From: a virus | Direction: 5' to 3' (one strand) | Virus record (IMG/VR): IMGVR_UViG_3300032323_001387 | Span: 1 to 64,000 of that record | DNA length: 64,000 bases | Part shown: positions 1 to 64,000 of the stretch, piece after piece | Layout of the letters: each line of letters starts with the position of its first letter | Position numbering within the stretch: the first letter of the stretch is position 1 | Notes under the pieces: generated by a model | Told to the model about the DNA's origin: nothing | Database searches by the model: none | What the model saw: the letters and a program-made list of their open reading frames with translations, nothing else | Translations under genes and position numbers: made by a program

Positions 1-838
1 AGTTGGAGGTGCGGCGCACTTGGTCAACTTCATGGGCACTGACACTATTACTGGTGTCCTCTTCGCTCGTGAGTATTACAACGCTGGCATTGCCGGTTTT
101 AGTATTCCGGCTGCTGAACACAGCACCATAACATCATGGGGTCGTGACGGAGAAGTAGATGCTTACAGAAATATTCTCAATCAATTCGCTAAACCTGGTA
201 GTATCGTTGCTATTGTTTCTGATAGTTATGATATCTTTAACGCCGCCTCCAAACTGTGGGGCGAAGAACTCCGTGAGCAAGTGGTTCAGTCGGGTGCAAC
301 TGTTGTTATTCGTCCTGACAGTGGTGACCCTGTTGATGTTAACCGTAAGCTGGTAGAAATCCTGGGCGAGAAGTTCGGCTACACAGTAAACGCAAAAGGT
401 TTCAAGGTACTGAACAATGTGCGTCTGATTCAAGGTGACGGCATCAACGAGCTTACTGTTCGCAGTATCCTGGGTGCGTTTATGGCCATGGGCTGGAGTG
501 CCGACAATATTGCGTTTGGTATGGGCGGCGCTCTTCTGCAACAAGTTGATCGCGACACACAAAAATTCGCAATGAAGTGTTCGGCAATCGAAATCGGCGA
601 AGGTAACTGGATCAATGTCCAAAAGGATCCCATTACTGATCCTGGTAAAAAGAGCAAAACAGGCTGTGTTACTCTTTGGCGTTCGGGTGGCGAATTTGTA
701 AGTGCCGTTGACAAACCAATCGGTTGGGCGGACCGTAGCATCGGCGACTTTGCTAATGCACTAGAAACTGTTTACTGCGATGGCAAGTTGATCAAGGATT
801 ACTCTTTTGAAGAAGTTCGAGCTAACGCTCGCAGTTAA
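1..838 (+). CDS. nadV: Nicotinamide phosphoribosyltransferase, 3' part (start outside window)
   Basis: This is the C-terminal part (about 278 codons) of an enzyme that joins nicotinamide to PRPP to make NMN for NAD+ salvage in the cytoplasm. The frame is open to the left edge; the TTG at base 20 lies inside the conserved AHLVNF stretch and is not a start. Family landmarks visible are AAEHST (bases 110-127), SDSYD, the phosphoribosyl signature RPDSGDP (311-331), IQGDG (428-442) and FGMGG (515-529). The family is usually about 480-500 residues, so a little over half is present. Phages carry nadV to maintain or rebuild host NAD+ during infection (established for the family). No NMN adenylyltransferase or PRPP synthase partner is visible here; one could lie to the left. 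A GAAA-loop hairpin follows the stop. Confidence 0.95.
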   Translation, partial: VGGAAHLVNFMGTDTITGVLFAREYYNAGIAGFSIPAAEHSTITSWGRDGEVDAYRNILNQFAKPGSIVAIVSDSYDIFNAASKLWGEELREQVVQSGATVVIRPDSGDPVDVNRKLVEILGEKFGYTVNAKGFKVLNNVRLIQGDGINELTVRSILGAFMAMGWSADNIAFGMGGALLQQVDRDTQKFAMKCSAIEIGEGNWINVQKDPITDPGKKSKTGCVTLWRSGGEFVSAVDKPIGWADRSIGDFANALETVYCDGKLIKDYSFEEVRANARS

Positions 839-854
839 ATTGGTAAAATAGGCG

Positions 855-872
855 GTAGGCAGAAATGCCTAC
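855..872 (+). other. Perfect 7-bp stem with GAAA tetraloop between nadV and the AAA+ gene
   Basis: GTAGGCA (855-861) and TGCCTAC (866-872) pair perfectly around a GAAA loop. It sits 16 bases after the nadV stop and just before a TATAAT box. There is no T-run after the stem, so a classical Rho-independent terminator is not supported; it could stabilise the nadV mRNA 3' end or act as an attenuator. Confidence 0.5.
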
Positions 873-876
873 TTCC

Positions 877-884
877 TGTATAAT
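877..884 (+). promoter_or_regulatory. Probable promoter -10 (TGTATAAT) for the AAA+ gene
   Basis: A perfect TATAAT at 879-884 is preceded directly by TG. The hexamer 17 bases upstream (TAGGCA, 856-861) is a poor -35 and lies inside the hairpin, so this promoter is weaker or activator-dependent compared with those before the following genes. Transcription would start near 891, giving a leader of about 26 bases. Confidence 0.5.
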
Positions 885-916
885 AGACATATTAATAACA
901 ACCTAAGGCAACGATT

Positions 917-2023
917 ATGGCATACTTTCTAAAATCTGGCAACACCTTCACAGTCTCTAGCAAAGAGGCAATGGACCTGCATGAGGTTCTGCCAGCAGGT
1001 AACTATGTGGTTAAGCAGAACCCAATGAACAAGCAGTTCTACCTCGAGCAAATCGACAACTTTGAGATCAAAGGCAAGCTCTATGGTAATACAACTCGCC
1101 ACGCAGATCGTATTCTCAACACTTTCAAGGATCGCGGTGCCAGCACTGGTGTCATGCTGACTGGTGAAAAAGGTAGTGGTAAGACTCTCTTGACCAAACA
1201 GATCAGTATCAACGCCGCCACTGAAGGTATTCCTACTATTGTTATCAATGCGCCTTGGTGTGGCGATAACTTCAACAGTTTTATGCAGACAATCGACCAG
1301 TCTTGTGTGATCCTGTTTGACGAGTTTGAAAAGGTCTACGACAAAGAACAGCAAGAGGCTATTCTAACTCTCTTGGACGGTGTGTACCCCAGCAAGAAAT
1401 TGTTCCTGCTGACTTGTAACGACAAGTGGCGTGTGGACCAGCATATGCGTAACCGGCCTGGTCGTATCTTCTACATGATTGACTTTAAAGGCCTGGATAC
1501 AGAGTTCGTGCGCGAGTACTGCGAAGATAACCTCTTGAACAAGGAGCACATCAATGCGGTCTGTAATATCAGCACTATCTTTAACCAGTTCAACTTTGAC
1601 ATGCTAAAGGCCATGGTAGAGGATATGAACCGTTACGGTGAAACTCCGCAGGAAGTTATCAAGCTATTGAACGCCAAGCCCGAGTTCAGCAGTGATGTCA
1701 AGTTCGATGTCGCTCTGCAGGTAAAGGGTCTGGACATCGAACTCACTGACCTCAGCAATAAGGTCTGGAATGGTAACCCACTGACAGACGAAGCTGAAAT
1801 CAGCTGGAAGAACTATGAGTCAGATGACGGCGATGCACCTGAGCCTGCAATCGATGGCGCTAGTGTTACTCGCAACTGGAACTGGGATTATGCTTGTTTT
1901 GGTCCCAAAGACCTGCTCAAGGTCGATGCACAGAACAGCAAATTTATCTTTGTCAACGAAGATGGCGAGCGACTGGTACTTACTCGTGCAAAGGAACGAG
2001 TGTTCCACTACGATGCATTCTGA
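917..2023 (+). CDS. AAA+ ATPase (368 aa)
   Basis: A single AAA+ ATPase module that probably remodels a protein or nucleoprotein partner using ATP. Residues 1-70 form a phage-specific N-terminal region. Walker A is GEKGSGKT at 83-90, Walker B is VILFDEFEK at 131-139 (D135, E136), sensor 1 is N168 in LTCND, and an arginine-finger stretch RNRPGR lies at 178-183. After about residue 270 no motif is recognised; it is rich in Asn, Asp and Trp. ATG 917 is preceded by AAGGCAACGATT. Similar AAA+ genes occur beside replication and NAD-salvage genes in large myophages, but the partner is unknown. It is unlike the MoxR-type ATPase at 4255, so it is not a duplicate of it. Confidence 0.85.
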   Translation: MAYFLKSGNTFTVSSKEAMDLHEVLPAGNYVVKQNPMNKQFYLEQIDNFEIKGKLYGNTTRHADRILNTFKDRGASTGVMLTGEKGSGKTLLTKQISINAATEGIPTIVINAPWCGDNFNSFMQTIDQSCVILFDEFEKVYDKEQQEAILTLLDGVYPSKKLFLLTCNDKWRVDQHMRNRPGRIFYMIDFKGLDTEFVREYCEDNLLNKEHINAVCNISTIFNQFNFDMLKAMVEDMNRYGETPQEVIKLLNAKPEFSSDVKFDVALQVKGLDIELTDLSNKVWNGNPLTDEAEISWKNYESDDGDAPEPAIDGASVTRNWNWDYACFGPKDLLKVDAQNSKFIFVNEDGERLVLTRAKERVFHYDAF

Positions 2024-2026
2024 TAA

Positions 2027-2055
2027 TTGACACAAATTGGTTTTGGCGTTATAAT
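2027..2055 (+). promoter_or_regulatory. Consensus sigma70-like promoter (TTGACA-17-TATAAT)
   Basis: TTGACA 2027-2032 and TATAAT 2050-2055 are separated by exactly 17 bases. The spacer begins CAAATTGG, shared with the promoters at 2366, 3213, 4196 and (CAAATTC) 5717. The leader carries TAACAAAACAGGAGTT, whose AGGAG (2077-2081) is the ribosome site for the gene at 2087. A strong host-polymerase early promoter is inferred. Confidence 0.92.
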
Positions 2056-2086
2056 TGATACATAGCGTAACAAAACAGGAGTTGAA

Positions 2087-2365
2087 ATGTCGTATGTAAT
2101 CGTTGCTAGAGGTACAGGACTTATCGTAACTGATGGTCCTAATAAAACTAAAGCTTACAAAACTTACAGCGCCGCTCGTGCTACTCGCACTCGTCTCTGC
2201 AACAAAGCAGGTTGGAATGCCGGTGATTTGAGCATTGTTGATTATGCTACATATCGTGCTCCTAAAATCACTGTTAAAAATCTAATGACGGGCAAGGATG
2301 TAGAGATTGATGCTGATACTCCTTGGTCCTGCCGAGTCGACAGCGAATCGTTTTGGTGTAATTAA
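2087..2365 (+). CDS. Small hypothetical early protein (92 aa)
   Basis: No family recognised. The N-terminal two thirds are basic and rich in Ala, Thr and Arg (KTYSAARATRTRL around residues 25-37); the C-terminal third is acidic, ending in SESFWCN. There is no signal peptide or membrane segment. The start is set by AGGAG six bases upstream and by a perfect promoter 30 bases before it. The next promoter starts one base after its stop, so it is a single-gene transcription unit. Small proteins expressed this way at the left end of T4-like genomes often alter host functions, but nothing in this sequence proves a role. Confidence 0.8.
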   Translation: MSYVIVARGTGLIVTDGPNKTKAYKTYSAARATRTRLCNKAGWNAGDLSIVDYATYRAPKITVKNLMTGKDVEIDADTPWSCRVDSESFWCN

Positions 2366-2394
2366 TTGACACAAATTGGTTTTGGTGTTATAAT
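2366..2394 (+). promoter_or_regulatory. Consensus sigma70-like promoter (TTGACA-17-TATAAT)
   Basis: TTGACA 2366-2371 and TATAAT 2389-2394, spacing 17. Bases 2364-2420 closely repeat 2025-2081 (spacer starting CAAATTGGTTTTGG, leader TAACAAAACAGGAGTT), showing the whole promoter and leader were duplicated. Confidence 0.92.
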
Positions 2395-2426
2395 ATATAC
2401 ATAACGTAACAAAACAGGAGTTAAAG

Positions 2427-2777
2427 ATGACAGCTACAGCACTCAAGAAGTTTACTGCAATCGCAGAGCAAGCTCAAGCACAAATCGACAAGTTCAAAAC
2501 AGAACTGGACAAAGATCCTGCTTATGCACTTAGCTGGGGCAATGGTGTGTTCCAAAGTGCCGCTCGTCTCAAGGTAGCAAAGATGCTGGTCTATGCGTTT
2601 ACCGAGCGTGAAGGCGACACAGTATGCACCATTGAGCAAGCCCGTGACACTCTCCTGGATCGTGTTATGAACAAGGCTCGTTATCCTGCACAAAGCACCA
2701 GCCCCACCAGCAACCTGATGGAACAGTACGAAGCTGCCGCGTATGCTGAAGCTCTGGACGAACTCAAATACATGTAA
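2427..2777 (+). CDS. Small hypothetical protein (116 aa)
   Basis: No family recognised. It looks all-helical and soluble: residues 8-30 form a charged amphipathic helix (AIAEQAQAQIDKFKTELDKD), and the rest is Ala-rich with a second helix near the C-terminus (MEQYEAAAYAEALDEL). The start ATG follows AGGAG (2416-2420) in the duplicated leader. It is followed 13 bases later by the gene at 2791, with which it probably shares a transcript. No membrane segment, signal peptide or cysteine motif is seen. Confidence 0.8.
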   Translation: MTATALKKFTAIAEQAQAQIDKFKTELDKDPAYALSWGNGVFQSAARLKVAKMLVYAFTEREGDTVCTIEQARDTLLDRVMNKARYPAQSTSPTSNLMEQYEAAAYAEALDELKYM

Positions 2778-2790
2778 TCAAGGAATTGAT

Positions 2791-3033
2791 ATGATCAACA
2801 TCGACGGATTGACCCAAGAGCAATGTGATATGTTGGATATCATTTGGAGTTTTAAGACTCACGATGAATATATCAACTGGTTGGAATGCTTGGACGACAG
2901 CGAATTTAACATGGCTCATGGTCTCATGGAACTGTTGGCTTTGGCTATCATCGACGAAGCTTTGGAAGCCAAAAAGGCAGATCCTTACAAAGAAGCAAAA
3001 CAAGTTATCAATCGAATCAAAAAATTGACATAA
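2791..3033 (+). CDS. Small acidic hypothetical protein (80 aa)
   Basis: No family recognised. The protein starts MINIDGLTQEQCDML, is strongly acidic in its first 60 residues and ends in a short basic helix (INRIKKLT). ATG 2791 is chosen because AAGGA (2780-2784) lies at proper spacing and just after the upstream stop; the in-frame triplet further upstream lies inside the preceding gene and has no ribosome site. The -35 box of the next promoter (3025-3030) overlaps its last codons. Confidence 0.75.
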   Translation: MINIDGLTQEQCDMLDIIWSFKTHDEYINWLECLDDSEFNMAHGLMELLALAIIDEALEAKKADPYKEAKQVINRIKKLT

Positions 3034-3060
3034 AATAAATAATCCATTATAATATGGATT
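3025..3060 (+). promoter_or_regulatory. Sigma70-like promoter whose -10 lies between inverted-repeat arms
   Basis: TTGACA 3025-3030 and TATAAT 3048-3053, spacing 17. Unlike its neighbours its spacer starts TAAAATAA. The -10 hexamer is flanked by AATCCAT (3041-3047) and ATGGATT (3054-3060), perfect inverted repeats, which looks like an operator covering the -10 and start site. It serves the 54-residue gene at 3074. Confidence 0.75.
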
Positions 3061-3073
3061 GTTAGGAAGAATT

Positions 3074-3238
3074 ATGAAACGAGAAATCATCACTGCTAAA
3101 GTTCCAAAACAGAAGCGCCGTGCTGACTTCTTGTTCCATGATGGGCAGTTCAAACCAAAGAGTGTTCAAAGTAAAATTTTGTATAATCGTAAAAAATTAT
3201 CAAAGTTTGATATTGACACAAATTGGAAGAATTGCTAA
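3074..3238 (+). CDS. Very small basic hypothetical protein (54 aa)
   Basis: A 54-codon frame starting MKREIITAKVPKQKRRADF with AGGAAGA (3064-3070) four bases before the ATG and its own promoter just upstream. It is strongly basic (KQKRR near residue 15, RKKLSK near residue 39), which suggests nucleic-acid or RNA-polymerase contact but proves nothing. The promoter of the next gene lies wholly inside its 3' end: TTGACA 3213-3218 encodes part of its FDIDTNW tail and the -10 covers its stop. No family is recognised. Confidence 0.65.
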   Translation: MKREIITAKVPKQKRRADFLFHDGQFKPKSVQSKILYNRKKLSKFDIDTNWKNC

Positions 3239-3241
3239 AAT
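3213..3241 (+). promoter_or_regulatory. Sigma70-like promoter inside the end of the 54-aa gene
   Basis: TTGACA 3213-3218, spacer starting CAAATTGG, TAAAAT 3236-3241, spacing 17. The -10 has one mismatch, so it should be weaker than its siblings. The predicted start site near 3248 rules out the in-frame triplet at 3248 as the start of the next gene. Confidence 0.85.
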
Positions 3242-3307
3242 AACGGTATGATGAGCAATGGTGCAAGTCATACATTTTACACACACAGAGAAAAGGTAAA
3301 TTTCAAA

Positions 3308-3565
3308 ATGGCTACTTCTAAAACTTTCAAAGTTATCGGCGTTTCAACTCTTGCAGGCAAAACTAAAGTTCGCTTTGCCAACGATCTCGCCACTCGTATT
3401 AAGAACTTGGTCAAGAACGGCCACACCAATGTTGAGCTGTTTGAGCTCCCAGAGGCTATGACCAAAGAAGCGGGCTTGGCTTATGCTCGCGCAAACTCCT
3501 TGTTTGCAGTCCCAGCAGATACAGATACATCTGCTGAAGATGTTATTGCCGCAGTTAACGAGTGA
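3308..3565 (+). CDS. Small hypothetical protein (85 aa)
   Basis: No family recognised. It starts MATSKTFKVIGVSTLAG; residues 1-35 look like a beta hairpin with basic residues (KTKVRFANDLATRIKNLVK), and the C-terminal 25 residues are Asp/Ala/Glu-rich. ATG 3308 is preferred over in-frame triplets further upstream because AGAAAAGG lies at good spacing and the earlier triplets fall at the predicted transcript 5' end. It is a single-gene unit: own promoter upstream and a strong terminator 14 bases after its stop. Discrete strong expression during early infection is inferred. Confidence 0.8.
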   Translation: MATSKTFKVIGVSTLAGKTKVRFANDLATRIKNLVKNGHTNVELFELPEAMTKEAGLAYARANSLFAVPADTDTSAEDVIAAVNE

Positions 3566-3578
3566 TAGCATAATATAT

Positions 3579-3610
3579 GCAGGGGTGTTCTGCCCCTGCC
3601 TTTTAATTTT
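3579..3610 (+). terminator. Rho-independent terminator
   Basis: GCAGGGG (3579-3585) pairs with CCCCTGC (3593-3599) around a 7-base loop and is followed by CTTTTAATTTT. It ends the transcript of the 85-aa gene. Confidence 0.9.
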
Positions 3611-3623
3611 ATAAGGAAGTGTG

Positions 3624-3851
3624 ATGCTGACTAAACAAGAGATAGAATATATACAGGCTGCGCCTGCTCCTGGCATAGTATTCCAAACATTAAATGATAT
3701 ATTACAGTGGGAAGGTTGGAACAGCCCAACTCACAAAGGCTGGGTCTGCTGGTCTGTAGAACAAAGCCTAATTGCCAAAGGCATACTTGTTAAAGTAAGT
3801 GGCGGCCGTGGCCGTGGCCATAAAAATCATTTCATGTTAAAAGCCTTTTAA
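3624..3851 (+). CDS. Small hypothetical protein (75 aa)
   Basis: No family assigned. It starts MLTKQEIEYIQAAPAPG, has a Trp-rich centre (WEGWNSPTHKGWVCW) and a basic Gly/Arg segment SGGRGRGHKNH before a hydrophobic end. The helix-turn-strand pattern and the basic loop resemble a small winged-helix wing, but that is only an impression. ATG 3624 is chosen over the GTG three bases earlier because AAGGA (3613-3617) is six bases from the ATG. No new promoter is seen, so it may depend on read-through of the terminator before it. The next gene begins with the same AAGGAAGTGTG ribosome-site block. Confidence 0.75.
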   Translation: MLTKQEIEYIQAAPAPGIVFQTLNDILQWEGWNSPTHKGWVCWSVEQSLIAKGILVKVSGGRGRGHKNHFMLKAF

Positions 3852-3861
3852 AGGAAGTGTG

Positions 3862-4080
3862 ATGAGCAGACTTCAATTGCATGGCCGTCAGTTTGTAGTG
3901 TTTGATGCAAAAAACAGACAACACAGACAATGGTTTGCAGAGTTTAACAAATCCGGAGCATGGGGCAAGTGTCCAGTTCGGTTTGTAGTAAACGATGATC
4001 ATGGCGACTTAATCACCATGATCCAACGTGAATTGATTCAACATTATGTTGACAAAGAATTTAAATCCAACAAAAAATAA
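3862..4080 (+). CDS. Small basic hypothetical protein (72 aa)
   Basis: No family recognised. It starts MSRLQLHGRQFVVFDAK; basic and aromatic residues alternate in the first half (RQHRQWFAEF), and it ends in a lysine-rich tail (KEFKSNKK). ATG 3862 follows AAGGAAGTGTG, the same block used by the gene at 3624, suggesting the two ribosome sites are duplicates. A 37-residue frame starts two bases after its stop and may be translationally coupled. Confidence 0.75.
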   Translation: MSRLQLHGRQFVVFDAKNRQHRQWFAEFNKSGAWGKCPVRFVVNDDHGDLITMIQRELIQHYVDKEFKSNKK

Positions 4081-4081
4081 T

Positions 4082-4195
4082 ATGACCCAACCTGTAGTAA
4101 AACCCAAAGATGGTGACAAAGTTCGTAGTTCAACTGGCGGCACGATCACTTATACAAAGACAGGCTTGATCCATACAATGTCTAAGAATCGTTAA
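4082..4195 (+). CDS. Tiny hypothetical peptide (37 aa)
   Basis: A 37-codon frame (MTQPVVKPKDGDKVRSS to MSKNR) that starts one base after the previous stop and ends one base before the next promoter. No Shine-Dalgarno sequence is visible, so it would depend on termination-reinitiation coupling. The tight fit between the two neighbours supports it being real; length and lack of homology do not. No function is suggested. Confidence 0.45.
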   Translation: MTQPVVKPKDGDKVRSSTGGTITYTKTGLIHTMSKNR

Positions 4196-4224
4196 TTGAC
4201 ACAAATTGCGATTTCAGGTATAAT
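4196..4224 (+). promoter_or_regulatory. Consensus sigma70-like promoter (TTGACA-17-TATAAT)
   Basis: TTGACA 4196-4201, spacer starting CAAATTGCG, TATAAT 4219-4224, spacing 17. The leader contains TTTAACAAAAGGAGTT, a shortened form of the leader at 2055-2083. It drives the MoxR-VWA unit. Confidence 0.92.
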
Positions 4225-4254
4225 ATACACATAGTTTAACAAAAGGAGTTAGTA

Positions 4255-5364
4255 ATGGCAAAACGTGAACAAGCAAGTGAAGCCCGTACAGTAAAAATTA
4301 GCGAAGCAAAGCGGTACATCCGCCGCGCTATGAAATCTAAGCGACCCGTATTTCTTTGGGGTCCTCCAGGCGTAGGTAAATCCGACCTTGCCGCACAATT
4401 GGCAGAAGACATGGGCGGCGCTCTTATCGACGTTCGTTTGAACTTGTGGGAACCTACAGACATTAAAGGCATTCCATATTACAATGCCAAAGAGAATGTA
4501 ATGAGCTGGGCTCCTCCAGCAGAACTGCCCACTAAAGAGTTTGCTAAGAAGCATCCTGTGGTTGTGCTGTTCTTGGACGAACTGGCTGGCGCGGCTCCTG
4601 CTGTTCAGGCTGCGGCTTATCAGCTGATTCTGAACCGTAAAGTTGGCACTTACGAACTGCCAGACAATGTCGTTATTATGGCGGCAGGTAACCGAATGTC
4701 AGACAAAGGTGTGACTTATCGTATGCCTACTCCACTGGCTAACCGCTTTGTTCACTTTGAACTGCGAGTTGACTTTGCAGACTGGAACGTATGGGCTCTT
4801 AAGAACCGTATCCATCCAGACGTCGTTGGTTACTTGAACTACCAAAAAGGTGACCTGTACAACTTTGATCCTACAGTTCATGACCGTAGCTTTGCAACTC
4901 CACGTAGCTGGATGTTCGTGTCAGATCTCATCGACGATGAAATGACCGACAACGAGCAGACAGATATGGTCTCAGGTTGTATTGGCGAAGGCTTGGCAAT
5001 TAAGTTTATGGCTCATCGTAAGATCAGCGCAGACTTGCCTAACCCCGCAGACATTCTGTCAGGTAAAGTTAAAGAGCTCAAAGTTAAAGAAGTGTCCGCT
5101 ATGTACTCTTTGACCACTGGTATGTGCTACGAGCTCAAAGACAACTATGAGAATGCTAAGAAGTCTGGCAAGCTGGATACATGGCATACTAACTGCGAAA
5201 ACTTTATCCAGTTTATGATGGATAACTTTGAAGCAGAGATGGTTATTATGGGTGCCCATACTGCCCTTAAGAACTATAACTTGCCATTCGACCATAAGAA
5301 GCTGAAGAACTTCCCAGACTTCTTCAAGCGTTATGCTCACTTGGTAGTTGATGTCAGCAACTGA
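4255..5364 (+). CDS. MoxR-family AAA+ ATPase (369 aa)
   Basis: A MoxR-type AAA+ chaperone ATPase. Walker A is GPPGVGKS (36-43), Walker B VVLFLDEL (103-110; D108, E109), sensor 1 N146 in AAGNRMSD, arginine finger R164 in LANRF and sensor 2 R217 in SFATPRSW. MoxR proteins work with von Willebrand A partners to remodel or insert metal into protein complexes (family knowledge). Such a partner, at 5769, lies two genes downstream, which supports the assignment strongly. The strong start is AAAGGAG before ATG 4255 behind a perfect promoter. The C-terminal 120 residues are not recognised. The stop overlaps the following gene by 14 bases. Confidence 0.9.
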   Translation: MAKREQASEARTVKISEAKRYIRRAMKSKRPVFLWGPPGVGKSDLAAQLAEDMGGALIDVRLNLWEPTDIKGIPYYNAKENVMSWAPPAELPTKEFAKKHPVVVLFLDELAGAAPAVQAAAYQLILNRKVGTYELPDNVVIMAAGNRMSDKGVTYRMPTPLANRFVHFELRVDFADWNVWALKNRIHPDVVGYLNYQKGDLYNFDPTVHDRSFATPRSWMFVSDLIDDEMTDNEQTDMVSGCIGEGLAIKFMAHRKISADLPNPADILSGKVKELKVKEVSAMYSLTTGMCYELKDNYENAKKSGKLDTWHTNCENFIQFMMDNFEAEMVIMGAHTALKNYNLPFDHKKLKNFPDFFKRYAHLVVDVSN

Positions 5365-5716
5365 TATTGACGTGGGACTCTTGTCCCACTTAACGTCTAA
5401 GACTATAGACAAGGAAAGGGGTGTCCCTTTCCGGTCTGAAATGTTGGAGTTGGTCTATGGTGATATGGACTATATGAGAAGTGTGCTTGGTCCAGGTAAA
5501 ATCACTAGAGACCTTATCATTGACTATTTCGACAACGCCACTGTAACTTGGCCTAAAGTAGACTATACTAAAGGCAAAACAAGACTAGAGTTAGTCAGGT
5601 GGTGCAAGTCGATGAATATCAAAGCCTTACATTATTATGCTCCAATGGGTCAAAAGATTATTTGGTTTAAGGAATCTGAAACGGCTTTTCTTTGTCGTTT
5701 AAGATTTGGTCTTTAA
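5351..5716 (+). CDS. Hypothetical protein between MoxR and VWA genes (121 aa)
   Basis: No family recognised. It starts MSATDIDVGLLSHLT inside the end of the MoxR gene (14-base overlap), so translation is probably coupled. It is soluble and mixed alpha/beta, with Trp/Lys-rich segments (WPKVDYTKGKTRLELVRWCK) and two cysteines far apart. Its place between a MoxR ATPase and a VWA protein suggests a small adaptor or substrate of that pair, but only the neighbourhood supports this. The next promoter begins directly after its stop. Confidence 0.75.
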   Translation: MSATDIDVGLLSHLTSKTIDKERGVPFRSEMLELVYGDMDYMRSVLGPGKITRDLIIDYFDNATVTWPKVDYTKGKTRLELVRWCKSMNIKALHYYAPMGQKIIWFKESETAFLCRLRFGL

Positions 5717-5745
5717 TTGACACAAATTCAATTTGGCTATATAAT
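5717..5745 (+). promoter_or_regulatory. Consensus sigma70-like promoter (TTGACA-17-TATAAT)
   Basis: TTGACA 5717-5722, spacer starting CAAATTCAATT, TATAAT 5740-5745, spacing 17. The leader is short, with AAGGAA just before ATG 5769, and lacks the AACAAAACAGGAG block of its siblings. Confidence 0.92.
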
Positions 5746-5768
5746 ATATACATTAGTAAGGAATACAT

Positions 5769-6983
5769 ATGAAACTAGATGTCCGAGACCGTTTAACTAA
5801 AGCTCGTGTTAAGATGCTACTCAAGCATCCTTTCTGGGGTAACTTGGCTACCCGCATGAAAATTGTAGAAGCAGGAGATTGGTGCAAGACTGCGGCAACA
5901 GATGGTCGCCACTTTTACTACTGCGAAGAATTTATTAACTCACTGGACGATGATGAACTAGTGTTTCTATTTGGACACGAAGTTGGACATTGTGTTTATA
6001 ATCACATGGGACGTCGTGGAGACCGTGATCCGCAAATTTGGAACATGGCAGGCGACTTTCTCATCAACGACATGTTGATTCAAAATAACGTGGGTAAGAA
6101 GATTACTAAGGTGCCAATTCTTTGGGATCCTAAATATCGCGACATGACAGCCGAAGAAGTCTACGATGAGCTAGTCAAAAATGCTGTTAAAATCCAAGTT
6201 ACTTTGGACATGCACTTGGATGGTTCAGGCCAAGAAGGCGATGAAGACGGTGAAGGTAAAGCCAAAGGCAAAGGTAGCGATGGCAAGTCTGGTAACTCAG
6301 GCATCAAAATTGATGAAGAGACCATGAAGAAGATCCGAGATGAAGTCAAGGAAGCTGTTCTTCAAAGTGCCCAAGCCGCAGGTGCTGGCAATACTCCAGT
6401 TGGCATCAAACGTTTGATCCAACAATTTACTGCTCCTAAAATGCGTTGGCAGGATCTGTTGCAGATCCAATTGGAATCTAGTTTGAAGAATAACTATTCT
6501 TTTACTAGACCTAGCCGCAAAGCTTGGCATACAGGTGCAGTACTGCCAGGTATGTTGCCAGCGGAACATTTGGATGTTTGCATTGCTATTGACATGTCAG
6601 GTAGTATCAGCGAAAGCATGGCACAAGACTTTTTGTCAGAAGTTAAAGGCATGATGGACATGTACACGACTTATAGTATTCATGTTTTTTGCTTTGACAC
6701 AGAAGTGTACAATCCCGTAACATTTACAGACGACAGCGGTGATGATATTCATGAGTATGAGCCACAGGGTGGCGGTGGTACTGACTTTGATTGTGCATTC
6801 CAGTACATGAAAGACAATGACATTGCCCCTAAGCAATTCGTAATGTTTACAGACGGATATCCGTTCGGTAGTTGGGGTGATAAAGATTACTGCGACACTA
6901 TCTTCATTGTGCATGGCAATGACCAAATTGAAGCCCCATTTGGTGTTACTGCACACTATGAATTGGATAAAGTCACAGCATAA
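5769..6983 (+). CDS. Metallopeptidase-like plus von Willebrand A protein (404 aa)
   Basis: A two-domain protein resembling VWA-like COG3864 proteins. The N-terminal domain has FGHEVGH (69-75), an HExxH-type zinc motif (H70, E71, H74), followed by WNMAGDFLINDML. A low-complexity Gly/Lys/Glu linker spans about 150-180. The C-terminal VWA domain has the MIDAS motif D275-x-S277-x-S279 (IDMSGSIS), then GGGGTDFD and FTDGYP. The family pairs with MoxR-type ATPases to remodel or mature partner complexes; the MoxR gene is at 4255. Whether the zinc site cleaves peptides is unknown. It has its own promoter and is closed by a UUCG-loop terminator, so its dose can be set apart from the ATPase. Confidence 0.88.
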   Translation: MKLDVRDRLTKARVKMLLKHPFWGNLATRMKIVEAGDWCKTAATDGRHFYYCEEFINSLDDDELVFLFGHEVGHCVYNHMGRRGDRDPQIWNMAGDFLINDMLIQNNVGKKITKVPILWDPKYRDMTAEEVYDELVKNAVKIQVTLDMHLDGSGQEGDEDGEGKAKGKGSDGKSGNSGIKIDEETMKKIRDEVKEAVLQSAQAAGAGNTPVGIKRLIQQFTAPKMRWQDLLQIQLESSLKNNYSFTRPSRKAWHTGAVLPGMLPAEHLDVCIAIDMSGSISESMAQDFLSEVKGMMDMYTTYSIHVFCFDTEVYNPVTFTDDSGDDIHEYEPQGGGGTDFDCAFQYMKDNDIAPKQFVMFTDGYPFGSWGDKDYCDTIFIVHGNDQIEAPFGVTAHYELDKVTA

Positions 6984-6997
6984 AAAACTAAGTTTTT

Positions 6998-7023
6998 ATA
7001 GACCCTTCGGGGTCTATTTTTTT
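6998..7023 (+). terminator. Rho-independent terminator with UUCG tetraloop
   Basis: ATAGACCC (6998-7005) pairs with GGGTCTAT (7010-7017) around TTCG, followed by a run of six T. An A-rich stretch upstream could let it also work in the reverse direction. The T-run overlaps the -35 of the next promoter. Confidence 0.95.
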
Positions 7024-7050
7024 GACTTTGTAATTTAGTTAGTGTATAAT
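7022..7050 (+). promoter_or_regulatory. Sigma70-like promoter (TTGACT-17-TATAAT)
   Basis: TTGACT 7022-7027 and TATAAT 7045-7050, spacing 17, starting inside the T-run of the terminator. It lacks the CAAATT spacer signature, so it may belong to another regulatory class. Confidence 0.8.
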
Positions 7051-7062
7051 AAGACTATGTAC

Positions 7063-7070
7063 TATAAATA
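7063..7070 (+). promoter_or_regulatory. T4-late-like promoter box TATAAATA
   Basis: An exact TATAAATA, the T4 late consensus, lies 13 bases after the sigma70-type -10 and 34 bases before the ATG at 7104. Tandem early and late promoters would allow expression through the whole infection. Chance occurrence is possible in AT-rich DNA. Confidence 0.5.
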
Positions 7071-7103
7071 TTTATGGTATATTATTATAGGAGTTACCAA
7101 AAA

Positions 7104-7322
7104 ATGAATATTCAAGATTTATCTATTTTGCTTGCGGCTGTTGAGTTGGCTGTTAAGCGTGGCACATTCAGCATTTTTGAAATCGGTGCTGTTGGCCAAA
7201 CTGCGGAAAAGCTAGCCGCATTCCTTAAGGATGCTAACGAGCAAGCTGAAGCTGCCAAAGCTGCCGCTGATCAAGCTAGTGCAGAAGGTCAACCTGCTCC
7301 AGAAGCCGGACAAGGCGCCTAA
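7104..7322 (+). CDS. Small Ala-rich hypothetical protein (72 aa)
   Basis: It starts MNIQDLSILLAAVELAVKRG. Residues 4-20 are a hydrophobic amphipathic helix and residues 38-60 an Ala/Glu/Gln-rich, coiled-coil-like helix (DANEQAEAAKAAADQASAEG), ending in a disordered Pro/Gly/Gln tail. TAGGAG (7088-7093) lies 10 bases before the ATG; upstream in-frame triplets lack a ribosome site. The layout resembles short helical structural or scaffold-associated phage proteins, but no family is recognised. It heads a three-gene unit with 7336 and 7955. Confidence 0.75.
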   Translation: MNIQDLSILLAAVELAVKRGTFSIFEIGAVGQTAEKLAAFLKDANEQAEAAKAAADQASAEGQPAPEAGQGA

Positions 7323-7335
7323 TTAGGAGATTACT

Positions 7336-7938
7336 ATGCCCGAATTTATCAAGCATGTTGGGCAGGTAAACGGCACAGGCAAGAAGTGTGTAGTAGTGTT
7401 CAGAGAAATCCCGGGTGCTACTGATTCTTGCCTTGTTGTTGAAACTGAAACATTGCCACAATTATATCATGATGATGTGATTTCTGCTGTTGAAAGTGAC
7501 GCGGCACAGGAAGACATGGATTTCTTTAAGTATGCTACACGTAGCACTCTTCATGATGGTAGAAATATGCTGGAAGCTATGCACCTAAGTGGTTGGATGA
7601 AAAAACTTCCTACCAGCGAAGTCACTATGTTACCAACTAGAGAAATTAAGATTAGCTTACATGATCTTAATAAACAATTATCATCTTTAAGCAACGACGG
7701 CAGAACAACCAGCGGAGATATCTCTGCCGAAGAGCCAAGCACCCCACCAGGTGTACTCGACGATGTAAAGATTGCTAACCAAATGCGTAGTCAAGCGGCA
7801 TACTTCCACAAAGAAGCACAACGTTTACTAGCAGAAGCTGAAGCACTTGATCCAAGTAAAACTAAAACTACTGTTAAAGAAACTGTTACCGCAGAACCAG
7901 AGGTTAAAGTTAAAAGAAAATATACTAAAAAAAAGTAA
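7336..7938 (+). CDS. Hypothetical protein with lysine-rich tail (200 aa)
   Basis: No family recognised. Residues 1-115 form a compact mixed alpha/beta region (MPEFIKHVGQVNGTGKKCVV at the start; LHLSGWMKKLP-like segment near 84-92), then a disordered acidic/Pro stretch (AEEPSTPPG near 135), a helix (QMRSQAAYFHKEAQRLLAEAE) and a basic C-terminus KVKRKYTKKK. The basic tail suggests nucleic-acid contact. AGGAGA (7325-7330) sets ATG 7336, 13 bases after the previous stop. Similar length and tail are seen in conserved proteins of unknown function in T4-like marine phages, so a structural or regulatory role is possible but not shown. Confidence 0.75.
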   Translation: MPEFIKHVGQVNGTGKKCVVVFREIPGATDSCLVVETETLPQLYHDDVISAVESDAAQEDMDFFKYATRSTLHDGRNMLEAMHLSGWMKKLPTSEVTMLPTREIKISLHDLNKQLSSLSNDGRTTSGDISAEEPSTPPGVLDDVKIANQMRSQAAYFHKEAQRLLAEAEALDPSKTKTTVKETVTAEPEVKVKRKYTKKK

Positions 7939-7954
7939 TTAAGGAACCCACGAC

Positions 7955-8254
7955 ATGGCAATTAGGCGAAAGGATCGAAGTTTTGAAGAGATCCTTAAAG
8001 ATGTGGTCATGGAAGAAGTTCCAATAGAATACATCACACACATTCAACTAAAATTGAATGACGGGAATACTTTAGAATTTAGTCAAGAAGAACTGTCGGG
8101 CATGAAAGATGCTCGTGAAGTTTTGAAGGCACAGGGGCTTGAACATTTGAGGGAAAGTGTACAGGACATCGAAGTTTTTATCGATAGTGCTAAGATTAAA
8201 GGCAAGGTTATTCAATATGTGAAAACTTTATTAACAAGCCAATTTGGCGAGTAA
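7955..8254 (+). CDS. Hypothetical protein (99 aa)
   Basis: No family recognised. It starts MAIRRKDRSFEEILKDVVME; the centre looks like two beta strands (THIQLKLNDGNTLEFSQEEL) followed by helices with an acidic face. AAGGAA (7941-7946) sets the start, 16 bases after the previous stop, so it is the last gene of the 7104-8254 unit. No terminator follows; the next unit is a visibly AT-richer cassette. Confidence 0.75.
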   Translation: MAIRRKDRSFEEILKDVVMEEVPIEYITHIQLKLNDGNTLEFSQEELSGMKDAREVLKAQGLEHLRESVQDIEVFIDSAKIKGKVIQYVKTLLTSQFGE

Positions 8255-8269
8255 TAATCACTAAAGTAC

Positions 8270-8275
8270 TATAAT
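8270..8275 (+). promoter_or_regulatory. Probable -10 box (TATAAT) before the SPASM/radical SAM cassette
   Basis: Perfect TATAAT but no -35 at 16-18 bases; TTGGCG (8244-8249) is 20 bases away. It would start transcription near 8282, at the first bases of the hairpin at 8281-8310. An activator-dependent promoter or a chance match are both possible. Confidence 0.4.
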
Positions 8276-8280
8276 ACTAA

Positions 8281-8310
8281 ATATGTATAAACCGAAAGGC
8301 TTATACATAT
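8281..8310 (+). promoter_or_regulatory. Perfect 10-bp hairpin holding the start codon of the SPASM gene
   Basis: ATATGTATAA (8281-8290) and TTATACATAT (8301-8310) are perfect complements. Inside, CC and GG close a GAAA loop (8292-8299). The ribosome site (GAAAGG, 8294-8299) lies in the loop and the A and T of ATG 8309 lie in the 3' arm. The hairpin should limit ribosome access or, if transcription starts near 8282, cap and stabilise the mRNA 5' end. T4 uses comparable start-codon hairpins for timing in several genes. Confidence 0.75.
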
Positions 8311-8653
8311 GGATATTTTAGATCCTTCTTGTTTTAACAATACTACAGCACCTTTTATAAAAGCTGATGGCACATATCTTCCTTGTTGTTGGGCTAGTAC
8401 CAATCCCGAAATTCGGATCTTTTTAGGTCCGAATTTATATCAACAATTAAATTTAAATAGTTTTGGCCTAGAAGAAATTAAAAATTCAGATGCCACCAGA
8501 TTAATTATTGAGAAAATATCATCCAACGAACCTTTTACAATTTGTAAAAACACCTGTTCGAAGTCATTACCTGGAAAATCGAGACTAGATCATACAGACA
8601 CAACAGGTGGTGAGTTAGCTTACAATGGTTTAACTAATGAGGTATTACTATGA
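8309..8653 (+). CDS. Stand-alone SPASM-like iron-sulfur domain protein (114 aa)
   Basis: A small protein that looks like the auxiliary Fe-S (SPASM/twitch) half of a radical SAM enzyme without the catalytic half. Cysteines are C8, C26-C27, C79 and C83; C8-x12-G21-x4-C26 fits the first part of the SPASM signature. It overlaps the radical SAM gene at 8650 by four bases (ATGA), so the two are probably co-translated and work as a two-subunit enzyme. A close paralogue (108 aa) is at 29404, also beside a minimal radical SAM gene but in the opposite order, and the fused protein at 32434 carries the same module at its C-terminus. The tail from residue 88 is not recognised. Substrate unknown. Confidence 0.75.
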   Translation: MDILDPSCFNNTTAPFIKADGTYLPCCWASTNPEIRIFLGPNLYQQLNLNSFGLEEIKNSDATRLIIEKISSNEPFTICKNTCSKSLPGKSRLDHTDTTGGELAYNGLTNEVLL

Positions 8654-9318
8654 CATCAGTGTCATACTTAAATGATCCCGATATGTTGGAAATAGAACTT
8701 ACTTCCAAATGCACATTGAGTTGCAGTGAGTGTACCAGAGTCACTGACCCGGACAAAGATAATTGGAACTTTGGAGAAATCAGTGTTGAGGCGATAGAAA
8801 GAATTATATCCGTTACCCCTGCAAAAAGAATTATTTTTTGCGGTGGATATGGTGATCCAATATATCATAGTAAGCTGTTTGATATCATAAAAATATGTCA
8901 CAAATATGATAAAGGTTTACATATAGAAACCTGCGCAAATCTAAGAAAAAAAGAGTGGTGGCAAGAATTAGCGCAGTTACTTAAACCAAATGATGTATTA
9001 AATTTCAGCGTAGACGGCTTGGAGCACAACAATCACTTATACAGAAAAAATGCCGATTGGCAAAGCATTTATACTGCCATGGACGTCATGGGGAAAGAGG
9101 CTAAATGTCTTTTGTTCTGGAAATGGATTGTTTTTAAATACAACGAAAACGATATAGTCGAAGGATACAAACTTTCTAAAAAACTAGGGATACATTATTT
9201 CAGATTGGTAGATAGTACTAGGATGCCACCGGGGTATGCGCCAACAAAAAAACTATCAGATCTGATATTAGAAATACAAGACTACAAAGACTCACAAAAA
9301 ATGTACACCGTTCATTAG
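8650..9318 (+). CDS. Minimal radical SAM protein (222 aa)
   Basis: A radical SAM core with C21-x3-C25-x2-C28 (SKCTLSCSEC), the ligands of the SAM-binding [4Fe-4S] cluster; it should generate a 5'-deoxyadenosyl radical. FCGGYGDP (about 73-80) replaces the usual GGEP, as in its paralogue at 29727 (FSGAYGDP) and in the fused protein at 32434 (MCGNYGDP). VDGLEHNNHLYR and KWIVFKYNEND are shared with that paralogue. It has no auxiliary-cluster domain; that is supplied by the overlapping gene at 8309. At 222 residues it is much shorter than the 390-450 of fused relatives. It is the only radical SAM gene on the plus strand and is AT-richer than its neighbours, so the pair looks like a cassette copied from or to the minus-strand island. 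Confidence 0.88.
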   Translation: MTSVSYLNDPDMLEIELTSKCTLSCSECTRVTDPDKDNWNFGEISVEAIERIISVTPAKRIIFCGGYGDPIYHSKLFDIIKICHKYDKGLHIETCANLRKKEWWQELAQLLKPNDVLNFSVDGLEHNNHLYRKNADWQSIYTAMDVMGKEAKCLLFWKWIVFKYNENDIVEGYKLSKKLGIHYFRLVDSTRMPPGYAPTKKLSDLILEIQDYKDSQKMYTVH

Positions 9319-9340
9319 AAAAACAATAAAGAAAATTTCA

Positions 9341-9362
9341 TCAAGATGCTCAATGATCTTGA
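9341..9362 (+). repeat. 7-bp inverted repeat overlapping the thyX -35 box
   Basis: TCAAGAT (9341-9347) and ATCTTGA (9356-9362) are perfect inverted repeats with an 8-base loop. The right arm covers four bases of the TTGACA at 9359-9364. It could be an operator for thyX or the stem of a weak terminator for the preceding gene; no T-run follows. Confidence 0.5.
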
Positions 9363-9387
9363 CAAGGTATACTAAAACAACTATAAT
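9359..9387 (+). promoter_or_regulatory. Consensus sigma70-like promoter for thyX
   Basis: TTGACA 9359-9364 and TATAAT 9382-9387, spacing 17. The expected start site, about seven bases past the -10, falls on or next to ATG 9394, so the mRNA from this promoter would be leaderless or nearly so. Confidence 0.88.
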
Positions 9388-9393
9388 CATAAT

Positions 9394-10278
9394 ATGACAC
9401 TAAAAACTGATATTAATTTCAAACAAGATAAAAACTATGTTCCTGTATTGGATCATGGTTTTGTTGGTCTAGTAGACCATATGGGCAGTGATTCGGCTAT
9501 TGTTCAGGCTGCTCGTGTTAGCTACGGTGCTGGCACAAAACAAGTTCAAGATGACCGTAACTTAATCCGTTACCTAATGCGTCATGAGCATACAACGCCA
9601 TTTGAAATGTGCGAAGTAAAGTTCCACATCAAGCTGCCTATCTTCGTTATGCGACAATTGGTACGACATCGTACTGCTAGCATGAACGAATACAGTGCTC
9701 GTTATAGTGTGCTTACGGATGAGTTTTATATTCCCGAACTAGAACAAATCCAAAAGCAAAGCACATCTAACAAGCAAGGGCGTGAAGAAGCAGAGTGGGG
9801 CTTTGAAGAAAAGCGCGGTGTGCAACATGCCTTCCAACGTAGCTTCTTTAATGCTTATAAGGAATATACTAGTTTGCTAGGCAAAGATGATGATGGGCTT
9901 GCACGTGAGTTGGCTAGAAGTGTGCTTCCAGTAGGCGGATATACAGAATTGTATTGGAAAGCTAACTTGAAGAACTTTCTACACATGGCTCGACTGCGTA
10001 TGGATCCACACGCACAATGGGAGATCCGTGAGTTTGCCGGTGCTATGTATAACTTGGTTAAGCCGTTATTTCCAGAAGCCTGTCAGGCCTTTGAAGACTA
10101 TGCTGTTAATACAGTTAAGTTTAGTGCAGGAGAATTTGACTTATTAAAGAATTTAATAAGTTATGAGAAATGGATTACCTTAGTTGAGAAATACGGCAAA
10201 GACGAAAAAGCCTTGGGCCAGGACGCAGGGCTTGGCATTCGTGAACTTAAAGAGTTCAAAGCTAAGTTAGGTTTGTAA
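9394..10278 (+). CDS. thyX: Flavin-dependent thymidylate synthase (294 aa)
   Basis: ThyX makes dTMP from dUMP with methylenetetrahydrofolate, FAD and NADPH, supplying DNA precursors for phage replication. The family signature RHRX7S is seen as RHRTASMNEYS (91-101), followed by AR (R103). The N-terminal block VPVLDHGFVGLVDHMGSD (16-33) is conserved in ThyX, so the start must be at or before it; ATG 9394 is the only plausible one although no ribosome site lies upstream and the promoter predicts a leaderless message. Length is in the family range (about 220-320). Its 3' end overlaps the convergent SDR gene by 12 bases. It separates the plus-strand early genes from the minus-strand island. Confidence 0.97.
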   Translation: MTLKTDINFKQDKNYVPVLDHGFVGLVDHMGSDSAIVQAARVSYGAGTKQVQDDRNLIRYLMRHEHTTPFEMCEVKFHIKLPIFVMRQLVRHRTASMNEYSARYSVLTDEFYIPELEQIQKQSTSNKQGREEAEWGFEEKRGVQHAFQRSFFNAYKEYTSLLGKDDDGLARELARSVLPVGGYTELYWKANLKNFLHMARLRMDPHAQWEIREFAGAMYNLVKPLFPEACQAFEDYAVNTVKFSAGEFDLLKNLISYEKWITLVEKYGKDEKALGQDAGLGIRELKEFKAKLGL

Positions 10279-10821
10279 AGGATCGATGCTTATCTCATTT
10301 ACGTGCAGATAAGCAGGTTGTTCTGTTAACCATTTAATATAATTAGCAGCATCCTGGATTGTAATTGTTTTACGTCCAGGATGTTTTGCTTGCATATTAC
10401 TTAAAGTACCAAAGCTAATATAGCTCACTCTTGGTCCTTCATTCCAAACACCATTTAATCCCAGACTATTACAGTAGTCACGCAATGCTTTCTTTTCAGC
10501 ATTGTATAACCAATCTGTGGCTTTCATTACTCTATCAGTTGTGCTACCGATAGCAATGATATATGTCTTCTTCCCAACTGATTTTAATTTCTTATAAGTT
10601 GCCTCAAGCAATAAAGTTTGATTAAATTTCCATAGTGCGCTACATAAAATAATAACATCATAATCAACTGACATATCAGCAAATCGTTGTTGTTGCTCGG
10701 CTTTGGTCAAATCATAACCACAGCTTCTGCTTATAAATGTAACATCATGTTCTGCTAAAGATTCTTTTAATCCTTCGGCTAGACCATAATTACTGTTGCC
10801 CGCTATTAATATCTTCTTCAT
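10267..10821 (-). CDS. Short-chain dehydrogenase/reductase-like protein (184 aa)
   Basis: A small SDR-like NAD(P)-binding protein. It starts MKKILIAGNSNYGLAEGL, a degenerate Rossmann glycine motif (G8, G13, G17). S93 in IAIGS and Y106-x3-K110 (YNAEK) fit the SDR catalytic triad, and NEGPRVSYI resembles the post-catalytic loop. It is short for the family (usually about 250). ATG 10821 has AGGAG upstream; it lies 32 bases inside the end of the radical SAM gene at 10790. As the last gene of the island it may reduce a sugar or a product of the neighbouring enzyme; the substrate is unknown. Confidence 0.75.
   Translation of the reverse strand: MKKILIAGNSNYGLAEGLKESLAEHDVTFISRSCGYDLTKAEQQQRFADMSVDYDVIILCSALWKFNQTLLLEATYKKLKSVGKKTYIIAIGSTTDRVMKATDWLYNAEKKALRDYCNSLGLNGVWNEGPRVSYISFGTLSNMQAKHPGRKTITIQDAANYIKWLTEQPAYLHVNEISIDPLQT
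10287..10315. repeat. 9-bp inverted repeat at a convergent gene junction
   Basis: TGCTTATCT (10287-10295) pairs with AGATAAGCA (10307-10315) around an 11-base loop, nine bases past the thyX stop and inside the last codons of the convergent SDR gene. A hairpin would form in both transcripts. No T-run follows on either strand, so it is not a standard terminator; it may protect 3' ends. Confidence 0.45.
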
Positions 10822-11986
10822 ATGTTTTATCTCCTGGAAATAATGGCAACTTAGTACCTGGTGCTCGTTTAGGTATTTTGCTATCTGCACTGCTTACGCA
10901 ACTTGTTCCGCCACAAGGCATTGGCTTGTCATATAGCTTAAAGCCTGTTTCAATATGTCCCAATGGAACTTCGCTACAACTGTAACTGCGTTTTACAGTG
11001 CCATCTGGTTCACGAATAATAATACTACGGTAGCCACTGCTACACTCCCATTTGTTAAAGTTGTTGAAGTTAAAAGCATTGAAACGTTCAGCTTGATCCA
11101 TAAACCATGGATTACCATCTTTGTCCATAAATTCAATTTGGAAGTGCTGTGGTATACCTTGACCGTAAGTTTGCTTTTGCATTGTTCTAGCATCGTCGAT
11201 TTTAAACGTGGGCTTAGGTCTTTCAACTAATCCTGCTTTGCTGGCTTTTACTTCAGTGAATGCACGTTGTGGCATACCATTGTGTAACTTTTCCAACATA
11301 TCATCAGTGTATCCGTCCACTACACGACTAGCAGTTGGATCACTTTGAGGCTTGAGTGTAACGTTAATACCACGACCATGAAAGTATAATGCCAGATCAT
11401 ATATCTTGTAAAACTGTTCGGGTACCATAACTTGATTGACTGTTATCTGCGTATCATATTCCTGACATAGTACTAACTTGTCAGCAAACTCCTCTACTTT
11501 CTTATCAGTGTCAACGTGTTCCAAATGGCAACTGGCAGTAATACTAGCACGATGGAAATTACGAACTGCGGGTACATACTTTTCTTCAAACCATTTAATA
11601 GGACGACTCATATTACTAGTCATGTGTACGCTGGTATAATTTGTATTACCGGCATCCGTGTTCAAATGGTTAAGAATATCTATGTAAGCAGGATGGAATG
11701 TTGGCTCGCCGCCACTTAGACTGAAGTGGAAACTGTTAAAGCCACGTTCGCGTGCTTGGCGTTTAATCTCATCTACTGTTTTCAACATCAAAGGAGTAGG
11801 GCGGTGATCTTTAGTATCACTACGAGCATAGGGCCAGCAATAGCTACAGCGATAGTTACAGTAACGACCTAATAACCACGACACTGTAAACATGTCTCGA
11901 TATAACATAGTTCGTTGGCCGACTCTTACTAGGTCCTTATAAGGAATCTTAGTAAAGTCATATTCGCTTGTTTTTAAATCACTCAT
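10790..11986 (-). CDS. Radical SAM protein with C-terminal SPASM-like cysteines (398 aa)
   Basis: A classical-order radical SAM/SPASM-type enzyme. The core motif is C43-x3-C47-x2-C50 (YCNYRCSYC) and SGGEP lies at 91-95. C-terminal cysteines C315, C337, C358 and C363 (KWEC, YSCSE, PMPCGG, TSC) likely bind an auxiliary Fe-S cluster: C315-x13-G329-x7-C337 is close to the SPASM opening. Unlike most paralogues here it has no N-terminal cysteine module. SPASM enzymes usually act on peptides, but some act on sugars or other small molecules. It overlaps the SGNH-like gene before it by ATGA and the SDR gene after it by 32 bases. The region around residues 240-310 is not recognised. Confidence 0.88.
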   Translation of the reverse strand: MSDLKTSEYDFTKIPYKDLVRVGQRTMLYRDMFTVSWLLGRYCNYRCSYCWPYARSDTKDHRPTPLMLKTVDEIKRQARERGFNSFHFSLSGGEPTFHPAYIDILNHLNTDAGNTNYTSVHMTSNMSRPIKWFEEKYVPAVRNFHRASITASCHLEHVDTDKKVEEFADKLVLCQEYDTQITVNQVMVPEQFYKIYDLALYFHGRGINVTLKPQSDPTASRVVDGYTDDMLEKLHNGMPQRAFTEVKASKAGLVERPKPTFKIDDARTMQKQTYGQGIPQHFQIEFMDKDGNPWFMDQAERFNAFNFNNFNKWECSSGYRSIIIREPDGTVKRSYSCSEVPLGHIETGFKLYDKPMPCGGTSCVSSADSKIPKRAPGTKLPLFPGDKTYEEDINSGQQ

Positions 11987-12702
11987 ATAAAATATTTCTT
12001 ATTTTCTTCAATACTTGGTATCACAAAATCTTTTTCATTTAATCCAAATGTTCCACCATTTATCCAATCTAAAATTTTTTCACCTAAAATTTTATTATTT
12101 TCACTGGTTATATGATTATTTCTAATATCAGTAGTATCGCCGGTTAATGTTATACTTAGATCTTTGCCCATAGCTATTGTTTCTTGATAAGCTATTTCAG
12201 ACAAGCTTGTTTGTAAATTTAAAATATTGCAGGCCGATTCAAAACATGGTATAGCTAGTATTTTATTTTTATTGGCTTGTATTACATCCTGTATCATTAG
12301 TCTAGCAATATAAGAATTTTTATCTATATCACAAATGTAATTAAAGTATGACATTGCCGAGGTTAAAGCATCTATAGCAAACTTAGAATTTACATTATTT
12401 GATTTGCTATAATATTCCAAATAAGTTGCCGCATGTTCTGTAGTAGTTATAAACCTATGTATTTTATCATCAAATATGTCGTCTAACATGATTTGAATTC
12501 GATTTTCGTTAGTAACAAACCAAATAATTTTATCAAATTCAAATTGATGTTTTCCTAGCTGTTTAATAGAATAGTATAGATCAGAGCCACCCACTGAAAA
12601 GTTAGTTACACTATGGTATTGCGAAACATATTCCCACCATGACATTGATGGATTTTTCTTATGTTCTTCACCAAAACTGTCTCCAAAAATTCCAATTTTC
12701 AT
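11983..12702 (-). CDS. SGNH/GDSL hydrolase-like protein (239 aa)
   Basis: It starts MKIGIFGDSFG: block I of SGNH hydrolases with candidate nucleophile S9. FSVGGSD (36-42) fits block II (Gly), FVTNENR fits block III (Asn), and DIRNNH near residue 200 provides a possible Asp-x-x-x-His block V. SGNH enzymes remove or transfer acyl groups, often acetyl groups on glycans. No signal peptide is seen, so it works in the cytoplasm. It is the first of seven such genes in the island, overlapping both neighbours by four bases. Sequence identity with the other six is low, so they are not recent copies. Confidence 0.72.
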   Translation of the reverse strand: MKIGIFGDSFGEEHKKNPSMSWWEYVSQYHSVTNFSVGGSDLYYSIKQLGKHQFEFDKIIWFVTNENRIQIMLDDIFDDKIHRFITTTEHAATYLEYYSKSNNVNSKFAIDALTSAMSYFNYICDIDKNSYIARLMIQDVIQANKNKILAIPCFESACNILNLQTSLSEIAYQETIAMGKDLSITLTGDTTDIRNNHITSENNKILGEKILDWINGGTFGLNEKDFVIPSIEENKKYFI

Positions 12703-12929
12703 TTGTCTTGCTCATATACAAACTGAACATCTTTACCAGGGCCCACTTCGCTGGGTAGGCCACCATATTGTTTAACATACCATTCTATAGCAGCCACATA
12801 CCACCCTTGACTATTGTGTCTACTTTCTTTATTAAAAATATAGATGTTATCGTTTGTAGCTGGCATAGTACTAATAACTCTGGCCGCTTCTAATTGTAAT
12901 CTACGTAATGGAAGTTCTTGTATATTCAT
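12699..12929 (-). CDS. Small hypothetical protein (76 aa)
   Basis: No family recognised. It starts MNIQELPLRRLQLEAARV, has a Trp/Tyr-rich middle (GWYVAAIEWYVKQYGG) and an acidic end. It overlaps the next gene by four bases and the previous one by one, so it belongs to the operon. It lies between a radical SAM gene and an SGNH-like gene. It has no cysteine, so it is not an Fe-S partner. A carrier or substrate peptide role cannot be excluded, but there is no leader-core layout. Confidence 0.6.
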   Translation of the reverse strand: MNIQELPLRRLQLEAARVISTMPATNDNIYIFNKESRHNSQGWYVAAIEWYVKQYGGLPSEVGPGKDVQFVYEQDK

Positions 12930-13885
12930 TATACGTATTTACTTTTTGTTGCCATTAGATCTGGCATACACCAGCAGGTATTATAAGGGCAGATTACTCC
13001 CGACACTGGTAAATTCATTATGTTTGATTCTTTCCAATTTCCAAAATTTTCATCAGTTCCAATCATACAGCCACTGCCACGTCTTATTGTACCATTGGCA
13101 TCCAATGTTATTTTATCAACACCTATGCCACAACTCCAATCTTTAAACTTGTTTTGCCCATCAACTAAAATCTGTCCCGTTACTTCTTGCAAACGTTGAT
13201 TGTTTATATAAGTGAAACTTGGCTTGTATATGCTCTTTTTAGATTTAGATACTTTTCTATTTTCTTGTATAAAATCCATTTGCTCTTGTGTATAAACTAC
13301 TTTACTGTCAGCAATAGTTTCATATCTATTATCAACTAGCTTTAATTCAAGGCTAGTGAATTCTCTGACATTTTCTATTATATATTTCCTGGCTGCGATT
13401 ACCTGTTCCCAACATGCAGGCCATGCCAACACTAAAATAGTCTTGTATTCATTATCCAGGGCATTGATACTTTCCACAAACTTCTCTACACTTTTTACCT
13501 GTGTGGGATGATAGCTAAACACTGCTGATGTTATCTTACTGCCGATTCTTCTCCAGTAATCCTCTGGCATAATACCGTTGGTGATGAACTTAATATGACT
13601 GTCTGGGCTATTTTTCTTAATAATATCAATTGCGTCTGGAAGTTTTTTCCATATGGCTAACTCACCACCTAGTAATGTATATTCCAGCCTTCTATTTTTT
13701 CCGTAGTGAGCTTGAAGAACCTTAGTTGTATAATCTACACTCTCCAGAGTGGGCCAACCAAAACTACCATCGTGCGTTATACTTGGGCAGTATTCGCAGG
13801 CATAGTTGCAAACATTGGTCATAGTCCAGTCTATAATAACCCAGTCTGGATCAGAATTTATGCGATCAAAGGTCAAAGTTTTCAT
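12929..13885 (-). CDS. Radical SAM protein with C-terminal SPASM-like domain (318 aa)
   Basis: Radical SAM core C26-x3-C30-x2-C33 (VCNYACEYC) and LLGGE in place of GGEP. The C-terminus carries a SPASM-like block: WSCGIGVDKITLDANG, then GSGC and ICPYNTCWC. The split pair at 19975/19640 aligns with it along its full length: YTQEQMDFI here matches YTQEELDFM at the end of the 19975 protein, and the C-terminal block matches the 19640 protein. So this is the fused form of that enzyme. ATG 13885 is chosen; a GTG seven codons upstream is the alternative, and neither has a good ribosome site. It overlaps the gene before it by 20 bases. Confidence 0.88.
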   Translation of the reverse strand: MKTLTFDRINSDPDWVIIDWTMTNVCNYACEYCPSITHDGSFGWPTLESVDYTTKVLQAHYGKNRRLEYTLLGGELAIWKKLPDAIDIIKKNSPDSHIKFITNGIMPEDYWRRIGSKITSAVFSYHPTQVKSVEKFVESINALDNEYKTILVLAWPACWEQVIAARKYIIENVREFTSLELKLVDNRYETIADSKVVYTQEQMDFIQENRKVSKSKKSIYKPSFTYINNQRLQEVTGQILVDGQNKFKDWSCGIGVDKITLDANGTIRRGSGCMIGTDENFGNWKESNIMNLPVSGVICPYNTCWCMPDLMATKSKYV

Positions 13886-15062
13886 ATAGTTCAGGACATA
13901 CCTCACTGAGGTTTTGGTTGCGTTTTTTATCTAGCACAGATGTAAATTTTTTAAAGTCTTGCCAGTGACTCTGTGGCTTGGTCATCATTAAATTTTTTCT
14001 CATGTTATCAAGGAAAAATTTGTTAGCAGTATTATACTTATTTTCCACATAGTCTAACTGCTCTAGTGCTGCCTGCTTGATACTCTCTGGGGCAATAGCA
14101 ACATGTAGATATTCTGGATGAGTAAGCAGTCTATACTCTATCCATTCTGCAGGACGATTAATCAAAGGCTCTGCCCATTCATAAAAGTCTCGGACATTCA
14201 GCATATTGTATAGTTGATAACTTGAGTTTGGGCTGAATAAAAAGTTTTTATACTCGTTGCGGTATTGACACAGCATATCAATCTTACCTGTGATAGTTTC
14301 CCATGAGCATTGTTCCACGCTACGCATATATTCAAACAGCTTACCTGTGCCATCTATGCTTATATTGATGTTTACAGATTTTGCATTACGCAACCGCAAC
14401 AGATGCTGTTCTGTTAGTAGACTGCCATTTGTTGTTATGCTTAGTCGCACATTTTGCAGTATGCCTGCTTCTGATAGAAGATCAAACACATCTAATAGAT
14501 CATTGTTTATAAACGGTTCACCGCCTGTGACCGTTATCATTCTGAGTTCACCGAGTCTGGGCAATAGTTTTGTGACAAATGACATTAGGTCATTTTTATT
14601 TTTAGTGTAATCAACATAGTCGCTTCTATCAAAGCCATTATCTCTGAGCAGCTGGTCGTCGTTTATCCAACTGTTACTGTACATGCTGTTGCACATCCTG
14701 CATTTAAAATTGCATAGATTGCTAGTGTTTAAGAACAAGTGATAAATTTTATTGCCTGTTATACTCTGTTTAAAATCCTTGGTATCCCAGAGGTCAGCGT
14801 TCCACCATCTCTCATTGGTTTTCCAATTGATGCGTTGACTTACAAGACCCTGTGCTTCTCTGCCATGACAAGTATTGCAACCAGGTAAATTCCATTTATC
14901 GTTTACCATGTCAGAACGTAACTGTGCGAAGTTGCTATTGTCCCAAACATTTTCCTCAGTCATTGAGCCCATAGGTGCAGAACTCATCATACACCTACTT
15001 ACAAAGCCTGCGGGATGAGTTGCTATACTAACGAACGGAATCAAACAAACTTTATCTGCCAT
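13866..15062 (-). CDS. Radical SAM protein, N-terminal SPASM-module type (398 aa)
   Basis: A member of the island's dominant family. N-terminal cysteine module: C6-x12-G19-x4-C24, then C62-x2-C65 (CNTC). Radical SAM core: C117-x3-C121-x2-C124 (LCNFKCRMC), followed by VTGGEP and ITTNGS. The C-terminal region has the family signatures HPEYLHVAIAP and FTSVLDKKR, then CPELYENF at the end. It lacks the double cysteine (C24 is followed by Met), like the first half of the 849-residue protein at 20669, to which it is most similar (shared TGNK and SYSN-type segments). Likely a cytoplasmic Fe-S enzyme with two clusters; substrate unknown. It overlaps the preceding radical SAM gene by 11 bases. Confidence 0.9.
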   Translation of the reverse strand: MADKVCLIPFVSIATHPAGFVSRCMMSSAPMGSMTEENVWDNSNFAQLRSDMVNDKWNLPGCNTCHGREAQGLVSQRINWKTNERWWNADLWDTKDFKQSITGNKIYHLFLNTSNLCNFKCRMCNSMYSNSWINDDQLLRDNGFDRSDYVDYTKNKNDLMSFVTKLLPRLGELRMITVTGGEPFINNDLLDVFDLLSEAGILQNVRLSITTNGSLLTEQHLLRLRNAKSVNINISIDGTGKLFEYMRSVEQCSWETITGKIDMLCQYRNEYKNFLFSPNSSYQLYNMLNVRDFYEWAEPLINRPAEWIEYRLLTHPEYLHVAIAPESIKQAALEQLDYVENKYNTANKFFLDNMRKNLMMTKPQSHWQDFKKFTSVLDKKRNQNLSEVCPELYENFDL

Positions 15063-16224
15063 TGGTTAATTCAGGTACTAATTCTGATAAGTTTTCTTCG
15101 CGACTCTGGTCCAATGAATCTGTATACTTTACAAAATCTCCCCACATATGATTCCAATCCTCTGCGTTCATATAATCAATTAGAGACTGGGCACGTTTTA
15201 TATGCAGATATGGTTGGAGTCTTTCTGCCGCTAACTTTTTTAAATTAGCCGGTAATACCCTAACGTTTAGATAATCCGGATGATCCAAAATGTTAAGATG
15301 TATGTCTTTTACATCCATGGACTCTAAATAGTCAAATAACTTATCTAGCTGCAAGATATTATACATTTGGACAGTACAGTGTACCTGCAGATCTATTTTA
15401 CCCTGTGCGCTCATTTCCACAAATTTAGCTAGATTCTTTTCAACAAGATTCCAGCCTGTGGGATATCTGATATACCTGTTAAGGTCGCCATATGCATCCA
15501 CACTGGCATTTATTTTTATCTTTTTAAAGTGCTGCCAATAGTCCACTAGCTTTTTAGGAAGGTTTGTGCAGTTTGTATTATACTTTAAGGTGATGTTTTT
15601 AGCAAGATCTAATTCGATCAACTTATCAAATAACTTATACTGACTGAGAGCAAGTGTAGGTTCTCCGCCTGTTAGATAAATCTCATCTATAGTGTTAGCG
15701 AGCTTCAACAAATTAACCGCAACTGCATCGTCGTTGGGCCAGTTCATACTACTCAGTCTTTTAACTTCAGTATCAGTTAGCTGCTGTTCAACTAGATGCC
15801 ACTCGTCAACCCATTGGTTACTGGCATATGGATTGCACATACGGCATTTCAAGTTGCACAGGTTACCTAAACGTATATCTATATACTGCACGTTTAATTC
15901 GGGTGTTACCACAGCCTCATAGTCAAACATGTATTTTTCGTTCCAAGCTTGGCGAGCACTGCGAACACCGCTATCCTCTTCTCTAAAGCAGCGTTCACAC
16001 ATCGCGGGTCGTTGATCATTTAACAATTCATGCCTGATGTTCTTCATAGTGTTGCTATGCCAGAAATCCTGCATGTCAGCATCTGTTATCTTATATGGTC
16101 GATTAGTGCCGTTTCTCAAAATAAAATTTTTGCCCGGAGTACTATTACAGCAGACCCTAAGATTACCACTGGCATTAGTGGCAAGGTGCATCCATGGCAG
16201 GATACAAAATGTTTTACTTTGCAT
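15052..16224 (-). CDS. Radical SAM protein, N-terminal SPASM-module type (390 aa)
   Basis: N-terminal module C7-x12-G20-x4-C25-C26 and C76-x2-C79 (CERC); core C123-x3-C127-x2-C130 (LCNLKCRMC); YLTGGEP and LKYNTNCT follow. C-terminal family signatures are HPDYLNVRVLP and YTDSLDQSR, ending in VPEL. It starts almost directly with the cysteine module, so it defines the minimal N-terminus of the family. The 11-base overlaps at both ends indicate coupled translation with the dioxygenase-like gene upstream and the radical SAM gene downstream. The two adjacent radical SAM proteins differ enough to expect different substrates or steps. Confidence 0.9.
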   Translation of the reverse strand: MQSKTFCILPWMHLATNASGNLRVCCNSTPGKNFILRNGTNRPYKITDADMQDFWHSNTMKNIRHELLNDQRPAMCERCFREEDSGVRSARQAWNEKYMFDYEAVVTPELNVQYIDIRLGNLCNLKCRMCNPYASNQWVDEWHLVEQQLTDTEVKRLSSMNWPNDDAVAVNLLKLANTIDEIYLTGGEPTLALSQYKLFDKLIELDLAKNITLKYNTNCTNLPKKLVDYWQHFKKIKINASVDAYGDLNRYIRYPTGWNLVEKNLAKFVEMSAQGKIDLQVHCTVQMYNILQLDKLFDYLESMDVKDIHLNILDHPDYLNVRVLPANLKKLAAERLQPYLHIKRAQSLIDYMNAEDWNHMWGDFVKYTDSLDQSREENLSELVPELTNGR

Positions 16225-16954
16225 TTAATTCTTCTAATAAAAGATCGTAACTTCTACACATGGTCTCTGCATGTTTTTCTCCAGGAGCACCATGTATAAT
16301 CATATGTATACGTGGTTCTGTTCCCAGATGTCTTACACTGTGCTGCCTTCCTATATCAATGGCTCTTGCATCTCCTGCCTTCCAGGGAATCAATCCAGCA
16401 TCTTCCATGACAAATTCAACGCCATCGGGATTGTTAATAGCAACATTATATGCTGCCATTTTACGAACTTCATAATCGGCATGCTGCTTAATATAGCCAC
16501 CGGGCATTAATAGCATAAATCGAACTCTGTCAAAGCGTGTAAAGTTCCAAGTATTTTTTAACCAATTTACAGTAACAGGACAAACATCTGCAATTTCTGT
16601 CCAGGTATATTCTGGTTGTTCTGTGAAGTCATATGCTTTGCTACGCCAATCGTCTGTGGTGTGTTTATTATAGCCATGTAGTACTAGACTATGCCAGCCG
16701 GGATGTTCCTCGCCTCGGTGTTTGACAAACTCATCCATCAAAGCAAGAGCTTCTGCTTCCATTTCTTTCTGTGGCAATGGTAAATCTAATTTAAGACTTG
16801 GACAGTTGCTTTCTTTTTCTATCCAGTTAAAGTAATCTTTCATGACTTGCTTATCTGTTCTCCATGCAGAAAACTTCTCGGGACGAGTATTTAATGAACT
16901 ATAATGAGAAAAATCTTTCCACTGATCAAAAAAATTGTTTACTCGGTTATCCAT
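16214..16954 (-). CDS. Aspartyl/asparaginyl beta-hydroxylase-like dioxygenase (246 aa)
   Basis: A cupin-fold Fe(II)/2-oxoglutarate dioxygenase of the AspH type. H158-x-D160 (KQHADY) and H205 (GRQHSVRH) give the metal-binding facial triad, and R215 (GTEPRIHM) the 2-oxoglutarate contact. RFMLLMPGGYIKQHAD and the distal H-S-V-x-x-x-G pattern match the family. Family members hydroxylate Asp/Asn in proteins or act on small molecules. No signal peptide or membrane anchor, so it works in the cytoplasm. It lies between a bifunctional-looking transferase and a radical SAM gene. Together they suggest successive oxidative tailoring of one substrate (inference). Confidence 0.8.
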   Translation of the reverse strand: MDNRVNNFFDQWKDFSHYSSLNTRPEKFSAWRTDKQVMKDYFNWIEKESNCPSLKLDLPLPQKEMEAEALALMDEFVKHRGEEHPGWHSLVLHGYNKHTTDDWRSKAYDFTEQPEYTWTEIADVCPVTVNWLKNTWNFTRFDRVRFMLLMPGGYIKQHADYEVRKMAAYNVAINNPDGVEFVMEDAGLIPWKAGDARAIDIGRQHSVRHLGTEPRIHMIIHGAPGEKHAETMCRSYDLLLEELNAK

Positions 16955-18339
16955 GGCAAGATTCCTAATTCTTTGACTCTGTATAGAAATTTATCCGGAT
17001 TGGCATAGATCTGTCTGGGAGTTTCGTTTCTCCAATTTACTCTGTGACCGGGTCTGTTCTGATATAATTGAAATGTATCCATACCAAAAGCGGCAAATAT
17101 ATCGAGTATATCTCGCTCTAGTCTATATCTAGATGTTGCACTGAATAACCATGCAGTGTTTTGATAGTGTAATATATTAGTTAAATGTATATATGTTTTT
17201 TCGTCCTTGTGTCTGGAAGCAAGTCTATTCTTAACTTGATGCACATCAAACAAATTACAAGACACATATAAAATATCCAAATGTGGCCATACATTTATAA
17301 TAAAATCTTCCAAGCCTTGAGGCATCATTTCATTTATAATCTGTTGCATCCTGTCCAAATTTCTATCAGCTTTGACCATTGGATGAAGTTTCAATTCATC
17401 AAACAAACTATTAAAAGTTGTTTTGAAATCCTTATAATCGCAATTGATTTCTCGCAAGCGTCTTTGTATAGCCAATGACAGTGGACTAAAATCAAAAACA
17501 GTTAGTTTTCCCCCGGGCTTTAGGCCCGCAGTATAAGCAGTTAATAACGGAGTAATTCCGCCAGCAGTACAAATAACTCCTTGTATATCTGTATCTAACA
17601 ATTTATCAGGCGGAGTTTCAGTGTTAGCAGCGAAATGCCCATGACCCTGCAGACTTTCTAGTATGTCTGAAATCTTAGAGTGAAATTCTCCAGTCACTTC
17701 GGGATATATGTAATACTTACTTTCCCGAATTTTTTCATCAAAACTTATTACCTTTGCATTTGACAGTAACGCTGCATTGATTATGTTCCAGCCAAAACGC
17801 CTGCCCGTATAATTCATTGTCTCGACTCCGGGGGCTATCCAATGTGGAGTATAATGATCATGCCAATTTTCTTCACTGCGTATAGGCTTATTTGTGGTCC
17901 AAGCAACGTTGAATTCTTCTTTGCCCATGTCAGGTCTGCCATTGTTGCGCCACCAATCCATATTAATTATAAAACATTGGTGATGTAGTTCATAAAATTT
18001 ATCGCCTTTATCAAGGATGTGACCAGCTACAGCAAAGTCTGGATTCTTTTCTATAAACGCAGGGAGTTCATGATGTAGATTATTACGTTTACTAAGATTA
18101 GTTCCAATTGCCGCCACCATTAGATATTTTAATCCAGCAGTGTCTGCCCAATTCAGTATATCATTGACATTTTTGTTGCAGGTTGTTTTCAAATAAAAAT
18201 TTTCATTTTCTTGCACCCAGTACTCTGTTATATTTTTAGACATTGCTAGCGCCGTAGTGTCTTTGATCTTGTCAGTGATATCTAGCCAAGCAATACCAAA
18301 ACCAATATTAGTCAAATATTTGTAATCATAATAAGCCAT
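16939..18339 (-). CDS. Glycosyltransferase-like plus methyltransferase-like fusion (466 aa)
   Basis: A two-part protein. Residues 1 to about 190 resemble a GT-A-type transferase: MVAAIGTNL, PDFAVAGHILD and CFIINMDWWRNNGRP, the last typical of the acceptor side of galactosyltransferase-like folds. From about residue 250 a Rossmann methyltransferase-like region follows: GVICTAGGITPLLTAY (motif I-like), LKPGGKLTVFDFSPLS and DILYVSCNLFDV. Both assignments are by pattern only. No transmembrane segment is seen. It overlaps the dioxygenase gene by 16 bases and ends the run after the radical SAM gene at 18343. A modified-sugar or protein-modifying role is suggested only by the neighbours. Confidence 0.6.
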   Translation of the reverse strand: MAYYDYKYLTNIGFGIAWLDITDKIKDTTALAMSKNITEYWVQENENFYLKTTCNKNVNDILNWADTAGLKYLMVAAIGTNLSKRNNLHHELPAFIEKNPDFAVAGHILDKGDKFYELHHQCFIINMDWWRNNGRPDMGKEEFNVAWTTNKPIRSEENWHDHYTPHWIAPGVETMNYTGRRFGWNIINAALLSNAKVISFDEKIRESKYYIYPEVTGEFHSKISDILESLQGHGHFAANTETPPDKLLDTDIQGVICTAGGITPLLTAYTAGLKPGGKLTVFDFSPLSLAIQRRLREINCDYKDFKTTFNSLFDELKLHPMVKADRNLDRMQQIINEMMPQGLEDFIINVWPHLDILYVSCNLFDVHQVKNRLASRHKDEKTYIHLTNILHYQNTAWLFSATSRYRLERDILDIFAAFGMDTFQLYQNRPGHRVNWRNETPRQIYANPDKFLYRVKELGILPWITE

Positions 18340-18342
18340 TAA

Positions 18343-19647
18343 TTATGTTCCTATAAACTTTTCTTTTCTTTTCGCATCCAGTGTATCATTAAACTTTTGA
18401 AACTTTTCGAAATTAACATCATATTTATTAGTAGAAATGCATTCGTCTATCCAATTGATTGCATCCATAATATGGCGTTTGTTATTGATTTCTCGTATAG
18501 TAGTTTCTTCCATTACTCCTAATCTTGCAACTAGTTTTGCTTTTGCTGCTTCTAATCTTTCGACTGGTAGTACGTTGGCGTGTAAAAAACTAGGCCACTG
18601 CAAACGACTGGTATGCCACATAATATCAAAATCACGATCTATAGCATCAAATGTTTCAACTAGATATTCTATGTTAAGCGCAGATATACAAGTACTTGCC
18701 TTTATATAATCTAATTTGTCACCCAAAGATTCTTTGGTTTGTTTTATGTTTTCTTTTATATCTTCCCATACAGACCCGTGCCTAATGTATGCGTTAAGTT
18801 CATCGTAACCATCTATACTGATTGTTAAGCGTATTGCTTTAAACTTCTTCCATAGATCTAATACGTTACGGCCTTTCTTTGCTTCTAAGTCGGTTAAGTT
18901 TGTGCTATACTTCAGAATAACATCACTGGGATCTTTGATGCGATCCAACATATTATAATGCAAAGGATCCATCAATGGTTCGCCGCCGGCAAATTCAAAT
19001 TCCTTAATTTCATCGATTATCTCATATAAATCGCGTACAAACTTATTGTGTGTTTCGTATAAGTTTAATATTGGTTTTCGACGCATGTCGTTACTGTCAA
19101 TGATACCATTGATGTATTCTTGTTCGCCAGGTTCATATATTTCTTTAACATCGTCCCAATCTTTTAGCCACGGCGTACTATCCTTGGGCCAGCACATTCT
19201 ACATTTTAAATTGCAGAGATTGCTTAATTTAAACTCAACAATGGGAATACTCCAAGGCACTAGTTCTGTGCGATTCCATTCATCAACTATATGGGCATAT
19301 TGTTCTGTACGTTCGTAATTCTGACTCTGTCTAAGACTGGTGATACCTTTGTCTTCCATTTTCCAACAAGCGTTGCAGTGTGTATCTCTAACTCCTGTTG
19401 CTAGATTATTTCTGACTGTTTTATATTTTCTATGATTCCATAAATCACGCAATGGAATATTTTTGATATCCCACACCTTGGTACTTCTACAGCACAATCT
19501 GAAGTCGCCATTTGTTGTTGTACTTGTATGTATAAACGGCATTATACAAAATGTTTTATCGTCTACAGTAAAGCCGTACTTCTCTTTAAATAGCTCACTG
19601 GGTTTATAATTTTTCAGGTGCTTTTTACCTAATCCCTCGTTACTCAT
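18343..19647 (-). CDS. Radical SAM protein, N-terminal SPASM-module type (434 aa)
   Basis: N-terminal module C34-x12-G47-x4-C52-C53 and C91-x2-C94 (CNAC); core C145-x3-C149-x2-C152 (LCNLKCRMC); FEFAGGEP and LKYSTNLT follow. C-terminal signatures WPSFLHANVLP and FNDTLDAKR are present but the final PE element is missing, as the protein ends shortly after (EKFIGT). ATG 19647 is chosen because AAGGA lies at good spacing; a TTG two codons earlier is less likely. It has a 30-residue basic N-terminal extension (KKHLKNYKPSELFKEKY). It overlaps the stand-alone SPASM gene at 19640 by eight bases. Confidence 0.9.
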   Translation of the reverse strand: MSNEGLGKKHLKNYKPSELFKEKYGFTVDDKTFCIMPFIHTSTTTNGDFRLCCRSTKVWDIKNIPLRDLWNHRKYKTVRNNLATGVRDTHCNACWKMEDKGITSLRQSQNYERTEQYAHIVDEWNRTELVPWSIPIVEFKLSNLCNLKCRMCWPKDSTPWLKDWDDVKEIYEPGEQEYINGIIDSNDMRRKPILNLYETHNKFVRDLYEIIDEIKEFEFAGGEPLMDPLHYNMLDRIKDPSDVILKYSTNLTDLEAKKGRNVLDLWKKFKAIRLTISIDGYDELNAYIRHGSVWEDIKENIKQTKESLGDKLDYIKASTCISALNIEYLVETFDAIDRDFDIMWHTSRLQWPSFLHANVLPVERLEAAKAKLVARLGVMEETTIREINNKRHIMDAINWIDECISTNKYDVNFEKFQKFNDTLDAKRKEKFIGT

Positions 19648-19978
19648 TGCCAATCCTTAATTTCTTAATATTATTTAATTCTGCTTTACTTAGTTGTATG
19701 TCCGCGGCGCAAGTGCAATTTTCTTTAGTGCAAATAATAGGGTCCGTGGGCACAGAAAATCCAGTGTGTATATCTCCTAACTTGCCGCCTACTTTGCATA
19801 TAGCACGCCATACATTGCCATCATTATCTATGGTTAAATTTTGAACGCCGGCCCAACACATCCAACCTTTGAACTTGTTAGTTTCATTGGCCAGCAAATC
19901 ATTGACATTGCTTTCTTCGCTGGTACCATCTTCATAATGCACCACTATATTTGCCCAATTAGTTACTTTGCTTGTCAT
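19640..19978 (-). CDS. SPASM-like half of a split radical SAM enzyme (112 aa)
   Basis: Cysteines C41, C61, C83, C88 and C90 in the pattern WMCWAGVQNLTIDNDG, AICKVGG and ICTKENCTC match the C-terminal block of the 318-residue radical SAM protein at 12929 (WSC, GSGC, ICPYNTCWC). Its start ATG shares four bases (ATGA) with the stop of the radical SAM core gene at 19975, and a run of six A precedes that TGA. So it is either made by reinitiation as a second subunit or joined to the core by a -1 slip. Without the core it has no catalytic motif. Its role is probably to hold one auxiliary Fe-S cluster near the core active site. Confidence 0.8.
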   Translation of the reverse strand: MTSKVTNWANIVVHYEDGTSEESNVNDLLANETNKFKGWMCWAGVQNLTIDNDGNVWRAICKVGGKLGDIHTGFSVPTDPIICTKENCTCAADIQLSKAELNNIKKLRIGNE

Positions 19979-20676
19979 TTTTTCTTGTTTAACATAAAAT
20001 CAAGTTCTTCTTGAGTGTAGTAATCGTCTTTGCATTTGCCATGCGATGTTTTCAATCCACTCAATCCTGGCACTGCCCAAGTTTTTGTTTCGGGATCTAA
20101 TCTAGGTCTGATTCTTCTTATCACCCAGTGTACATCATTTTCATTCATGATGTCAATGATTTCATTGGCCTCTGCCATTTTACCTGGAAGATACATCAAA
20201 TGTGTGTGCAGATTTTGATTCTTACGTTCTTTAACAAGTTTATTTAACTCCACGATAGTGTTAATAATTTTATCATGATATGCAAATTCAAAATGATAAC
20301 TGAATATATAATAGTTAATATATGGCAGACTCTCTATGTATTTTTTAAGAGGCACACTGCCATTGGTTGTCACGCTAATTTTATTAATACCGTTGTCTTT
20401 GATTATTTTAAGGATATCAATGATCTTTGGGTGCACAAATGGTTCACCACCCGTTAGGCTTATCCTGCATTCCTTGCCCTGTGATCTAGCAACATCTGCA
20501 ATCTGTTTTACTGTTTTCTCGATGACATCTAGACTTAGATGTGCACTTTCTCTATCATGAATATCACTGCCGCAATAGCTACAATCATAGTTGCAGCGCC
20601 TGCCTAGATTCCATTCTATGCGTAGCCATTTATCTTTGGGCGCATAGTTATCTTCTACTGCTACAAGTTTATTCAT
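19975..20676 (-). CDS. Radical SAM core half of a split enzyme (233 aa)
   Basis: Core motif C28-x3-C32-x2-C35 (RCNYDCSYC), then LTGGEPFVHP and SVTTNGS. It ends YYTQEELDFMLNKKK, exactly where the fused homologue at 12929 enters its linker to the SPASM-like block. The last codons are AAG AAA AAA TGA, a slippery-looking A6 run at the stop, and the SPASM half starts at the overlapping ATG in the -1 frame. The radical SAM core appears complete (TIM-barrel strands to IRRIRPRLDP). Upstream it overlaps the 849-residue protein by eight bases (ATGAATAA). Confidence 0.9.
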   Translation of the reverse strand: MNKLVAVEDNYAPKDKWLRIEWNLGRRCNYDCSYCGSDIHDRESAHLSLDVIEKTVKQIADVARSQGKECRISLTGGEPFVHPKIIDILKIIKDNGINKISVTTNGSVPLKKYIESLPYINYYIFSYHFEFAYHDKIINTIVELNKLVKERKNQNLHTHLMYLPGKMAEANEIIDIMNENDVHWVIRRIRPRLDPETKTWAVPGLSGLKTSHGKCKDDYYTQEELDFMLNKKK

Positions 20677-23218
20677 TCCAGTAGCCCTTGAATTCTGGAA
20701 CTACATCCAATATGCTTTCGCCACGCAACTTATCAACTTCGTCAGTAAAGTGTTTGAAAGTATTCCAATGCGTTTCATGAATTCTATTAGATTCAAGGCT
20801 GCGAATTAATACCGCAAAATCTGGTATTCCATGTAATTGATTAACAGCTTGTGTCCTTAGTGCAGGAGGTAATACCATTGGACTTAGATACATTGGATCA
20901 TTACAAATAGTAGTAAAAGCATCAACATTACTGACGTTTTTATATTTTTTACTCCACTCTGCAAGTTGATTGTATAGCTCTCTAAGGTTTAATAAATTAT
21001 AACCTTGTATAGTAACATTAAATCCGATTTGTATGCCTGGTAGTTCATTATACATAGCCATAGTTTCTTCTAACTGTTCTATTGTATATTTTCCTCCACG
21101 TATATAACTATATAAATTTCCCGTGCCTTCTATACTAAACATCATACGAACTTTATTAAATTTTTGTAATGTTGAAAGAATTTTCGGATTGACTACCGTT
21201 CCATTTGTTGTATACTGTAATGTTACATATCTATTTCTACCCTGTCTAATTAATTCTTCTAAAAATTCTACATGGTTTTTAGCCAACATTGGCTCACCGC
21301 CTTTGAAGTCTATTCTACGTAATTTGGTAGTATGTGGTAATAATTCGATTAGATCATTTAGTTCGTGTTGAACTATCTTTTGTCTTTCTGGATTATTCTC
21401 TTTCTTAAAAGCAGGATTAATCTTAGACAATGCAACATCTTCTTCGAACCATTGATTGCTGGCCCAGGAACCACACATACGGCATTTTAAATTGCATACG
21501 TTACTTAAATTTATATCCATTTGTGTCCAGCCTAAATTTTTCTTAGTTACTGGAAGCGTGTAATCCTTATTTACAGGAAGAAACTCTTCGAATTTTTCCT
21601 TGAACCAAATCCTTCTGCTTTTTCCTATTTGGTTTTCTCTTTCCCAACAGCTACTACAGCCAGCCGGTCTTTCATTTCTTAAAAAGGATTCGCGTAGCTC
21701 TATAATTTTTGGGCTTTCAATATATTGACTTACTATGCTATCTTTAGAAGCAGAGCCAATGGAACCGTGCCACTGGCAGCAAGGTTTGATATTCCCGTTA
21801 GCAGTCACTGCAAGACCGTGCCACGGCATATAACAGAAGTTATCCTGTTTACTTACTGTATATTCATCGAAAAAAGGTTTGAAACTTTGATATATTTCAG
21901 GAGCAACTTGTTTAAGAGTTACTCCTCTTATGTCATCAAGTTCTACAGTGTACTTTACAAACTCCTTAGGGCCTTGTTTGGCATCTCCGACTATACTTAC
22001 GGGTTTTTCTATTAATCCTTCAACTAGCTTTTTAATGTCTTTAAGATATCTATGCTCAGTAATAGGCATAACTCCGTTGACTTCCCTGAAGAAATCATAA
22101 GTGTCGAATAGATAATTGATTTGTTCCAAACATTTTTTTAATGTTGTTTGATCTAACCACTGAACGTGCATAGTTTTGGGACCAACTAAAATTCTATGTT
22201 CTAGACTATGTCTGTTCTTGCTAGTGTTTACCGGACGTTGTTTATCCCATCCATAAAATTTAATTATCCACTCAATAAAGTCTTTGATATTCAGTGCGTT
22301 AATAGACATGAATGTTCCATTCATGTTCATTTTATAAACGCCGGTTCTCGGCTTGTCGCACCAGTCTCTGATCAATTCGGCTTTTTTAGTAATGCCTTGC
22401 CAATCAATGATGCCGGCACTTCTAATGTAACTAAACAAGTCGCCAGTAGCATCTAAACTAAGGTTGATGTTTACATACTTAAAACCTTCAAGGGCTTCTA
22501 AATGTTCTTCTGTAATGACGCTACCATTGGTAGTGATCATTAATTCAATTTGTCTATCTAGGCCAGCTGCTCGTAGCATGCCTAAAAATTCCATGAATTG
22601 AGGAACAAGGAATGGTTCTCCGCCAAGTATCTCTACTCTACGCAAGTCCTTGCCATTGTCTACTAATTCTTGTAATTGCTCTGTGGACAATGTGTGTTTT
22701 GTTCTATCAAACATAGAACTGGTTCTAACATAAGGACTTCCAGCGCCGCCAGCTGCAAAGCCACGTTTTTTAAGTTTTTCCTCGTCGCCAATCCATGCAT
22801 TGCTATATGCACTACTACACATCCTGCATTTGAAGTTGCACAAGTTATTGAATGCAATATCTAAGTGAACTAGTTTGTTGCCTGTTAAATTATTATCCCA
22901 ATCAATGTCAGCCCAGCGATCATCAATTACATCTAAGTTTTGCCAATGAGTACGTTTACTGGTTACATTTCTAGATTCTTTACTTTGACAATTCTGACAA
23001 CCATGTGTCCATTCTCCCGCACGTTGAGCTTTTCTCAGGTCCTGGAATGCCTGATTGTCCCACTGTTTGATAATAGAACCATTATTAACATCTCCCATTT
23101 CTGTTTCGCTCATGTGGCAACGAACCATTTTACCAGTGGCATGTATCGCAATGCTACTAACAGGTAGCATACATATAGTAGGGCTTAGTTGTTTATTTTT
23201 ATCGCCTTGTTCACTCAT
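20669..23218 (-). CDS. Tandem double radical SAM protein (849 aa, two complete modules)
   Basis: Two full copies of the family in one chain. Module 1: C16-x12-G29-x4-C34, C74-x2-C77, core C127-x3-C131-x2-C134, ILGGEP, and C-terminal YTVELDDIR with APEIYQSF at about 424-446. Module 2 starts at once: C462-x12-G475-x4-C480-C481, C521-x2-C524, core C575-x3-C579-x2-C582, FKGGEP, and FTDEVDKLR with VPEF near the end. Every ligand is kept in both halves, so both should be active, with up to four Fe-S clusters. The modules differ: the first resembles the 13866 protein and the second the 15052 protein, so fusion of two neighbours is likelier than duplication. No frameshift or stop lies between them. 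Confidence 0.92.
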   Translation of the reverse strand: MSEQGDKNKQLSPTICMLPVSSIAIHATGKMVRCHMSETEMGDVNNGSIIKQWDNQAFQDLRKAQRAGEWTHGCQNCQSKESRNVTSKRTHWQNLDVIDDRWADIDWDNNLTGNKLVHLDIAFNNLCNFKCRMCSSAYSNAWIGDEEKLKKRGFAAGGAGSPYVRTSSMFDRTKHTLSTEQLQELVDNGKDLRRVEILGGEPFLVPQFMEFLGMLRAAGLDRQIELMITTNGSVITEEHLEALEGFKYVNINLSLDATGDLFSYIRSAGIIDWQGITKKAELIRDWCDKPRTGVYKMNMNGTFMSINALNIKDFIEWIIKFYGWDKQRPVNTSKNRHSLEHRILVGPKTMHVQWLDQTTLKKCLEQINYLFDTYDFFREVNGVMPITEHRYLKDIKKLVEGLIEKPVSIVGDAKQGPKEFVKYTVELDDIRGVTLKQVAPEIYQSFKPFFDEYTVSKQDNFCYMPWHGLAVTANGNIKPCCQWHGSIGSASKDSIVSQYIESPKIIELRESFLRNERPAGCSSCWERENQIGKSRRIWFKEKFEEFLPVNKDYTLPVTKKNLGWTQMDINLSNVCNLKCRMCGSWASNQWFEEDVALSKINPAFKKENNPERQKIVQHELNDLIELLPHTTKLRRIDFKGGEPMLAKNHVEFLEELIRQGRNRYVTLQYTTNGTVVNPKILSTLQKFNKVRMMFSIEGTGNLYSYIRGGKYTIEQLEETMAMYNELPGIQIGFNVTIQGYNLLNLRELYNQLAEWSKKYKNVSNVDAFTTICNDPMYLSPMVLPPALRTQAVNQLHGIPDFAVLIRSLESNRIHETHWNTFKHFTDEVDKLRGESILDVVPEFKGYWNE

Positions 23219-24497
23219 AATTTAATAGCCTCGCCATCTCTGGGAATGTTTTAACAAAACTTTCATTTCTTTTTCCATCAACGAACATAATCGTGTTTTT
23301 GCGTCTTTCGTCTATGCTTTCGCTCCAGTCGTCGATAAACATCATAAAGTTAATAATATTATCAACTTGCATTTTGAAATTATTATCAATAGTTGATCTG
23401 TTGTTTAATAAAATTTGCTTTATCTGTTCTTTGACGGATATATGCAGGGTTCTGACATTAGAATATCCTGCAGGAGTGGTTACATAATGAGGACTAAAAT
23501 ATTTTTCCAATCCAATTGATGCTAACTCTTTGACAAATTCATGAATAGTCGCAATGTTGTATATGCTTATTGTAGCATCAATCAATGATTCATAGTTGTG
23601 TTTAGAGAAGAAATATGGCAATTTTTCTTTAACATCTGCCCAGTTTGCGCCGCTACGCTGGTAGTTAAACTTATCGCCAAAATCGTCGATGCTTACACTC
23701 CAGAATATCTTTTTAAATCTAGACAGCAACTCTTCTTGTTCCGGAGTAGGAATTATTGTGCCATTGGTATTATACCAAATAATAATCTTGCTAGCATCGA
23801 ACTTTTCATCTAAGGCCTTAAGCATTTCATAGTGCTCTTCTATCATCAGTGGCTCACCGCCCATAAGATGTATTATCTTTATATCATCAAAGCCATCTAT
23901 ATTTTTCCAAAAGTCTACATTGTCTATCCACTTGGCTTGTTGATTATAAGCGAACTCTGGACTCTGTTTGAAATCAGGATAAGACTCTCGTGTAGTTTTT
24001 TGCAGCTCATAGGATTCTTTAAGCCACTTTGCACTATTCCATAAACCGCAAATTCTGCAGGCAAGATTACATCTATTTCCTGCTTTTATTTCCAGCCATA
24101 CTAATTTTTGACTGGGGGCAGCGCCTTCTATAATTTTCTTTACTTCGTGGTATACTTTTAACGATGAAGAATATACATATCTACCACTGAATTTGTCATT
24201 GTGATAATCTCCCCAGCATGGCTTGCAAGAAGGGTGTTGTTCATTGTTCAGAAAGGACTGTCTAAATTTAATATGTGTTGGATGATTTATAATGTCAATA
24301 ATAGGCCGGCCGTTTGAATTAAATGTCGTACCATCATCATTTTTTAATGGGTCGCCTAGACAACAGGGCCTCACGTCACCATTAGATTCTATAGCAACGT
24401 GGTGAAAAGGCATTACACAAAAATTATTTGTGCTTAACCAATCGAATATTTTATTTTTTTCTGCGTCAGTTATAGTAACTGATCTGGAATTACTCAT
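23211..24497 (-). CDS. Radical SAM protein, N-terminal SPASM-module type (428 aa)
   Basis: N-terminal module C27-x12-G40-x4-C45-C46 and C91-x2-C94 (CKPC); core C143-x3-C147-x2-C150 (RCNLACRIC); LMGGEP and WYNTNGT follow. C-terminal signatures TPAGYSNVRTL and SIDERR are present, with TFPEM at the end after a 15-residue insert. It shares HHVAIESNGDVRPCC-type wording with the protein at 30355 (LHKAIDGNGDINPCC), so the two are closest relatives. Both junctions are 8-base overlaps (ATGAGTGA and ATGAGTAA). Confidence 0.9.
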   Translation of the reverse strand: MSNSRSVTITDAEKNKIFDWLSTNNFCVMPFHHVAIESNGDVRPCCLGDPLKNDDGTTFNSNGRPIIDIINHPTHIKFRQSFLNNEQHPSCKPCWGDYHNDKFSGRYVYSSSLKVYHEVKKIIEGAAPSQKLVWLEIKAGNRCNLACRICGLWNSAKWLKESYELQKTTRESYPDFKQSPEFAYNQQAKWIDNVDFWKNIDGFDDIKIIHLMGGEPLMIEEHYEMLKALDEKFDASKIIIWYNTNGTIIPTPEQEELLSRFKKIFWSVSIDDFGDKFNYQRSGANWADVKEKLPYFFSKHNYESLIDATISIYNIATIHEFVKELASIGLEKYFSPHYVTTPAGYSNVRTLHISVKEQIKQILLNNRSTIDNNFKMQVDNIINFMMFIDDWSESIDERRKNTIMFVDGKRNESFVKTFPEMARLLNYE

Positions 24498-25977
24498 TGA
24501 ATATATCTTTCATTTCAGGAAATGTTTCATAAAAACTTGTACCCCTGTGTGCATCGATTTTTTCTAAATAATCTTTCATCTCAGGCAGACGTACACTCCA
24601 GTCTTCGCTTTGCATAAATCTAATCAATCCACGCAAACGTTTGATGCCATAATCATTCATAATGAATACATCCCGACTTACTTCTTCGCCTGGACGAACT
24701 CCGTTCATGTAATTATCAGTCCACCATGGGATTAATTCTTCTTCAATTTTACGAGCAACTTCATCTTTAAACTTCTTAGGCAAAACTTTGACATTTAAGA
24801 AAGCAGGCCAGTATACAAAGTGGAAGTTGATACCACCAGCACCTAAAGGCCACATATTAATCTTTTTAAAGTTTTGTGTCATTTTCCATTTAATGAATTC
24901 TGGCAGGTAATAAATGTTCAATGCATTAACTGCACAGGCCACTGTAACTTCTACGTTATCAGTTGTCTGTGTGTCTAGTATATGAAAGACTTCTTCTGTG
25001 CGTTTCCAATCGCTGGGATAACGAATATATTCGTTATGCTTACCAAATGCATCTACGCTATAATGGAAACGAACAAGTTTGAAGTGGCTCCATAGTTCAA
25101 ATAAATCTTCTCTCCACTCTATGCCATTACTATTATAACGTATTTCCATGTCTTTAGCAACACCTTGACGTATACATTCTTCCAATATATCATAGTGTTC
25201 TTCAATGATCAATGCTTCGCCGCCGGCAAAGTATAATTGTTTCATATGCGGGATCTGTTGATAGAATTGCTCCCAGAACACAGGATTGTTCTTATGCCAA
25301 TTATAACTACTACCATTGGTGCTGCCTTTATTTTCCCAGTTCCAAATTTCTTTTACTTTATCATTTTCAATCTTAGGGTAGACTGCTTGCCAGTCTTTGA
25401 TCCAACCGCTGCTGTCATGGGGACTGCACATGATACAAGCAAGTTGACATTTTGTACCAAAACGCAGATCAATGTATCTTAATTTAGGAGGGATACTGCC
25501 ATCTTCATTTGTTTCTTGAATTAATTCGTCGATACTGACACGTTTACTCCAGTATTCAGTTTCCCACTGTCGTTTACTTCTATGGCCGGCTGCTTCTTCT
25601 TTGTAGCATTTTAAACAACTAGAAGGCTTTTCTCCCGCCATCATTTGTTTACGTACATTTTTCATATATGTACTATTCCAGCTTGACTCGAAGTCTGCAA
25701 CGTTTAAGTTATTGGGCCGGCCTTCTTCGTCTTTTAAAATTCCAATATTGCCACCATGTATCTTGTCATTGGTTGCACCTACACTACTGGCATTGGCTGT
25801 ACAACAAACACGCATTTGGCCATCCGGACGAGTGCTCAGGTGGATCCATGGTAATATACACCATGTTTTACTAACATTAAAATAATGCTTGGTTTTAAGG
25901 TTATAGTCTTTGTGCTTATTAATAAACTGTTGACTAATGTCTTTGCCGTTTTCGTCGAGTATAACTTTATCGTTCAT
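24490..25977 (-). CDS. Radical SAM protein, N-terminal SPASM-module type (495 aa)
   Basis: The longest single-module member on this part of the array. N-terminal module C40-x12-G53-x4-C58-C59 and C121-x2-C124 (CLKC); core C177-x3-C181-x2-C184 (KCQLACIMC); YFAGGEA replaces GGEP, so proline is lost. C-terminal signatures WPAFLNVKVLP and LEKIDAHR, ending in FPEM and DIFNE. The core CxxxCxxC has Gln-Leu-Ala between the first two cysteines, unlike the NLK or NFK of most paralogues. The first 38 residues are a hydrophilic extension. It overlaps the genes on both sides by 11 and 8 bases. Confidence 0.9.
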   Translation of the reverse strand: MNDKVILDENGKDISQQFINKHKDYNLKTKHYFNVSKTWCILPWIHLSTRPDGQMRVCCTANASSVGATNDKIHGGNIGILKDEEGRPNNLNVADFESSWNSTYMKNVRKQMMAGEKPSSCLKCYKEEAAGHRSKRQWETEYWSKRVSIDELIQETNEDGSIPPKLRYIDLRFGTKCQLACIMCSPHDSSGWIKDWQAVYPKIENDKVKEIWNWENKGSTNGSSYNWHKNNPVFWEQFYQQIPHMKQLYFAGGEALIIEEHYDILEECIRQGVAKDMEIRYNSNGIEWREDLFELWSHFKLVRFHYSVDAFGKHNEYIRYPSDWKRTEEVFHILDTQTTDNVEVTVACAVNALNIYYLPEFIKWKMTQNFKKINMWPLGAGGINFHFVYWPAFLNVKVLPKKFKDEVARKIEEELIPWWTDNYMNGVRPGEEVSRDVFIMNDYGIKRLRGLIRFMQSEDWSVRLPEMKDYLEKIDAHRGTSFYETFPEMKDIFNE

Positions 25978-27235
25978 TTTTTAGTTTTTCATATAATTGC
26001 GGGAAGGTAGTCTTCCAGTCGGTGTTTCTAATAGAATCCAGTTTTGTCAGTATTTCGACACATTTGTCCACTTTAGCTGCATCACCATCTATATTTGTTT
26101 CCAAATAGTTTACTAGATGTGCCACTTGTTTTTTCTTTTTATCTGTGTCGGCCCAAGTATTGTAAACCTGTAATATGTCCAGCTTTACTTCTTTAGGCAA
26201 TATAGCAACATCAAAATAATCAGGGCTGCTTAATATTCTGACACTGGAATTGTGCTTATTAAATTGTTCAAAGTAGTCTAACAAATTTGGCGTCGTATAG
26301 GCGCTTAAAACTTGCCATGTTACAGTGAAGTCCATTTTAATATTAGACATTTCTTTACTAAGTGTTTCTACGTTCTTACTTATCTGTTGCCATCTAGCCG
26401 GATAGCGAATATATTCAAACTGATCACCGAAATCATCTATACTAATACGTAGCCAAACTTTTTTAAAATGTTTCCACAAATCCAATGCTCTTTTATGTAT
26501 AGCCGTCAAGTTTGTGTCATATTCCAAAGTGACTTCATGGGCTCGGCCGCTGTCAATGACTTTTTGTAAAAAATCGTAATGCGGTTCAATGAGCATAGGC
26601 TCGCCACCGACAAGATATACTTGTTTCAAATAGGGTATCTTTGCTTCTAGTCTGGCCCAAAACTCTGGATTATCCCACCAGTCATATTCACCGGCATCCT
26701 TGTATCTGCCATTGACGTCTTTTAAGTTAATTTTTGTACCACTGTCAGTGAATTTGGTTGTGCCGTTAATTAACACATAATCTTCGTACCATTGACTGCT
26801 GCTGGCAGGATGACACATTACGCATTTTAGATTACACAAATTACCAAAACGTAAATCCCAGTAACTTGGTTGCCAGTCTGTATTACCTTCTGCATCGGTG
26901 TGTTGTCTGGCGATCTCTTCATCAAATTCGCCAGTATACATCTTATTACTGACTGTTCGTCTGCTGCTTGCGCCCATGTCTTCCTTGACCCAACATGTAT
27001 TGCAATCACTATGACGTTCGCCATTTAGCATGGCTAATCTTATTTCTCTGGCCTTGTCTCCATTTTTAATAATGTCAAAATCATCTCGGCCCAAGTTATA
27101 AGGTCGGCCATTGTCATCTCTAATAGTGCCTTGTTGACTATCTTTGCTATTAGTCATCAGGCAACAAACTCTGGCAGTGCCTATAGGCTTTGCTGCCATT
27201 TGTACCCAGGGTATAACGCAGAATGATTTATTCAT
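25967..27235 (-). CDS. Radical SAM protein, N-terminal SPASM-module type (422 aa)
   Basis: N-terminal module C6-x12-G19-x4-C24-C25 and C78-x2-C81 (CNTC); core C134-x3-C138-x2-C141 (LCNLKCVMC); LVGGEP and LEYDTNLT follow. C-terminal signatures SPDYFDVAILP and LTKLDSIR, ending in FPQL, where the usual PE has become PQ. The NGERHSDCNTCW, GNLCNLKC and YIRYPARWQ segments resemble those in the proteins at 24490 and 15052. It directly follows two SGNH-like genes, with an 8-base overlap (ATGAATAA). Confidence 0.9.
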   Translation of the reverse strand: MNKSFCVIPWVQMAAKPIGTARVCCLMTNSKDSQQGTIRDDNGRPYNLGRDDFDIIKNGDKAREIRLAMLNGERHSDCNTCWVKEDMGASSRRTVSNKMYTGEFDEEIARQHTDAEGNTDWQPSYWDLRFGNLCNLKCVMCHPASSSQWYEDYVLINGTTKFTDSGTKINLKDVNGRYKDAGEYDWWDNPEFWARLEAKIPYLKQVYLVGGEPMLIEPHYDFLQKVIDSGRAHEVTLEYDTNLTAIHKRALDLWKHFKKVWLRISIDDFGDQFEYIRYPARWQQISKNVETLSKEMSNIKMDFTVTWQVLSAYTTPNLLDYFEQFNKHNSSVRILSSPDYFDVAILPKEVKLDILQVYNTWADTDKKKKQVAHLVNYLETNIDGDAAKVDKCVEILTKLDSIRNTDWKTTFPQLYEKLKNER

Positions 27236-28172
27236 TAAAATATTTCTCCGCTAAATGTGTTGCAAAACGCTCATGGACTTCTTTATTAAAATGCAGGCCG
27301 GATGTAAGTGATTTCTCATCTTTGTTTATCATTTTTGCCATAGAATCAATACCCCGGGGAAATAACGACATAATTGTCCTCCCAACGTAAGTATCCGGAT
27401 CAGGATTGTATAAAAAATCAAAAACATTTTTAGAATTATGCATTTTAGCCCGTTCCAGTTCTACTTCAGTGAAAATAGAATCTACCATAATCGGTTCAAT
27501 GCCAGTCTCTCCATATATTGCATCTTTATACATTTTAAGTTTACTAAAATAGTTAAGCCATCTTGTTTTCAGTTTCATGTCCATTTCAAGTACAGACAAT
27601 GTATCTTTTTCTAAAAAATATCTTTCTGCATCTGTATATGGTTTATGTTTCATACCTGCGTGATTCAATGACCTACAAAAAAACTCATCATCTAACTTAT
27701 TATAATTTAACTGAGTTGATTCTATATCATCGCTAATTTCTTTTATGTATGAATAACGTGTTCTGCATGTGAACTGAAATATAATTTTCTTAACGTTATA
27801 ACCCTGTTTCTTTAAATTATAAATGTCATTACATGTTCTCAGGTAAATGCTATGATTATCGCTGCCGGGTGCCGATTTGTTGATTACCTGTATACCTGTC
27901 AGGTTTTCTAATTTAGAACTGTATCTAACTTCTCGCATACTTCGATTAGATAAACCTGCATAGTCAAGGCCTGGGTTATTTGGTACCATTTTTTCATATT
28001 GTTCATCACGCCATTGATTATATGCGATCATATGTTCGGAATATAATTCTGAATCAGTTAACGTTATATAATCGTCGACGCTTAGTTCATTGGGATAGCC
28101 AGGTAGTAAATAGTCACCTATATCTATTCCAGTCGTAAAACTACAGCCATTGACATATATTACGTCATTCAT
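27228..28172 (-). CDS. SGNH/GDSL hydrolase-like protein (314 aa)
   Basis: Block I is VNGCSFTTG with candidate nucleophile S11. SAPGSDNHS gives the block II Gly, QFTCRTR a block III-like turn, and SGLHFNKEVHERFA near the C-terminus a block V His. It is a clear paralogue of the next gene (28165): both have RYSSKLE or RWSSRLE, GYN plus IIFQ/IIIQ, and end in YFNE. The pair probably arose by tandem duplication. Cytoplasmic; an acyl- or acetyl-ester substrate on a glycan is usual for the fold, but nothing here shows which. Confidence 0.72.
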   Translation of the reverse strand: MNDVIYVNGCSFTTGIDIGDYLLPGYPNELSVDDYITLTDSELYSEHMIAYNQWRDEQYEKMVPNNPGLDYAGLSNRSMREVRYSSKLENLTGIQVINKSAPGSDNHSIYLRTCNDIYNLKKQGYNVKKIIFQFTCRTRYSYIKEISDDIESTQLNYNKLDDEFFCRSLNHAGMKHKPYTDAERYFLEKDTLSVLEMDMKLKTRWLNYFSKLKMYKDAIYGETGIEPIMVDSIFTEVELERAKMHNSKNVFDFLYNPDPDTYVGRTIMSLFPRGIDSMAKMINKDEKSLTSGLHFNKEVHERFATHLAEKYFNE

Positions 28173-29055
28173 TGAAATATCTTTCTGCTATTTTTTTGGC
28201 AAATATATCATGCACTTTGGCTGTGAAATGCAGTCCAGTAGTCATAGTATCGGGCTCATCTGGGTCTACGCACTCCATCATATTTAATTCAATTTCGTCA
28301 TCTAACTGCTTTTTAAATTCTAAGACATGGTTATCTTCTGGCAATTCGCAGTTATCAAATGTAAATAATTTATGTCCCACAGTTTTCTTAAAGAATACAC
28401 TGTCTACAAAAATAACCCTTGCTCCGGTCAAAGAAATTAGTGCATGTTTGAACATTAACAAGTCATGCAATAATCTATATTCACTGTATTCGAATGTTTC
28501 ATTCATGACAATGCCTTCTATCATACGCTGGTATTCTTTAACACTTGTGCCTACTGTAAAGGATACCATATTGTATTTTTTAATCATTGTTTTTTGTTGA
28601 TCGTATATTGGTTCTTCAAAATCCAGGGTATTTTTAAAAAAACTAAATCGGCCGGCACTAGTGATTTGAATGATGATATCTGTTATGTTATATCCGGCTT
28701 TCTTTAAAGCAATAACGTCAGCAATAGTTCTGTAAGAAATAGCATACATACTACTCCCGCCCTGCGATGATATATTAAACACTGGCCTATTTAATATCTT
28801 TTCTAGTCTGGAACTCCATCGCATTTCTTTTTGATATTCTAATAATTTTTTATGTTCTGTTGGATTATTTTTATTCCATTGAGCATGTTCTGCCATAACA
28901 GCTTTTTGATCATCTACAGCTTGTTTGAATGGCATCGACAGTATTTCATTTATGCTAAAATTTTTTTTAAAATCAGGGCGCAAATGGTATTCAACGTCGC
29001 AGCCTTGTGTAAAGCTGTCTCCATTAACATAGATAATATTTTTATCTTGGGTCAT
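28165..29055 (-). CDS. SGNH/GDSL hydrolase-like protein (296 aa)
   Basis: Block I is VNGDSFTQG with candidate nucleophile S14. SSQGGSSMYAISYRT supplies the Gly block, and TGLHFTAKVHDIFAKK the C-terminal His block. Tandem paralogue of 27228 with the same C-terminal YFNE and an 8-base overlap (ATGAATGA) between them. The D13-S14 pair makes it nearer to the GDS consensus than its sibling, which has C-S. No signal peptide. Its stop junctions and place next to radical SAM genes suggest joint action with them. Confidence 0.72.
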   Translation of the reverse strand: MTQDKNIIYVNGDSFTQGCDVEYHLRPDFKKNFSINEILSMPFKQAVDDQKAVMAEHAQWNKNNPTEHKKLLEYQKEMRWSSRLEKILNRPVFNISSQGGSSMYAISYRTIADVIALKKAGYNITDIIIQITSAGRFSFFKNTLDFEEPIYDQQKTMIKKYNMVSFTVGTSVKEYQRMIEGIVMNETFEYSEYRLLHDLLMFKHALISLTGARVIFVDSVFFKKTVGHKLFTFDNCELPEDNHVLEFKKQLDDEIELNMMECVDPDEPDTMTTGLHFTAKVHDIFAKKIAERYFNE

Positions 29056-29395
29056 ATTCGTCCCATTTGACAGGATTAGTCATTTGAAAATTATAGTCGT
29101 TGATCAGTTTCTCAAATTCGTCTATGGTAAATCTAAGATTAAAATTGCCACCATGTGTATTAATTGTAAAACGAACAGCAGATATGTTGCGCTTAATAAC
29201 CACATACATTTTTATGCCGCACTTCAAATGTAGATTAATACCTTCTTTGGTGCTAGCACCTTCAAACATTTGTTTGATTTCATCATGTGTTAATCTATAA
29301 GTCAATACAAAATTATCATTTACTCTGAGGCTCAGATCATTGATGTCGTATTTCTTATACGCATATAGTTTAAAGTGTTCGTTGAATAGTTTCAT
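29042..29395 (-). CDS. Hypothetical protein (117 aa)
   Basis: No family recognised. It starts MKLFNEHFKLYAYKKYDIND and has an alternating hydrophobic pattern typical of a small beta-rich fold (MYVVIKRNISAVRFTINTHG, then NFNLRFTIDEFEKLIN). It has a single cysteine and so is not an Fe-S carrier. It overlaps the SGNH-like gene by 14 bases and lies nine bases after the SPASM-like gene at 29404. It could be a partner of the split radical SAM enzyme, by position only. Confidence 0.65.
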   Translation of the reverse strand: MKLFNEHFKLYAYKKYDINDLSLRVNDNFVLTYRLTHDEIKQMFEGASTKEGINLHLKCGIKMYVVIKRNISAVRFTINTHGGNFNLRFTIDEFEKLINDYNFQMTNPVKWDEYDPR

Positions 29396-29403
29396 TTGTT
29401 GTC

Positions 29404-29730
29404 TTAGTTAATATCTTTTTCAATAAAATTGACCCTAATATTGTTAATCATATCTGCTCGGTCATCACTTTTCTCGGATTTAGAACATAATGTCTGGCAA
29501 ATATTTAAGGGATTTTCTGATTCAATCATTGATCGAATCTTCTGCCAAGCATCCGAATTTATTATTTCGTCATAGGTATAATTAGTCAAATTTAATTGCT
29601 GATATAATTCTTGGCCGAGGAAGTTCTCTAGCTGTGGATTAGTACTAACATAACAACAAGGTACATACATGCCGTTTGGCCGTATAAAAAATAAATTTTT
29701 AGTTTTATAGCATTCGGGATCTAATTTCAT
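29404..29730 (-). CDS. Stand-alone SPASM-like iron-sulfur domain protein (108 aa)
   Basis: Paralogue of the 114-residue protein at 8309, with identical cysteine spacing: C7-x12-G20-x4-C25-C26, then C78-x3-C82. Shared wording includes YQQLNL, TNPQLENFLG versus TNPEIRIFLG, and PLNICQTLCSKS versus PFTICKNTCSKS. It overlaps the radical SAM core gene at 29727 by ATGA and follows it, whereas at 8309 the SPASM gene comes first. It likely provides the auxiliary cluster of a two-subunit radical SAM enzyme. The acidic tail after residue 86 has no motif. Confidence 0.78.
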   Translation of the reverse strand: MKLDPECYKTKNLFFIRPNGMYVPCCYVSTNPQLENFLGQELYQQLNLTNYTYDEIINSDAWQKIRSMIESENPLNICQTLCSKSEKSDDRADMINNIRVNFIEKDIN

Positions 29731-30362
29731 TTTTGCTGGTATTCCTTTAATTCTGAAATGATGTCTTCAAAATTTCTACTAGGTTCCATTCCAGCTGGAT
29801 ATTGTCGGCCACTGTTAACAATTTCAAAATGTTGTATGCCTAGTTGTTTACTTAATTTATATCCTTCGATGACGTCATTTTCATTATATTTAAAAATTAT
29901 CCATTTCCACTGTACCCGAGCAGCAGATTTAGCAATCATTGATTTAATACCCGTTTCGATACTAGGCCAATCCGAATTCACTCTATATAGATTATTTTCA
30001 GGTAATCCATCTATGCTAAACACAAAGGTATCTGATTTAGTAAACATAGGCGCAAGCTGTTCCCACCATTCTTTGCTTCTATAACTACCATTGGTATTAA
30101 TAGTGATTTTTTTATTGTGTTTCTTCACCAGGGATATAATGTCATGAAACTTAGTATGATAAATAGGATCTCCGTATGCACCAGAAAATACCACGCCCTC
30201 AAGCGATGGTACTTTCAATATTTTTTCAATAGCAGAAACATCGACCTCCCCGTATTTCCACTTATGAAGTTTTTCATCAGGATCTTTCGTTCTGGCACAA
30301 TCCGGGCAATAGAGCGTGCACTTGCTGGTTATTTCTAATTCTATTGTTACAGGATCAATCAT
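29727..30362 (-). CDS. Minimal radical SAM protein (211 aa)
   Basis: Core motif C15-x3-C19-x2-C22 (SKCTLYCPDC). FSGAYGDPIYHTKFHDI parallels FCGGYGDPIYHSKLFDI in the plus-strand copy at 8650, and KWIIFKYNENDVIEGYKLSK is nearly identical there. The fused protein at 32434 has the same core plus a C-terminal SPASM module. Here the SPASM module is encoded by the next gene, overlapping by four bases. The preceding radical SAM gene overlaps by eight bases (ATGATTGA). Confidence 0.88.
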   Translation of the reverse strand: MIDPVTIELEITSKCTLYCPDCARTKDPDEKLHKWKYGEVDVSAIEKILKVPSLEGVVFSGAYGDPIYHTKFHDIISLVKKHNKKITINTNGSYRSKEWWEQLAPMFTKSDTFVFSIDGLPENNLYRVNSDWPSIETGIKSMIAKSAARVQWKWIIFKYNENDVIEGYKLSKQLGIQHFEIVNSGRQYPAGMEPSRNFEDIISELKEYQQK

Positions 30363-31692
30363 AATATTTTAAAACCGAATTTAGTTCTGGTAAAAAATCT
30401 TTAAGAGTTTGTTTACGTATTCTATCCAGCCCCATTATTCTATATTTACGCTTGTCTTCAGTCTCCTGATTCCAAGAGTCTTTGGCCATCATATGAGCTA
30501 TCATATTTTCTACAACAATCTCTGCACGTTCCATCATACGCGGAGTTAGATTACTTTTACGTAGTAATTCTAAATCACTGGTCATTTTGTTCTTAAAGTA
30601 TTCTTTTTGTTCTGGCTTTAAACTCTGTGGACAATAATGAGGACCAAAGTAATAATGACCGTCAAAGTCAAACTGCTTATCGCTTAGATTGAATTTGCGC
30701 TTAAACTTATCTGCCCACAGGAACAATTCCGCCATGTCCAGCATATTCAATACACTCCAGCCAGGATCTATTTTAGCTTCAATGTTTTTAACATTTGTAA
30801 CCCAAGTCGCCATATTAGCTTCTGCTTCGGCCCAGTCGCCGGGGAAACGTTGATAGTGAAACTTATCACCTATGCCATCAATGCTGAATGCAACCCTGGT
30901 ATAGTAAAATTTATCATATACAGTTTTTAAAACATCTTCTGGTGGTAGAGTACTGGCATTGGTATTATATGACATACGCACCTGAGCAGCGTCGGGTCGT
31001 TGTGCTAGCTTGGCTAAAAACTTAAAGTGAGCGTTAATCAACATGGGTTCGCCGCCCATGAAGTGAAACTTCTTGCCATTGAACATTACTTCACTGTTCC
31101 ATAGTTCACTATCTAGTGCCCAATGCCCTAACTTTGTTGCTCGAGCAGCTTCTTCTTGGCTTGTTCCATACAATTCTCGTTGATCGCTGATCCAACTGCT
31201 GCTGGCATGTGGGCCACAAAAGTGACATTTAAAATTGCAGGTCGTCCCGGGTTCTATTTCTAAATCAAATGGCTCTTTAATTTTATCTAGTTCAATTACA
31301 ACGTCTTGCCAATCTGTTTTATCATTGAAGAAACTTTCCAACTTTTTATATAATTCAGTCTCGCCGCCTTCCCAGCTTTTATTCATAAAGAAAGTCATTA
31401 TACGCTTGCGATGACTTTCTCCATTGTGATCATCGACTTTCCAACATCTGTGACATATGTCTGGCCGTTCATTGCGTTTAAATGATTCCTTAAAATCATT
31501 ATTCTCTTTTGATTTGATAAATGTATCAAAGTCTATAAAGTTAATATTTGCTGTTTTACCATCATCAAGTTTATGCGGATCTGCAATACAACAGGGATTT
31601 ATATCTCCATTTCCATCAATGGCCTTGTGCAGAAATGGCACCAGGCAAAAGTTTTTTGGTACTTTGTTATATTTGTCAAAATCTTTATTCAT
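30355..31692 (-). CDS. Radical SAM protein, N-terminal SPASM-module type (445 aa)
   Basis: N-terminal module C16-x12-G29-x4-C34-C35 and C80-x2-C83 (CHRC); core C152-x3-C156-x2-C159 (TCNFKCHFC); FMGGEP and SYNTNAS follow. C-terminal signatures GPHYCPQSLKP and GLDRIR, ending in LPEL. Nearest relative in the window is the protein at 23211. It follows a nitroreductase gene with an 8-base overlap (ATGAATAA), which could provide flavin-based electrons for cluster reduction (inference). Confidence 0.9.
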   Translation of the reverse strand: MNKDFDKYNKVPKNFCLVPFLHKAIDGNGDINPCCIADPHKLDDGKTANINFIDFDTFIKSKENNDFKESFKRNERPDICHRCWKVDDHNGESHRKRIMTFFMNKSWEGGETELYKKLESFFNDKTDWQDVVIELDKIKEPFDLEIEPGTTCNFKCHFCGPHASSSWISDQRELYGTSQEEAARATKLGHWALDSELWNSEVMFNGKKFHFMGGEPMLINAHFKFLAKLAQRPDAAQVRMSYNTNASTLPPEDVLKTVYDKFYYTRVAFSIDGIGDKFHYQRFPGDWAEAEANMATWVTNVKNIEAKIDPGWSVLNMLDMAELFLWADKFKRKFNLSDKQFDFDGHYYFGPHYCPQSLKPEQKEYFKNKMTSDLELLRKSNLTPRMMERAEIVVENMIAHMMAKDSWNQETEDKRKYRIMGLDRIRKQTLKDFLPELNSVLKYYD

Positions 31693-32437
31693 TGATTGTT
31701 CTGATATTTTCTATGGGATTCAATTGATGTTTTTTAATATTTGTATAATAGCCATCTTTATACGGTAATCCTTCTAAATCTGCTTTGGATACTCTAGTCA
31801 TCGGATTGGCGATAGGAATTGCTTTTCCTATACACACTGCATAACCAGGAGATAAATTATGCCTATTGGCCATTTCATTAGTAATACCATATTCATTATA
31901 TATAGAATATAGATGAGCTTTCAATTCAGGTGTTTCCATGACAGTTCTAACTCCTCTGGTACAGCCATTAAAACCAACGTCTAGTCCCATTAAATACGCT
32001 TGCTGTGCTAGAAAAGCCATGCTCATTCCTATATTGATATTTCTTATATCTATGTCTCCGGCTTTTGGCTCTTTTAAATAGGAACCATCTGCATCAAGAT
32101 GGCTGGGATGATTTACTATAGGAAGATTCTTTGATGCTTCCAAATATATAATCACTGTTGGCGCTGTCAATATACCAAGTTGATATTCTTTGGGCATCAC
32201 TTTGCCCAGTGATTCGCTGTATTTAGATACCATAAAAAATATGTTATCTTGCAGCCACTCTTTATATTCTTGTTTTTCAACAAGGATTGGTATAAAATTT
32301 CTATTAGAATTTTGTGCAGGGGCATAATTAACTGCATCAATGAGCAGACGACGTTGTTCTGCTGTTAATTTTTCATCTTTGAAAACTTTCGACGTGCGTC
32401 TTGTTTTTAAAAAATTATTATACTCTTGTGGTGTCAT
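31685..32437 (-). CDS. Nitroreductase-family flavoprotein (250 aa)
   Basis: Resembles FMN-dependent nitroreductases. RRTSKVFKDEKLT (13-25) is the N-terminal FMN-phosphate RR-S-x-R type motif, APAQNSNRNFIPILV (38-52) the second block, and MSMAFLAQQAYLMGLDVGF the helix before the C-terminal FMN contact. Family members reduce flavins, quinones or unsaturated bonds with NAD(P)H, and some act as dehydrogenases in natural-product pathways. It lies between two radical SAM genes, overlapping them by four and eight bases. It may feed electrons to the Fe-S enzymes or act on the same substrate. Confidence 0.82.
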   Translation of the reverse strand: MTPQEYNNFLKTRRTSKVFKDEKLTAEQRRLLIDAVNYAPAQNSNRNFIPILVEKQEYKEWLQDNIFFMVSKYSESLGKVMPKEYQLGILTAPTVIIYLEASKNLPIVNHPSHLDADGSYLKEPKAGDIDIRNINIGMSMAFLAQQAYLMGLDVGFNGCTRGVRTVMETPELKAHLYSIYNEYGITNEMANRHNLSPGYAVCIGKAIPIANPMTRVSKADLEGLPYKDGYYTNIKKHQLNPIENIRTINE

Positions 32438-33606
32438 TTAAATTGCTCCTTGAATGCATCATATTTAGTTCCACACGTCTTAGCGCATACTGCCAACTTT
32501 CCTTCTGCACAGCTGGGTTTATTCCAACTGTTGGGAATTATCTCCTGCATAAATTTACCTTCGACAACATCTTTAAGACTATGTTGTTTTAAATTGAGAG
32601 AGTCCAAGCCTGCTTCATTTATAGCATTCCAAATTTGGCCGCCTTGTTCTTTCCAATACCATACATACATCTGTCCGGCGGTCCAACAACATGGTTGTAA
32701 GTATCCTTCCGCTGTTACATAAATGCTTTTCTCTTCGGCAACCTTACATTTAATAGGCACAGTATCCCAATACTTTTCCATGGGCTTTTTTAATTCAGGA
32801 TCAGTGGTAAATTTTTGACTGCCAACTTTTTCTTTAAGAACTTCTACTGTGGTTATTAATTCATAAGGGTCCGACTTTTGTCCTTTTGTTATATTTTCTA
32901 AATTCTTAATAGCTGCGTTATGATATTTGGGATCATTAGGCATTGCCAATAAAGTCGTTGCAGATCCTTTGCGATTGCCTGCTTGATGCTCTTGCTTAAC
33001 TTCGCCACGAGTATTGCTAAAGAAACGATTGCTCTTTTTGATATTGAACTTTTCAAAGCCCATTTTAGCGGCCAATGCTTCTGCTTCTTCTACTTGATGT
33101 TCGTTGTGTGCAAATACAATATAGTCCCAACGTGCTCTGCCGCCGGCATCTATAAATGCCTGTGCGTTTTCCATTATCTTTTTCCAAACAGTGCCTTGGC
33201 GATACAAGTGATTAGTATCCTCTAGTCCGTCTACGCCAAAAATAACATAACCTCTTTTACCTATTACGCCGGCAAGTTCTGCCCACCACTCTGGCTTTTT
33301 CATACTGCCATTTGTATGCATACTAAGATTTAATTTTTCGTTATGTTCTCTAAAGTAAGCAAATGCTTCGAGTGTATCAGATGCCACGGCAGGATCACCA
33401 TAGTTGCCACACATGTACAATCGGTTTAGTTGTTTAATGAAGTCTACGGGAAATATCTTTTCAATGTCAGTGATACTGAGTTCGGCACCATGCAACAATG
33501 GGCTGACTTCTCCACCATTTAAATTCCTAGCGCACATAGGACAAGAAGCATTACAAGCTTCTGTCATTTCTAAATGCACAGTGGTAATATCACTGTAGTT
33601 ATACAT
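32434..33606 (-). CDS. Radical SAM/SPASM protein, fused form (390 aa)
   Basis: Core C18-x3-C22-x2-C25 (ACNASCPMC), MCGNYGDP at 65-72 in place of GGEP, and FGVDGLEDTNHLYR at 123-136. The C-terminal SPASM module has C287, C306-C307 (GYLQPCC), C366, C374 and C378. The two split pairs at 8309/8650 and 29404/29727 correspond to its two ends, including the GDP motif and the G-x4-C-C motif. So this single chain shows what the split pairs do together. Radical SAM/SPASM enzymes with this GDP-type motif are found in many phages and near glycan genes. It shares one base with the methyltransferase-like gene before it (TAATG). Confidence 0.9.
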   Translation of the reverse strand: MYNYSDITTVHLEMTEACNASCPMCARNLNGGEVSPLLHGAELSITDIEKIFPVDFIKQLNRLYMCGNYGDPAVASDTLEAFAYFREHNEKLNLSMHTNGSMKKPEWWAELAGVIGKRGYVIFGVDGLEDTNHLYRQGTVWKKIMENAQAFIDAGGRARWDYIVFAHNEHQVEEAEALAAKMGFEKFNIKKSNRFFSNTRGEVKQEHQAGNRKGSATTLLAMPNDPKYHNAAIKNLENITKGQKSDPYELITTVEVLKEKVGSQKFTTDPELKKPMEKYWDTVPIKCKVAEEKSIYVTAEGYLQPCCWTAGQMYVWYWKEQGGQIWNAINEAGLDSLNLKQHSLKDVVEGKFMQEIIPNSWNKPSCAEGKLAVCAKTCGTKYDAFKEQFK

Positions 33607-34463
33607 TATTTTACTCCATAAAGCGCATACCTTTTATATTTAGGAAATGTAATTTCTCCGCGATAGTATGTAGTTGTCACTGGGTACTTTCTTAAAAAGT
33701 CAGGCAGTGTCTCGGAGTAATTAATATGTTCTTCAATAGGGTCGCTGTTATTTTCAATGAACACAGTTGTTCCTGGTTTAAGTTTATTAAACCATTCTGT
33801 GTCCATATGTTCACTGCTTGTGTTAATAACTAGATCAGGAACAAGAATTTTATCATAAAATGTTAAATTGTTATCATCGTCAAAACATTCATTGATAGGC
33901 TTATTTTCTACGTATGCATCTGGGTTAATGATGGCTATTAATTCATTGACATTAGAATCGGGATCAATGCTAAACAATTTATTGTAATTAATGTCTTTAA
34001 GGTATAGGCTATGATGAGTTAGCCAGCCCCCTATTAGCAACACGTTACTAAAGTTTAGATTAAATTTAGATAAAATTTCTGCCATCCATATTTTACTAAG
34101 AACCTGGCTCTTGGAAAAAATAGTGGGCAATACATCTTCGTAGCCTTCATCGACGATTTGAAATAACTTGTGAATAAATTCATCTTCTGGCCAAATAGAA
34201 TGTAATGTACCCACAATATCTCGTGTGGTAATCTCATCCTTAGAACAAACGTTTGTATAAAAATTCAAACGATCTTCTCTAAATGCCACTGGATATTTGT
34301 CGTAATCGTCGGATATTAAATTTTTAAGAGACCATGGCTTTGATTGCTGGTCTGCATATTTTAAATTTATAATATTTCGTATAAACTGTTTTTTTCTCAC
34401 GTCTTGAATGAAATGAAAATATTTTTCTATTCCAAAGAGCCATGTAATTTTATCTGTTTCCAT
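33606..34463 (-). CDS. Methyltransferase-like protein (285 aa)
   Basis: A C-terminal class I methyltransferase-like region: VLLIGGWLTHHS (141-152, motif I-like), IDPDSN (166-171, acidic ribose-binding residue D167), PDLVINTSSEHM (209-220, motif IV-like) and LKPGTTVFIEN (228-238). The first 130 residues are not recognised and are rich in Lys, Asp and Tyr. The motif I glycine pattern is loose, so SAM binding is likely but not certain. It lies between glycosyltransferase-like genes and the radical SAM array. A methyltransferase acting on a sugar or on the same product is a reasonable guess. Confidence 0.6.
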   Translation of the reverse strand: METDKITWLFGIEKYFHFIQDVRKKQFIRNIINLKYADQQSKPWSLKNLISDDYDKYPVAFREDRLNFYTNVCSKDEITTRDIVGTLHSIWPEDEFIHKLFQIVDEGYEDVLPTIFSKSQVLSKIWMAEILSKFNLNFSNVLLIGGWLTHHSLYLKDINYNKLFSIDPDSNVNELIAIINPDAYVENKPINECFDDDNNLTFYDKILVPDLVINTSSEHMDTEWFNKLKPGTTVFIENNSDPIEEHINYSETLPDFLRKYPVTTTYYRGEITFPKYKRYALYGVK

Positions 34464-35139
34464 CTAATCCTACCCATTTACAAAATTTGTTATACAACCA
34501 ATCAAAATCATTTACTATCGTAAAGTCTGCATCTTTTGATCTTGCATATTGTTCGCCTTGCCTTGCACCATGTACAGCAAAATAACCGTACTGCGATTCT
34601 AATCCTGCATTCATCCACATATTAAGCCTATCGAGACTTTCTTGATCGTTGTTGTTTTTATTAATGCCTGTGCTTAATTTAACTGCTTCCCGAAATGCTG
34701 TACGCCAAGTACTGTATGGCGTATAGTTAAATCTATGTTCGCTGGCCAATATGTTTAACTTGATATATCCGTCTGCTAGACTAGTGGTCATGTCAGGTTT
34801 ATCTAATCTTTCTGCACTAAAGCAATCTTTGCTAAACAACTTGATGCCACCATGTCCATATACCAATCCGTTAATAGGATTCTTTGCGCGAAACACTGCT
34901 ACATATTTTGGTTTGAGTTCTATTTGCTTGTCAAAAGTAAACCCATCTACAATCCAGCAATCTGCGTCAACTACATAAAATCTATCACTGTTGCACAAAC
35001 TGGCAATGTTTTTATGGCTTTCAAATATTGTACCTATGCTAGCAACTGCTTCGGCCCATGGTGCAACTTTGAGTAGTCTTTGCCAGTTCTCATTGAGGTT
35101 AGCTTCGTCCGTGTAAAGAAAATATACAGGTGTTTCCAT
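34450..35139 (-). CDS. GT-A-like glycosyltransferase, DAD family (229 aa)
   Basis: One of four paralogues with a GT-A-type start. It begins METPVYFLYTDEANLNENW, and FYVVDADCWIV carries D58-x-D60, the expected nucleotide-sugar/metal DxD motif. NGLVYGHGGIKLF and STWRTAFREAVKL follow, both shared with the genes at 35141, 36147 and 54015. ATG 35139 is chosen, one base after the preceding stop (TAAtATG); the longer frame starts inside the previous gene. Cytoplasmic. Acceptor and sugar are unknown. It lacks the KGFxxAH segment of its three relatives, so it is the most divergent. Confidence 0.72.
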   Translation of the reverse strand: METPVYFLYTDEANLNENWQRLLKVAPWAEAVASIGTIFESHKNIASLCNSDRFYVVDADCWIVDGFTFDKQIELKPKYVAVFRAKNPINGLVYGHGGIKLFSKDCFSAERLDKPDMTTSLADGYIKLNILASEHRFNYTPYSTWRTAFREAVKLSTGINKNNNDQESLDRLNMWMNAGLESQYGYFAVHGARQGEQYARSKDADFTIVNDFDWLYNKFCKWVGLDGNR

Positions 35140-35140
35140 A

Positions 35141-36172
35141 TTAGTATTTAGGTAATGTGAAGCCATATAATGGCAAAGCACTTTGATTTAGCAGTGCAGG
35201 CCAGCCTAAGCCTTTACCTGGACTAATATGAACATGTTTAAACCAAATGCTTTGTTCAGCATCTAGTTCTGCCAACGGTAAACCCAGGCCATCTCTTAGA
35301 TCTGTTAACAATTTACGATTGTGACTTTCTAAATATTCGCCGTGTTCGAGAATCTGCGATTGTTGTTCCCAGAACTTATGAAACCAGTCATAGTCTGCAA
35401 TAACAGTATGGTCAAAATTTTCTATGTATAACTTATATGCAGCCAGTCTTGCGCCGTATATAACCCATGCACCGTTTTCAATGTCACGGCCAACAGTCAT
35501 CCATATTAGCCAACGAGCATAGTTAGCCGGATACATTTTATGTTTAAAATCATGTAACGGGACTTTGTTGCCTTGGTCCAAGCCCATTTTAATGCCTTCT
35601 CTAAAGCCTGCTCTAAACGCTTGCTTGGCACTAGAGTTATTGTGAACGACACCATAGGTATTATTCATTTGTTTATAGTTTTCGGGATCCCAACAAAAGT
35701 CTACATTATTTGTGCCATCTTCTGGATCTGCTGCTTCATGACTTCGCATGTTCATGACATGTTTAGTATACCACAGCTTAACGCCGCCATTGCCATAGAC
35801 TAGGCCGTTGACGACATTGCGACTACTCCAGCTTAGTGTAGCTTCGGCAATATCCGGAGTAAGCTCTACGCTTTTTGTCCATATACTTTTATCTATTTTA
35901 CAGTCTGCATCTACTGTAAAGAATCTAGGAGCATTGGCGATTCGACCAGCTTCTTTGTGTGCTGCATCAAAGCCTTTAACACCATGTACTCTATATACTT
36001 TTTCTGCGTTGGGATGATGGTCTAATAGAAACTGATAGTTTTCATCTGCGTTTGGTTCGTCGTAGCTTAAAAAGACCACAGGAATATCTTTTAATTTTAA
36101 TATAGCGTTTTGCTGTGTTTCTTTCTTAACAGCAGTTTTAATTTTATTATCCAGTGAATTTAGTAAACTCAT
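35141..36172 (-). CDS. GT-A-like glycosyltransferase, DAD family (343 aa)
   Basis: Paralogue with VVFLSYDEPNADENYQFLL (32-50), VKGFDAAHKEA (65-75) and FTVDADCKID (85-94; D88-x-D90). NGLVYGNGGVKLW and KQAFRAGFREGIKM follow. The C-terminal half (TVGRDIENGAWVIYGARLAAY) is shared almost word for word with the 54015 protein, so these two are the closest pair. Residues 1-28 are an extra charged extension. It overlaps the previous paralogue by 26 bases. A sugar-transferring role on a shared glycan is likely; the donor is not predictable. Confidence 0.78.
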   Translation of the reverse strand: MSLLNSLDNKIKTAVKKETQQNAILKLKDIPVVFLSYDEPNADENYQFLLDHHPNAEKVYRVHGVKGFDAAHKEAGRIANAPRFFTVDADCKIDKSIWTKSVELTPDIAEATLSWSSRNVVNGLVYGNGGVKLWYTKHVMNMRSHEAADPEDGTNNVDFCWDPENYKQMNNTYGVVHNNSSAKQAFRAGFREGIKMGLDQGNKVPLHDFKHKMYPANYARWLIWMTVGRDIENGAWVIYGARLAAYKLYIENFDHTVIADYDWFHKFWEQQSQILEHGEYLESHNRKLLTDLRDGLGLPLAELDAEQSIWFKHVHISPGKGLGWPALLNQSALPLYGFTLPKY

Positions 36173-36893
36173 TTTTCATCCATTCTAAATCATTAATAAC
36201 ACGCAAAGCTTCTGGATTCTCTGCATTTTGCAATCCATAATCTCGCCCTTGTTTTGCACCTGCTATTGCGTATTTGCCAAAAGGGCGTTTTGCACCTTTA
36301 GTAGTCCAAATTTTCAATCGCTGATTGCTTTCTTCTACAACACGATCTATAGCTTCGTCGTCATAGTTTAATTTATGACGCAATTCTTCATTAGTTAAGT
36401 TAGTGGCAAGTTTAACACATTCGCGAAAGGCACTGCGCCATGTACTGAACTCGTCGTAGTTAAATTTAGTGACGTTGCTTATTTGATCGAATACTTTGAT
36501 ACTTAATCCAAATCCAGTTGTGAAGTCAACAGTATCTGGATTCTTAGACAATAAAGAGTGCTTAGGTAGCAGTTTAACACCACCATGCCCATATGTCAAA
36601 TCGTTTATTGGATTAACGCTGTTCCATAAACAAAGGCATTCACTTTCAGGTATCCCCCACCAAGTATTGTACTTACTGGGAGTAAAGAAAAATTCAAAGT
36701 CTCTTACTATAATAGCATCGCTGTCTACTACATAAAAATTATTGGTAAGACTACGACGGGCACATTCTTGATGTGCCGCCGTAAAACCTTTTATACCATT
36801 TACACGCCTTGCATGTGGAACTTTCTCTAATAGAAGTTCGTAATTTTCATCAGCGTAGGGTTCATTATAACTTAAAAAGAAAACATCTAGCAT
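36147..36893 (-). CDS. GT-A-like glycosyltransferase, DSD variant (248 aa)
   Basis: Starts MLDVFFLSYNEPYADENYELL; IKGFTAAHQECARR (34-47) and FYVVDSDAIIV (53-63; D57-x-D59) are the family motifs. NDLTYGHGGVKLL and STWRSAFRECVKL match the paralogue at 34450, and RPFGKYAIAGAKQGRDYG closes the domain. It is 25 bases after the carbamoyltransferase stop. Three of the four family members lie in tandem here, so duplication in place is likely. Confidence 0.78.
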   Translation of the reverse strand: MLDVFFLSYNEPYADENYELLLEKVPHARRVNGIKGFTAAHQECARRSLTNNFYVVDSDAIIVRDFEFFFTPSKYNTWWGIPESECLCLWNSVNPINDLTYGHGGVKLLPKHSLLSKNPDTVDFTTGFGLSIKVFDQISNVTKFNYDEFSTWRSAFRECVKLATNLTNEELRHKLNYDDEAIDRVVEESNQRLKIWTTKGAKRPFGKYAIAGAKQGRDYGLQNAENPEALRVINDLEWMKNEFTKFTG

Positions 36894-36917
36894 TATACGA
36901 GTATTTAATATTTTTAC

Positions 36918-38390
36918 TCATGATAATACAGGCACATTGTATTTCTTATAAAAGTCTTTGGCATGCTTTATATTATTGACCATTGGCTGGCCTTTGATGT
37001 TTAAGCTAGTGTTCAATAACATTGGACAGCCAGTTTCACTGTACCAATTTTCTAATAGCTTACGGAAGCCAGGGCTATCATTTTTACTCACTGTTTGCAC
37101 ACGACTTGTTCCGTCTTTGTGTATAATAGCAGGGAATTCATCGGGGCGAGTACAGCGAGCAACGAATTGCATATACGGACTAGTATCAATATTTTTAGGC
37201 ATATCGAAATAGTCATGCACATGTTCTTCTAAGATTGCTGGTGCAAAGGGTCTGAACTTTTGTCTACGTTTGATTGCGTTGACTGTGTCTTTGATTTCCG
37301 GTCCGCGGGGGTCAGCTAATAAACTGCGATGACCTAAAGCCCTGGGACCAAATTCTGCTCGGCCACTAGCCACGCCCACAATCTTGTTTGTTTTAAGCAT
37401 GTCAATAGTTTGGTCAACTGGATATTTCCTTCCCATGTTAGTGCCTAGGTAAGCGCCAGGCCATTTAACTTGTTCCCCAAAGTAAGCAGCCACTGCGCCT
37501 ACACTACTACCCGCATCTCCTGGATTTGGCATAATCCACACATTGTCCCAGTCTCCTGTGATCTCACTGTTAGCAACACAATTAAGAGCACAGCCTCCCA
37601 TTAGTATAAGATTGTTACTGGGTAGTTTGGAATTAGCCCACATACTCAACTGTTGTAACAGTTCTGTGTATATCTGTTGTGTGGCGGCAGCGATATCATA
37701 TGTATCTTGTAAGCTGACTAAATCCAAGCGCCAGTCTGGACAACCCCTATGTAGATTACGTTTGAATTTGATTTCGGGTGCACGAATAGTTTTAAAGAAA
37801 TCATTGTAGATGTCTGCTTTGTATTTGTCGGGGTCACCATAAGCAGCCATGCCCATCAAAATGTATTCTTCTTCGTTGGGTTTCAATCCACAACGTTGTG
37901 TCATAGCAGAGAACCATATACCAATACTATTGGGATAACTTTGACTGTAAACTTTCTTTAAGTCATTGCCTTCACCCTGCCATATTGTTAGACATTCAAA
38001 TTCACCGATGCTATCAATAACGATAACAGTGGCATCTTTATAGCCACTGGTATAATATCCTGCAGCTGCATGACTTTCATGATGCTTACCAAATACAACA
38101 GGCTTGTCTAAATTGTATTTAGATAGGTACTGTTTGATGTTGTTTTCTTTACCACGATAGCCTTGGCCAGCATATAGCTGACGCACGGTTTTAAGCCACG
38201 GCTTTTCATACCAAACAATTAAATCTGGTTCTCCGTACTTTTTTGCGTCTGCTATAATGCCTTCACATAAATCGCCATCGTTTTTAATTCCCGAATAGCG
38301 TTCACTGTGTCCAGCAAATTGTAGTTCTTTATCGTGCCAAACACTTATGGCAGCATCATGGCTGTTGGCACTAATTCCCCAAATGTTCAT
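36918..38390 (-). CDS. Carbamoyltransferase, NodU/CmcH family (490 aa)
   Basis: Transfers a carbamoyl group from carbamoyl phosphate to a hydroxyl of a sugar or antibiotic scaffold. N-terminal ISANSHDAAIS (6-16) and KHHESHAAAGYYTS (102-115) are the ASKHA-type YrdC-associated Kae1-like signatures, GGCALNCVANSE and PNPGDAGSSVGA lie in the middle, and FGPRALGHRSLLADPR is the C-terminal family hallmark. PMLLNTSLNIKGQP is also conserved. The length is somewhat shorter than the usual 550-600. Among glycosyltransferase and epimerase genes it most likely carbamoylates a phage-made sugar. Its ATG overlaps the stop of a 45-codon gene (ATGA). Confidence 0.93.
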   Translation of the reverse strand: MNIWGISANSHDAAISVWHDKELQFAGHSERYSGIKNDGDLCEGIIADAKKYGEPDLIVWYEKPWLKTVRQLYAGQGYRGKENNIKQYLSKYNLDKPVVFGKHHESHAAAGYYTSGYKDATVIVIDSIGEFECLTIWQGEGNDLKKVYSQSYPNSIGIWFSAMTQRCGLKPNEEEYILMGMAAYGDPDKYKADIYNDFFKTIRAPEIKFKRNLHRGCPDWRLDLVSLQDTYDIAAATQQIYTELLQQLSMWANSKLPSNNLILMGGCALNCVANSEITGDWDNVWIMPNPGDAGSSVGAVAAYFGEQVKWPGAYLGTNMGRKYPVDQTIDMLKTNKIVGVASGRAEFGPRALGHRSLLADPRGPEIKDTVNAIKRRQKFRPFAPAILEEHVHDYFDMPKNIDTSPYMQFVARCTRPDEFPAIIHKDGTSRVQTVSKNDSPGFRKLLENWYSETGCPMLLNTSLNIKGQPMVNNIKHAKDFYKKYNVPVLS

Positions 38391-38524
38391 TTGTAAATAA
38401 AAGGATCTCGTTTGCGTAGTTCTTCTAAACGCTTTTTAAGTTGTTCTTCGTAGTCTAACTCTTCCTGTGTTTTTTGTTTTTCTTCTTCTACAGGTTGTTG
38501 TGGTTGTTGATCGTTGTTTTCCAT
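38387..38524 (-). CDS. Tiny charged peptide coupled to the carbamoyltransferase (45 aa)
   Basis: A 45-codon frame: Gln/Asn/Pro-rich start MENNDQQPQQPVEEE, then a Glu/Lys/Arg coiled-coil-like helix (EEQLKKRLEELRKRD) and an aromatic end PFIYK. Its TGA overlaps the ATG of the carbamoyltransferase gene, which indicates translational coupling. No ribosome site precedes it; a TATAAATA box ends six bases before its ATG. No family is recognised. It may be only a coupling leader. Confidence 0.55.
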   Translation of the reverse strand: MENNDQQPQQPVEEEKQKTQEELDYEEQLKKRLEELRKRDPFIYK

Positions 38525-38529
38525 AATGA

Positions 38530-38537
38530 TATTTATA
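38530..38537 (-). promoter_or_regulatory. T4-late-like promoter box TATAAATA (minus strand)
   Basis: An exact TATAAATA on the minus strand in the only spacer (15 bases) between the thiamine-diphosphate enzyme gene and the 45-codon gene. The expected start site falls close to ATG 38524. Functional only if the phage has T4-type late sigma and clamp; chance is possible. Confidence 0.4.
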
Positions 38538-38539
38538 AC

Positions 38540-39082
38540 TTAGTTAATGTAATATAGCTCAGGATACTCCACTAATACATGAATACCTTTTTCTTCTGTA
38601 GCTGTTTTATAAGCATTAGCAATATCAGCAGGCGTTTTTAAATCATAAAATTTGGTGTGCGGGCATAGGCTTTTGAATTCTTCAAAATAGCTACCTTTGT
38701 GTTGATGGCCGGGGTCTAAAGGTTTGTCGCTGCCTTTACCCAAACGTATTAAAACATGTGCTTGTTTGCCTGTCATTGCTTGGAATTTATCTAAGTGATT
38801 GACCAATTGATTAGTTGCACTGATAACAAAATCCCATCTTGGATAAAAACTAACAACAGTTTTACCAGCCATAGCCATTCCCAGACTCATACCCATTTGT
38901 GTTTCTTCCATGACGGGAAGTTCAATCATTTTATCCTTAGGCACATTACCCAATGTAGTGCTCATTGGATTACCCGAGTAAACAATTTGTTGTCCAATGA
39001 AAAGTATATCGTCCTTAGCTGCCAATACCGTCATTGCATCAGTTAGTGCATCTTTGTATGGGCTCATTTGTGGTGCTGTCAT
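38540..39082 (-). CDS. Thiamine-diphosphate enzyme, Pyr (E1-beta-like) subunit (180 aa)
   Basis: Resembles the pyrimidine-binding domain of E1-beta/transketolase proteins. MIELPVMEETQMGMSLGMAMAGK (52-74) holds the Glu (E59 or E60) that activates the cofactor; YPRWDFVISATNQLVNHLDKF and ALIRLGKG-type text follow. It stops after the Pyr domain; the C-terminal transketolase domain of ordinary E1-beta (about 325 residues) is missing. The matching PP-domain subunit is at 46065, seven genes upstream. Together they would form a small two-subunit ThDP enzyme, comparable in subunit size to sulfopyruvate decarboxylase. In a glycan island it could transfer a two-carbon or acyl unit to a sugar. Confidence 0.8.
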   Translation of the reverse strand: MTAPQMSPYKDALTDAMTVLAAKDDILFIGQQIVYSGNPMSTTLGNVPKDKMIELPVMEETQMGMSLGMAMAGKTVVSFYPRWDFVISATNQLVNHLDKFQAMTGKQAHVLIRLGKGSDKPLDPGHQHKGSYFEEFKSLCPHTKFYDLKTPADIANAYKTATEEKGIHVLVEYPELYYIN

Positions 39083-39083
39083 T

Positions 39084-39938
39084 TTAAATTTCTCTTTCTA
39101 AATGTTGTATTATGTTATCTGCTATTACGCGATGACATAATTTTGAAGGATGCATATCTTGCGGAGTTACATCAAACTCGTCGGTATCTCTGTATATAGT
39201 AAGTTCGGGATTTACTATTTTTTGATCTATTTTAGTTTCCATCATATGTTCCATACTAGGATACTGAATACCTTTATAGTCAAATTTAATCATTCTATTT
39301 CTTAGCCAATCATCTTGTTCTATGTAATCTACAAGATCTGCTGGCCAAGTCATTACATAAACTTTAATGCCTTTGTCTGTAAATGTTTTTAAAAACTCTT
39401 TGACCTCTTGCAGCTCTTTTCTTATGGCTTGCTCAATATATTGATCCACAGTTAAATTGTTTTCAATCAACCATTTTGCAATTTCATGATTAGCTAGGAT
39501 ATCGGAGTGAGTAGAGGGATATGGTTTGCCTAGTCGAGTTGGACTATGTGCTCTATGCCATTGAGTGAATTGATAAAAAACATGACTTATATCTTCGTAG
39601 TTAAACGTAGGCGGAGTCACGGGATGATTGCCTTTGTTTTTTTCGGGATTGTCTTTGCTCATAAAGCATCTCTGCCACCAATCATGTATGCTGTAACTGG
39701 CTCCACCGTTCCAAGGTTGGCAAAGTTCATATGTATTAAAATGATTTGCTACAAGCCTTGGAAATCTCAGAGACTTCATATACTCGATATGTGTATCTTT
39801 AACATAATCTGCTTGATAGTGATTAGCTGGTGGTTCTACAAGTGTGGGCATGTTTGAATAATAATACAAACCTTGCCCCCACGTAAAACTACATCCAGCA
39901 AAGATCATTCCCCTAGTAACGGGACTTTGACTTTTCAT
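39084..39938 (-). CDS. SGNH/GDSL hydrolase-like protein (284 aa)
   Basis: Block I is FAGCSFTWGQG (13-23) with candidate nucleophile S17. WNGGASYSIHDWW gives the Gly block, FYQFTQWHRAH a block III-like segment, and DVTPQDMHPSKLCHRV near the end the Asp-x-x-His block V (DMHPS). No signal peptide, so it is cytoplasmic. It belongs to the sugar-gene part of the array rather than the radical SAM part, sitting one base after the start of the ThDP subunit gene. Possibly an O-acetyl or acyl transferase/esterase for the glycan. Confidence 0.75.
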   Translation of the reverse strand: MKSQSPVTRGMIFAGCSFTWGQGLYYYSNMPTLVEPPANHYQADYVKDTHIEYMKSLRFPRLVANHFNTYELCQPWNGGASYSIHDWWQRCFMSKDNPEKNKGNHPVTPPTFNYEDISHVFYQFTQWHRAHSPTRLGKPYPSTHSDILANHEIAKWLIENNLTVDQYIEQAIRKELQEVKEFLKTFTDKGIKVYVMTWPADLVDYIEQDDWLRNRMIKFDYKGIQYPSMEHMMETKIDQKIVNPELTIYRDTDEFDVTPQDMHPSKLCHRVIADNIIQHLEREI

Positions 39939-40354
39939 TTATTTTTATTAGGCCAACTAATTTCCCAGTCTTTAAAGTCTGCTGCCAAGCAGTCTACTTT
40001 ATAGTCTTTACGTCCGCCAACACTTTCTTGAATTACGTTCTTAGCAGTATTACGAATACCATTTAAGCCGTGTGTAAGCTCTAGGTTGTTGCCATCTTTA
40101 ATACCACGACGATAATTACTTTCATTGTGCCAAATATGTAAATTCATTTGACTGACCACAACAATAGCACGGATAACATCTGCTGTAACTACTACATCTT
40201 TTTCTTCTAGTATTAGTTGAATATCATGTACAATGGCAGCAATTTCTTCACTGTATTCTTGTTTATGTTCGGGAATAAAAACTTCCTTGAGTTGAACAAT
40301 GCTCAAACGATCAACCAAATCACCTAGTGTATGCAAGTATTTTCTCTCAGTCAT
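39935..40354 (-). CDS. Hypothetical protein beside sugar genes (139 aa)
   Basis: An all-helical soluble protein starting MTERKYLHTLGDLVDRLSIVQ. The GDLVDRLSI-x-x-L-K start and the later NLHIWHNESNYRRGIKDG and LNGIRNTAKNVI segments loosely recall small helical proteins found with glycosyltransferases in bacteria (GELVDKLTILEIK-type start), but this match is weak. It is bounded by 4-base overlaps with both neighbours. A subunit or regulator of the sugar pathway is possible. Confidence 0.65.
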   Translation of the reverse strand: MTERKYLHTLGDLVDRLSIVQLKEVFIPEHKQEYSEEIAAIVHDIQLILEEKDVVVTADVIRAIVVVSQMNLHIWHNESNYRRGIKDGNNLELTHGLNGIRNTAKNVIQESVGGRKDYKVDCLAADFKDWEISWPNKNK

Positions 40355-41286
40355 AAATTTGTAAAATTTCTATTGTTAAAAGGGATAGTCATTTGGTACG
40401 CAGATATCAATTGCTTAATACCATAGTCCAAATCAAACATTGGCTTCCATCCCAAACTTTCTAACTTAGCGTTAGAAACTATGTAATTGCGTTTGTCGAA
40501 GTCTTGTTTAAATTCGTCTTGCTTAATTACCAATGCAGGAATTTGTTCTTTGATCTTTTCAGCTAGTTCTAACTTACTTAGATTAGCAGAACTTAAACCA
40601 ACATTATAAACTTGGCCGCGGCACTTGTCATAATTATCAATCATGAATTCAAATGTTCTAGCAATGTCCTGTACGTGAATGTAATTGCGTTTGAAGTTTG
40701 CTTCAAACAATACCATGTATCCATCTACTACTGCTTTGTAAACAAAATCGTTGACCAACAAGTCCTGCCTCATTCTTGGACTTACTCCGAATACAGTAGC
40801 AAGTCTTAGAATAACACCATTGCCTTTTTTAAGCACATAATCTTCGGCATCGCATTTAGTCTGTGCGTACAAGCTTAATGGCTTAAACGGACTTTCTTCT
40901 GTGATAATCTCTTCACTACTGCCATATTGACTGTTAGTATTAGGCAATATCAGCTTTTGGTCATCTCGCAATACATCAACTACATTTTTAATTTGTTCGT
41001 AGTTTACTTGTACTGTCAGATCTGGATTTGCTTTACACGCTGGCATGCCAACAATAGCAGCCAATGGAATAACAACATCAGCTAAGCCGACTTGCTCAGT
41101 AAGTAAATCCTTATCCCTAACATCGCCTGCAATGAAGTGAAATTTAGGCTGTTTGAAAAGATGCAGCAAACTTGTTTGCTTGTACATAAGGTTATCTAAT
41201 ACAGTAACCTCATGTCCTTTAAACAATAAATGTTCTGCTAGTGTGCTGCCAAGATAACCAGCTCCGCCTGTGATTAAAATTTTCAT
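40351..41286 (-). CDS. NAD-dependent epimerase/dehydratase (311 aa)
   Basis: An extended SDR acting on a nucleotide sugar. MKILITGGAGYLGSTLAEHL holds the GxxGxxG motif (G7-G13), D31 lies at the end of the second strand, NTNSQYG (116-122) has the catalytic Ser region and Y140-x3-K144 (YAQTK) the catalytic pair. NRNYIHVQDIAR and VYNVGL fit substrate-binding segments of GalE/RmlB-like enzymes. The exact reaction cannot be told from the sequence. First of three tandem epimerase/dehydratase genes, all in 4-base or near-zero overlaps. Confidence 0.93.
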   Translation of the reverse strand: MKILITGGAGYLGSTLAEHLLFKGHEVTVLDNLMYKQTSLLHLFKQPKFHFIAGDVRDKDLLTEQVGLADVVIPLAAIVGMPACKANPDLTVQVNYEQIKNVVDVLRDDQKLILPNTNSQYGSSEEIITEESPFKPLSLYAQTKCDAEDYVLKKGNGVILRLATVFGVSPRMRQDLLVNDFVYKAVVDGYMVLFEANFKRNYIHVQDIARTFEFMIDNYDKCRGQVYNVGLSSANLSKLELAEKIKEQIPALVIKQDEFKQDFDKRNYIVSNAKLESLGWKPMFDLDYGIKQLISAYQMTIPFNNRNFTNL

Positions 41287-42275
41287 GGTTTGCTATTTGG
41301 ATCGTATTGGTCTTTGTTCATTTTGTACCAGCGAAGTGTGTTCTTCAATGCTTCACGTAGTTCATATTTTGGCTTCCAGCCTAGAGCATTGATCTTTTCA
41401 GAACTTAATAGTCTAACTGAAATCATAAACGCTTTGTTGTTAACGTACTCGATTGGATTTTCATTGTCATCAATCTCTTTAAGCATTTGTAGAACTTCAT
41501 TGACAGTAAAGCCATAGCCATAGCATACATTATATACATCATACTTGTTGACATTTTCTGCAACGAACACAATACCTTCTGCCATGTCTTCAACGTGCAA
41601 CAAGTCGCGGACGTCATTACCGTCACCCCACACAGGAATAGGATTTAAGCCATCTGCAATCTTACGAATGCTTGCAGGAGTAACGTGACACTTTTCATAG
41701 TCAAATTTATCATTTGGACCAAATGCATTACTAGGACGAATGATAACACATTGCATTGGATTGTGAATTTGGTTACTGAAGAAGTCACACAATGCTTCGC
41801 TGTAACGCTTCATTCCGCCCACTGCTTTGTACACAGGGATTAGAGGACTTGCGTTAATATCGATACCTTCATGGCAATAGTCGTTGCCCATGTCAGGATA
41901 CACTGTATTAGAGCTAATGAAGATAAACTTCTTAACACCATTACGCCAGCTTTGTTCCATCAAATTGGTATTCATTTCAATGTTTGGTGTTACGTGTAGT
42001 AATGGATTAAACTTAGTGTCTAAGGCATTACTTGTGTTGGCCGCACAGTGAATAACAACATCAACATCTTTGCTTACTTTTTCGCAGAACGCTGCTGTGC
42101 GTAAATCGCCATGGTGATTCTCTACTGTTTCCCATCCGTAAAAGTCTTTACGTAGGGTTCTGCTATAAGTTGTACTGCGTACATTCTTATAGCCTTTTTC
42201 AAATAAGGTTCTTAAAATATGACTGCCAATAAATCCAGAGGCGCCAGTAACTAAAATTCTGTCTGTTTTTTGCAT
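41283..42275 (-). CDS. NAD-dependent epimerase/dehydratase (330 aa)
   Basis: Starts MQKTDRILVTGASGFIGSHIL with GxxGxxG at 11-17. FISSNTVYPDMGNDY and IIRPSNAFGPNDKFD resemble GDP-fucose synthase/WcaG-type extended SDRs, and VWGDGNDVRDLLHVEDMAEG the substrate loop. The usual YxxxK is not clean: the expected position reads PVYKAVGGMKRYSE, with Lys seven residues after Tyr, so catalysis may differ or the alignment may hold an insertion. ATG 42275 is chosen, one base after the previous stop. Likely epimerises or reduces a 4-keto sugar. Confidence 0.9.
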   Translation of the reverse strand: MQKTDRILVTGASGFIGSHILRTLFEKGYKNVRSTTYSRTLRKDFYGWETVENHHGDLRTAAFCEKVSKDVDVVIHCAANTSNALDTKFNPLLHVTPNIEMNTNLMEQSWRNGVKKFIFISSNTVYPDMGNDYCHEGIDINASPLIPVYKAVGGMKRYSEALCDFFSNQIHNPMQCVIIRPSNAFGPNDKFDYEKCHVTPASIRKIADGLNPIPVWGDGNDVRDLLHVEDMAEGIVFVAENVNKYDVYNVCYGYGFTVNEVLQMLKEIDDNENPIEYVNNKAFMISVRLLSSEKINALGWKPKYELREALKNTLRWYKMNKDQYDPNSKP

Positions 42276-42276
42276 T

Positions 42277-43251
42277 TTATTTTCCAATGTAATTTTCGAT
42301 AGTTTTCTTAATACCATCTCTTAGTGTAGTTCTAGGTAACATATCATATTTACGTTGCTTGTCCGCACTTAGACAGCGAACTGGGTCGCCATTTGTCTTT
42401 GTTTCGTCCCAAATGATTTGTTTTTCTTCGCCACTGATTTCTTTGTATACGTCAATGATAGTTTCAATTGTTTCTTTAATGCTAACTGCTGTGCCGCAGC
42501 CAAAGTTAACAATGTCTTTGACTTCTTTAGTAACTGCATCGATGCTGGCTTGTGCAACATCGTCGCCAAACACAAAGTCTCTGCGAGCACTACCATTGCC
42601 CCAACATGTAATGCTGTTGCCCGGAACGTTCTTTAGCTTCCAAATGTTAGAACTGATAACTGTGGCATCTTCTGCAAAGTTATCATTGATACCATAGATA
42701 TTACTTGGACGAATTACTGTCCAATTATCCCACCCATACTGTACTGTCAGAGATTCCAATGTTGCTTCGCCCATGCGCTTGGTCCAGCCTGGATACCAAT
42801 CATTGCGACTTGGTGTTGTTTTCCAAACATCGTCTTCGTTCATTAGCTCTGCTGGCTGGTAAACGCCTACACTACTCAAATACACAAACCAATCTACCTT
42901 AGCATCAAATGCTGCCTTAATCATGTTAGTGTTAAACATCAACATAGGGAACAAATAATCGCAGGGCTGTTTACTGCTACGAGCAGGACTGCCTTTGACT
43001 CCGGCAATGTGTAGCACAATGTTAATCTTGTTTTTAAACAACTCTTCGCAGTTATGCAAATAAGTCAAATCACAGTTAACAAATTCTACCACGTTGGGAT
43101 ATTTGTCGCAGACTTCTTTTAGCTTGGGGCTTTGTCTGATATCCACAGCATAGACTTTACTTGCGCCTTCATGAACGCTTTTTTCAACTGCTGGTACACC
43201 CACTAAACCACTGGCGCCTGTTACCAATACTACTTTGTTTTCAAATTTCAT
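42277..43251 (-). CDS. NAD-dependent epimerase/dehydratase (324 aa)
   Basis: Starts MKFENKVVLVTGASGLVG with GxxGxxG at 12-18; LHIAGVKGSPARSS, VYLSSVGVYQPAEL, VIRPSNIYGINDNF and CWGNGSARRDFVFGDD are typical of GDP-fucose synthase-like extended SDRs. As in the previous gene the catalytic motif is atypical: YPGWTKRMGE puts Lys five residues after Tyr. The two proteins are close paralogues and may form a heterodimer or do successive steps. ATG 43251 forms an ATGA overlap with the preceding gene. Confidence 0.9.
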   Translation of the reverse strand: MKFENKVVLVTGASGLVGVPAVEKSVHEGASKVYAVDIRQSPKLKEVCDKYPNVVEFVNCDLTYLHNCEELFKNKINIVLHIAGVKGSPARSSKQPCDYLFPMLMFNTNMIKAAFDAKVDWFVYLSSVGVYQPAELMNEDDVWKTTPSRNDWYPGWTKRMGEATLESLTVQYGWDNWTVIRPSNIYGINDNFAEDATVISSNIWKLKNVPGNSITCWGNGSARRDFVFGDDVAQASIDAVTKEVKDIVNFGCGTAVSIKETIETIIDVYKEISGEEKQIIWDETKTNGDPVRCLSADKQRKYDMLPRTTLRDGIKKTIENYIGK

Positions 43252-44693
43252 TTTAAATACCACTTTCTTATATCGTTAAAGGTTTTATTAAATGGGTTAT
43301 ACTTACCAAACGTCTTTGCATGATTTTGATTGTGTATTAACACATCTGTTAGCTGATAATATATATCATGTATTTCACTTAGTGATAACGCTGATAGCCT
43401 ATAAATCTCAGCATTAATCAATTCAAATCTATTTCTAAAATCTGTACATTCATCATATGTTTCATCTATAAATGGACTAAATGTTTTAAATCCTAACTCC
43501 CGCAATGTTTTTAATGTATAAGGATTACCCATTACTATAAATGGCTGTAGATTAATTATAGGATGATGAAACGTTTTTTCACTGATAAAAGGAAACTTGC
43601 CTCCACCAAATTCAAATGACGTTTCATTTACAATATTAATATAAGACTCAGCAAACAATGCTTTATTGTTGTTATTAAGATTAAAGCTGTGTTTCTGATC
43701 TAAGGGCAAGTGTGCAGTATCAACTTCCATGGGAATATTGTTAACAATATCATCAACAATTAACTCTACTTCCTCAGATTCCCCTGTAAAATGGGATATT
43801 GCATTATAGATTCTATGTTTATTGGTATAATCGTGTAATGCTACAAAACTAAAAATGCTGTCATTTAATAGTCGATGCTTAAACGCCATATAAGCACTTA
43901 GCCAGCGATGCGGCCTGTGCATATTCCTATTCATACAAATAAACTTCTTACTGCGAATATGATTAAGGTCTAAGTCTTCTGGTTTAATATAATCCGATTT
44001 ATATCCCAATGATCCTACTCTGGGATATTCTTGGAATTTATCTGCTAACTGATTTAAAACAATATATCCATTTGTTATTTTTATTTTACTATTAGGATAT
44101 AAATCGTAATGACTGTCAAAGGTATTACCGCCTATGACAATGATATTTTCTCCAGCAATGCCGTGATTATTAAAATACTTTTCTATCTCTACTAAGTTTT
44201 CAGAATGCTCCAATGGATCGTGTATTACATTCAATACTAGTTTGATATTACCCGTCTGTAATCCCAGCAACACCTTAGGATCTAAAGTATCGATAAATTC
44301 GTACTCGTAATCTGTGCCATTCAATTTAATTGAATACTTGCCGTAAATTGAGTTTAAAGTGAAACAAATCTCAACGGGATAAAGATATACGTCGCCGTCA
44401 TATACTAGTTCGTCAACAGTTACTATATTATCAGTGCCATAATGAAGTTTGTAATAGTTATAAAAGTTTTTATGGGCTACATGTGCTAACCACGTAGATG
44501 ATTCATTTTCTGCTTGTAATTCAGAGATAATCGTACTTTGAAACGCAAACTCGTTATCCTTAAGTCTATCCAATATATACGCATTTACCTGCGGAGGTAA
44601 GCCGTTTAAAAGAAACTCCTTGCCCTGATAATTGACAAAAGAACCGCTGTAAACTAATTTTATATCTCGATTATAATTGTTGAATAAACTCAT
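43248..44693 (-). CDS. Phage transferase-like protein, GFKTF family (481 aa)
   Basis: One of three long paralogues (also 44671 and 47246). The signature is in the C-terminal third: PFISEKTFHHPIINLQPFIVMG, then LKTLRELGFKTFSPFIDETYDE and a helical end DIYYQLTDVLIHNQNH. KKFICMNRNMHRPHRW in the middle has the basic residues expected of a donor-binding loop. TEK/SEKT followed by PI and PF resembles the C-terminal block of alpha-1,3-fucosyltransferase-like (GT10-type) folds, but the resemblance is distant. Probably a large glycosyltransferase working with the epimerases next to it. It overlaps 44671 by 23 bases. Confidence 0.7.
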   Translation of the reverse strand: MSLFNNYNRDIKLVYSGSFVNYQGKEFLLNGLPPQVNAYILDRLKDNEFAFQSTIISELQAENESSTWLAHVAHKNFYNYYKLHYGTDNIVTVDELVYDGDVYLYPVEICFTLNSIYGKYSIKLNGTDYEYEFIDTLDPKVLLGLQTGNIKLVLNVIHDPLEHSENLVEIEKYFNNHGIAGENIIVIGGNTFDSHYDLYPNSKIKITNGYIVLNQLADKFQEYPRVGSLGYKSDYIKPEDLDLNHIRSKKFICMNRNMHRPHRWLSAYMAFKHRLLNDSIFSFVALHDYTNKHRIYNAISHFTGESEEVELIVDDIVNNIPMEVDTAHLPLDQKHSFNLNNNNKALFAESYINIVNETSFEFGGGKFPFISEKTFHHPIINLQPFIVMGNPYTLKTLRELGFKTFSPFIDETYDECTDFRNRFELINAEIYRLSALSLSEIHDIYYQLTDVLIHNQNHAKTFGKYNPFNKTFNDIRKWYLK

Positions 44694-46080
44694 AAGATAT
44701 CTTGTATGGGTCAGTATCTTTAAAAGATGCGAAATGGTCTCTATTATAAATTAAAATATCTTTCATTGAATAATATAAGTCGTGTAATTCTTTATGACTC
44801 AGTGCATTTAATTTTAATATTTCTTTTTGAATCATTTGCATTCTTGTTGCATAGTCGGGCTCTAGATCATAACTCTCGTCTATAAATGGGCTAAATGTTT
44901 TAAAGCCTAGTTTTCTTAACTGACGTAATGATCCGAAATCGCCAACCATTATAAATGGCTGTAAGTTAATAATAGGCCTATATGTTTTCTCCGAGAAGAA
45001 TGGACTATTATCTATAGGTCCATGGAAACTTGTTTCTGATATAATATGGAAATACGTATCAGTATACCATTCCTTTTTATTATTATCAGTTACAAAGCCT
45101 CTTTTTTCATTAGCAGTTAAATGATTAGTGTCTATTTCATAGGGCAATAGGGCCATTAGATTATTAAAATCTTCGTCTGTAATAGGGCCAGGTAACAAAT
45201 CCTCTACATCGCGTCTAATATGATTTGGGTCATGTGGGATACTAACAAAACTAAAGATACTATTATCTAAAAGACTGTACTTCATTGCCATATAAGCCAG
45301 ATAATATCTGTGTGAACGCATAGACCTATTAAAACAAAGAAACTTTTTTGGTCGTATTTTAGTAATATCTAAATCGCTGTCTCTGACAATGTCAGATATA
45401 TAACCCATTGATGTGGGTCTAGGAAAATCAAACATACAGCGGGCTTGCTGTTGTAATGCTAGATTACCATAAGTGAAATTCGTTAAACTATCCGGAAAAT
45501 CTTTGGTATGATTAAAAAACTTATTGCCAAATATAAACACTAAATTAGATTCACTAACGCCTAATTTACGTAATACTAATTCCAATTCTCGTATACCAGG
45601 CGCAAAATGACAAGGATCTTGTATATTACAAATAACTATTTTGATTCTATTTGCTTTTAAATGATTAATAATAGGTTCAATAATTTCTTCTATAGAATAT
45701 TCAACACTGGTACCGTCTAAGTCGACTTTTACTTTGGCATTCAGCGAATCAATCGAGGTTGCAATTTCAATGGGAAAGATATACGTTGTATCTACGTCAT
45801 TGACATCTATATCATATATTGGAATTATATGCTGTTCGCCAATATTTTTTATAAAATAGTAATGAAAATTACCTAGGTTGTGCATTAAATTCCAACCAAT
45901 GGTTGAATTATTTTTTACTTGCTCTACACATTCATGCGGATTAAATTCATCATGCCCTTGAATATATTTTTTCTCAATATGATTCATTACAACCTGAGGT
46001 ATACCGTTGCTAAAATATACCTTTTCGCCGCGAACATTAGAGTAAATGTGCGAGTATACTGCTTTTAGAATACGACCCAT
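44671..46080 (-). CDS. Phage transferase-like protein, GFKTF family (469 aa)
   Basis: Second paralogue: PKKFLCFNRSMRSHRYYLAYMA (middle) and FFSEKTYRPIINLQPFIMVG, LRKLGFKTFSPFIDESYDLE and LYYSMKDILIYNRDH (end). It is nearest to the 43248 protein, matching along the full length including ICNIQDPCHF versus LNVIHDPLEH. Tandem duplication is likely. The 23-base overlap means their translation is coupled and their amounts tied. Function unknown; glycosyltransferase inferred from context and the weak C-terminal fold resemblance. Confidence 0.7.
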   Translation of the reverse strand: MGRILKAVYSHIYSNVRGEKVYFSNGIPQVVMNHIEKKYIQGHDEFNPHECVEQVKNNSTIGWNLMHNLGNFHYYFIKNIGEQHIIPIYDIDVNDVDTTYIFPIEIATSIDSLNAKVKVDLDGTSVEYSIEEIIEPIINHLKANRIKIVICNIQDPCHFAPGIRELELVLRKLGVSESNLVFIFGNKFFNHTKDFPDSLTNFTYGNLALQQQARCMFDFPRPTSMGYISDIVRDSDLDITKIRPKKFLCFNRSMRSHRYYLAYMAMKYSLLDNSIFSFVSIPHDPNHIRRDVEDLLPGPITDEDFNNLMALLPYEIDTNHLTANEKRGFVTDNNKKEWYTDTYFHIISETSFHGPIDNSPFFSEKTYRPIINLQPFIMVGDFGSLRQLRKLGFKTFSPFIDESYDLEPDYATRMQMIQKEILKLNALSHKELHDLYYSMKDILIYNRDHFASFKDTDPYKISYEFIQQL

Positions 46081-46694
46081 TTGCCTGTTCCATAATGAGG
46101 AAATTTAGATTTATATTCATACCATATAACATCTTCGGGAATATCACGTTTGTGATTCCATGTTGCTACAGTAGGAGTATTAGTAGATACTGCATTATCT
46201 TCTACAATAAAATACAACGGCAAATTAAAGTTTCTAGCATATTTGTGCACTTCATAAAAGATACCGCTTTCAAAACTCATATCACCAATGAAACACCAAA
46301 CTTTTTCATCGCTGCCATTATCTTTAATTGCTTGTGCAACGCCCAATGCAATTGATAATGTACCGCCAACAATAGCACTGGAATAAAATTTATTATCTAA
46401 ATTACATATAGTAATACTTTTTCCAGCTAATATATCTTGTTCAATAGTTGCGGGATCAATGCCTTTAAGCAGTGCATGATAATGACTGCGCCATGTAGAA
46501 AATACCCAATCAGTTGTTTTAATTCTTTTAAAGATTTCAATCAGTTGTTCTTCGTTGCCGTTAGACAAGTGCACTGGGCCACGGATTTTGGCATTTTCCC
46601 AGTGGTTTACAATCTTATCTTCAAATGCTATTAACTCTTCTTTAGTCAAGTCAATTGGCCTTACAATTTCATATTTGTCAATGTTTTTAATCAT
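46065..46694 (-). CDS. Thiamine-diphosphate enzyme, PP (E1-alpha-like) subunit (209 aa)
   Basis: Resembles the cofactor-binding domain of E1-alpha. G137-D138 in CFIGDMSFESGIF and N167 in FIVEDNAVSTNTP form the GD-x28-N thiamine-diphosphate/Mg motif; VFSTWRSHYHALLKGI (64-79) matches the E1-alpha start. At 209 residues it lacks the roughly 100-150 residues of extra N- and C-terminal structure of true E1-alpha. Partner Pyr subunit is at 38540. The two halves are separated by seven or eight sugar-modifying genes, which is unusual because E1 subunits are normally adjacent. It overlaps the downstream GFKTF-family gene by 16 bases. Confidence 0.85.
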   Translation of the reverse strand: MIKNIDKYEIVRPIDLTKEELIAFEDKIVNHWENAKIRGPVHLSNGNEEQLIEIFKRIKTTDWVFSTWRSHYHALLKGIDPATIEQDILAGKSITICNLDNKFYSSAIVGGTLSIALGVAQAIKDNGSDEKVWCFIGDMSFESGIFYEVHKYARNFNLPLYFIVEDNAVSTNTPTVATWNHKRDIPEDVIWYEYKSKFPHYGTGKWVVF

Positions 46695-46703
46695 AATAAT
46701 CTT

Positions 46704-47249
46704 TCATCTATCTCTTGCTTGCAACACTGGCTTATCTGTAGGCCATTCTATGTTAAATCTACTATCATTCCACTTAATCACTCCTTGCGCTTTTTCATCA
46801 ACGTAATCGCCTTGATAAAATAAGTTATAATGGAATATGCAATCTGTTAGTGCAAAGTGTCCATTAGCAAAGCCCGGTGGTACTAAGACTTGATCTCTAG
46901 TTTTTTCTGAGATTATATAGCTTTCCCATTTGCCATAGTTAACACTGTGTTCTCTAACATCCATTACTACAAGGTATATGTCGCCTACTAAGGCTTGTAC
47001 TAATTTCCAAGTCTTATTGTCGTAGTGTAAGCCACGCAATACTCCTTGATATGACTTACTAAACCTTCCATGTATATTAACGTCTGTGGGCAGTAATTTC
47101 ACAACTGGATGAGTTTCACTATGGAACGTTGTAAAAATTTCACCACGATATTCTCTGTATACACTGGGGCTATACACAGGAACTTCTGTGCCAAATTTTG
47201 ACAAATAAGATATATCAACATTATCCCATTGGGGCAATTTATAATTCAT
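46704..47249 (-). CDS. rmlC: dTDP-4-dehydrorhamnose 3,5-epimerase-like protein (181 aa)
   Basis: A cupin-fold 3,5-epimerase of the RmlC type. RGLHY (72-76) holds the catalytic His75 region, WKLVQALVGDIYLVVMDVR (81-99) the dimer strand, PPGFANGHFAL (124-134) the conserved P-x-G-x-x-x-G-F block and FHYNLFY (139-145) the catalytic Tyr. IKWNDSRFNIEWP at the C-terminus is also standard. The length matches the family (180-190). No rmlA, rmlB or rmlD is visible, so the host or another part of the phage must supply the 4-keto sugar. Confidence 0.92.
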   Translation of the reverse strand: MNYKLPQWDNVDISYLSKFGTEVPVYSPSVYREYRGEIFTTFHSETHPVVKLLPTDVNIHGRFSKSYQGVLRGLHYDNKTWKLVQALVGDIYLVVMDVREHSVNYGKWESYIISEKTRDQVLVPPGFANGHFALTDCIFHYNLFYQGDYVDEKAQGVIKWNDSRFNIEWPTDKPVLQARDR

Positions 47250-48676
47250 TCTCTTGTTCCTTTAATTCTTTCATCGAGGAATTTAATAAAATTTTCAGTT
47301 GTTGTATCTGTTTTATACAACGTTAATAAATGCTCCCTGTTATGTAATAGTATATCTTCCATTCTCCAATACCAATTATGTAGTTGTTTCTTATTCATTT
47401 TACATAACTTTTTAATTTCTTCATAGACCATTGCCACTCGCTTGCCAGTATCTTGTTCTAAATCATAACTTTCGTCAATAAAGCCGTTAAATGTTTTAAA
47501 ACCCATATCACGTAATAACTGCAATGCTCCGGGAAATGATAAAAATACAAATGGCATATAATTGGCAATGGGTTTGCAAATCTTTTCAGTTACTGATTTG
47601 TATGGACCTTCTGTGTATGTTTCTGTGCAGATATAAAAGTATGCATTGTTATACGAATTAACCTGATTATCTGTCCAAGAACTCACACTGTGATATGTAT
47701 CGTTTGGCTCATCTTTAAGTGACTTAGGTAGTCTACTGAATAGCTTATCCATTTTTGCCTTTGTCAATTTAAAGCCATAGCGTTGATTATATTCATCTAC
47801 TAACGTATCATATGGATCGAAATTTGCTAACCAACTCCAATCCCCAAGGTCTAATAGATTATCTTCGTTCATTGCAAAAGCTAAGGCAATTCTATGGTCA
47901 CGGGCTCTGCGGATTTTAAACAAAAAAGAATGTGGTCGAATACGCTTTTTAGACTCCAAGAATCTTTCTGGCTCAGTTCTGCCTTCTCTAGTCTGCATAT
48001 AGAAATAACTAGTATTACTAATGACAAATGGCCAGCTTTTAACTATCAACATTTGCTCCTCTTCGGGGAACCAAGAATTATAAACTTCTTCAGCATTGAA
48101 GGTGTTAAATGCCATTATTACTTGATTTTTTGGAATACCGCTATATTCAAGTGCCGTATGTAAATTTTCATACGTAGACTTTGAAACAAAGTTTTCCTGT
48201 GCATAGTCCAATACGATAGTTGCGCGGCCTTTTCTTATATCATCTAACGCTTCAGCGGAAATATATTTCCAAAAGAAATTACCTGCTATTTTTGTGCCAT
48301 TAAATGCGGCACCGCAAAATTGATCAATATGCGGGCTAACCTTTATAGGATATAGGTATTTGTCGAATTTGCGTTTGCCAAAATATAAACTTTCTTCTTT
48401 GGCGTCAACAAGTTCCATGCATGGCCCGGCAGTTAAATGTGTACCTGGGCCAGTGTTAGGCCAAGTACCAAATGATTTGCCTAATATGAATGACATTGTT
48501 GTGTCATTGTCGGATCCCGTATGCACTTGCTGTTCAAATAAACCACAATCCCGTACTGTAGTTGTATTCATGCTGTGCAAATAATTAACCATTCCTAATT
48601 CAGTTTGTAGTGCATTAGCTAATACTGAATTGGGAAATACGTAATCATATAATAAGGGTAGTGTTGCTTTATCCAT
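47246..48676 (-). CDS. Phage transferase-like protein, GFKTF family (476 aa)
   Basis: Third paralogue: SVTEKICKPIANYMPFVFLS, LRDMGFKTFNGFIDESYDLE and WYWRMEDILLHNREH. The basic loop here is KKRIRPHSFLFKIRRARDHR. It is more distant than the 43248/44671 pair and carries different N-terminal text. It overlaps the SGNH-like gene before it by eight bases (ATGGATAA) and the RmlC gene after it by four. Likely a glycosyltransferase using a sugar made by the adjacent enzymes. Confidence 0.7.
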   Translation of the reverse strand: MDKATLPLLYDYVFPNSVLANALQTELGMVNYLHSMNTTTVRDCGLFEQQVHTGSDNDTTMSFILGKSFGTWPNTGPGTHLTAGPCMELVDAKEESLYFGKRKFDKYLYPIKVSPHIDQFCGAAFNGTKIAGNFFWKYISAEALDDIRKGRATIVLDYAQENFVSKSTYENLHTALEYSGIPKNQVIMAFNTFNAEEVYNSWFPEEEQMLIVKSWPFVISNTSYFYMQTREGRTEPERFLESKKRIRPHSFLFKIRRARDHRIALAFAMNEDNLLDLGDWSWLANFDPYDTLVDEYNQRYGFKLTKAKMDKLFSRLPKSLKDEPNDTYHSVSSWTDNQVNSYNNAYFYICTETYTEGPYKSVTEKICKPIANYMPFVFLSFPGALQLLRDMGFKTFNGFIDESYDLEQDTGKRVAMVYEEIKKLCKMNKKQLHNWYWRMEDILLHNREHLLTLYKTDTTTENFIKFLDERIKGTRE

Positions 48677-49451
48677 TTAATAAACTGTTATTGTGAGCTC
48701 GATCGAATGTTCCTCTAAATTCTCTGTTAAATTTGATTTCCATGTTATATTGACTTGTATAATCAAAGTCTATATTCCATTTGTTGACAAATTTTCTTGT
48801 TTTAGTTGTATTAAATCTAGGGAGAAATTCTTCAATGTATTTAAGATATACATTCGTACTCGGATGCCCATCTCTGCGATTTTCTTCTGTCCAAAATGGA
48901 CTATCTGTGTATTGATTTTTTTCTTTCCATTTATCTAACGTAATATCAACATCTAGCATTGCGTATATTTCGTCGGCCATTGGTTTCATATAATTACTGA
49001 CGCTGGCCGTGCCGTCTAAGTAAGCAGAATTGTCTATGCCCATGACTATATTATGTTTAACATTTTTTAGTGTTTGCTTAATTACTTTGGCTGCGATCCA
49101 AGACTGATATACTGCCCAGTCATCACTCCACATATTTTTTGTAAATTCTACAGTAACAGGATCGTTGGTGTTATAATTATACGAATATAAATCACCCTTT
49201 GTTTGCCAATTGGCATTGGGTGGCAAATAACTAAATCTACCAAAGCCGGTTAACATCACAATGACAAAATCAGTATCTGGATTAAATTTATATATGTGAT
49301 CGGCTTCAACGATCCTGTTCATTATGTAAGTGTTAGAGCAGCCTGCTCTGCCATAATTATAATACTCTTCAAAATTTATACCAATTAAGTCTGCCCATGT
49401 AGCATAAGCATACCTAGTATAACTACAACCAAATGCAAAAAATCTTTTCAT
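48669..49451 (-). CDS. SGNH/GDSL hydrolase-like protein (260 aa)
   Basis: Block I is FAFGCSYTRYA (5-15) with candidate nucleophile S10; YGRAGCSNTYI gives the Gly/Asn block, VIVMLTGFGRF block III and RRDGHPSTNVYLKYI the block V Asp-x-His (DGHPS). This last element is nearly the canonical D-x-x-H. It is the first of three adjacent SGNH-like genes (48669, 49448, 50332). These share short motifs but little else. No export signal. Confidence 0.78.
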   Translation of the reverse strand: MKRFFAFGCSYTRYAYATWADLIGINFEEYYNYGRAGCSNTYIMNRIVEADHIYKFNPDTDFVIVMLTGFGRFSYLPPNANWQTKGDLYSYNYNTNDPVTVEFTKNMWSDDWAVYQSWIAAKVIKQTLKNVKHNIVMGIDNSAYLDGTASVSNYMKPMADEIYAMLDVDITLDKWKEKNQYTDSPFWTEENRRDGHPSTNVYLKYIEEFLPRFNTTKTRKFVNKWNIDFDYTSQYNMEIKFNREFRGTFDRAHNNSLLNG

Positions 49452-50335
49452 AATAATTTCTTTACCAACGGGAATAATATATCTTCACACCATATGTCGT
49501 GTCCTTGCTGGCTAGGGTGAAAGCCGTCTTGTGCAAAGTATTCTAGATTGTATTTATTTTGCAAACTTTTCCTATCATCGTGTGATAATAATATTGCGTC
49601 ATCTTCAGTGACACCAATAAACTTGTGCAAATATTCAAACATACCCTGTGTTATCGTATGAGTATGATCAAACTGTTTGTACAAATAATTTACTATTTCG
49701 TGATCTTTATGTTTAATAATATCTTCATATACGTGCTTCATGAAAAATTGATTGATCAATTTTACGTTATGTAGCTTACAAAAATTTTGAAGCATAATGA
49801 TATTTTCCAAACTCGAATGTGTCTTGCCTACTCCGTTGACTTCTTTATCTAAGAGATAATGTTGTTGCACAAAGTCCAATGTAGAGTCGCTGCCATTGAC
49901 AGTTAAGTACCAGCCGCCGTTCTTGTTGTACTTGAATTCTGATCCGTTCTTGGTATAAAATACACCATCACCGTCTATGTTATCATCAGTGAGATTTAAA
50001 AACTGATGTGTCATTCCGCCATGGAAGTTGGGCCAGTCATTGACCATGCGTTCTATTATTGTAGGATTATCAATGAACCAAGACTTTCTGCTGGTGCCGC
50101 TCCACATAACGGCAACTAAGATTTCATTATTGTCAATGCCCGATTCAATGGCAGATAATATTGCAGACATTACACGTTTTTGTATAAGTTCTTGTCCGCT
50201 GCTATTTCTGCCTGTGTGATTTGTAGTTAGATTGGGATTATATTCTAGCAGAAATCCTGTAAGGCTTCCTACCCAGCCATTATCATTGTCACCAGTACTA
50301 AAGCTACACCCTCCGGTGACTAGATGTCGAATCAT
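49448..50335 (-). CDS. SGNH/GDSL hydrolase-like protein (295 aa)
   Basis: Block I is VTGGCSFSTGD (6-16) with candidate nucleophile S11; HTGRNSSGQELI gives the Gly block, VAVMWSGTSRKSW block III and QDGFHPSQQGHDIW block V (D-x-x-H). The middle contains Trp/Gly-rich loops (DNIDGDGVFYTKNGSE) not seen in its neighbours. Four-base overlaps on both sides. With its two siblings it suggests three acyl-esterase or acyl-transferase steps, or alternative specificities. Confidence 0.78.
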   Translation of the reverse strand: MIRHLVTGGCSFSTGDNDNGWVGSLTGFLLEYNPNLTTNHTGRNSSGQELIQKRVMSAILSAIESGIDNNEILVAVMWSGTSRKSWFIDNPTIIERMVNDWPNFHGGMTHQFLNLTDDNIDGDGVFYTKNGSEFKYNKNGGWYLTVNGSDSTLDFVQQHYLLDKEVNGVGKTHSSLENIIMLQNFCKLHNVKLINQFFMKHVYEDIIKHKDHEIVNYLYKQFDHTHTITQGMFEYLHKFIGVTEDDAILLSHDDRKSLQNKYNLEYFAQDGFHPSQQGHDIWCEDILFPLVKKLL

Positions 50336-50997
50336 ATCAATCGTATATCTCTAAGAAACAATTTTATTTTCTTTGCCAACTCTGCGTGTGCTTCCTCGTT
50401 GGGATGATATCCATCACTGCACTTCAAGCCTTTATTTAAACAATAAACTTCGTAGATAGATGTGTCGTAGCCTAGTACAAATTTCTTTGTTGGCAATAAC
50501 TTAACCATATTTTTATATTGGTTTTCAAAAGGTTCTTTATCTATATAACCTTCTAAAAAAGAATTTATAAAAGCATACTGTATGTTTCTAGCCTCCAGAA
50601 AAGATGCTACAAATATCTGTTGCATGTAATATTCCATCAGGCCTTCGTAGTCACTATAGAAATGCTCGTACCAAATATCTTTCATTTTTTTCAGATATTC
50701 TTCATATGGATCATGCCCCAGCAGTATGTTTTCCCATTGTTTCTTTTCTGGAAAATATACTGCTGTGCGTGATATGCCAGTCCAAGAAAATACCACCAAT
50801 GCCCTGGCTGGATGCTCTATGTCTGCAAAGTCATTTAACAAATTAATTATACTAAGCTTGTTAGAACCTCCTGGCACGCCTCTATTAACAACAGGGGTCT
50901 TCATTAAGTCTCCCAATTTAGCAGGCCATGCATCTTTGGACTTTATACCGTCTCCAGCAGTAAAGCTATCTCCGTATGCATAAATTTTATCAATCAT
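50332..50997 (-). CDS. SGNH/GDSL hydrolase-like protein (221 aa)
   Basis: Starts MIDKIYAYGDSFTAGDGI, the best GDS-type block I in the window (S11). RGVPGGSNKLSIINLL gives block II, VVFSWTGISRTAV block III and DGYHPNEEAHAELAKKI block V (D-x-x-H). ATG 50997 is chosen: it forms an 8-base overlap (ATGATTGA) with the radical SAM gene upstream, while earlier in-frame triplets lie deeper inside that gene. It is a compact, near-canonical member and the best candidate for testing whether these proteins are active. Confidence 0.82.
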   Translation of the reverse strand: MIDKIYAYGDSFTAGDGIKSKDAWPAKLGDLMKTPVVNRGVPGGSNKLSIINLLNDFADIEHPARALVVFSWTGISRTAVYFPEKKQWENILLGHDPYEEYLKKMKDIWYEHFYSDYEGLMEYYMQQIFVASFLEARNIQYAFINSFLEGYIDKEPFENQYKNMVKLLPTKKFVLGYDTSIYEVYCLNKGLKCSDGYHPNEEAHAELAKKIKLFLRDIRLI

Positions 50998-52435
50998 TTT
51001 CCTTATATACCCCTGTTTCGGCAAAAGTTATTCCTGATTGTTCTACTAGCTTAACTATCTCATAATTTTTATTAAGTTCTATGCTTTCGTACCAATTGGC
51101 TATTTCCGGAAATGTATTAACTATGTTTTTGTTTCTTCTAGCATCATACTGTGAATAGAAACTCTTAAAGTCGTGGAACAATGCAGACTTATCGTGAGTA
51201 GTAGATACGTGACCTGTTTGGACAACTTCTAAATAATCAATTAATCGTTTGATGCTGGCTTTTTCACCTGCTTCTAAATACCGACTATCTTTGTGCAGAT
51301 CATACCATGCTGATAGTTTCGAATGTACTTCATCTTTGAGATCGTTGGGCAACGTAACTGGGCTCATGTATGCAGGCCAGCGCAATATGTTTAGATCCAA
51401 ATAAGGTCTATTGTTTCCATATTTTTGTTTAAGTTCTAACATATCGTCCATGAATTCTGTTATACTAAACAAACATAGATTAGATATAGTCATCATGATG
51501 GTGACATTTCTAAACTTGGCATTTTCAATGAAGTTGACTAAGTTACTGCGCCATACTTTATAGTCCATACCATCACGCAGATACTCGGCATGTAAGCCAA
51601 AGCTTTCGTTGCTGGTAAACAAATCAAACTCTTTAACTGGCAGCGTTTTAGTTACTTCAATTAGTCTTTCCAAAGCTCTGGGGCTTGAACCTAGATTACT
51701 GTTAACCGCAAAGCGCATGTCCAAGTATTCATTCTTTTCGTTTATAATATCAATAAAGCGCCAAAAGTTTTGACTAACTGTACATTCGCCGCCAGTAATA
51801 CGTAGCTCTTGCAAGCTCTTAGATAATTCAGGCCACCATTCAAAGAACGCTTCCACATAGGGATTGTCATCCAAATGGCGCCCATATGCTGTGCTCCACG
51901 CTCCATCAGTCTGGTATGCACCCCCGCCACCGCCTTCAGCAATGAAGTTTTGATATGGGCCATTCTTGGCAATGTCATAGCTCCATGTTGTACTGTAACC
52001 TGCGTTACAATAGCTACAGGCAAAGTTACACTGTCTATCAAAACTGATCTCTAATGTTTTAAGATTAACATCGTCAGCCCAGTTCATGTCCTTGATTTTT
52101 TTAATATCTTCTGCGCTATATATAATACTTTTATTAATACGGTCGCTGATATTATTTCTACCAATGCCTTCCACTTTCCAACAATAGCCGCACTCTGCTG
52201 GCTTTTTGCCTTCCAGCATCATTTTACGCATACGCTTTTTGTGATCAGTGTTGTGCAAGCCGCTGGGGTTATAACTAATTTCGCTGACATCAATTGGATG
52301 CGGCAAAGGTAAGTGACAGCTACCAGTATAGCCAGATCCTAAAAAGATACTGGCGTTGTACCATTTAGCCGCACAGAAGCTGGGACTAATTGAATTTAGA
52401 TTTTCATCTCTCCATTTAATTAGATCATCAGACAT
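50990..52435 (-). CDS. Radical SAM protein, N-terminal module, GGEC variant (481 aa)
   Basis: N-terminal module C21-x18-C40 (one residue longer than the main family) and C82-x2-C85 (CGYC); core C136-x3-C140-x2-C143 (QCNFACSYC). RITGGECT replaces GGEP, putting a cysteine at the SAM-binding turn. A glycine-rich insert AEGGGGGAYQTDG follows the core. C-terminal signatures WPAYMSPVTLP and YSQYDARR, with TFPEI before a 30-residue tail. With 52428 it forms a subfamily separate from the other island members. Confidence 0.9.
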   Translation of the reverse strand: MSDDLIKWRDENLNSISPSFCAAKWYNASIFLGSGYTGSCHLPLPHPIDVSEISYNPSGLHNTDHKKRMRKMMLEGKKPAECGYCWKVEGIGRNNISDRINKSIIYSAEDIKKIKDMNWADDVNLKTLEISFDRQCNFACSYCNAGYSTTWSYDIAKNGPYQNFIAEGGGGGAYQTDGAWSTAYGRHLDDNPYVEAFFEWWPELSKSLQELRITGGECTVSQNFWRFIDIINEKNEYLDMRFAVNSNLGSSPRALERLIEVTKTLPVKEFDLFTSNESFGLHAEYLRDGMDYKVWRSNLVNFIENAKFRNVTIMMTISNLCLFSITEFMDDMLELKQKYGNNRPYLDLNILRWPAYMSPVTLPNDLKDEVHSKLSAWYDLHKDSRYLEAGEKASIKRLIDYLEVVQTGHVSTTHDKSALFHDFKSFYSQYDARRNKNIVNTFPEIANWYESIELNKNYEIVKLVEQSGITFAETGVYKEND

Positions 52436-54005
52436 CTTTGTTAATTACCTTTTGTTTCATTGCTTTACAAATATTATAAAACTCTGTGTACTCTGGATAT
52501 ACTTCTAAAAAGTTTGTACCATAACGACGATCCAAGTCATTGACAAAGTCATAGAACTTGGCACGATTTAGTGTAAAGTCTTTGTTGCCTTCTACATCAT
52601 TTTTAGAATTATAAGCAATATTCAAACACACACGTTTGAATTTTTCAAGCTCAAACTCTTCAAAGGCATGGTGCATTTTCCAAGTCTTAGTCTGTGTTGT
52701 ATGATCCGCCATATAGTTAATACTTGGCAGCAAATATTCTTGAATAAGATCTTTACTGGCCCACTGTGCATCCAAGAACGTTGGATTACGCAAGTAAGGC
52801 AAATCAATACCATTGATACTAGGATGACTTGTAGTCTTTTTACTTCTGTCTGTATATGACTCTCCAGGGAAAGCAAAGTTAAAGCCTGTGTCCTTTTCCC
52901 ACATGTTAGCGACAACGGGGTTAGGATTATATTTCTTTCTAAGTTCGAGCTGCCATTCAAACAATTTCTGTATGCTGGAAATACTTAGAATGTTAAACGT
53001 AACCATTGTGGTAATTCTAATATTACCCATTTGCATGATTTGTTCGTAACGCTTGCAGAACTTTTCAAAGTCCAGTCCTGGACGCAGATATTCCGCACGT
53101 TCACCCCAACCATCTACGCTGGTAAAGATAGTTAGCTTCTTGATATAGTTGCCACGACTTAGAATTTCTGCACGTTCGATAAACTTGTCCCACAGCTTGT
53201 CAGGTACACCCATATTAGTATTAATACTAAATTCAAGATCGGGGTTTGGATTGTCGATGAACCAGTCCATACTTCTATATGTTTCTTTGCTTAACAGCGG
53301 CTCGCCGCCTGTGATACGGAATACATGTAAGTGTTTGTAAGCTTCAGGCCACCATTTCCAAAATGCATCAATGTAAGGATTGAATTCACTGTTCTTATAA
53401 CTTAGACTGTCTAAGTCAGGTTGCCAGCCCTGTGCCCATACAGTGTGATCTGTATTTTCCAACAACTTAACTGGGCCGTTTTGTTTTAGTTCTTCTACCC
53501 ACTTACTACTATACTCGGGACCGCAGTACACGCATTTGAAGTTACATACGTTACTAAAGTCTACTTCTAAATAACTTGGATAAAAGTCTTTGTTAGGGTC
53601 GCTGGCTTGAATCTCGTCATGCTTTTCCAATGCCCATGGCTCTAAACTCTTATAGAATCTATCACTGGGACTTTTGTTATCTTCAACACGCCAGCAGTAA
53701 TCACATTCCTTTGGACGCTGTCCTTCCAGCATTTCTTTTCTAGCTTTTTTAAGCACACTAGTATTAAACAATGCGCCCGAATTCTTTTGAATTTCTTCTA
53801 AGGGGATTTTATGTGGCACTGGGTGGTGACAACTATGTGTCATTCCTGTGCCTAAGTGCATAGTAACTTGTGTAAACTTAGCAAGGCAAAAACCAGGCCC
53901 AGTGCTATCTAACAGTTCTTTTGTCTTATCAATATTTGGCCCGGTGCGAGCTACTTTATTGTCATAACCGATATCCCAATTGATATCACTGAGTTTCTTT
54001 TTCAT
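52428..54005 (-). CDS. Radical SAM protein, N-terminal module, long variant (525 aa)
   Basis: N-terminal module C40-x18-C59 and C101-x2-C104 (CDYC); core C154-x3-C158-x2-C161 (VCNFKCVYC); RITGGEP and INTNMG follow. C-terminal FVNDLDRRYG and VYPEYTEF fit the family signature. Compared with 50990 it has an extra segment around residues 350-400 (FNFAFPGESYTDRSKK). YLEVDFSNVCNFKCVYCGPEYSSKW and WGERAEYLRPGLDFEKF parallel text in 50990. The 8-base overlap ATGTCTGA couples them. They are the most upstream radical SAM genes of the array. Confidence 0.9.
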   Translation of the reverse strand: MKKKLSDINWDIGYDNKVARTGPNIDKTKELLDSTGPGFCLAKFTQVTMHLGTGMTHSCHHPVPHKIPLEEIQKNSGALFNTSVLKKARKEMLEGQRPKECDYCWRVEDNKSPSDRFYKSLEPWALEKHDEIQASDPNKDFYPSYLEVDFSNVCNFKCVYCGPEYSSKWVEELKQNGPVKLLENTDHTVWAQGWQPDLDSLSYKNSEFNPYIDAFWKWWPEAYKHLHVFRITGGEPLLSKETYRSMDWFIDNPNPDLEFSINTNMGVPDKLWDKFIERAEILSRGNYIKKLTIFTSVDGWGERAEYLRPGLDFEKFCKRYEQIMQMGNIRITTMVTFNILSISSIQKLFEWQLELRKKYNPNPVVANMWEKDTGFNFAFPGESYTDRSKKTTSHPSINGIDLPYLRNPTFLDAQWASKDLIQEYLLPSINYMADHTTQTKTWKMHHAFEEFELEKFKRVCLNIAYNSKNDVEGNKDFTLNRAKFYDFVNDLDRRYGTNFLEVYPEYTEFYNICKAMKQKVINKDV

Positions 54006-54014
54006 TTTGTGCCT

Positions 54015-54986
54015 TTAATTTATGCTATTATCTACTTGACTCTCTTTGACTAGAGCGCCTAACCTAGGTGGGTTAATAAAACTTTCTTTGAACATGCGAC
54101 TACCATTGACGTCCAATTCTGCAATCTCAAGATTTAAATTTGTTCTTAGTTCTTGACCAAATTTGTAAATTTCTTTTTTCAACTTGTCGGCGTCATAGTT
54201 CCAGCCTGTGGCATTACATCTGCCAGTGTCGCCCTCGAATTGAGGTTGAACACTTTCTTTCCAGAAATTATCATGCCAATCAAAATCCCTGCAGGCTGTA
54301 AAATCAAAACTATCTTTAGCAAGGTTAGTCAAGTATGCACCAAGTCTGGTGCCAAACATAGCCCATAGTCCATTTTCAACATCCGCTCCAACACTGCTCC
54401 ATACTAGGAAACGTTTGTAATTGCGTTCATGCACTTGTTCTTTTAAACGCCTAGGATCAACAGTTACGCCACCATTGAGCAATAGCTTGACACCTTCTCT
54501 AAAGCCTGCTCTATATGCTTGATATGCGCTGGCATTGTTGTGTACATCGCAGTAGATATTATTCATTTGGAAATAATAAATGTCCCAACAGAAGTCAACT
54601 TTGGCTTTTGGATCTTCTGCATTTTCATGTGTACGCATTTGTTCTACTACATGCTTAGGCCACATCTTAATACCACCATTGCCATAGACTAATCCGTTCA
54701 TGACGTTTTTTCCTGCCCAGCTAACAATGTCGTGCTTGCCTATTTTACTCATATCCAATTCTAGACTAAAGAATTCTTCGCGAACAATATTATCTGCGTC
54801 CACAGTAATAAAACGATCAGTCTCTGCTACTCTTGCTGCTTCTTTATGTGCATTATCGAAACCTTTAACGCCGTGTACTCGTTTTGCCCATGGTGCTTTT
54901 TCTAAGAGGTTTGCATAATTCTTATCTGCATTAGGTTCATCGTAGCTTAAAAATACGATATCAAAATTTGTAATAGGTACTGACAT
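54015..54986 (-). CDS. GT-A-like glycosyltransferase, DAD family (323 aa)
   Basis: Fourth DAD-family paralogue, separated from the other three by about 18 kb. FDIVFLSYDEPNADKNY (8-24), VKGFDNAHKEAARV (40-53) and FITVDADNIV (59-68; D63-x-D65) are the motifs; NGLVYGNGGIKMW and VGADVENGLWAMFGTRLGAY follow as in 35141. It lies nine bases before the radical SAM gene at 52428. Its position among upstream GT-like genes suggests it works on a different substrate from the tandem trio or is a backup. Confidence 0.78.
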   Translation of the reverse strand: MSVPITNFDIVFLSYDEPNADKNYANLLEKAPWAKRVHGVKGFDNAHKEAARVAETDRFITVDADNIVREEFFSLELDMSKIGKHDIVSWAGKNVMNGLVYGNGGIKMWPKHVVEQMRTHENAEDPKAKVDFCWDIYYFQMNNIYCDVHNNASAYQAYRAGFREGVKLLLNGGVTVDPRRLKEQVHERNYKRFLVWSSVGADVENGLWAMFGTRLGAYLTNLAKDSFDFTACRDFDWHDNFWKESVQPQFEGDTGRCNATGWNYDADKLKKEIYKFGQELRTNLNLEIAELDVNGSRMFKESFINPPRLGALVKESQVDNSIN

Positions 54987-55926
54987 TTGCGTCCTCGATA
55001 TGTAAATGGTGATAATTTGAAATTATCTTAACTGGTGTCTTAGATTTTAATTTTAATTCGACTAGTTTAAAATCATCCAATTCTTGAGTATTTAAAGTCA
55101 AAGTATCTAAAATTTGACCAGGATCGTTGCTACTAAAAACATAAAACGTTATTTCTTTATCCAAATTAAAATTTTGAGTTTCACTCATGATACTTTGGAT
55201 TTGCAGTATGTTGCCTATTTGTTTATATACTAGTGTAGGTTTTAAACTCGCAGAAGCAATAGGAACGAAATAAGGTTCCTTATCTATACTGATTTTAAAA
55301 TTATGATTATAATGCAAAAAACCCAGACTGTCAAATTTTATATGTTCATTGGGCAACCATTTGCAGGAAAATATTTGCTCGTGATTGGAAAATAATTCTT
55401 TGATGTTTAGCGTGAGTTTGTCATACAACTTGCTAGGCTCTTCTTTGTCTATACAAAAAATTTCCATCTGATCGGGCATGTTTGCTAATTGAAATTCTGT
55501 TGTACGTTCTTTGGTGTATTCTTGTTTAAAATTATCGTAGATAAAATTAGCATTGATTTTTTTACTAACTAGATCACAATGCAAGTGGATGAAATTATTG
55601 CTATCGTTTTCGCCATATACGTAATCAAATTCCCAACGTCTGTGTTCGCGATGCTTGTATAAGATTCTTGACCCCGACTCATGATCATATCTTATTCTTA
55701 ATTTATGCAAAGGAGATTTGTTATAAAATATTTCCTTAATAAGGTCATTTTCTTCAACTTCCAATGTAGTGCGTCGACTGTCGGTGCTAGGCACATTATA
55801 AGGCGATACGCTTAATACTTGATATGTTAATTTGTCATACTCAACATAAAACTTACTATCCTTAACTTTTTTCTTTTTAAGAATAGTCTTTTGTATGTCA
55901 AATTCATCATCATTGATATTACGCAT
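54961..55926 (-). CDS. Hypothetical beta-rich protein (321 aa)
   Basis: No family recognised. Starts MRNINDDEFDIQKTILKKKK. The pattern is alternating hydrophobic/polar across most of its length (RIRYDHESGSRILYKHREHR, NFKISIDKEPYFVP), as in beta-sandwich structural or adhesin-like proteins; charged residues are abundant and Gly is rare. Only one or two Cys. It overlaps the GT-like gene after it by 26 bases. It could be a structural protein or a binding partner of the glycosyltransferases. Confidence 0.6.
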   Translation of the reverse strand: MRNINDDEFDIQKTILKKKKVKDSKFYVEYDKLTYQVLSVSPYNVPSTDSRRTTLEVEENDLIKEIFYNKSPLHKLRIRYDHESGSRILYKHREHRRWEFDYVYGENDSNNFIHLHCDLVSKKINANFIYDNFKQEYTKERTTEFQLANMPDQMEIFCIDKEEPSKLYDKLTLNIKELFSNHEQIFSCKWLPNEHIKFDSLGFLHYNHNFKISIDKEPYFVPIASASLKPTLVYKQIGNILQIQSIMSETQNFNLDKEITFYVFSSNDPGQILDTLTLNTQELDDFKLVELKLKSKTPVKIISNYHHLHIEDANVSTYYKF

Positions 55927-56766
55927 TTAAATAAATTTTTTTCTTAGGTTAGTCAATGTTTCGGCGGTTAGCCATGCACTGGTATTATATTTAACTAAAC
56001 CCAATTGAACATAATTTTCAATTTTTATATCGCCCTGATCGTTTACCCAGTATGACAAAAATTCTGTCCATGGCTTTTTCGACCATTGGTCATTGACATA
56101 GCTGTTTTCCCTTAAACTTAAATCAATCAAATTAACAAAGTCAAACTTCGTTATTTTAAGTCCTAATATCTTATGCATCATTGACATTAACCATTCGGGC
56201 CATAGATATTTGGGGAATGGGGGCATTGCATTATTTTCTTTATCTGCAAAAAAATCAATGAATTCATTTTGATTATATTGCGACGCGATCAATACTGCCA
56301 TACCAAATACGTAATCGCAGCCTTTATCTCTGTTAAAATATATTGCATCAATAATTGATCCCTCTCCAAAACTTTTTTGTTCAGTGGATCCTTCTGTGTA
56401 CAATGAGTAATCAAGTAACTCGCCATTAAAACTAGATCTAGTTTTTGGCATAACAATGCTGTTCATACCCCTTAAATTTTCCCATACATCAATATTGAAG
56501 TTAGTTAAAATTTGATCAGGATTAAACGCAATGGTTTTTGTATAAGGACTTGCTAATAATGAGTGAAAATATGTTGCCGACAGGATGTTACTCGGCTCTA
56601 TATAAATTTCTCGATCAATGTATAGCAAATATTTTTTTAAGTTGTCTTCATGTGCAATGATGCTGATAGGCCGTTCTTTGTCAAACAGCCTAATACTCTT
56701 GATCAACAGTTCAACCTGTGTCAAGTTTTTCATTTTACAATCAACTATTAAATAACCTTCAGTCAT
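55927..56766 (-). CDS. Glycosyltransferase-like protein (279 aa)
   Basis: Starts MTEGYLIVDCKMKNLTQVEL. SPYTKTIAFNPDQIL (73-87) aligns with SPYNKTLMIDVDYLI of the next protein upstream (56759), with N82-x-D84 where that has D-x-D, suggesting the same GT-A-like fold with an altered metal site. YVFGMAVLIASQYN and LWPEWLMSMMHK follow. It overlaps 56759 by eight bases (ATGACTGA) and lies one base before the next gene's start. Confidence 0.6.
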   Translation of the reverse strand: MTEGYLIVDCKMKNLTQVELLIKSIRLFDKERPISIIAHEDNLKKYLLYIDREIYIEPSNILSATYFHSLLASPYTKTIAFNPDQILTNFNIDVWENLRGMNSIVMPKTRSSFNGELLDYSLYTEGSTEQKSFGEGSIIDAIYFNRDKGCDYVFGMAVLIASQYNQNEFIDFFADKENNAMPPFPKYLWPEWLMSMMHKILGLKITKFDFVNLIDLSLRENSYVNDQWSKKPWTEFLSYWVNDQGDIKIENYVQLGLVKYNTSAWLTAETLTNLRKKFI

Positions 56767-57655
56767 ATATCATTTGTTTTATTTTGTCATAATGTCTAAG
56801 AATAGCCATCTTATTCATTACGTGAACATTTTCGTTTTTAACTCTACTGGCAATATTTTTCCATAATTCTTTTGGGTCTGGGCAAATTAATAACATGTCA
56901 TTGATTTCTTTGAAATCTGCTATGTCGTCAATCTGTTCACTGAACCGCATAACTTTTCCGGGCAGTTCATGTATTAAGTTGCCTTGTCTATGGCCATTTA
57001 AAATATGCACTGCTATGCTTACTGCATAGTCTGTTCTAAACAACACTCCAGGAAACTTATATAACCATTTGTAGTAGTTGTAATTTTCCTTGACATGTTC
57101 CCATACTCCAAAGAACAGTTTGGCTAATTCGCTGTCGCTTCTCCAGTATACAGCAGTTGACCACCACATGTCAATGCCATCTGGGTGTAATTTTTGTTCC
57201 CAAATACGTGGTTTATAATTACGAACACTTAATGCATGTTTGTACATAGCGACTTCACTGTCGGTATCAAATATAGCATCTAATGTGTCGTTGCCAATCA
57301 AGTAGTCAACGTCTATCATTAACGTTTTATTATAAGGACTCTTGTTAAAAATACTATGCTTATTTTTATTGTTGAATTGCGTAGTAAACTCGTTCCATGG
57401 ACTGTCACGATGTGTTCTTGTATTACGTTCGTGCGTTACATTGTCAATGATAATATGATCAAATGTCTGAGCAGCGAGACTTGGCGTTAGTTCTAATTGT
57501 AATGCGTCAAACGTGGGTTGATCTGTTAACAGAGTTACATGATTATTCGTCATGTGTAGTTTTACACATCTAGCTGCCACTAATGCTAGTTTTTCATAAT
57601 CAATTTTACCGTTGTTGTAGGCAATAAGCAATATACCAGAATCAAATTTACTCAT
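56759..57655 (-). CDS. Glycosyltransferase-like protein with DVD motif (298 aa)
   Basis: Starts MSKFDSGILLIAYNNGKIDY; KTLMIDVDYLIGNDTL (110-125) carries D115-x-D117, a GT-A DxD motif, preceded by a first-strand nucleotide-binding region and followed by WWSTAVYWRSDSELAKLFFG. It resembles small capsular-type transferases. It overlaps the next gene by eight bases and the previous by eight, so it is embedded in the array. The sugar donor is unknown. Confidence 0.68.
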   Translation of the reverse strand: MSKFDSGILLIAYNNGKIDYEKLALVAARCVKLHMTNNHVTLLTDQPTFDALQLELTPSLAAQTFDHIIIDNVTHERNTRTHRDSPWNEFTTQFNNKNKHSIFNKSPYNKTLMIDVDYLIGNDTLDAIFDTDSEVAMYKHALSVRNYKPRIWEQKLHPDGIDMWWSTAVYWRSDSELAKLFFGVWEHVKENYNYYKWLYKFPGVLFRTDYAVSIAVHILNGHRQGNLIHELPGKVMRFSEQIDDIADFKEINDMLLICPDPKELWKNIASRVKNENVHVMNKMAILRHYDKIKQMIYD

Positions 57656-58001
57656 TTAAACCAACCAACCCTTTTGTGTCACGTTGTTTTTTAAGTTTTT
57701 CATTTTCCACATAGTATTCATTTAATGCTTCTGTGTATGCACTAAAAAGTTTTTCGTGGAATTCTTTGATGTTAGTAACCAGTACTGGATTTTCGTTGTC
57801 GTCTAAGAATATATAACGCTCGACATCTAAGTCAATTAGTTGTTTGACAAAATTAAGTAATTCTAGTTTTGCTGTAAAAAGTGAACTCATGTAACCAATA
57901 GTTAACATAGTGTTCATACGTTGTTTGAGATTTAGCTTTTGGTTGTTCAGTGTTAACCTATAGTTACTGAACTCCAAAGCCGCTTTGAGTTTTTCATCCA
58001 T
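57648..58001 (-). CDS. Small conserved-looking hypothetical protein (117 aa)
   Basis: All-helical, starting MDEKLKAALEFSNYRLTLNN. ATG 58001 is chosen because GGAG (58008-58011) lies six bases upstream; an ATG at 58013 is possible but has no ribosome site. Strong coiled-coil character at residues 5-45 and 85-110 (EALNEYYVENEKLKKQRD). It is the first gene of the array after the only clear gap (58014-58064), which holds a late-type box, so it may be an early-array regulator or chaperone. No family assigned. Confidence 0.7.
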   Translation of the reverse strand: MDEKLKAALEFSNYRLTLNNQKLNLKQRMNTMLTIGYMSSLFTAKLELLNFVKQLIDLDVERYIFLDDNENPVLVTNIKEFHEKLFSAYTEALNEYYVENEKLKKQRDTKGLVGLNE

Positions 58002-58030
58002 CCAGAGCTCCATTATGTGCTATTTTAATT

Positions 58031-58038
58031 TATTTATA
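58031..58038 (-). promoter_or_regulatory. T4-late-like promoter box TATAAATA (minus strand)
   Basis: An exact TATAAATA on the minus strand in the 51-base gap between the Calx-beta-like gene and the first gene of the glycan/radical SAM array. A start near 58025 would give a leader of about 24 bases to ATG 58001, containing GGAG. This is the best-placed late promoter in the window and could start the whole array. Confidence 0.55.
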
Positions 58039-58064
58039 TCACAAAACAGCAATTTGTGGACGGT

Positions 58065-59306
58065 TCAAACAGGTTGTTCGGTGTAATCATATAGATTAAC
58101 AGGATCATTAACACTATTCAGAAGGTTGACTAGTAACTGCATTATAACTATTATAATATTTTTTATTTGGGTACGTTCGGCAGAAGTAACTGGTATGCCA
58201 TTGTTATTAAGAGAATTTACTAAAGCAGTTGTTATGTCATCGGAACTAATATTAACATCTAATACATTAGCAAAACCAAAATCGACAGCACTATATTTTA
58301 ATGTGGTTCTTGTATAAATTTTTCCGCCATTAGTAAAAGAAGTTTGATTTGTTTGTTTTGGTGTTGCTGTCAGAAGATAAATTACATTGGTATTATTTCC
58401 AAGAGCATCATTTATTATAGAGTTAAAAGAATCGATTCCTGCATTTAATTCTGCATCTATAGACGATTCGCTAATAGTTGCACCGAATTGGCTTTGTACA
58501 TAAGAAATCAATTCACTTATTTTTTGTCTCATTAACGAATCATAAACTATAGAATTTCTTTCCGAGCTACTTACTTGAAGATTGGATTTTGTTACATCAC
58601 CCATCCATCCTGTAAAATTTCTATTAGCAATAAATAATCCTAGGCTACCATTTGAAGGAGACCAATTTACTGTTCGTGTGATTACATTTGGTGTAACACT
58701 GATACTAGTATCATTAATTGTAACAGTAGTATTTGCCTGACCGTTATTCAAACTAATAGCAAATGTTTCTGTTCCTTCTGTAGTAGTATCTGCAGTAACG
58801 TTAAATGTTAAAACTTGCCCGTTGGACACTGAACCAGACAGAGACGCTCCTCCAATATCTGCCGATGATACTCCGGTGATAGTATAAGGAAAACTACCTG
58901 ACTGATTGGTATTAAATGTAATATTAAAACTGGATCCTTCATTTGCATTATTGACTGATCTTGTAAATGAATATGATGGATTAGCAGGAGCAACATACCC
59001 GCACGTCACACTGTTTGGCGTGTCTTCGTTGTATGTCCCGCCGTTGCCATTTGCCTTTGTTACTCTGTATGTATAAGTGCCGGGAACACAACCTTGACTT
59101 ACAATGGTTCCTGCTGGAGTAAATGATGTATCATTAATTGTAATAGGAGCACTTAAATTACCAATAACTTGGCCACGAACAGAGTCTCTGCGAATTTGAA
59201 CTGACATTGTTTTTTGTCCGTCAGTTAGTTGATCTGCATCAACATTTACAGTAAAACTGCCAGTATTGTTATTAACAATAAAAGATCCGCTTTTAGATTC
59301 TGCCAT
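58065..59306 (-). CDS. Virion-type protein with Calx-beta-like domains (413 aa)
   Basis: Residues 1-50 are the second half of a Calx-beta-like domain (SGSFIVNNNTGSFTV, then PITINDTS) whose first half ends the gene at 59315. A second, complete domain follows (NANEGSSFNITFNTNQSG to TVTINDTS). The C-terminal third (about 210-413) is a different, helical/beta mix with SDDITTALVNSLNNNG. Such domains act as adhesive or structural modules in phage tails and fibres. TAAGGAAGTACATG joins the two genes, so translation is coupled. No signal peptide. Confidence 0.72.
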   Translation of the reverse strand: MAESKSGSFIVNNNTGSFTVNVDADQLTDGQKTMSVQIRRDSVRGQVIGNLSAPITINDTSFTPAGTIVSQGCVPGTYTYRVTKANGNGGTYNEDTPNSVTCGYVAPANPSYSFTRSVNNANEGSSFNITFNTNQSGSFPYTITGVSSADIGGASLSGSVSNGQVLTFNVTADTTTEGTETFAISLNNGQANTTVTINDTSISVTPNVITRTVNWSPSNGSLGLFIANRNFTGWMGDVTKSNLQVSSSERNSIVYDSLMRQKISELISYVQSQFGATISESSIDAELNAGIDSFNSIINDALGNNTNVIYLLTATPKQTNQTSFTNGGKIYTRTTLKYSAVDFGFANVLDVNISSDDITTALVNSLNNNGIPVTSAERTQIKNIIIVIMQLLVNLLNSVNDPVNLYDYTEQPV

Positions 59307-59314
59307 GTACTTCC

Positions 59315-60511
59315 TTAACTTATGTTAGACGTCCAATATAAAGTTGTTCCATCGGGTATGTTTGTAGTATTGACTGTAACTGTAACATTGCCGCCTTCAT
59401 TCACACTAGAACTACTTGCTACTGGGCTAGCTGTCGGCACAGGTGGTGTATACGACGAACCTGAATATGTAGGACCGGTAATATTAAATGATGCGGATCC
59501 GCTTGTTTTTGGAATCGCTTTATTAGTTTCAACGTGCAGGGTATGTGTTCCTGTAACTGCTGAAGTATTGGCACAGCTTAATTGAACAGTCAATACTAAT
59601 CTTACTGGGCCATCTACGTAATTTGAACCAACCGGAACTATTCTACCGTAAATTCGAATTTTCTGGCTTCCAGCGCCGCCGTTGCCGTAACCATAAGATC
59701 CATAACCATAGCCGTATCCATACCCGTAGCCATAGCCGTATCCGTCGTAACAGTTGCCATAGCCGTATCCATAACCATAGCCGTATCCATAACCATAGCC
59801 GTATCCATAACCACCACCGCTGCCACTACGGCAATTAACTGTTAATAATAATTGATCAGTTCCATTTAAATCCTCGAAGCCTTTGCCTTCGCTGATAATG
59901 TTAGCAGTAGTGGATAATGTATTATCTAAGTTAAAGCTAACTGTGCCCAGACGTTGGTAAACATAGGCCCAGCTTGCTGCTAAATTATTGCCGCCGACTG
60001 ATGATAAGTTTAATCTAATAGAGCTACCGCTGTTAAAATAATGTCTAGCCTTTTGATAATTAGCAAAACCCAAGTTAACTGTATAAGTCAATGTACCAGA
60101 AAATCCACTGGTATGTGCAATATTTCCCAATATGCCAATGGCAGTCTGACCCATTGCGGCTGTATTTTTCTTAGGGTCGATGTCTAATAGTACTGTATCC
60201 AAATCTTGCCAAATACTGGCTGTGATTTTTTGACCAGAAATAACTCTATCTAATTCATATTGGCCACCTACGTGCTCAGAACTTAAATTAAGACGATCAA
60301 CAACTTGATTAACTAATGCGGCACTAACTTTGGTTCCAACGTTTACTGAATTCGCTTCTGTATTTCCCCAGCCATATGCTTGTAATGCACGTCTAACTAA
60401 ATTTGCAGTAGGAGTGCTTGTAGGATAATTGTCAGCAAAAATTTTGTTGGTTCTACTAACCAACGCATTATAATCATTTGCCGTGATCTTTTTGCCGACT
60501 GCTACTGTCAT
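59315..60511 (-). CDS. Virion-type protein with (Gly-Tyr)n repeat (398 aa)
   Basis: An N-terminal phage-structural region starting MTVAVGKKITANDYNALV and repeated ASIWQDLD-like text, then a Gly-Tyr repeat of over 30 residues (GYGYGYGY, broken by NCYDG and SYG), then a beta-rich region and a truncated Calx-beta start (SVNEGGNVTVTVN). The last residues TLYWTSNIS stop where a Calx-beta domain would continue; the rest is in the next gene. The Gly-Tyr stretch is flexible and aromatic, like elastic or adhesive linkers. It is a candidate substrate for the radical SAM enzymes because such enzymes often modify repeated short peptides, but this is only a hypothesis. Confidence 0.7.
   Translation of the reverse strand: MTVAVGKKITANDYNALVSRTNKIFADNYPTSTPTANLVRRALQAYGWGNTEANSVNVGTKVSAALVNQVVDRLNLSSEHVGGQYELDRVISGQKITASIWQDLDTVLLDIDPKKNTAAMGQTAIGILGNIAHTSGFSGTLTYTVNLGFANYQKARHYFNSGSSIRLNLSSVGGNNLAASWAYVYQRLGTVSFNLDNTLSTTANIISEGKGFEDLNGTDQLLLTVNCRSGSGGGYGYGYGYGYGYGYGYGYGNCYDGYGYGYGYGYGYGYGSYGYGNGGAGSQKIRIYGRIVPVGSNYVDGPVRLVLTVQLSCANTSAVTGTHTLHVETNKAIPKTSGSASFNITGPTYSGSSYTPPVPTASPVASSSSVNEGGNVTVTVNTTNIPDGTTLYWTSNIS
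59757..59810 (-). repeat. Three perfect 18-bp tandem repeats (Gly-Tyr coding)
   Basis: The unit ccatagccgtatccataa (plus-strand reading) occurs three times without change at 59757-59774, 59775-59792 and 59793-59810; each encodes (Gly-Tyr)3 on the minus strand. Degenerate copies extend to about 59690. The exact repeats suggest recent slippage expansion, so length may vary between related phages. Confidence 0.95.
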
Positions 60512-61473
60512 TATTTAACGCCCACCGCGGCTTCAACTAAGCCAACTTCTTCTGTTTCTTTATGCCCTATTGCTCGGCCAATTATCGCCATAGTATCATT
60601 TAAATGATCTGTGGCCATGCCAACACCATCTATGTCACTAGGGACAATACGCTGGCCTGCTCTAATAGGTCCTTTTACTAAACAAGGCACACGACCTTTT
60701 AGTGCAACAGGGTATGCATGTTCTTGCATTTTCATTCTGCTATTCAACAAGAAGCCAGGGGCTGTACTGATAACACCAAATACTTGATCATCCCATGCTC
60801 TAACTGTTTTTGTAATTTCTGCGGCACCGCCTAAACGTACTAAGTTGCCAGGTAGCAAAGGAGTATCGGCACGATAAATTTCAGCCATATCCGCAAATTC
60901 TGCTTCAACTGTTCTGCCGCGCAACTTAAAGTTACCCCAAGTTTCTTCGCCTACGTCTGCTGTACCGCTTTGATTTAAGTTAATACCTTGTCCTATTATT
61001 GGAAATGGATTCGCTAACGCGGCATCGGGGCCGCCCGGTGTATATGTGCCAGCATCGCTGCTCATAATAGCAACTACAACCTTGTTAACGACAAACTGCA
61101 TAGCAGGATGCACACCACCTGTTGTATCTGTTATGTTGCCAATTTTAATACCAGTTTTCTTACCGCCGATTAAATCTCTTCCGCCTAATGGACTCCAGCC
61201 GCCTGCTGTATAAATGTTGATAACTTCGTTAACGCTGTCATACCACAATTGGCCAATGATTGGATTTACTAATTTAGAATCTAATGGTTGGTATGTAGTA
61301 AGGCTACCTGGGCTAGAAAAATGTTCTAACATTTGAACTAGGTTTTCGGCCATAATTTCGCCATAGCCTGCGTAATTCTTACCTATAAGCTTTATAGGTG
61401 TAGTTATGTCAACTGTTCTATCTGCTAGAATAGTTAATCTAGTTCCGTCTGTTTTGGTTACATCATATGCCAT
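60511..61473 (-). CDS. Virion-type protein, probable tail/fibre component (320 aa)
   Basis: Starts MAYDVTKTDGTRLTILADRT; IGQLWYDSVNEVINIYTAGGWSPLGG (about 73-98) is a text often seen in phage tail-fibre proteins. The C-terminal part (RAWDDQVFGVISTAPG, YPVALKGRVPCLVKGP, RAGQRIVPSDIDG) resembles a beta-clip or autoproteolytic-cleavage-type fibre domain, but the catalytic residues were not verified. AAAGGAA precedes ATG 61473, behind a late-like box. It shares a base with the gene after it (TAATG). Confidence 0.75.
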   Translation of the reverse strand: MAYDVTKTDGTRLTILADRTVDITTPIKLIGKNYAGYGEIMAENLVQMLEHFSSPGSLTTYQPLDSKLVNPIIGQLWYDSVNEVINIYTAGGWSPLGGRDLIGGKKTGIKIGNITDTTGGVHPAMQFVVNKVVVAIMSSDAGTYTPGGPDAALANPFPIIGQGINLNQSGTADVGEETWGNFKLRGRTVEAEFADMAEIYRADTPLLPGNLVRLGGAAEITKTVRAWDDQVFGVISTAPGFLLNSRMKMQEHAYPVALKGRVPCLVKGPIRAGQRIVPSDIDGVGMATDHLNDTMAIIGRAIGHKETEEVGLVEAAVGVK

Positions 61474-61496
61474 CTATCGAAATTCCTTTAATATAA

Positions 61497-61504
61497 TATT
61501 TATC
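61497..61504 (-). promoter_or_regulatory. Variant T4-late-like box GATAAATA (minus strand)
   Basis: GATAAATA, seven of eight matches to TATAAATA, lies 24 bases before ATG 61473, with AAAGGAA between. The intergenic spacer is only 34 bases, so few alternatives exist. Confidence is low because the DNA is AT-rich. Confidence 0.4.
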
Positions 61505-61507
61505 TAA

Positions 61508-62080
61508 TTACATTCTGATGCGTAAAGTATAGATTACTTGTATTACGCGATTTGCTGATTTTGTCACTGGGCTAAATGCCACATGAGATAGTAAGAATCC
61601 TGTGTTTAAACCGCTTGTACCTTTGCTTTTTAGTCCTATTTCATTGAAAATCAATTCCCCCGAATTAGCAGTTGGTTGATTTTCTTCTAACGTACAAGTT
61701 ACTATTAAATCAGTATAAGTCAAACCTTCGCTATGCTCAATTGATATATTATTTCGTGTTACATCATCGTTGTTAGTCTCGTCTAAATCGTCAATGACTT
61801 TGTAATATATTGGATTATACAAGTCTGCCAACAAGCCTAGTTCCAAATTTTGTTCTACATCTTTAACAGTAGTACTACCAGTTTCATCAATGACAACGCC
61901 GCCGTTGCCCATGTGTAATTCATAGATATACTGACTGTTATTTCCCTGTAACATTCTAGCCACTATCAAGCTCATTGTTTCAGAATTTATAGCATTGTGG
62001 ACGTCCAGCAGTAGATCTCCTGTGGCAAGATCTACTATCTTAACAAATCCTTCGATGTTTAATTTTATTTGGCTCAGCAT
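61508..62080 (-). CDS. Virion-type structural protein (190 aa)
   Basis: Starts MLSQIKLNIEGFVKIVDLAT. It is mostly beta with TLRIRM at the end and GELIFNEIGLKSKG in the middle, wording known from phage baseplate or tail-fibre-connector proteins. AAGGAAAAC lies before ATG 62080. It is followed within 35 bases by the fibre-like gene at 60511, so both belong to the same virion module. No transmembrane segment, no cysteine pairs. Confidence 0.7.
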   Translation of the reverse strand: MLSQIKLNIEGFVKIVDLATGDLLLDVHNAINSETMSLIVARMLQGNNSQYIYELHMGNGGVVIDETGSTTVKDVEQNLELGLLADLYNPIYYKVIDDLDETNNDDVTRNNISIEHSEGLTYTDLIVTCTLEENQPTANSGELIFNEIGLKSKGTSGLNTGFLLSHVAFSPVTKSANRVIQVIYTLRIRM

Positions 62081-62115
62081 ATGTTTTCCTTACATTTATT
62101 TAATCTTATATTTAA

Positions 62116-64000
62116 CTACGCATTTAATATTAATTGGCCATTTTCGTAGATTAGCAGTTCCTCACCGATTTCCAATTCTACTGGTTCAATCACAGTTCTA
62201 TTGACTGTTCCGCCGCGAATTTTATCTCGATATGATTTTACTGTATTATAAAAATTAGTAAGTACCGTGATTTGATCTCGCTGCAAGTAGTCATCAGTTT
62301 TCAATGTAGAGCTAATCAAGTTAACCGGTTCCACTGTGCTAGACTTTGCTAACCAATCTACACCAATCTGCTCACGCATTACATAGCGGAACATTGTACA
62401 TACAATTTTACTGTAATATTTAGAATATTGACCTGTGAATATTTCATAGCGCAATGAATCTAATATAGCATTATAAACACTGTTTAGATCATAATCCCAT
62501 GGCAACTTATCCCACCCAACAGTATCATATGAACTTAGACTCCAAGGAGCATATAAATCGCTGGAGAATTCAATGGCTCCTTTTGTTTTATACACCGGGC
62601 CAAAACTACCGTCGACATTCTTTTCATATATTGTATAATCACGTATACCTGTATTAACTTTGATATACGAACCGGAAGTTACTGTAGTTGTGTAAATATC
62701 AGCGGCTGATTCTAACACCAATGATATTTCTTTAGTCGGGTCAAATGTTTCACTTCGGTAATCAGTGTAGCTCCAAAATCTAGGCACATTGATGATTTCG
62801 TCACCGACGACATAAAACTCGTTATTGAGTCTAGTATTGCCCCAGGTGTCAATATTGGAAATATTAACACTAATCATAATCTCATTTAATTTCTTAATAA
62901 ATGTTCGTCTTGCTTCGATAGTATCATCAAACCAACTTTGAACATATGGGCGCACTAAGTTACCTAATCTACTGTATGGATGTAGATTGAAGATATCAGG
63001 CACATTTTTTGTTATATTGAAATCTAATGTGTTACGTACAGGATCTATATCTCTTACACTTAAACTTCCAGGTGGTAACACCTGCCACTTACTTGGATTC
63101 CAAGCTCCAGTGGTTGTATCTTTGCACACATAGATATTGTCATTGTAAATTACAATATCTAGGTAGCCGTAAGTTACGGACTGTTTATAGCCTTGTATTG
63201 GAAGTTTTTGCCAAGCATCTTCATTGAATGTTCCTGTAGTTGTATAACGACAAACGAAAAAGTATCCATTATACTTGACAAGGTCATCCTGAGTATATGT
63301 ATTATTATTATTGTAATGTACATACTCTGCTCTCTTTCTATAGAATATATGTGCACTTAAACTATCACGCAGTCTGACATGTAACCATTCAGGAATAGTT
63401 TCGACAGTGTTATTTTCAGATATGAAAATCCATTGCTGGTGTTTTTCATTGCCTTTGATTTTTTTCTTAATCTGTACAACTGTACTTGTATTATTCAAGT
63501 ATGGCTGAATTCCTTTGAGTACAATAGCATTATTGCTAATAGGTGCCCACCATGGAATCCCGGCTGCACTAGGATTTAATAAGACTTTGCTTAACTGTTC
63601 AGTGGTATATACTCTAGATTGTTTACTTTGTTCGGCAATAACATTTTTATTTTTAACCCAGAAATAGTAAACAGTATATGTTTCGCCGTTGATGTAATCT
63701 TCCTCTTCCACCCAATGATAATTATCAGTGTCAAGGGAGCGGTCGACATAAACTTCGCCAGAGGCTACTTGGTCAAAGGCCACTAATCCTTTTTCTACCA
63801 TTTTATTCCATTGGCTAGGAGGTACAGGGCTCTTTGTCCATTCATAGACATCGGGCAATTTACCGTTAACTGTAGTTCCCCAATATTTTTCCTTAGTTGA
63901 TTCGTCACCACTTTCGTAGTCACTGAATTGAACTGTGCTAAGATCCCACCAACGGCGGCCGATAAATTCTTCGTGCCATCCCAAACTGGTATATACTGAT
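62116..64000 (-). CDS. Large virion protein with two carbohydrate-binding-like repeats, 3' part
   Basis: The frame is open to the right edge, so the start is outside; the TTG near 63984 is not a start. At least 627 residues are visible. Two repeated segments, VKYNGYFFVCRYTTTGTFN and VIYNDNIYVCKDTTTGAWN, each followed by W-Q-K/V-L-P, resemble ChtBD3/CBM5-12 carbohydrate-binding folds. The C-terminal third (RYEIFTGQYSKYYSKIV, MREQIGVDWLAKSS) resembles large baseplate or tail proteins of marine myoviruses. It probably contacts the host surface. It ends EELLIYENGQLILNA, 36 bases before the next gene. Confidence 0.75.
   Translation of the reverse strand, partial: SVYTSLGWHEEFIGRRWWDLSTVQFSDYESGDESTKEKYWGTTVNGKLPDVYEWTKSPVPPSQWNKMVEKGLVAFDQVASGEVYVDRSLDTDNYHWVEEEDYINGETYTVYYFWVKNKNVIAEQSKQSRVYTTEQLSKVLLNPSAAGIPWWAPISNNAIVLKGIQPYLNNTSTVVQIKKKIKGNEKHQQWIFISENNTVETIPEWLHVRLRDSLSAHIFYRKRAEYVHYNNNNTYTQDDLVKYNGYFFVCRYTTTGTFNEDAWQKLPIQGYKQSVTYGYLDIVIYNDNIYVCKDTTTGAWNPSKWQVLPPGSLSVRDIDPVRNTLDFNITKNVPDIFNLHPYSRLGNLVRPYVQSWFDDTIEARRTFIKKLNEIMISVNISNIDTWGNTRLNNEFYVVGDEIINVPRFWSYTDYRSETFDPTKEISLVLESAADIYTTTVTSGSYIKVNTGIRDYTIYEKNVDGSFGPVYKTKGAIEFSSDLYAPWSLSSYDTVGWDKLPWDYDLNSVYNAILDSLRYEIFTGQYSKYYSKIVCTMFRYVMREQIGVDWLAKSSTVEPVNLISSTLKTDDYLQRDQITVLTNFYNTVKSYRDKIRGGTVNRTVIEPVELEIGEELLIYENGQLILNA

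What the first reader, a model, noticed from the sequence alone, without database searches (positions are those of the whole stretch)
20669..23218. Two complete radical SAM enzymes fused in one 849-residue chain
Both halves keep the N-terminal module, the CxxxCxxC core, a GGEP motif and the C-terminal signature. The halves resemble different neighbours (13866 and 15052), which sit side by side as separate genes. This suggests that two successive reactions or a heterodimer were fixed in one protein.
Basis: partly seen in the sequence, partly recalled or inferred. Interest (0 to 1): 0.75.

Follow-up and report, generated by a model that had tools for sequence, protein, structure and literature searches.

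The report
Two radical SAM enzymes fused, repeatedly
A T4-like environmental phage carries one 849-residue protein made of two complete radical SAM enzymes joined end to end; related phages and bacteria keep the same two enzymes as neighbouring separate genes, and such neighbours have been fused at least four times, which suggests that the two enzymes work as a pair, most likely in making or altering a surface sugar.

Summary
The ORF lies on the minus strand at 20669-23218 (849 aa). It contains two full units of NCBIfam NF033640 (N_Twi_rSAM, 'twitch domain-containing radical SAM protein'). Each unit has its own Cys set, CxxxCxxC, GGEP and C-terminal signature, and both are under purifying selection. 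It is no assembly error: the fusion is intact in seven further viral contigs, in four sequence variants (down to about 68% identity).

Half 1 is a paralogue of 13866. Half 2 is not specifically related to 15052, and the order of the neighbours is reversed. The true unfused counterparts are elsewhere: one related phage (L014) and two Bdellovibrionia genomes (L177, L178) carry orthologues of both halves as adjacent, overlapping genes in the same operon order. A third bacterium (L199) has them fused.

A second, different N_Twi pair is fused in two separate phage clades nested among split pairs. By parsimony that makes at least four fusions, confined to 2 of 92 adjacent-pair types sampled, all with both active sites intact.

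The gene sits in a phage island of about 53 kb next to tail-fibre genes, with NDP-sugar genes. Best reading: a fused hetero-pair of twitch-rSAM enzymes tailoring a surface glycan. Substrate and reaction are unknown.

The parts
20669..23218 (-). Fused double twitch-radical SAM protein, 849 aa
   Evidence: NF033640 522 bits, two stretches; same fusion in 7 other contigs
21854..23218 (-). Half 1 (residues 1-455): N-terminal twitch-type Cys module with 4 Cys, rSAM core, C-terminal helical signature; paralogue of 13866
20669..21853 (-). Half 2 (residues 456-849): N-terminal twitch-type Cys module with C, CC, CxxC, rSAM core, C-terminal signature
   Evidence: AF2 pLDDT 94.8, pTM 0.92
19975..20676 (-). 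rSAM core protein (233 aa, no SPASM of its own), next gene of the conserved operon; 8 bp overlap with the fusion
   Evidence: PF04055 55.5 bits; orthologue in the same place in L014, L177, L178, L199
19640..19978 (-). 112-aa Cys protein (CWAG...C...CTKENCTC), probably the detached auxiliary-cluster module of 19975; conserved position
   Evidence: sequence; no Pfam match; synteny
18343..19653 (-). N_Twi_rSAM protein, conserved operon member
   Evidence: NF033640 308.7 bits
13866..15062 (-). N_Twi_rSAM, sister paralogue of half 1
   Evidence: 253 bits; tree support 1.0
15052..16224 (-). N_Twi_rSAM, best window BLAST match of half 2 but in another clade of the tree
   Evidence: 383.9 bits
23211..24497 (-). 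N_Twi_rSAM directly upstream, overlapping the fusion by 8 bp
   Evidence: 272.7 bits
24490..25977 (-). N_Twi_rSAM
   Evidence: 426.7 bits
25967..27235 (-). N_Twi_rSAM
   Evidence: 375.7 bits
30355..31692 (-). N_Twi_rSAM
   Evidence: 257.5 bits
36918..38390 (-). Carbamoyltransferase (island context)
   Evidence: PF16861 183 bits, PF02543 126 bits
40351..43263 (-). Three NAD-dependent epimerase/dehydratases (island context)
   Evidence: PF01370
46704..47249 (-). dTDP-4-dehydrorhamnose 3,5-epimerase family protein (island context)
   Evidence: PF00908 110.9 bits

Best explanation
The protein is a fusion of two partner enzymes of the twitch-type radical SAM family N_Twi_rSAM (NF033640). Shown here: both halves are complete, both keep their SAM-cluster and auxiliary-cluster cysteines, both are under purifying selection, and their unfused orthologues are adjacent, overlapping genes in one operon in a related phage and in Bdellovibrionia genomes. 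Shown on trees: the fusion is old in this phage lineage, and fusion has happened repeatedly in the family. Inferred: each half binds one SAM-cleaving [4Fe-4S] cluster and one auxiliary [4Fe-4S] cluster and generates its own 5'-deoxyadenosyl radical, and the halves act as a fixed 1:1 pair, either as an intramolecular heterodimer or by passing one substrate from half 1 to half 2. Inferred from gene context: the pair tailors a sugar or sugar-bearing precursor made by the phage's large island beside its tail-fibre genes, so that the infected cell's surface (or less likely the virion) is altered.
For: Two complete family units. All catalytic motifs invariant in 14 fused proteins, and both rSAM motifs and GGEP present in all 16 distinct doubles. 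dN/dS low in both halves. Orthologous pair split in L014 (437 + 391 aa, 8 bp overlap) and in L177 and L178, with the same following genes; fused in L199. Second pair fused in two clades nested among split pairs with mostly 1-29 bp overlaps. Only 2 of 92 adjacent-pair types ever fuse, each at least twice. Island of NDP-sugar epimerases, an RmlC-type epimerase, a carbamoyltransferase and GDSL-type proteins, next to tail-fibre and baseplate genes. Phage is T4-like (gp23). Comparable host-recognition islands with glycosyltransferases and rSAM cassettes are described in pelagimyophages (PMC7029224). Known twitch/SPASM enzymes on sugar substrates (SpeY, AprD4, BlsE) are among the structural matches.
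Against: No substrate, product or direct interaction of the halves was shown. pTM 0.57 leaves the inter-domain geometry open. Half 2 occurs without a half 1 orthologue in one 73 kb contig (L095), so the partnership is not obligate everywhere. Fusion of overlapping neighbours can be neutral. The structural matches also include peptide maturases (SkfB, SuiB), so a peptide substrate is not excluded. N_Twi genes also sit in bacterial loci without obvious sugar genes. The distribution could also be explained by an ancestral fusion with later splits (three events instead of two for this pair).
Confidence: 0.55

Rival explanations
1. Neutral fusion: adjacent, overlapping, translationally coupled genes lost a stop codon by a small indel; the two enzymes do unrelated jobs and tolerate being joined.
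For: N_Twi genes in these phages mostly overlap their neighbours by 4-29 bp, so a small indel can join them. At the window junction the fused genes differ from L014 by loss of the TGA stop and 17 extra nt. Linkers differ in length and sequence between fusions.
Against: Fusions fall in only 2 of 92 adjacent-pair types, each at least twice, while other common types (67, 48 and 32 sampled pairs) never fuse. The window-type fusion is kept over near-saturated dS.
Confidence: 0.25
2. One half is the catalyst and the other a structural or electron-relay partner: its SAM site or auxiliary cluster serves the first half rather than a second reaction.
For: Obligatory intermolecular electron transfer between radical SAM enzyme molecules is documented for PapB (PMC10470005). 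Half 1 and the 13866 clade lack the second Cys of the usual CC. Half 1 is the more conserved half (dN 0.11 against 0.25).
Against: All SAM-cluster cysteines, GGEP and four twitch cysteines are invariant in both halves of the 14 aligned fused proteins, as expected of two active enzymes.
Confidence: 0.15
3. The pair modifies a ribosomal peptide (RiPP) rather than a glycan.
For: Foldseek's best solved matches include the sactipeptide maturases SkfB and SuiB. PF13186 SPASM matches.
Against: No precursor-like small gene was recognised next to the fusion; the small ORFs nearby are Cys-module or unrelated proteins. The island holds sugar-nucleotide genes, not recognised peptidases or exporters. The TM-scores are low (0.42 or less of the query).
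Confidence: 0.1
4. Assembly artefact joining two genes.
For: None found beyond the fact that split copies exist (L014).
Against: Same fusion in seven other contigs from separate metagenome assemblies at 68-100% identity, plus a bacterial one.
Confidence: 0.01

Closest known systems
NF033640 N_Twi_rSAM, twitch domain-containing radical SAM protein (NCBIfam)
   Same: Each half is a full-length member: N-terminal twitch-type Cys module, rSAM core, C-terminal region; both halves score over the 170-bit cut-off.
   Different: The family model is 398 positions, one unit; here two units are in one chain. No function for the family was found in the papers searched.
FbiC (FO synthase; CofG + CofH)
   Same: Two radical SAM domains that are one fused chain in many bacteria and two polypeptides in archaea, using two separate 5'-deoxyadenosyl radicals for one product (PMC11917521). 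A functional precedent for this architecture.
   Different: No CofG/CofH model is among the 25 best NCBIfam matches. FbiC halves have no N-terminal twitch module (general knowledge); the genomic context differs.
Radical SAM-rich T4-like marine phages (TARA_ERS488813_N000010, 12 rSAM genes; pelagimyophage host-recognition clusters) and Campylobacter phages CP220/CPt10 (11-12 rSAM)
   Same: Large myovirus with many radical SAM genes in a variable island; beside tail-fibre genes and glycosyltransferases in the pelagimyophages (PMC5332604, PMC7029224, PMC2853527).
   Different: The passages read mention no double-rSAM fusion, and no function was tested.
Twitch/SPASM enzymes on sugars (SpeY, AprD4, BlsE)
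   Same: Radical SAM core plus auxiliary-cluster module, structural matches; they act on aminoglycoside or nucleoside sugars (general knowledge).
   Different: Auxiliary module is C-terminal there, N-terminal here; low TM-scores; single units.

Membership tests
NF033640 N_Twi_rSAM | Score above the curated cut-off of 170 bits over the full model | tested here: met
   522.4 bits in two stretches; halves of the identical protein 242.1 and 290.4 bits, each over nearly the whole model
NF033640 N_Twi_rSAM | N-terminal twitch-type module (C-x9-15-G-x4-C ... CxxC; motif recalled from general knowledge) | tested here: met
   Half 1 C16-x12-G29-x4-C34, C74xxC77; half 2 C462...C480C481, C521xxC524; invariant in 14 fused proteins; pattern scan (the Gly is replaced in half 2 of L008/L009)
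NF033640 N_Twi_rSAM | CxxxCxxC and GGEP of the rSAM core | tested here: met
   PF04055 107.8 bits, two stretches
NF033640 N_Twi_rSAM | Binding of two [4Fe-4S] clusters per unit and reductive SAM cleavage | not testable with these tools
   needs purified protein
FbiC / FO synthase | CofG and CofH sequence families in one chain | tested here: not met
   Best model NF033640 at 522 bits, next 69 bits (MoaA); no CofG/CofH model among the 25 shown
FbiC / FO synthase | Two rSAM domains, fused in some lineages and separate in others, for one pathway | tested here: inconclusive
   Fused and split states shown; a shared pathway is inferred only
SPASM/twitch RiPP maturases (SkfB, SuiB type) | Adjacent precursor peptide gene | tested here: inconclusive
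   None recognised among the small ORFs; no dedicated RiPP search was run

The most novel reading that the evidence does not exclude
N_Twi radical SAM enzymes act as hetero-pairs: two non-equivalent twitch-rSAM active sites work on one bound substrate, or relay electrons between their auxiliary clusters, and selection for this pairing has driven repeated, independent fusion of the same neighbours in phages and bacteria. That would be a general principle of a large uncharacterised enzyme family.
Probability: 0.2. Interest if true: 0.8.

Novelty: new variant of a known kind. Interest (0 to 1): 0.52.

Why it matters
Hundreds of N_Twi radical SAM genes occur in phages and environmental bacteria with no known function. 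Repeated fusion of specific neighbours says which of them work together, and the naturally fused and naturally split versions of the same pair give a ready test of whether two radical SAM active sites co-operate. It also points to a large sugar-tailoring programme carried by a T4-like phage beside its host-recognition genes.

Tried and rejected
Assembly error: rejected. 15052 as the counterpart of half 2: rejected by the tree and by gene order. Mixing single-unit homologues into the alignment of the fused chain for folding: MAFFT split them across both halves, so a fused-only alignment was used. First genome-contig scan with the fused alignment chose poor patterns and found nothing; the half 2 alignment found the bacterial pairs. 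Isolated phages: no record where one place covers 80% of the fusion; only remote single-unit relatives, nearly all in Vibrio phages of the KVP40 kind. Fe-S assembly genes (A-type carrier, IscU/NifU) as described for a related TARA phage: none in this record. PDB sequence search: nothing close, best 8vpo at E 1e-4 to 2e-6. Papers on double twitch-rSAM fusions: none found.

Full report
What was checked. The ORF at 20669-23218 is on the minus strand, starts with ATG and codes for 849 aa. NCBIfam places it in NF033640, 'twitch domain-containing radical SAM protein', with 522 bits in two stretches (cut-off 170); Pfam finds two Radical_SAM and two SPASM-type stretches. In a record that holds the identical protein, the halves score 242 and 290 bits separately, each over nearly the whole 398-position model. 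The record is a virus contig of 172,208 bases with 18 radical SAM matches, two of them in this chain, and a T4-type gp23 capsid gene.

Anatomy. Half 1 is residues 1-455, half 2 residues 456-849. Each has an N-terminal Cys module, CxxxCxxC, GGEP and a C-terminal 'F...T..LD..R...PE' signature. Half 1: C16, C34, C74, C77; C127, C131, C134; GGEP 199-202. Half 2: C462, C480, C481, C521, C524; C575, C579, C582; GGEP 640-643. These are invariant in an alignment of 14 fused proteins, including distant ones at 23-39% identity. The spacing C-x12-G-x4-C...CxxC fits the twitch/SPASM motif (general knowledge). Half 1 and the 13866 type lack the second Cys of the 'CC' found in most relatives. The fused chain modelled with the 14 fused rows gives pLDDT 78.8 and pTM 0.57: two copies of the same fold, relative position uncertain. 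Half 2 alone, with 75 rows, gives pLDDT 94.8 and pTM 0.92, a self-contained domain. No solved structure covers it well: best TM-score on the query 0.42, matches to SkfB, BlsE, SuiB, anSME, viperin, SpeY.

Not an artefact. The same fusion is intact in seven other IMG/VR contigs: 100% (L007), 74% (L008-L011, L013) and 68% (L012). Nei-Gojobori dN/dS between window and L008/L009 is 0.05-0.06 for half 1 and 0.11 for half 2; dS is near saturation, so the values are approximate.

The split state. In L014 (IMGVR_UViG_3300047480_000791) the two halves are separate genes of 437 and 391 aa, at 61% and 64% identity, overlapping by 8 bp, with the same neighbours on both sides as in the window. Gene 1 ends ...TTC AAT GAA TGA; gene 2 starts with the ATG inside that overlap. 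In the window and in L008 the aligned codons read GAA TAT..., with 17 more nucleotides before the first Cys of half 2, so the stop is lost and the frame restored; no ATG, GTG or TTG in frame lies between the junction and C462 in the window or in L008, so half 2 is not obviously made on its own (reading of the sequences). In Bdellovibrionia MAGs L177 (917 kb contig) and L178, orthologues of half 1 (37%) and half 2 (46-47%) are adjacent genes overlapping by 86 bp, followed by orthologues of 19975, 19640 and 18343 in the same order. In Bdellovibrionales MAG L199 the pair is fused (876 aa; 33% and 46%). Among 60 genomes of that order the pair was found in three: two split, one fused.

Relation to the neighbours. 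In a tree of 422 representatives, half 1 and its L014 counterpart are sister to the 13866 clade (support 1.0). Half 2 groups with its L014 counterpart, L095 and then L157/L020, not with 15052. By BLAST the best window match of half 2 is 15052 (150 bits), with 13866 at 135 and 23211 at 127. In the window 15052 precedes 13866 in the direction of transcription, the reverse of the order in the fusion. The fusion is therefore not a joined copy of that neighbouring pair.

Recurrence. Two further fusions, L027 (846 aa) and L059 (851 aa), turned up in a scan of all ORFs in the loci. They join a different N_Twi pair, which is split with overlaps of mostly 1-29 bp in most phages. On a tree of the concatenated pair the fused proteins form two clades, each nested among split pairs with strong support. 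For the window pair, trees of the two halves place the bacterial fusion L199 with the split bacterial pair (support 60/65 for half 1, 100/100 for half 2). For half 1, L014 is outside the fused phages (99.8/100); for half 2 it groups with L012 (93/94), so a later split or recombination in L014 is possible. With split as the ancestral state, this pair needs two fusions under the half 1 tree (one more event under the half 2 tree); with fused as ancestral it needs three events. Counting all, at least four fusions are the simplest reading. Among 382 distinct adjacent N_Twi pairs in 92 types, fusions occur in two types only. This count is biased, because some searches were seeded with fused proteins; the comparison with other common types in the same loci is fairer, but the number of events is small. 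Both rSAM motifs and GGEP are present in all 16 distinct doubles.

Surroundings. The gene lies in a minus-strand island of about 53 kb between tail-fibre/virion genes (60511, 62116; baseplate wedge beyond) and thyX. The island holds a carbamoyltransferase, three epimerase/dehydratases, an RmlC-type epimerase, a split TPP-enzyme pair, a nitroreductase, an aspartyl-hydroxylase-like protein and a GDSL protein by Pfam, plus several that resemble it by their first residues. Pelagimyophages carry a comparable hypervariable host-recognition cluster with glycosyltransferases and radical SAM cassettes (PMC7029224); a T4-like TARA genome has 12 radical SAM genes (PMC5332604); Campylobacter phages CP220 and CPt10 have 11-12 (PMC2853527). 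None of the passages read describes a double fusion.

How it most likely works. Shown: two complete, conserved units and a conserved partnership at gene level. Inferred: two radical SAM active sites, each with an auxiliary cluster, held in a 1:1 pair that modifies one molecule in one or two steps, probably a sugar or sugar-bearing precursor of the island. FbiC is the established precedent of two radical SAM domains that are fused in some lineages and separate in others (PMC11917521). Electron transfer between radical SAM molecules is also documented (PMC10470005), so a relay role for one half is a real rival. Neutral fusion of overlapping genes is the main alternative.

Verdict. Observation confirmed, interpretation partly right, proposed partner for half 2 wrong. 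A new architectural variant of a known family, made more interesting by its recurrence and by the existence of split counterparts that allow a direct test.

Noticed in passing
window 8309-8653 (+) with 8650-9318 (+); 29404-29730 (-) with 29727-30362 (-); 19640-19978 (-) with 19975-20676 (-): Detached auxiliary-cluster modules: the first two small proteins match PF13186 SPASM (22.0 and 33.6 bits), the third has similar Cys spacing without a Pfam match; each overlaps by 4 bp a 211-233 aa radical SAM core gene. The same phage thus has both split and doubled radical SAM enzymes.
   Followed up: partly
window 10267-63984 (-) and whole record G000: Island of about 53 kb with most of the 18 radical SAM matches of a 172 kb T4-like phage, next to tail-fibre and baseplate genes.
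   Followed up: partly
L177, L178, L199 and their genomes (G008-G010): Bdellovibrionia MAGs carry 13-24 matches to the half 1 profile, many in one locus; the direction of exchange between phages and these bacteria is open.
   Followed up: partly
window 38540-39082 and 46065-46694 (-): A thiamine-diphosphate enzyme split in two genes 7 kb apart: pyrimidine-binding part (PF02779) and E1/DXP-synthase-like part (PF00676, PF13292).
   Followed up: no
window 11983, 27228, 28165, 39084, 48669, 49448, 50332 (-): Several proteins that begin with a GDSL-like motif (GDSF, GCSF, GCSY); only 50332 passes the Pfam GDSL cut-off. Similar genes sit beside N_Twi arrays in other phages such as L027, L039, L059.
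   Followed up: no
window 12699-12929 (-): 76-aa ORF of unknown function, 83-88% identical in L008, L012 and L014.
   Followed up: no
L195 7303-10293, L222 5097-7661, L251 6830-9907: Bacterial N_Twi units inside longer proteins (996, 854, 1025 aa) with another N-terminal region, not identified.
   Followed up: no
BFVD entry A0A1B1IX00 (974 aa): Foldseek aligns it to the fused model over 835 columns with TM 0.38 on the query: possibly another double unit in a viral protein.
   Followed up: no
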